DNA of 10,418 nt from Dehalococcoidales bacterium. Its GTDB lineage: Bacteria; Chloroflexota; Dehalococcoidia; Dehalococcoidales; RBG-16-60-22. The stretch spans positions 1 through 10,418 of the forward strand of contig JAUVXN010000040.1 in NCBI GenBank assembly GCA_030603605.1, in the 5' to 3' direction. The number at the start of each line of letters is the position of its first letter. Position 1 is the stretch's first letter. The notes beneath the pieces were generated by a model. The model worked only from the letters and a program-made list of their open reading frames with translations. It did not search any database and was not told where the DNA came from. Positions 1 to 10,418 of this stretch are shown piece after piece. Made by a program: the position numbers and the translations under genes.

Positions 1-123
1 ATCGTAAAACTGATAGAGCCGATTAAATTCCTGGCATTCCAATGGCCACATATCCATTTCCGAAATATATCTGCCATCCAGAGCTGGAGTCCCTACTATT
101 TTTGCCTCTTGTAAATCCGCCAT
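1..123 (-). CDS. Probable DUF35 zinc-ribbon/OB-fold acyl-CoA-binding protein (5' part only)
   Basis: Only the first 41 codons are inside the window; the gene runs off the left edge. The ATG at 121-123 is preceded by a good Shine-Dalgarno sequence, AAGGAG (131-136), at 7 nt. The visible protein begins MADLQEAKIVGTPALDG and reaches an aromatic, acidic stretch ending FNRLYQFYD, before any zinc-ribbon cysteines would appear. The gene starts 30 nt after the thiolase stop, so the two are probably co-transcribed. DUF35 proteins commonly sit next to thiolases of this type, bind the acyl-CoA and bridge thiolase to a partner enzyme. The assignment comes mainly from this neighbourhood and the general look of the N-terminus. 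The existence of the gene is well supported; the family is a moderate-confidence inference. Confidence 0.55.
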   Translation of the reverse strand, partial: MADLQEAKIVGTPALDGRYISEMDMWPLECQEFNRLYQFYD

Positions 124-153
124 CTTCTTTCTCCTTATCTACCTTGATATAGT

Positions 154-1347
154 TTATTCAACTGGCTCCGTCCCGTAGATTACCACCGTGTGCTGGGCAC
201 AGGCACCGCTTAGATTATGCGCCAGGGCTAACTTGGGATTTTTCGCCTGATTTATAGCCCTCCCTTGAAGTTGCTTGCACAGCTCAAGGGACTGGCGGGC
301 CCCGGAGGCACCGAAGGGATGTCCACAGCTAATAAGGCCACCATCGGTATTTATGGGACGTTCGCCATCAATATTGAGGGCACCTGAGGCGACATAAGCG
401 CCGCCTTCTCCCTTTTTGCAGAAACCAAGCTCCTCAACCTCTATAATCTGGGATATGGTGAAGCAATCATGTGTCTGGGCAACATCTATATCGGCGGGAC
501 TGACCTGAGCATTCTTGTAAGCCACCTCAGCCGCTTTCTTCAGATGAGGCCACTCGGCAAGGGTTTCACCCGGCCAGCCTGCCGACATGCTATGGGTGGC
601 ATGCTGCCCCGTGCCACGGATGTAGACCAGCGGTCGGTCAGACAGGTCCTTGGCTCTCTCTTCCGAGGCAATGATAACCGCTGAGGCACCATCGGATAGG
701 GGGCAACAGTCAAAAAGACCGAATGGGTCAGCAATTAGCCTGGCACCCAATGCCTCTTCCATGCTGAGCGTCCTCGGGTCAAAGTGCGCTTTGGGATTGG
801 TCGAGCCATAATTGTAATTGGCTACGGAAACACGCGCCATTTGCTCCTTGGTTGTCCCGTAGCGCTTCATATGCATTTTGGCAATCATAGCAAAAAACGG
901 CGGAGGTACGCCTAACCCCATGGCAGAGTCCCAGTCATGGTCATTGACCGCCAATTCTGTATAGTTCGTTTCCCACCTCTGGGGCAGATAGCTCTTCTCA
1001 GCGCCGGTCACCAGAACTACCTCAGAAATACCGCTTTCTACCAGTCCCTTGGCCAGAATAATCCCTGTGTTGGAGCCAGCGCACAGGGTATCCAACCTAG
1101 TACAAATTGAGGTCGGTTTTAATCCCAATCTGTGAGCCACAAGAGGCGCTGTGTTAAGGGCGTTGGAATGTCTCCCCGCCTTTGTGGAACAAAAGAGGAG
1201 ACCATCGATGTCTCCGGGCTTCAGGGCTGGAATGTCATCAGAGCAGGCTTTGGCTGCTTCCTGAACCATATCGAATAAGGTTGCCTGTCTTACGCCAAAT
1301 TTACTCACTCCCCCGCCAACTATTACAGCATTCGTCCTCTTTGCCAT
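154..1347 (-). CDS. Thiolase family protein (SCP2/archaeal-type acyl-CoA acetyltransferase)
   Basis: A 397-residue thiolase-fold enzyme, the usual length for the family. These enzymes carry out Claisen condensation or thiolytic cleavage of acyl-CoA in the cytoplasm. The nucleophilic cysteine is Cys89 in LDTLCAGSN. The second active-site block is THDCFT (His293), and the third is CGHPFGASGA (His343). The last glycine-rich block reads NLSGACAQH, as in SCP2/archaeal thiolases rather than classical FadA enzymes. The ATG is preceded by AGGAGG (1355-1360) at 7 nt. Downstream, after 30 nt, lies the probable DUF35 partner; upstream, after 147 nt, is the AOR gene on the same strand. In archaea such thiolase-DUF35 pairs make acetoacetyl-CoA; bacterial relatives can act in fatty-acid or side-chain degradation. 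The residues favour an active enzyme, but the substrate cannot be read from the sequence. Confidence 0.93.
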   Translation of the reverse strand: MAKRTNAVIVGGGVSKFGVRQATLFDMVQEAAKACSDDIPALKPGDIDGLLFCSTKAGRHSNALNTAPLVAHRLGLKPTSICTRLDTLCAGSNTGIILAKGLVESGISEVVLVTGAEKSYLPQRWETNYTELAVNDHDWDSAMGLGVPPPFFAMIAKMHMKRYGTTKEQMARVSVANYNYGSTNPKAHFDPRTLSMEEALGARLIADPFGLFDCCPLSDGASAVIIASEERAKDLSDRPLVYIRGTGQHATHSMSAGWPGETLAEWPHLKKAAEVAYKNAQVSPADIDVAQTHDCFTISQIIEVEELGFCKKGEGGAYVASGALNIDGERPINTDGGLISCGHPFGASGARQSLELCKQLQGRAINQAKNPKLALAHNLSGACAQHTVVIYGTEPVE

Positions 1348-1448
1348 CTAAATACCTCCTGTTTTTCTCGTTCGAGCTATGAAGTTCCTCTGGGGTACAC
1401 CCATTTTTTGTAGCTAACTCCCCGCTCCTTATTTTATACTAAACATTT

Positions 1449-1473
1449 ACGCTTCGCTACTTCGTAATTTCGT
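1449..1473. repeat. Three short units with 8-bp period (TTCGNNNN)
   Basis: In the 147-nt spacer between the AOR and thiolase genes, TTCG recurs at 1453, 1461 and 1469, exactly 8 bp apart (GCTTCGCTACTTCGTAATTT and onward). On the transcribed minus strand this is CGAA three times. There is no stable stem and no T-run, so it does not look like a terminator. The rest of the spacer (1348-1494) holds only the thiolase Shine-Dalgarno sequence. It may be chance or a short protein-binding array. Confidence 0.3.
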
Positions 1474-1494
1474 CTTCCAGTATCTCTCTATCTT

Positions 1495-3339
1495 TTACAA
1501 CCCCAATTCTTTTAGTTTAGCCGCAGTCGGGTTTCCATTTTTATCCCAGCCGCGCGCCTCATAGTATTCATCGAGCATGGCATCGAGGTCCGCCTGACTG
1601 ATAAGCTGCCCGGCAGAAGCCCCCTCTTTAATCGGCTCAGTCATTAGACGTTTGGGGAATGTGTCATCTTTGCGACTAAATCCTTCTCTCCCATTGAAAA
1701 GCCGGGCAACATTATTTACCCTCTCACCAACTTGCTGGATTTGTTCTGCGGTAAAGGGAATTCCTGTAGCCGCTGTTACCAAATCGGCGATTGTCTGACA
1801 GGCGGCGCCGACTATACCCATATCCAGAATAAAAGCACACAGCGTGGAGCAATCACAGGTTACGCAGCGGACATCCTGGTTCCATTTGGTCAGCTTTCCT
1901 TTCCCTTTTATGGCAAATCTATCAACCTCTTCGGGGATTGGAATACCAAAAATTTCTTGGAAGGCATAGCCGCGGTTGTGGTCGGCCCCGTTATAAGCGG
2001 TGGCATAATTCAGACCGTGCGCCTTGGCTCCCCTAACATCATAAGCCGGTAACTCCAGACCTTTAATATTCATGGCATACTTATCCGAGCCTTTACCTAT
2101 TTTCTCCGCTGCCTTCTTGCTACCCTGGCACAGGATGGCTCCCAAGCCCTCTTGATAAGCCATCTGCCGCAGTAACTCAATCATTGCTTCATGATTGCCG
2201 AACTTAAGCTCAAGCCCGCCGGTATCCTGCTTTGTCAGTGTTCCCCTTTCATAGAGTTCCATGGCAAAGCCTATGGTAACACCGGCTGACATCGTATCTA
2301 TGCCATATTCATCACAGAGCCGGTCTCCGGCAATGATAGCCGGCAGGTAATCCACCCCCACGGTACTACCCAGCGAATAGGTCGTCTCGAATTCAGGTCC
2401 TTCGCTTAGGAAACCGGCGTAGGGGCCACTGGTGACCATTTTGACTTGGGAGCAACCCACCGGGCAGTCAGCGCAGGCAACCTTCATAATCTTCATTGCC
2501 TGCTGAGCATCAAGGCCGATTCCCGGCACCATATTGACTTCTCCTGTCGCTGACCAGTTCTTGATAGCTAACATGCCCTTAGCCGTCATTGTATCAACCA
2601 CCGAAGGAGTACCTGTCTTGCTGAACCCCGGATAGAGCACGGGGCTGTCTTTCATACCCTTGTTCATTATTCGCTGTGCCTCTCTGAACTTAGCCGGGTC
2701 AGCTATTGCCGGTCTATGTCCTCCGAGCACGGCGATAGCTTTCAGGTTCTTGGAGCCCATCACCGCCCCCAACCCCTTTCTGCCCGCCGCACGCCGTTCA
2801 TTGATGATGCTGGCTATGGGGACAAGCTTCTCGCCAGCCGGACCGATGCAGGCAACCCGGAAATTCTGGTCCCGGAGTTCATCCTTTATGAAAAGTTGGG
2901 TGTCAGTGGTCTCCACGCCCCTGAGTTTTTCCGCATTCCTGAAGCTAACCTTACCCCCCTTAATGGCTACATAGGTTAGCTTTTCGGCTCTACCCTCCAC
3001 AATTATCATGTCATAACCCGCCCTCTTCATCTCAACCGGGAAATACCCCCCGCTCAAAGCGCAGGCTATGGTGTTGGTAAGTGGGGACTTGGCAGCGACT
3101 GCCATTCTGCTGGTACAGAAAACCCCAGTAGCTGTCAGCGGACCTACGGCAAAGATTAGCTTATTTTCTCTATCCAGGGGAGGAGTCCCCGGTTTCAGCT
3201 CATCATACAGGTATTTAAAAGCAAAACCGACGCCGCCCAGATAATTCCTGGCTAATTCTTCAGAGACCGCCTCCTCTTTCGTAGACTGGTTAGTTAAGTC
3301 TAGCCTCAGTATTTTGCCCGTATAGCCGCCATTATACAT
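1495..3339 (-). CDS. Aldehyde:ferredoxin oxidoreductase family tungsto/molybdoenzyme (AOR)
   Basis: A 614-residue cytoplasmic enzyme. AORs interconvert aldehydes and carboxylates, or related substrates, using a bis-pyranopterin tungsten or molybdenum cofactor and one [4Fe-4S] cluster, with ferredoxin as electron carrier. The N-terminal domain (about 1-210) has the family start YTGKILRLDLTN, the conserved NYLGGVGFA stretch (32-40) and ERRAAGRKGLGAVMGSKNLK (181-200). The cluster ligands are visible as CADCPVGC (Cys289, Cys292, Cys296), with the fourth in DCSTLC (496-501, Cys501), matching the DxxGLC position of the Pyrococcus enzyme. The first pterin-contact motif appears as DTMSAG (348-353). 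Length and motif spacing match full-length family members. Two further cysteines (492, 495) and Cys497 crowd around the fourth ligand. The ATG has a strong Shine-Dalgarno sequence (AAGGAGGAG, 3347-3355) at 7 nt. The MoaD-like gene upstream supports a pterin-dependent role. The actual substrate is unknown. Confidence 0.95.
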   Translation of the reverse strand: MYNGGYTGKILRLDLTNQSTKEEAVSEELARNYLGGVGFAFKYLYDELKPGTPPLDRENKLIFAVGPLTATGVFCTSRMAVAAKSPLTNTIACALSGGYFPVEMKRAGYDMIIVEGRAEKLTYVAIKGGKVSFRNAEKLRGVETTDTQLFIKDELRDQNFRVACIGPAGEKLVPIASIINERRAAGRKGLGAVMGSKNLKAIAVLGGHRPAIADPAKFREAQRIMNKGMKDSPVLYPGFSKTGTPSVVDTMTAKGMLAIKNWSATGEVNMVPGIGLDAQQAMKIMKVACADCPVGCSQVKMVTSGPYAGFLSEGPEFETTYSLGSTVGVDYLPAIIAGDRLCDEYGIDTMSAGVTIGFAMELYERGTLTKQDTGGLELKFGNHEAMIELLRQMAYQEGLGAILCQGSKKAAEKIGKGSDKYAMNIKGLELPAYDVRGAKAHGLNYATAYNGADHNRGYAFQEIFGIPIPEEVDRFAIKGKGKLTKWNQDVRCVTCDCSTLCAFILDMGIVGAACQTIADLVTAATGIPFTAEQIQQVGERVNNVARLFNGREGFSRKDDTFPKRLMTEPIKEGASAGQLISQADLDAMLDEYYEARGWDKNGNPTAAKLKELGL

Positions 3340-3439
3340 AATATTACTCCTCCTTGAGATTATTCCAATGACAGTTTATTAGAAAAGTCCGGAGTTAGCA
3401 ATCCATAAAGCCGAATCTCTATATTCTCAAGCTAACGCC

Positions 3440-3736
3440 TTAGTCACCAGCGATAACACGTACTATGTAAAGCTCATCCCCATTGTCAACCGGCTTAGCC
3501 AACTCTTCAGGGTATGCACTCTTCAGATTGACGGAGACAAAAATATGACCTAACAATTTACCATCTTTATCAAAGAGCACTGGCTTAATCTTTGGGAATT
3601 GCTTAACTAGGCCATCAAGGCACTCACCGATTGTACTTCCGCTAACTTCTACCATATTCCGGTCGTTAGTGAACTGCTGCAAACTTGAGTAAAGGTGTAC
3701 CTTTGTGCTCATTTCAGGGCAGGGGCTGTTTGTCAA
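3440..3736 (-). CDS. MoaD/ThiS-like ubiquitin-fold sulfur-carrier protein with atypical C-terminus
   Basis: A 98-residue beta-grasp protein. MoaD proteins donate sulfur, as a C-terminal thiocarboxylate on Gly-Gly, for molybdopterin synthesis. The pattern fits: VHLYSSLQQF, then VEVSGSTIGECLDGLVKQFP, DGKLLGHIFVSVN (58-70) and a final DNGDELYIVRVIAG. The protein ends Ala-Gly-Asp (codons GCT GGT GAC, then TAA at 3440-3442), so the usual terminal Gly-Gly is missing. The TTG start at 3734-3736 is preferred because AGGAG (3748-3752) lies 11 nt upstream. The internal ATG at 3710-3712 (Met9) has no ribosome-binding site but would give a more typical N-terminus. It lies 100 nt upstream of the AOR gene on the same strand; MoaD-like genes next to AORs are common and are thought to serve cofactor assembly. 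Family confident, function uncertain because of the tail. Confidence 0.85.
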   Translation of the reverse strand: MTNSPCPEMSTKVHLYSSLQQFTNDRNMVEVSGSTIGECLDGLVKQFPKIKPVLFDKDGKLLGHIFVSVNLKSAYPEELAKPVDNGDELYIVRVIAGD

Positions 3737-3741
3737 TTCTT

Positions 3742-3850
3742 AGCTCTCTCCTGAACAAACATACGCCCAACTAAAACTTCGGTTCCGTAGCCAAGCTCCC
3801 GGTGGCGTGAAACCAAGCTATGCCAGCCTCCTCTATCAGAATCTTAGAAC
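3742..3850 (-). promoter_or_regulatory. Possible structured 5' leader of the moaD-like/AOR operon
   Basis: Immediately upstream of the moaD-like gene the minus-strand RNA can fold as a two-tier hairpin. UUGGUUUC (plus 3809-3816) pairs with GGAACCGAA (plus 3778-3786) with one bulged G, and inside it GCCA (3803-3806) pairs with UGGC (3790-3793) around a 9-nt loop. The heptamer CCAAGCT occurs twice on the plus strand (3791-3797 and 3813-3819). Molybdenum- and tungsten-cofactor riboswitches are known ahead of such genes, but the consensus could not be matched by eye. This is a candidate cis-regulatory element, not an identification. Confidence 0.25.
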
Positions 3851-4068
3851 TCTTTCTGCCTTCTTTCCAACTCACTTCGTTGGCTTTGGGAGAGAGGAAA
3901 ATCTAACTAGGTTTTTAGATACAACAAAAGCCTCTTTTGTTACATGATTAGGGTCCAAGGAAAAGCTATGTACACATACAATCGCAACCAAATCTACAGA
4001 TTAAGCCTTTATTCATTTCATATTTCAATGTAGTCCCTGAGTTATTATTAGTCAAGCTAAGTTTAACC
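3851..4068. other. Intergenic region with small A/T-rich hairpins, no gene recognised
   Basis: No convincing gene is seen here. Three short inverted repeats are present: CCAAC/GTTGG (3867-3871 and 3879-3883, 7-nt loop), ATCTAA/TTAGAT (3901-3920), and AACAAAAG CCT CTTTTGTT (3923-3941, 8-bp stem, 3-nt loop). None is followed by a T-run on either strand, so they are not clear rho-independent terminators. The promoter of the leftward operon should lie here, but no good -35/-10 pair stood out. Confidence 0.4.
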
Positions 4069-4140
4069 CTATACCCGCCGCCGCCTTAGCACTAACCAGG
4101 TTATAATCCCGACCAGAATGACCGATAATAGCTTAATCAT
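4069..4140 (-). CDS. Candidate 23-residue single-pass membrane peptide
   Basis: A very short reading frame, ATG (4138-4140) to TAG (4069-4071), gives Met-Ile-Lys followed by a hydrophobic stretch (LLSVILVGIITWLVL, residues 4-18) and a closing Arg4-Val tail. This is a classic single transmembrane segment with a positive cytoplasmic end. Upstream, AAGGCGGTGA touches the ATG (close to the extended Shine-Dalgarno consensus but only about 3 nt away), and AAGGAG (4155-4160) lies 14 nt away; neither spacing is ideal. Its first codons overlap the end of the decayed methyltransferase in another frame. It could be a genuine small membrane protein or a chance open frame in decaying DNA. Confidence 0.35.
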   Translation of the reverse strand: MIKLLSVILVGIITWLVLRRRRV

Positions 4141-4382
4141 TCACCGCCTTCTGTCTCCTTATATTTCTTGTAGCTATTTTGAGCATGCTTAGGCTTATAT
4201 CTATACCAGCTATACCAGTAGCAACAATGCCCCGGCGCCCGTACTCAAGAACTTGCGCCCCGGTTCCACAGCAAACATCCAGTACCTTATCTCCAGCCTT
4301 CATGCCAGAGAATTCAGGGGGTACACTTCCTGACGTCTCTCAAAATAGGGTCTACCAAGGTTTCGTAGTTGAACATGAACAT
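4133..4382 (-). pseudogene. Decayed class I SAM-dependent methyltransferase, frameshifted and truncated
   Basis: Read on the minus strand from ATG 4380-4382, the frame gives FNYETLVDPILRDVRKCTP and then stops. Moving to the next frame at the C5 run (4320-region GTACCCCCTG) continues as EFSGMKAGDKVLDVCCGTGA, which is SAM-binding motif I of class I methyltransferases, then a GIDIS motif II acidic strand, and ends at TAA 4133-4135. Deleting one C from the run joins the two halves perfectly, so a one-base insertion is the simplest explanation. A 9-bp tandem duplication (GGTATAGCT GGTATAGAT) also adds three residues between motif I and motif II. Intact family members are around 200 residues; here only about 82 remain, lacking the rest of the catalytic domain. 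No good Shine-Dalgarno sequence precedes the ATG. Probably a remnant; a sequencing error in the C run would not explain the early stop. Confidence 0.7.
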
Positions 4383-4513
4383 CGTGTTTTATCATATCAC
4401 ACAGTGTTTAAAGCATAGACTCGCATAGTGCGGTATTTGGAACAGAATCTCTATGTTAGCTGGTTCTCCGCTGGCGGATTGGTGTTAATAAATGACCAGT
4501 CTAGCCAGGTGTC

Positions 4514-4540
4514 CTGACTTCCCGTGTGTCATGGTATAAT
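4514..4540 (+). promoter_or_regulatory. Extended -10 promoter for mutS2
   Basis: A perfect TATAAT (4535-4540) is preceded by TG at 4532-4533, giving an extended -10 element (TGGTATAAT). A weak -35 containing TGAC (CTGACT, 4514-4519) sits 15 nt upstream. Transcription would start near 4547, about 20 nt before the proposed mutS2 start. It would drive mutS2 and the gene after it. Confidence 0.6.
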
Positions 4541-4565
4541 GCATTTGCCGCAAGAGAGAGGTGCC

Positions 4566-6950
4566 TTGGATAGTAAAAGCCTGGAAATGCTTGATTTTGG
4601 GCAGATATGTGAAATAGTGGCCGGGTTTACCTCATTTTCCGCCAGCCGCGAATTAGCCCTTAATCTGCAACCGCTTTCCGATTACGAACAGATTTTTCTG
4701 CTGCTGAGGCAGTCGGCCGAGGCACGCCACCTCCTCTCGCTGGAGCCCGCCTTCTCTATTGGAGGGGCCCTTGACATTCGAGAAGCGGTAAAGATGGCCG
4801 CGCTGGGCAAGGTTCTTGAACCGCAAGTCCTTCTAGAAATTCAGCAGACTCTGGCTGCCATGTGCCAGCTGCGGGGCAGTCTCGAAAAAATGCCAGAGGA
4901 ATTCCCGTTACTCTGGAATAATGCCAGCGGTATAGTTGAGCTTCGTCAGCTGGAGAAAGACATCGCCAGCTGCCTGGCGCCAAACGGCGAAGTGCTGGAT
5001 AGCGCCTCTCCCCGGCTGGCTGCAGTTAGACGGCAACGGAGACAGGTGCGTCAGCAGTTATTAGACCGGCTGAAGGTCACTATGGAGTCACCTAGAGGAC
5101 GTACGGTAGTCCAGGAACCTATTATTACCGAGCGGGAAGGCAGGTATGTTATTCCCGTCAGGATTGAACATCGCAAAGAAATAAAGGGCATCGTTCACGA
5201 TGTTTCTAACAGCGGAGCTACGGTATTCATCGAGCCGTGGGTGACCGTAGAACTGGGTAACACGCTCCGGGAGTTGGTGGTAGAAGAAAGCCATGAGATC
5301 GAAAGGATTCTGGTAAGCTTAGGTGCTAAAGTGGGAACCCACGAGATTGAAATATCTCAGGGTGTAGCTTTGACAGCTGAGTTAGACCTGGCAGTGGCTA
5401 AGGCAAAGTATGCCAGGAAAGCCAGGGCTACCGAACCTATCCTTACCACATTCAACAAAGACGGGAGCACTCTTGAGGGCAAGCCGGCTCATGTGCTAAG
5501 ACTTGTTGAAGCCAGACACCCATTACTGGCAGAAAAAGCGGTGCCTCTTTCTGTGGAGATAGGGCGAGACTTCTCTATCCTCGTAATTACGGGGCCCAAT
5601 ACCGGCGGTAAGACGGTAGCTCTGAAAACAATTGGCCTGCTCAGTTTAATGGCACAAGCTGGCATACCTATTCCGGCTTCAGCGGAAAGTCGTATTCCCG
5701 TTTTTGATGGCGTATTTGCCGACATTGGCGATGAGCAGAGCATTGAAAAAACACTCTCCACGTTTAGCTGGCACATCGGCAATATCGTACGAATCATTAA
5801 CAGCTCTACCGGAAGGAGTCTTGTACTTCTCGATGAGCTGGGTACGAGTACTGACCCGGCGGAAGGTTCGGCCCTGGCTCGCTCTATTTTGCTCAACTTC
5901 TTATCTCGTGGAACAATAGCCGTAGCCACCACACACTTTAGTGACCTTAAGGCTTTCGCGCATACGACGCCCGGGCTACAAAATGCCTCGCTTGACTTTG
6001 ACCCGGTTACGCTGGCGCCTACCTACCACCTGACAACAGGTATACCTGGCGGCAGTAACGCTCTGGCTACCGCTGCTCGCCTGGGCTTGTCCCCCGATAT
6101 TGTCTCTCGGGCAATAGAGATGCTAACGAGAGGTAGCGAGGAGATGGAGACTCTGCTAGCCAATTTGCTTGAGGAAAAGCATGGAATTGAAGCCCTCCGT
6201 GATGATCTGAAAAGAAAGACAGACGAGGTGGCACGACGGAACATTGAATTAGAAAACGAACGGCGACGGCTGGCGGAGGAAGAAAGAAAGACTATTCAAG
6301 AGAACCGGGACAGGGTTGTCCGTGAGATGGCTGATTTAATTAAGGAAATCCGGCAAGCGGCGTCAGCCTTGCGCAAGGAACAGAACAAGCAGAGGATTGA
6401 GCAGGCCCGGCAGGCGACAGCACTGGCAAAGGAGCGGTTGAAAACGGAGGTATGGCAGCCCAAGATAGGAGAAATCGGTGATGAGGCAGAAAACGAGGGC
6501 GGAATCACTGTAGGCGACATGGTCCGACTGAGAGAAGCAAACCTTGTGGCGACAGTGCTTTCGGTATCAGAAGAGACACAACAGGTTGAAGTCCGGGCCG
6601 GACAGGTAAAGCTCAGACTCGGTCTAAATAGCGTGGAAAAGGTAAAAGTGACCCCGGGTACAGCACCCCCGGAATTCACCCCGGTTAAAAGGCTGGTGAC
6701 GTCGCGGCCGGTTTCGATGGAACTTGACCTGAGGGGGAAACGGGCCGATGAGGTGGAGTGGGCGCTTGACAGCTACCTGAATGCCGCCTCTCTGGCTAAT
6801 TTAAGCGAGGTACGTATTATCCATGGTATTGGCACCGGTGCAGTACGTAAAATCGTCAGAGAGCTGCTGGCCTCTCACCCGCTGGTTAAGTCGTTCCGTC
6901 CCGGGGTGAGTGGCGAAGGTGGCGATGGAGCCACCGTTGTCAGACTATAG
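4566..6950 (+). CDS. mutS2: MutS2 family ATPase with Smr domain (ribosome-collision/recombination factor)
   Basis: A 794-residue protein, full length for MutS2. Order: N-terminal core and lever/clamp region (1-330); ABC-type ATPase with Walker A GPNTGGKT (343-350), DIGDEQSIEKTLSTFSWHI (386-404), Walker B LVLLDELG (419-426) and TTHFSDLKA (455-463); a charged coiled coil (about 522-630); a KOW-like segment (646-695); and a C-terminal Smr domain (from about 717) with LDLRG and HGIGTG (753-758). MutS2 was first described as an inhibitor of recombination; in Bacillus it also splits collided ribosomes and is called RqcU. The TTG at 4566 is chosen because the protein then begins MDSKSLEMLDF, like known MutS2 N-termini, with AGAGAGG just upstream. 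A longer frame from ATG 4524 would begin upstream of the TATAAT box and cannot be in the transcript. The next gene follows after 27 nt. Confidence 0.95.
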   Translation: MDSKSLEMLDFGQICEIVAGFTSFSASRELALNLQPLSDYEQIFLLLRQSAEARHLLSLEPAFSIGGALDIREAVKMAALGKVLEPQVLLEIQQTLAAMCQLRGSLEKMPEEFPLLWNNASGIVELRQLEKDIASCLAPNGEVLDSASPRLAAVRRQRRQVRQQLLDRLKVTMESPRGRTVVQEPIITEREGRYVIPVRIEHRKEIKGIVHDVSNSGATVFIEPWVTVELGNTLRELVVEESHEIERILVSLGAKVGTHEIEISQGVALTAELDLAVAKAKYARKARATEPILTTFNKDGSTLEGKPAHVLRLVEARHPLLAEKAVPLSVEIGRDFSILVITGPNTGGKTVALKTIGLLSLMAQAGIPIPASAESRIPVFDGVFADIGDEQSIEKTLSTFSWHIGNIVRIINSSTGRSLVLLDELGTSTDPAEGSALARSILLNFLSRGTIAVATTHFSDLKAFAHTTPGLQNASLDFDPVTLAPTYHLTTGIPGGSNALATAARLGLSPDIVSRAIEMLTRGSEEMETLLANLLEEKHGIEALRDDLKRKTDEVARRNIELENERRRLAEEERKTIQENRDRVVREMADLIKEIRQAASALRKEQNKQRIEQARQATALAKERLKTEVWQPKIGEIGDEAENEGGITVGDMVRLREANLVATVLSVSEETQQVEVRAGQVKLRLGLNSVEKVKVTPGTAPPEFTPVKRLVTSRPVSMELDLRGKRADEVEWALDSYLNAASLANLSEVRIIHGIGTGAVRKIVRELLASHPLVKSFRPGVSGEGGDGATVVRL

Positions 6951-6977
6951 GTTTCTAGAGCAGAGGCATTTCTTACG

Positions 6978-7736
6978 ATGCTAGTTTCAAAACGGTTCTT
7001 TCTGAGTAGGCTAAGGATGCTAACCTTCCTTACTGAACTGGAGGCAACCAGTGGTCCGGCTGAGTCCTTATACATACCGCCTGGCTTGCCTTTACAAGAG
7101 GTTGGAAATTTACTGAAAAAGGTGCTTGACCCACAAGCCATTCCACCGGAATTAGCCGAACTCGCTGCCGCTTCGAAAACGGGGGCGGTCATTTTTGGGA
7201 GCCCTTCCCAAACGCGTCTGGTTGTGCCACCATTTCCGATAAGGGCAGAATACTTAGCGCGGGGTTATGTTGTTGAGCCGTTGTGTTCTCTGCTCAAACG
7301 TAATTTCAGGGTTGCCTTGATTCTAATACGTTTGGGAGCATATGCCATCGGGCTCTCTGAGGGTGAAAGTCTGGTCACCAGTAAGGTTGGAACCGGGCTT
7401 ATCCACGGGCGACACAAGAAAGGTGGCAGTTCACAGCAGCGATTTCAGAGACACCGAGAAAAGCAGATCGAATATTTTCTGACCCGGGTCTGCGGCCACA
7501 TCCAGGAACGTCTCAAACCTCATGCCTCGACGCTAGACTTCGTAGTTTATGGTGGTGCGCAAACTACAATATTATTGCTGCAAAAGCAGTGTCCCTTTCT
7601 GGCCAAGCTTGAGGGTGCAATCCTGCCACCTCTGCTCGACATACCCGAACCACGTCAGGCGGTACTGGAAAAGGCGGTCAGGCGTGTCTGGTCAAGTAGC
7701 GTAATTGAGTGGCGGGATGATGAAGTTCTAGTCTGA
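6978..7736 (+). CDS. VLRF1-type (Vms1-like) peptidyl-tRNA release factor homologue
   Basis: A 252-residue protein of the eRF1-like/VLRF1 superfamily. The N-terminal part has SLYIPPGLPLQEV (30-42), typical of bacterial eRF1-like proteins. The signature is GRHKKGGSSQQRFQRHREKQ (144-163), the glycine-rich catalytic loop plus the RFxRxRE helix of the actinobacterial/chloroflexi VLRF1 group. Gln153 or Gln154 is the likely counterpart of the catalytic glutamine of yeast Vms1. The C-terminal strand DFVVYGGAQTT (187-197) and the closing VRRVWSSSVIEW complete the domain. Eukaryotic Vms1/ANKZF1 cuts the nascent chain from tRNA on split 60S subunits; bacterial members are poorly characterised. It lies 27 nt after mutS2, so probably in the same transcript. 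ATG 6978 has a weak AGAGG upstream; ATG 7017 (Met14) is possible but would cut into the first helix. Family confident, cellular role inferred. Confidence 0.85.
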   Translation: MLVSKRFFLSRLRMLTFLTELEATSGPAESLYIPPGLPLQEVGNLLKKVLDPQAIPPELAELAAASKTGAVIFGSPSQTRLVVPPFPIRAEYLARGYVVEPLCSLLKRNFRVALILIRLGAYAIGLSEGESLVTSKVGTGLIHGRHKKGGSSQQRFQRHREKQIEYFLTRVCGHIQERLKPHASTLDFVVYGGAQTTILLLQKQCPFLAKLEGAILPPLLDIPEPRQAVLEKAVRRVWSSSVIEWRDDEVLV

Positions 7737-7739
7737 AAG

Positions 7740-7773
7740 TTGCACAATCCGAGCTGTTGATTGCAAGGTGCAA
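7740..7773. repeat. Hairpin between convergent VLRF1 and arfB genes
   Basis: TTGCAC (7740-7745) and GTGCAA (7768-7773) form an outer 6-bp stem, and AATC/GATT an inner one, around a 9-nt loop with a 5-nt bulge. It begins 4 nt after the VLRF1 stop. The perfect palindrome CTCAATTGAG follows at 7775-7784. There is no T-run, so a terminator role is possible but unproven. Nothing else is seen in the 124-nt gap to arfB. Confidence 0.3.
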
Positions 7774-7860
7774 ACTCAATTGAGCACCGAGCTTGACCAG
7801 GACAGTAACGTTGTGGGCAACCCCGACCTAATTTGGCAAAACGATTTCGGCACCTAGTAG

Positions 7861-8286
7861 TTACTCATTGTAGGGATGGGCAGGCCCCCGTAGGCGTTTA
7901 CTCTCGGCGCCGCGACGCTTGCTCTCTAACCGACGTATCTTTGATGCCAGTGTTGGTCTTGTCTTGCGGCGGATTTTTGGTCTTTGTGCTGCATTGCGAA
8001 TCAACTCCACAAGCCGGTCGGTTGCATCTTCGCGATTCCGTCCCTGGGTACGGAACCGTTGAGCGTTGATAATAAGTATGCCATCTTCGGTAATCCGGTT
8101 ACCAGCCAGCGAAATGAGACGTTTCCGAACTTCCTTGGGCAAGGAGCGTGAGTTAGCGACGTTAAAGCGAAGCTGCACAGCGGTGGCGACTTTGTTGACG
8201 TTCTGCCCACCCGGTCCTGAGGCGCGAACAAAGTACTCTTGGATCTCGCTTTCGTCGATCGTGATGGTGCGGGTTATGTGAATCAT
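7861..8286 (-). CDS. arfB: ArfB (YaeJ/ICT1) alternative ribosome-rescue peptidyl-tRNA hydrolase
   Basis: A 141-residue protein, almost the length of Escherichia coli ArfB (140). ArfB enters ribosomes stalled without a stop codon, places its basic tail in the empty mRNA channel and hydrolyses the peptidyl-tRNA. The GGQ catalytic motif is intact: RASGPGGQNVNKVATAVQLR, with Gly-Gly-Gln at 26-28. The C-terminal tail (about 103-133) is strongly basic (PKIRRKTRP, ASKIRRLESKRR, SKRLRG), as in ArfB and unlike ordinary release factors. ATG 8284-8286 begins MIHITRTITID, the expected start of the domain. Upstream there is only a weak GGGG; a possible TAAACT -10 lies very close, so the mRNA may have little or no leader. 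The gene converges on the VLRF1 gene, 124 nt apart, next to mutS2. Function is well established for the family. Confidence 0.95.
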   Translation of the reverse strand: MIHITRTITIDESEIQEYFVRASGPGGQNVNKVATAVQLRFNVANSRSLPKEVRKRLISLAGNRITEDGILIINAQRFRTQGRNREDATDRLVELIRNAAQRPKIRRKTRPTLASKIRRLESKRRGAESKRLRGPAHPYNE

Positions 8287-8304
8287 GCCCCAAGTTTACA
8301 CTCA

Positions 8305-8363
8305 CGTCACTGGCTTAGGCAAGCTTGGAGAGAGGAGGTAACAACATTGCGCTGCCAGTGACG
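8305..8363. repeat. Perfect 10-bp inverted repeat enclosing an orphan Shine-Dalgarno sequence
   Basis: CGTCACTGGC (8305-8314) and GCCAGTGACG (8354-8363) are exact reverse complements separated by 39 nt. The loop contains AGGAGG (8333-8338), a strong ribosome-binding site. The TTG 8 nt after it opens only four codons before a stop. The right arm ends 1 nt before the ATG of the following gene. The stem could act as an RNA structure that places or hides the ribosome-binding site, or as an operator between arfB and the divergent gene. Confidence 0.5.
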
Positions 8364-8364
8364 G

Positions 8365-8835
8365 ATGTTATCGGAGGTGAGTTCGACGCTTAGAGTATCA
8401 GGCGCTCTGGCAAGCCGTTCTATATGGGACTGGCTTGAGGATAAGCTGGAGAGTGACCCACCAGAAAGTATCGCTCCCGGCGAGTTTGAATCTACTAGAG
8501 ACCTGCTTTTTGGCAATATCCTGCTCGTTGCCGGTGGCCACGAAACCGTGGGATCAGACTTAAGCAAGGAACCGACAGGGGAGGGTGAAGACGTCTTGGT
8601 CGTGGCCTATAGTAATAGTTCGGTTGTATCCCCTTCATCACGGTACATGGCCATGGTAATCGAAGAAGTAAAGAAAAGGCCTGAGTGGGACTCGCTGGTG
8701 TCGGCGGCGTCGAAGCTCGATAGCAAGGAGAGCCAGTCCGATCTCAGGCGTATCGCTCGGGACATGGACCGGGAACTAGTTGCCATTGAGCTGATGTATG
8801 CGTTCCCCGGACGGTGCCAGATATGCCCGGCTTGA
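8365..8835 (+). CDS. Hypothetical acidic protein, family not recognised
   Basis: A 156-residue frame from ATG 8365 to TGA 8833-8835. I do not recognise the family. Visible: an acidic amphipathic N-terminal stretch (WDWLEDKLESDPPES, 21-35), a segment DLLFGNILLVAGGHETVGSD (46-65), a probable beta strand DVLVVAYSNSS (76-86), helical C-terminal half (VIEEVKKRPEW, RRIARDMDRELVAIELMYAF), and a closing Cys-Gln-Ile-Cys-Pro-Ala that places a CxxC two residues from the end. There is no signal peptide or membrane segment. The composition is that of a soluble protein and the frame has no competing open frame of similar quality. The start is uncertain: the only strong Shine-Dalgarno sequence (8333-8338) is 26 nt upstream, inside the inverted repeat; GTG 8377 is in frame. 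It lies between arfB (divergent) and the integrase (31 nt to its start), so it could be cargo of the integrated element. Confidence 0.6.
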   Translation: MLSEVSSTLRVSGALASRSIWDWLEDKLESDPPESIAPGEFESTRDLLFGNILLVAGGHETVGSDLSKEPTGEGEDVLVVAYSNSSVVSPSSRYMAMVIEEVKKRPEWDSLVSAASKLDSKESQSDLRRIARDMDRELVAIELMYAFPGRCQICPA

Positions 8836-8866
8836 ATGTGTTAAAATTCGGTAGGTGTGGCGGATA

Positions 8867-10222
8867 ATGAGAGGACATATCAGGAGACAGTCAAAAAATT
8901 CCTGGGAGATTGTCATCGAAATGCCCAGAGACCCGGCCACGGGAAGACGCCGGCAGCATTTCGAGACGGTCAGGGGGTTAAAAAAAGACGCCGAGCGGCG
9001 TCTGAGGGAACTCATTACCAGTCTCGAGAGGGGCGGCTTTGTCCAGCCGAACCGTATTACACTCGGTGTTTGGCTCAAAAGGTGGCATGAGAGCCATGTA
9101 GTACCGAACCTGAAGGCGCAGACGGCCGATAGCTACCTTTCGGAAATACGTATCCACCTGGTTCCCAGCCTGGGGATGGTACCCCTTCAAAAGCTCACCC
9201 CGCAGCACCTGCAGGACTACTACGCCCGTGCCCTGCTTAAGGGACGAGTTGACGGCACGGGAGGTCTTTCCGCCTCCACGGTGCGTTATCATCACCGCAT
9301 CATGCACCGGGCACTGAAGCAGGCAGTGAAGATGGGGTATCTGGAACGAAACGTGGCCGAAGCTGTCGATCCGCCACGCGTCCGGCGCCGGGTTATGCCT
9401 ACCATGGCACGGGATGATATTCCCAGGTTCCTGGCAGCGGCCTGGGGTAATTTCTATTATGTAGTATTTTACACCGCCCTATTCACCGGTATGCGGTTGG
9501 GAGAGCTGCTAGGGCTGCGCTGGTGCGACGTCGACCTGAAGCTTGGATATATTTCGGTGGTCCAGGCTCTATACAAACGTGCCGGTGTCTGTAAGGTAGA
9601 TGAACCCAAGAGCCGCAGCAGCCGGCGCCGTATCACACTGCCGGCGTCCCTTGTGGAGATACTGTTGCAGCACCGGGTAGGACAGGAGGCCCAGGGTATC
9701 CTACTCGGGAGACCGCTACAGGGAACCGACCTGGTCTTTGCCTATCCGGGTAATAAGCCCCTTGATCCAAGTACGGTAAATCACGCTTTCGCTAGAGTCC
9801 TTAAGGAAGCAGGGCTGCCCCGCATCCGCTTCCATGATCTGAGACACACCCATGCCACCCTGATGCTCGTTGCCGGGGTTAATCCCAAGGTAGTCAGCGA
9901 GCGCTTAGGGCACTCGAGTGTCGCCTTCACCATGGATGTCTACAGCCACGTTCTGCCCAGTCTCCAGGAAAGTGCTGCCGAGCGTTTCGACCAGCTTATT
10001 TTTTATACGACCCCGGACAAAAATAATGTTGTCAAAACGCCGAAGCTGGCTCAGGTACAAAACGGGGAGGGTATGTTGGCAAACGGGAGACTGGATGTTG
10101 GGAAAATGTTGGGAAAGGCCTCTCAAATAGTTGACATAACTGGTGGAATTGAGTGTGAGCCGCACAGGAATCGAACCTGTAACCTGCTGATTAAGAGTCA
10201 GCTGCTCTGCCAGTTGAGCTAG
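8867..10222 (+). CDS. Tyrosine recombinase/phage-type integrase
   Basis: A 451-residue site-specific recombinase. An arm-site DNA-binding domain comes first (SWEIVIEMPRDPATGRRRQH near residues 12-31), then the SAM-like core-binding domain (about 65-165), then the catalytic domain. All catalytic residues are visible: Arg210 in TGMRLGELLGLRW, Lys248 in PKSRSS, His323 and Arg326 in HDLRHTH, His349 in RLGHSS and the nucleophile Tyr359 in DVYSHV. ATG 8867 is preferred because AGGTG (8853-8857) lies 9 nt upstream and homologues begin MRGHIR; a GTG at 8855 would add four residues. About 90 residues follow the active tyrosine, more than usual, and the last 22 codons with the stop (10220-10222) are antisense to tRNA-Lys. 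This places the gene at the edge of an element integrated at that tRNA. It looks intact. Confidence 0.95.
   Translation: MRGHIRRQSKNSWEIVIEMPRDPATGRRRQHFETVRGLKKDAERRLRELITSLERGGFVQPNRITLGVWLKRWHESHVVPNLKAQTADSYLSEIRIHLVPSLGMVPLQKLTPQHLQDYYARALLKGRVDGTGGLSASTVRYHHRIMHRALKQAVKMGYLERNVAEAVDPPRVRRRVMPTMARDDIPRFLAAAWGNFYYVVFYTALFTGMRLGELLGLRWCDVDLKLGYISVVQALYKRAGVCKVDEPKSRSSRRRITLPASLVEILLQHRVGQEAQGILLGRPLQGTDLVFAYPGNKPLDPSTVNHAFARVLKEAGLPRIRFHDLRHTHATLMLVAGVNPKVVSERLGHSSVAFTMDVYSHVLPSLQESAAERFDQLIFYTTPDKNNVVKTPKLAQVQNGEGMLANGRLDVGKMLGKASQIVDITGGIECEPHRNRTCNLLIKSQLLCQLS
10156..10222. other. Probable integration (att) site in the 3' part of tRNA-Lys
   Basis: Elements carrying tyrosine recombinases often integrate at tRNA 3' ends and rebuild the tRNA with their own copy. 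Here the integrase is next to the 3' end of tRNA-Lys and reads into it. The exact core is unknown; it must lie within the shared tRNA part. No second copy of the tRNA 3' segment was found elsewhere in the window. Confidence 0.4.
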
Positions 10223-10228
10223 CGGCCC
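10156..10228 (-). tRNA. trnK: tRNA-Lys, anticodon CTT
   Basis: A complete 73-nt cloverleaf on the minus strand. Acceptor stem GGGCCGC pairs with GCGGCTC (one G-T pair); D arm GCTC-AACTGGCA-GAGC; anticodon arm GCTGA-CTCTTAA-TCAGC with anticodon CTT; variable loop AGGTT; T arm ACAGG-TTCGATT-CCTGT; discriminator A. The 3' CCA is not encoded (CAC follows). The integrase reading frame runs 67 nt into the gene from its 3' end, on the opposite strand, without breaking the cloverleaf, so the tRNA is expected to work. Confidence 0.97.
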
Positions 10229-10249
10229 GCTTTCTATCTGTCATCACCC

Positions 10250-10279
10250 ATTGTACTGTGCGCTGGGGGGAAATGATAA
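10250..10279 (-). promoter_or_regulatory. Probable promoter of tRNA-Lys
   Basis: On the minus strand, TACAAT (plus 10250-10255) is a near-consensus -10, and TTATCA (plus 10274-10279) a 4-of-6 match to -35, with an 18-nt spacer. Transcription would begin near 10243, about 15 nt ahead of the tRNA. The rest of the right end (10280-10418) shows no gene or structure that I recognise. Confidence 0.5.
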
Positions 10280-10418
10280 GTTAAAACCGCTTCCATTTTA
10301 GCTTAGAAGATGACATTTGTAAATGAGGCGCTGTTGATTTTCTGTGGGGGATGGGCGGTTTAATTGGGCATGGAGTGCCAGCTGCCTGTTCCCGGTTCTG
10401 GGGCAAGTGGCCCTATGT

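Follow-up and report, generated by a model that had tools for sequence, protein, structure and literature searches.

Three neighbouring genes in a 10,418-nt stretch of Dehalococcoidales DNA (hereafter, the window) raise the question of whether they serve a common ribosome-rescue pathway. The original prediction was that they form an island in which MutS2 splits the ribosome, a VLRF1 protein releases the chain left on the 50S subunit, and ArfB handles non-stop 70S complexes, in a bacterial parallel of the eukaryotic quality-control pathway.

Gene content of the locus

The features on which this question turns are as follows:

4566-6950, + strand: mutS2 (rqcU), ATPase predicted to split ribosomes, carrying MSSS (SH3/KOW-like) and Smr domains (TIGR01069, PF00488, PF20297, PF01713, 7qv3 alignment)
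5592-5615, + strand: MutS2 Walker A, GPNTGGKT (sequence; aligns to the site of G340)
5826-5843, + strand: MutS2 Walker B, LLDELG (sequence; aligns to E416)
6723-6839, + strand: MutS2 Smr motifs, LDLRG at 6723-6737 and IIHGIGTG at 6816-6839 (sequence, Smr profile match, 7qv3 alignment)
6951-6977, + strand: spacer between mutS2 and VLRF1, 27 nt (median 34 nt in 69 homologous loci)
6978-7736, + strand: acVLRF1-family protein with a Vms1-like release-factor domain, 252 aa (PF18859, NF041024, structure model, fold matches)
7410-7445, + strand: loop RHKKGGSSQQRF, with the GGxSQ motif of the acVLRF-1 family (sequence and homologue comparison)
7861-8286, - strand: arfB (yaeJ), convergent neighbour judged to lie outside the system (NF006718, 185.8 bits)

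The open frame of mutS2 spans positions 4524-6950 (+), and its start is likely the TTG at 4566, preceded by AGAGAGGTG. In profile searches, the product scored 800.5 bits against TIGR01069 (cut-off 400), matching this curated model over its full length, and displayed the MutS V (PF00488), MSSS (PF20297), and Smr (PF01713) domains. Its residues 17-808 aligned to the MutS2 chain of 7qv3, which we take to be MutS2 of B. subtilis. Residues 340, 416, and 743 of that chain are G, E, and H, the same numbering as in the B. subtilis paper (PMC10897456), which describes mutation of the G340 site in Walker A. Walker A, Walker B, and both Smr motifs are intact in the window, and the Walker A/B and Smr residues mutated in B. 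subtilis, as described in that paper, are conserved in the alignment.

The gene behind mutS2 starts with the ATG at 6978, and no terminator-like site was found in the 27-nt spacer (6951-6977). Its product exceeded both curated cut-offs of the acVLRF-1 family, surveyed by Burroughs and Aravind in 2019 (PMC6514570), with 109.3 bits against PF18859 (cut-off 27.1) and 126.1 bits against NF041024 (cut-off 125, hence only just above). The predicted structure (pLDDT 93.9) gave fold matches to aRF1/eRF1 and Vms1. The protein is made of two domains in 252 aa, and the structural matches listed stop at or before residue 245; the fold shared with Vms1/ANKZF1 extends over 178 residues and includes both domains. 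Both genes, with the ATPase and Smr motifs and the 27-nt spacing, are thus as originally described.

The middle domain of VLRF1 is also related to that of Balon, Pelota, and aRF1, but superposition of the whole chains is poor. The third domain of aRF1-type proteins is absent, and the stop-codon-reading, NIKS-containing stretch falls in a gap of the alignment with aRF1, as PMC6514570 states for the family. VLRF1 displays neither the NIKS loop, GGQ motif, and third domain of aRF1/eRF1 termination factors, nor the three domains of Balon, the third of which binds EF-Tu (PMC10901736). It is very unlikely that VLRF1 is a Balon-related hibernation factor positioned behind mutS2 by chance. Overall it is closer to Vms1; its Gly-Gly pair is invariant, whereas Balon has no GGQ motif according to the same paper; and its linkage is to a ribosome splitter, whereas Balon is described there as often residing in stress-response operons.

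The window also contains an integrase, near the pair and at a tRNA gene.

Conservation of the mutS2-VLRF1 pair

VLRF1 was called at a PF18859 score of at least 60 bits, a line of our own choosing. Matches above the cut-off but below 60 bits lay in frames of 348-584 aa and were the only matches in 8/36 genomes of the class and 14/19 of the phylum; these proteins were set aside as other release-factor relatives.

The adjacency of the two genes proved to be conserved across many Dehalococcoidia genomes, as the original prediction required. The mutS2 gene lies upstream of VLRF1, in the same direction, in 69 of 76 testable loci, with a median gap of 34 nt; the other seven loci have no mutS2 link despite a VLRF1 of the same kind. 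This is far above any other neighbour in the same loci, the next commonest being found in 12/80 (6/36 where the locus is at least 13 kb long). Meanwhile, no neighbour was common to more than 2 of the 16 loci with unlinked VLRF1 genes.

This linkage could have no functional meaning, the pair being a relic of common descent or an operon of convenience with no shared pathway, and MutS2 acting perhaps mainly on DNA. The linked copies that were read all fall within one clade of the VLRF1 tree, so a single origin of the linkage is possible. In the class sample, VLRF1 is absent from 41 of 66 MutS2-bearing genomes. Nevertheless, we consider this explanation quite unlikely. The other neighbours are scrambled, even though VLRF1 identity to the window drops to 42%; a DNA match of 94.8% between the window and another locus (L001) is confined to positions 4525-7751, which are the borders of the pair; and both genes come from ribosome-directed families. 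The ends of this match and the nearby integrase also brought a mobile cassette to mind as an explanation, but they are recorded here simply as an observation: relatives of the window integrase were found in none of the other VLRF1 loci read, just 12 VLRF1 loci contain any tRNA gene, and no second copy (12 or more bases) of the window tRNA was found within the window.

In PMC6514570, the VLRF-1 proteins of bacteria and archaea are described as stand-alone, apart from other RQC components. The linked clade is an exception to this view, expressed in the only family survey that we found. No earlier report of a VLRF1-MutS2 link was found among the open-access journal papers searched; the YlmH paper names Vms1 and MutS2 separately.

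The neighbouring arfB gene

The arfB gene faces VLRF1 and is complete, as originally described. Its product scored 185.8 bits against NF006718 (cut-off 100), carries GGQ at residues 26-28 and a basic C-terminal tail, and matches the YaeJ chain 4v95 over residues 1-136. The case for a rescue island of three genes acting jointly is that mutS2, VLRF1, and arfB are all complete and contiguous in the window. Beyond the window this case is disfavoured, and we regard its probability as close to negligible. ArfB adjoins VLRF1 in none of 80 and none of a further 28 other loci (0/108), many of which end early at a contig end, and of the 99 class genomes only 7 have it above the cut-off. In the three of these seven that also have VLRF1 (G015, G160, and G184), the two genes are on different contigs. 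The window copy itself stands near the integrase at the tRNA gene. On these grounds ArfB was judged to lie outside the mutS2-VLRF1 system.

Other quality-control factors in related genomes

In B. subtilis RQC, which involves MutS2/RqcU, RqcH, RqcP, and Pth, RqcH acts after MutS2. The relatives of the window genome differ in this respect: RqcH (PF05833) exceeded the cut-off in 0/36 genomes with these loci and in 0/99 genomes of the class, as opposed to 10/14 control genomes and 59/121 genomes of the phylum. PF05833 matches below the cut-off occurred in 5/36 and 29/99 genomes. They span a short segment inside model positions 150-256, and most of the frames are about 270-320 aa long; presumably these are DNA-glycosylase-like proteins. 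Among the phylum genomes with only PF18859 matches below 60 bits, 11/14 had RqcH above the cut-off, so the absence of RqcH tracks strong VLRF1 only. Since the tailing factor RqcH/Rqc2 is above the cut-off in none of the genomes with these loci or of the class, the pathway is not the straight parallel of the eukaryotic one that had been proposed.

Pth, on the other hand, exceeded the cut-off in 33/36 genomes with these loci. Release of chains in B. subtilis RQC has been reported for this enzyme (work cited in PMC11317155). Its presence indicates that VLRF1 is not an obvious replacement for it.

The GGxSQ loop of VLRF1

The window VLRF1 carries GGSSQ, and thus the GGxSQ motif given for its family in PMC6514570. 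The R...GG.S..RF loop, including the Gly-Gly pair, is invariant, which suggests that some chemistry or a tight placement at the peptidyl-transferase centre has been kept. The glutamine of the motif (Q153 in the window) was kept in 109/120 of the closest proteins, but it is often replaced in the mutS2-linked clade: of the 75 linked homologues, 40 have Gln at this site, 24 have Ala, and 11 have Ser, with GGSSA or GGSSS seen, for example, in loci L017, L034, and L071. At the position matching the Q of the aRF1 GGQ, 73/75 have Ser. Vms1/ANKZF1 is fully active only with the glutamine of its GxxQ; in the linked clade, Ala or Ser is tolerated at the GGxSQ glutamine. With the proposed catalytic glutamine replaced by Ala or Ser in 35/75 linked homologues, plain hydrolysis is disfavoured, and the hydrolase step that had been assigned to VLRF1 is not secured.

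Some of these proteins have a glutamine before the Gly-Gly pair: among the 75, it occurs only at 153 in 37, only at 148 in 27, at both in 3, and at neither in 8, while 5/75 have none at 148 or 151-154. A swap between the two positions is suggested by these counts but was not significant after allowing for kinship, with 2 independent pairs at branches of good support.

VLRF1 might instead be a non-hydrolytic partner in splitting, as Pelota/Dom34 is to ABCE1, occupying the A site or attaching to the freed 50S, and assisting MutS2 or holding the subunits apart while Pth releases the peptide. We consider this rather unlikely. The N- and C-terminal domains of Dom34-type proteins (PMC6514570) are reduced or absent in VLRF1, its two-domain arrangement is Vms1-like, and the invariant GG.S loop points to a role at the peptidyl-transferase centre.

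A proposed pathway for RqcH-less Dehalococcoidia

What stands of the original prediction is the conserved link between MutS2 and VLRF1; ArfB membership, the straight eukaryotic parallel, and a secured hydrolase step do not. There is about an even chance that mutS2 and VLRF1 make up an operon of two genes serving a short route of ribosome quality control that does without RqcH. MutS2 would split the ribosome, an activity that the literature shows for B. subtilis MutS2. Because RqcH is absent in the related genomes, no alanine tail would be added, and the co-produced VLRF1 could enter the vacant A site on the 50S. With its two domains, no stop-codon loop, and no third domain to meet a GTPase, it should be able to work without the 30S. 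VLRF1 would set its invariant loop at the peptidyl-transferase centre and, in the step of which we are least sure, free the nascent chain, after which the 50S would be recycled. It might do so by assisting the attack of water on the ester bond or through cleavage of the tRNA 3' end, as has been reported for Vms1. ArfB and tmRNA would serve non-stop 70S ribosomes separately.

A more specific version, possible but put forward tentatively, is that RqcH-less Dehalococcoidia perform a two-protein, tail-less RQC in which MutS2 splits and its operon-mate VLRF1 is a dedicated RQC termination factor, frequently without a GGQ-type or GGxSQ glutamine; this residue may have moved to just ahead of the two glycines, or the tRNA may be cleaved instead of the ester bond. 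The variability of Q153, the Ser at the GGQ position, the presence of Pth, the many MutS2 genomes without VLRF1, the 14 of 28 VLRF1-bearing genomes of the class whose only copy is diverged and unlinked, and the seven testable loci with no mutS2 link all speak against our preferred explanation.

The position of a splitter gene directly ahead of the gene for a Vms1 relative suggests a stripped-down rescue pathway in uncultured Chloroflexota. A conserved putative operon that couples a predicted ribosome splitter with a relative of Vms1, in bacteria with no RqcH in related genomes, provides a concrete candidate factor, and its natural variants without the glutamine bear on whether Vms1-type proteins need this residue. 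B. subtilis RQC differs from the window, which encodes a Vms1-like protein next to MutS2. Eukaryotic Vms1/ANKZF1 differs in that it works with Rqc2, Ltn1, and Cdc48. Eukaryotic VLRF-1 is placed nearest to bVLRF-1 in PMC6514570, whereas the window protein is an acVLRF-1. R288 and G292 of yeast Vms1 (PMC5989216) compare with R145 and G149 of the window VLRF1, an arginine standing four residues ahead of the first glycine of the pair.

The mutS2, VLRF1 and arfB genes

The three genes named in the original prediction were all present and correctly read, according to curated models and alignments:

4524-6950: mutS2, complete open frame; probable TTG start at 4566, preceded by AGAGAGGTG
6978-7736, plus strand: VLRF1, 252 aa, 27 nt past mutS2, above both curated acVLRF1 cut-offs
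7861-8286, minus strand: arfB, complete

The MutS2 protein scored 800.5 bits against TIGR01069 (cut-off 400) and aligned end to end with the MutS2 chain of 7qv3. PMC10897456 describes mutations of B. subtilis MutS2 at G340 (Walker A), E416 (Walker B) and H743 (Smr), together with an 'ALA' mutant, which we take to be a change in the DLR motif. Counterparts of these three residues and of the presumed DLR motif exist in the protein of the window. The VLRF1 protein reached 109.3 bits against PF18859 and 126.1 bits against NF041024 (cut-off 125). The acVLRF-1 family was defined by Burroughs and Aravind, who state that the occurrence of VLRF-1 proteins in bacteria and archaea is independent of other RQC components (PMC6514570).

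Conservation of the mutS2-VLRF1 pair

A scan for VLRF1 using one genome per species returned 178 stretches that fit the patterns, 90 of which encode a relative. The best 80 of these 90 were kept, representing 78 assemblies (two with two loci each), all labelled Chloroflexota/Chloroflexi or Dehalococcoidia/Dehalococcoidales. MutS2 was upstream of and co-directional with VLRF1 in 69 of these best 80 loci, that is, in 69 of the 76 testable ones, since in four (L005, L013, L049 and L070) the contig end was too near. The adjacency, for which the original prediction named a conservation check over Chloroflexota genomes, is conserved in many Dehalococcoidia genomes. MutS2 was not found upstream in seven loci (L009, L038, L063, L064, L067, L072 and L080), for which 397 nt of upstream DNA were searched in L072 and longer stretches in the other six. 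The gap between the genes, measured to the aligned VLRF1 start, had a median of 34 nt and was at most 150 nt in 63 of the 69 linked loci; the remaining six (L020, L040, L048, L050, L068 and L073) displayed longer gaps, up to 1477 nt. As an internal control, the second commonest neighbour family, a Sir2-like gene convergent with VLRF1 (name checked on one of 12 copies), occurred in 12 of the best 80 loci, and among the 36 loci that span 13 kb or more, no family apart from MutS2 was present in more than six. We found no earlier report of a VLRF1-MutS2 link in the open-licence papers searched. Within the DNA of each locus, which in many cases is cut short by a contig end, ArfB was beside VLRF1 in none of the best 80 loci and in none of the 28 others (five of which lack a VLRF1 match). 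The proposed three-gene rescue island is not supported; the mutS2-VLRF1 pair is.

Some copies of the Sir2-like gene overlap VLRF1 by a few bases; L025:4631-5332 is one example of the family. One MAG, CSMAG_2505, carries two differing mutS2-VLRF1 pairs (L002 and L021), either paralogues or the product of a mixed bin; L024 and L056 also share one assembly. At L105:4603-5349, the VLRF1 frame is broken by an in-frame stop at codon 50, from sequencing error or decay.

Because the scan patterns came from close relatives, we added 99 genomes drawn evenly from the class of G022 (titled Dehalococcoidales, the source of L045). PF18859 was above cut-off in 36 of them, with 28 exceeding 60 bits, our chosen line for true VLRF1, and MutS2 in 66. 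Judged by coordinates, 14 of the 28 carry the two genes on one strand of one contig, with VLRF1 lying downstream of MutS2 at a distance of roughly 1 kb or less. These linked copies were 42-60% identical to the VLRF1 of the window (11 of 14 read), and those of the other 14 genomes 29-43%. MutS2 was found in 25 of 28 genomes with VLRF1 versus 41 of 71 in the rest (Fisher p 0.002, uncorrected for kinship). Among 16 loci with unlinked VLRF1, no neighbour family was common to more than two.

A quick maximum-likelihood tree was built from 103 VLRF1 rows (the window, all of the best 80 loci, and 22 from the set of 28 numbered L081-L108, leaving out L105 and the five loci without a VLRF1 match). A single clade of 87 rows (SH-aLRT 95) takes in all 76 linked rows, together with seven unlinked and four untestable ones. 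The simplest reading is that the linkage arose once and was then lost several times. Well-supported branches force at least five changes between linked and unlinked, in a tree with many unresolved forks and by counts that do not separate gain from loss.

Absence of RqcH in sampled relatives and predicted function

RqcH, which acts after MutS2 in Bacillus, was searched for with PF05833 and was above cut-off in none of the 36 locus-bearing genomes covered (out of 78 assemblies) and in none of the 99 class genomes; it was above cut-off in 59 of 121 phylum genomes and 10 of 14 controls. Within the phylum sample, none of the five genomes with strong VLRF1 (>70 bits) had RqcH above cut-off; a further 14 had weaker PF18859 matches that still passed the cut-off, and RqcH was above cut-off in 11 of these. 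MutS2 alone is common, being above cut-off in 102 of the 121. Among other rescue factors, Pth was above cut-off in 33 of the 36 locus-bearing genomes, tmRNA in 90 of the 99 class genomes and ArfB in only seven of the 99. We infer the RqcH status of the window's own genome from its relatives.

The MutS2-VLRF1 pair is supported, in a lineage whose sampled members are without RqcH. The predicted function of VLRF1 is most likely the clearing of the 50S-nascent-chain complex produced by MutS2, which might proceed via hydrolysis, tRNA cutting or mere displacement.

The GGxSQ loop

Across 75 linked loci, R145, G149, G150, S152, R155 and F156 were invariant. In 73 of them, serine stands at position 151, which aligns with the glutamine of aRF1 GGQ. 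The Q of the GGxSQ motif published in PMC6514570 falls at position 153, which was glutamine in 40, alanine in 24 and serine in 11; elsewhere, this position was glutamine in 14 of 27 unlinked or untestable loci and in 109 of the 120 closest proteins. Glutamine occupied position 148 in 30 of the 75 and was missing from both 148 and 151-154 in five. The VLRF1 of the window retains GGxSQ, and many putative operon partners of MutS2 are without its glutamine. According to PMC5989216, yeast Vms1 requires its GxxQ residues and R288. Glutamine loss is the main weakness of a simple hydrolase reading, and because this residue is so often replaced in linked VLRF1, we consider splitting by MutS2 followed by RqcH-independent clearance of the 50S subunit to be evenly balanced at best.

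Glutamine was at 153 only in 37 of the 75 linked loci, at 148 only in 27, at both in three and at neither in eight; this tendency seldom to carry both does not reach significance when relatedness is taken into account.

The pair as a unit and its surroundings

The nearest relative, L001 (a Dehalococcoidales MAG), is 94.8% identical in DNA between 4525-7751 of the window and its own 5546-8774, a stretch that corresponds to mutS2 and VLRF1. The rest of the 10.4-kb window, flanks included, displayed no further DNA-level match to the 16.8-kb L001 locus. Between the two, dN/dS (NG86) was 0.32 for MutS2 and 0.18 for VLRF1; five more VLRF1 pairs gave 0.15-0.28. The other features of the window are:

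154-1347, minus strand: thiolase-like gene
1495-3339, minus strand: aldehyde ferredoxin oxidoreductase, just downstream of the ThiS-like gene
3440-3736, minus strand: ThiS-like small protein
8365-8835: ORF of 156 aa
8855-10222, plus strand: tyrosine integrase gene, its 3' end overlapping tRNA-Lys(CTT)
10155-10228, minus strand: tRNA-Lys(CTT) gene

Another part of the genome of L001 gives an 83% DNA match to the thiolase gene, and the far end of L001 itself carries a ThiS-like gene whose protein is 44% identical to that of the window. Pfam, NCBIfam and PHROGs gave no convincing match for the 156-aa ORF. The integrase and tRNA-Lys(CTT) region adjoins this ORF and arfB, and together they may mark the border of an integrated element. 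Immediately upstream of mutS2 in L001 (5078-5557) are a tRNA-Lys(TTT) and then an ORF of 102 aa whose match to a phage-integrase N-terminal domain is weak and below threshold. L035 and L045 likewise carry tRNA-Lys(TTT) upstream of mutS2.
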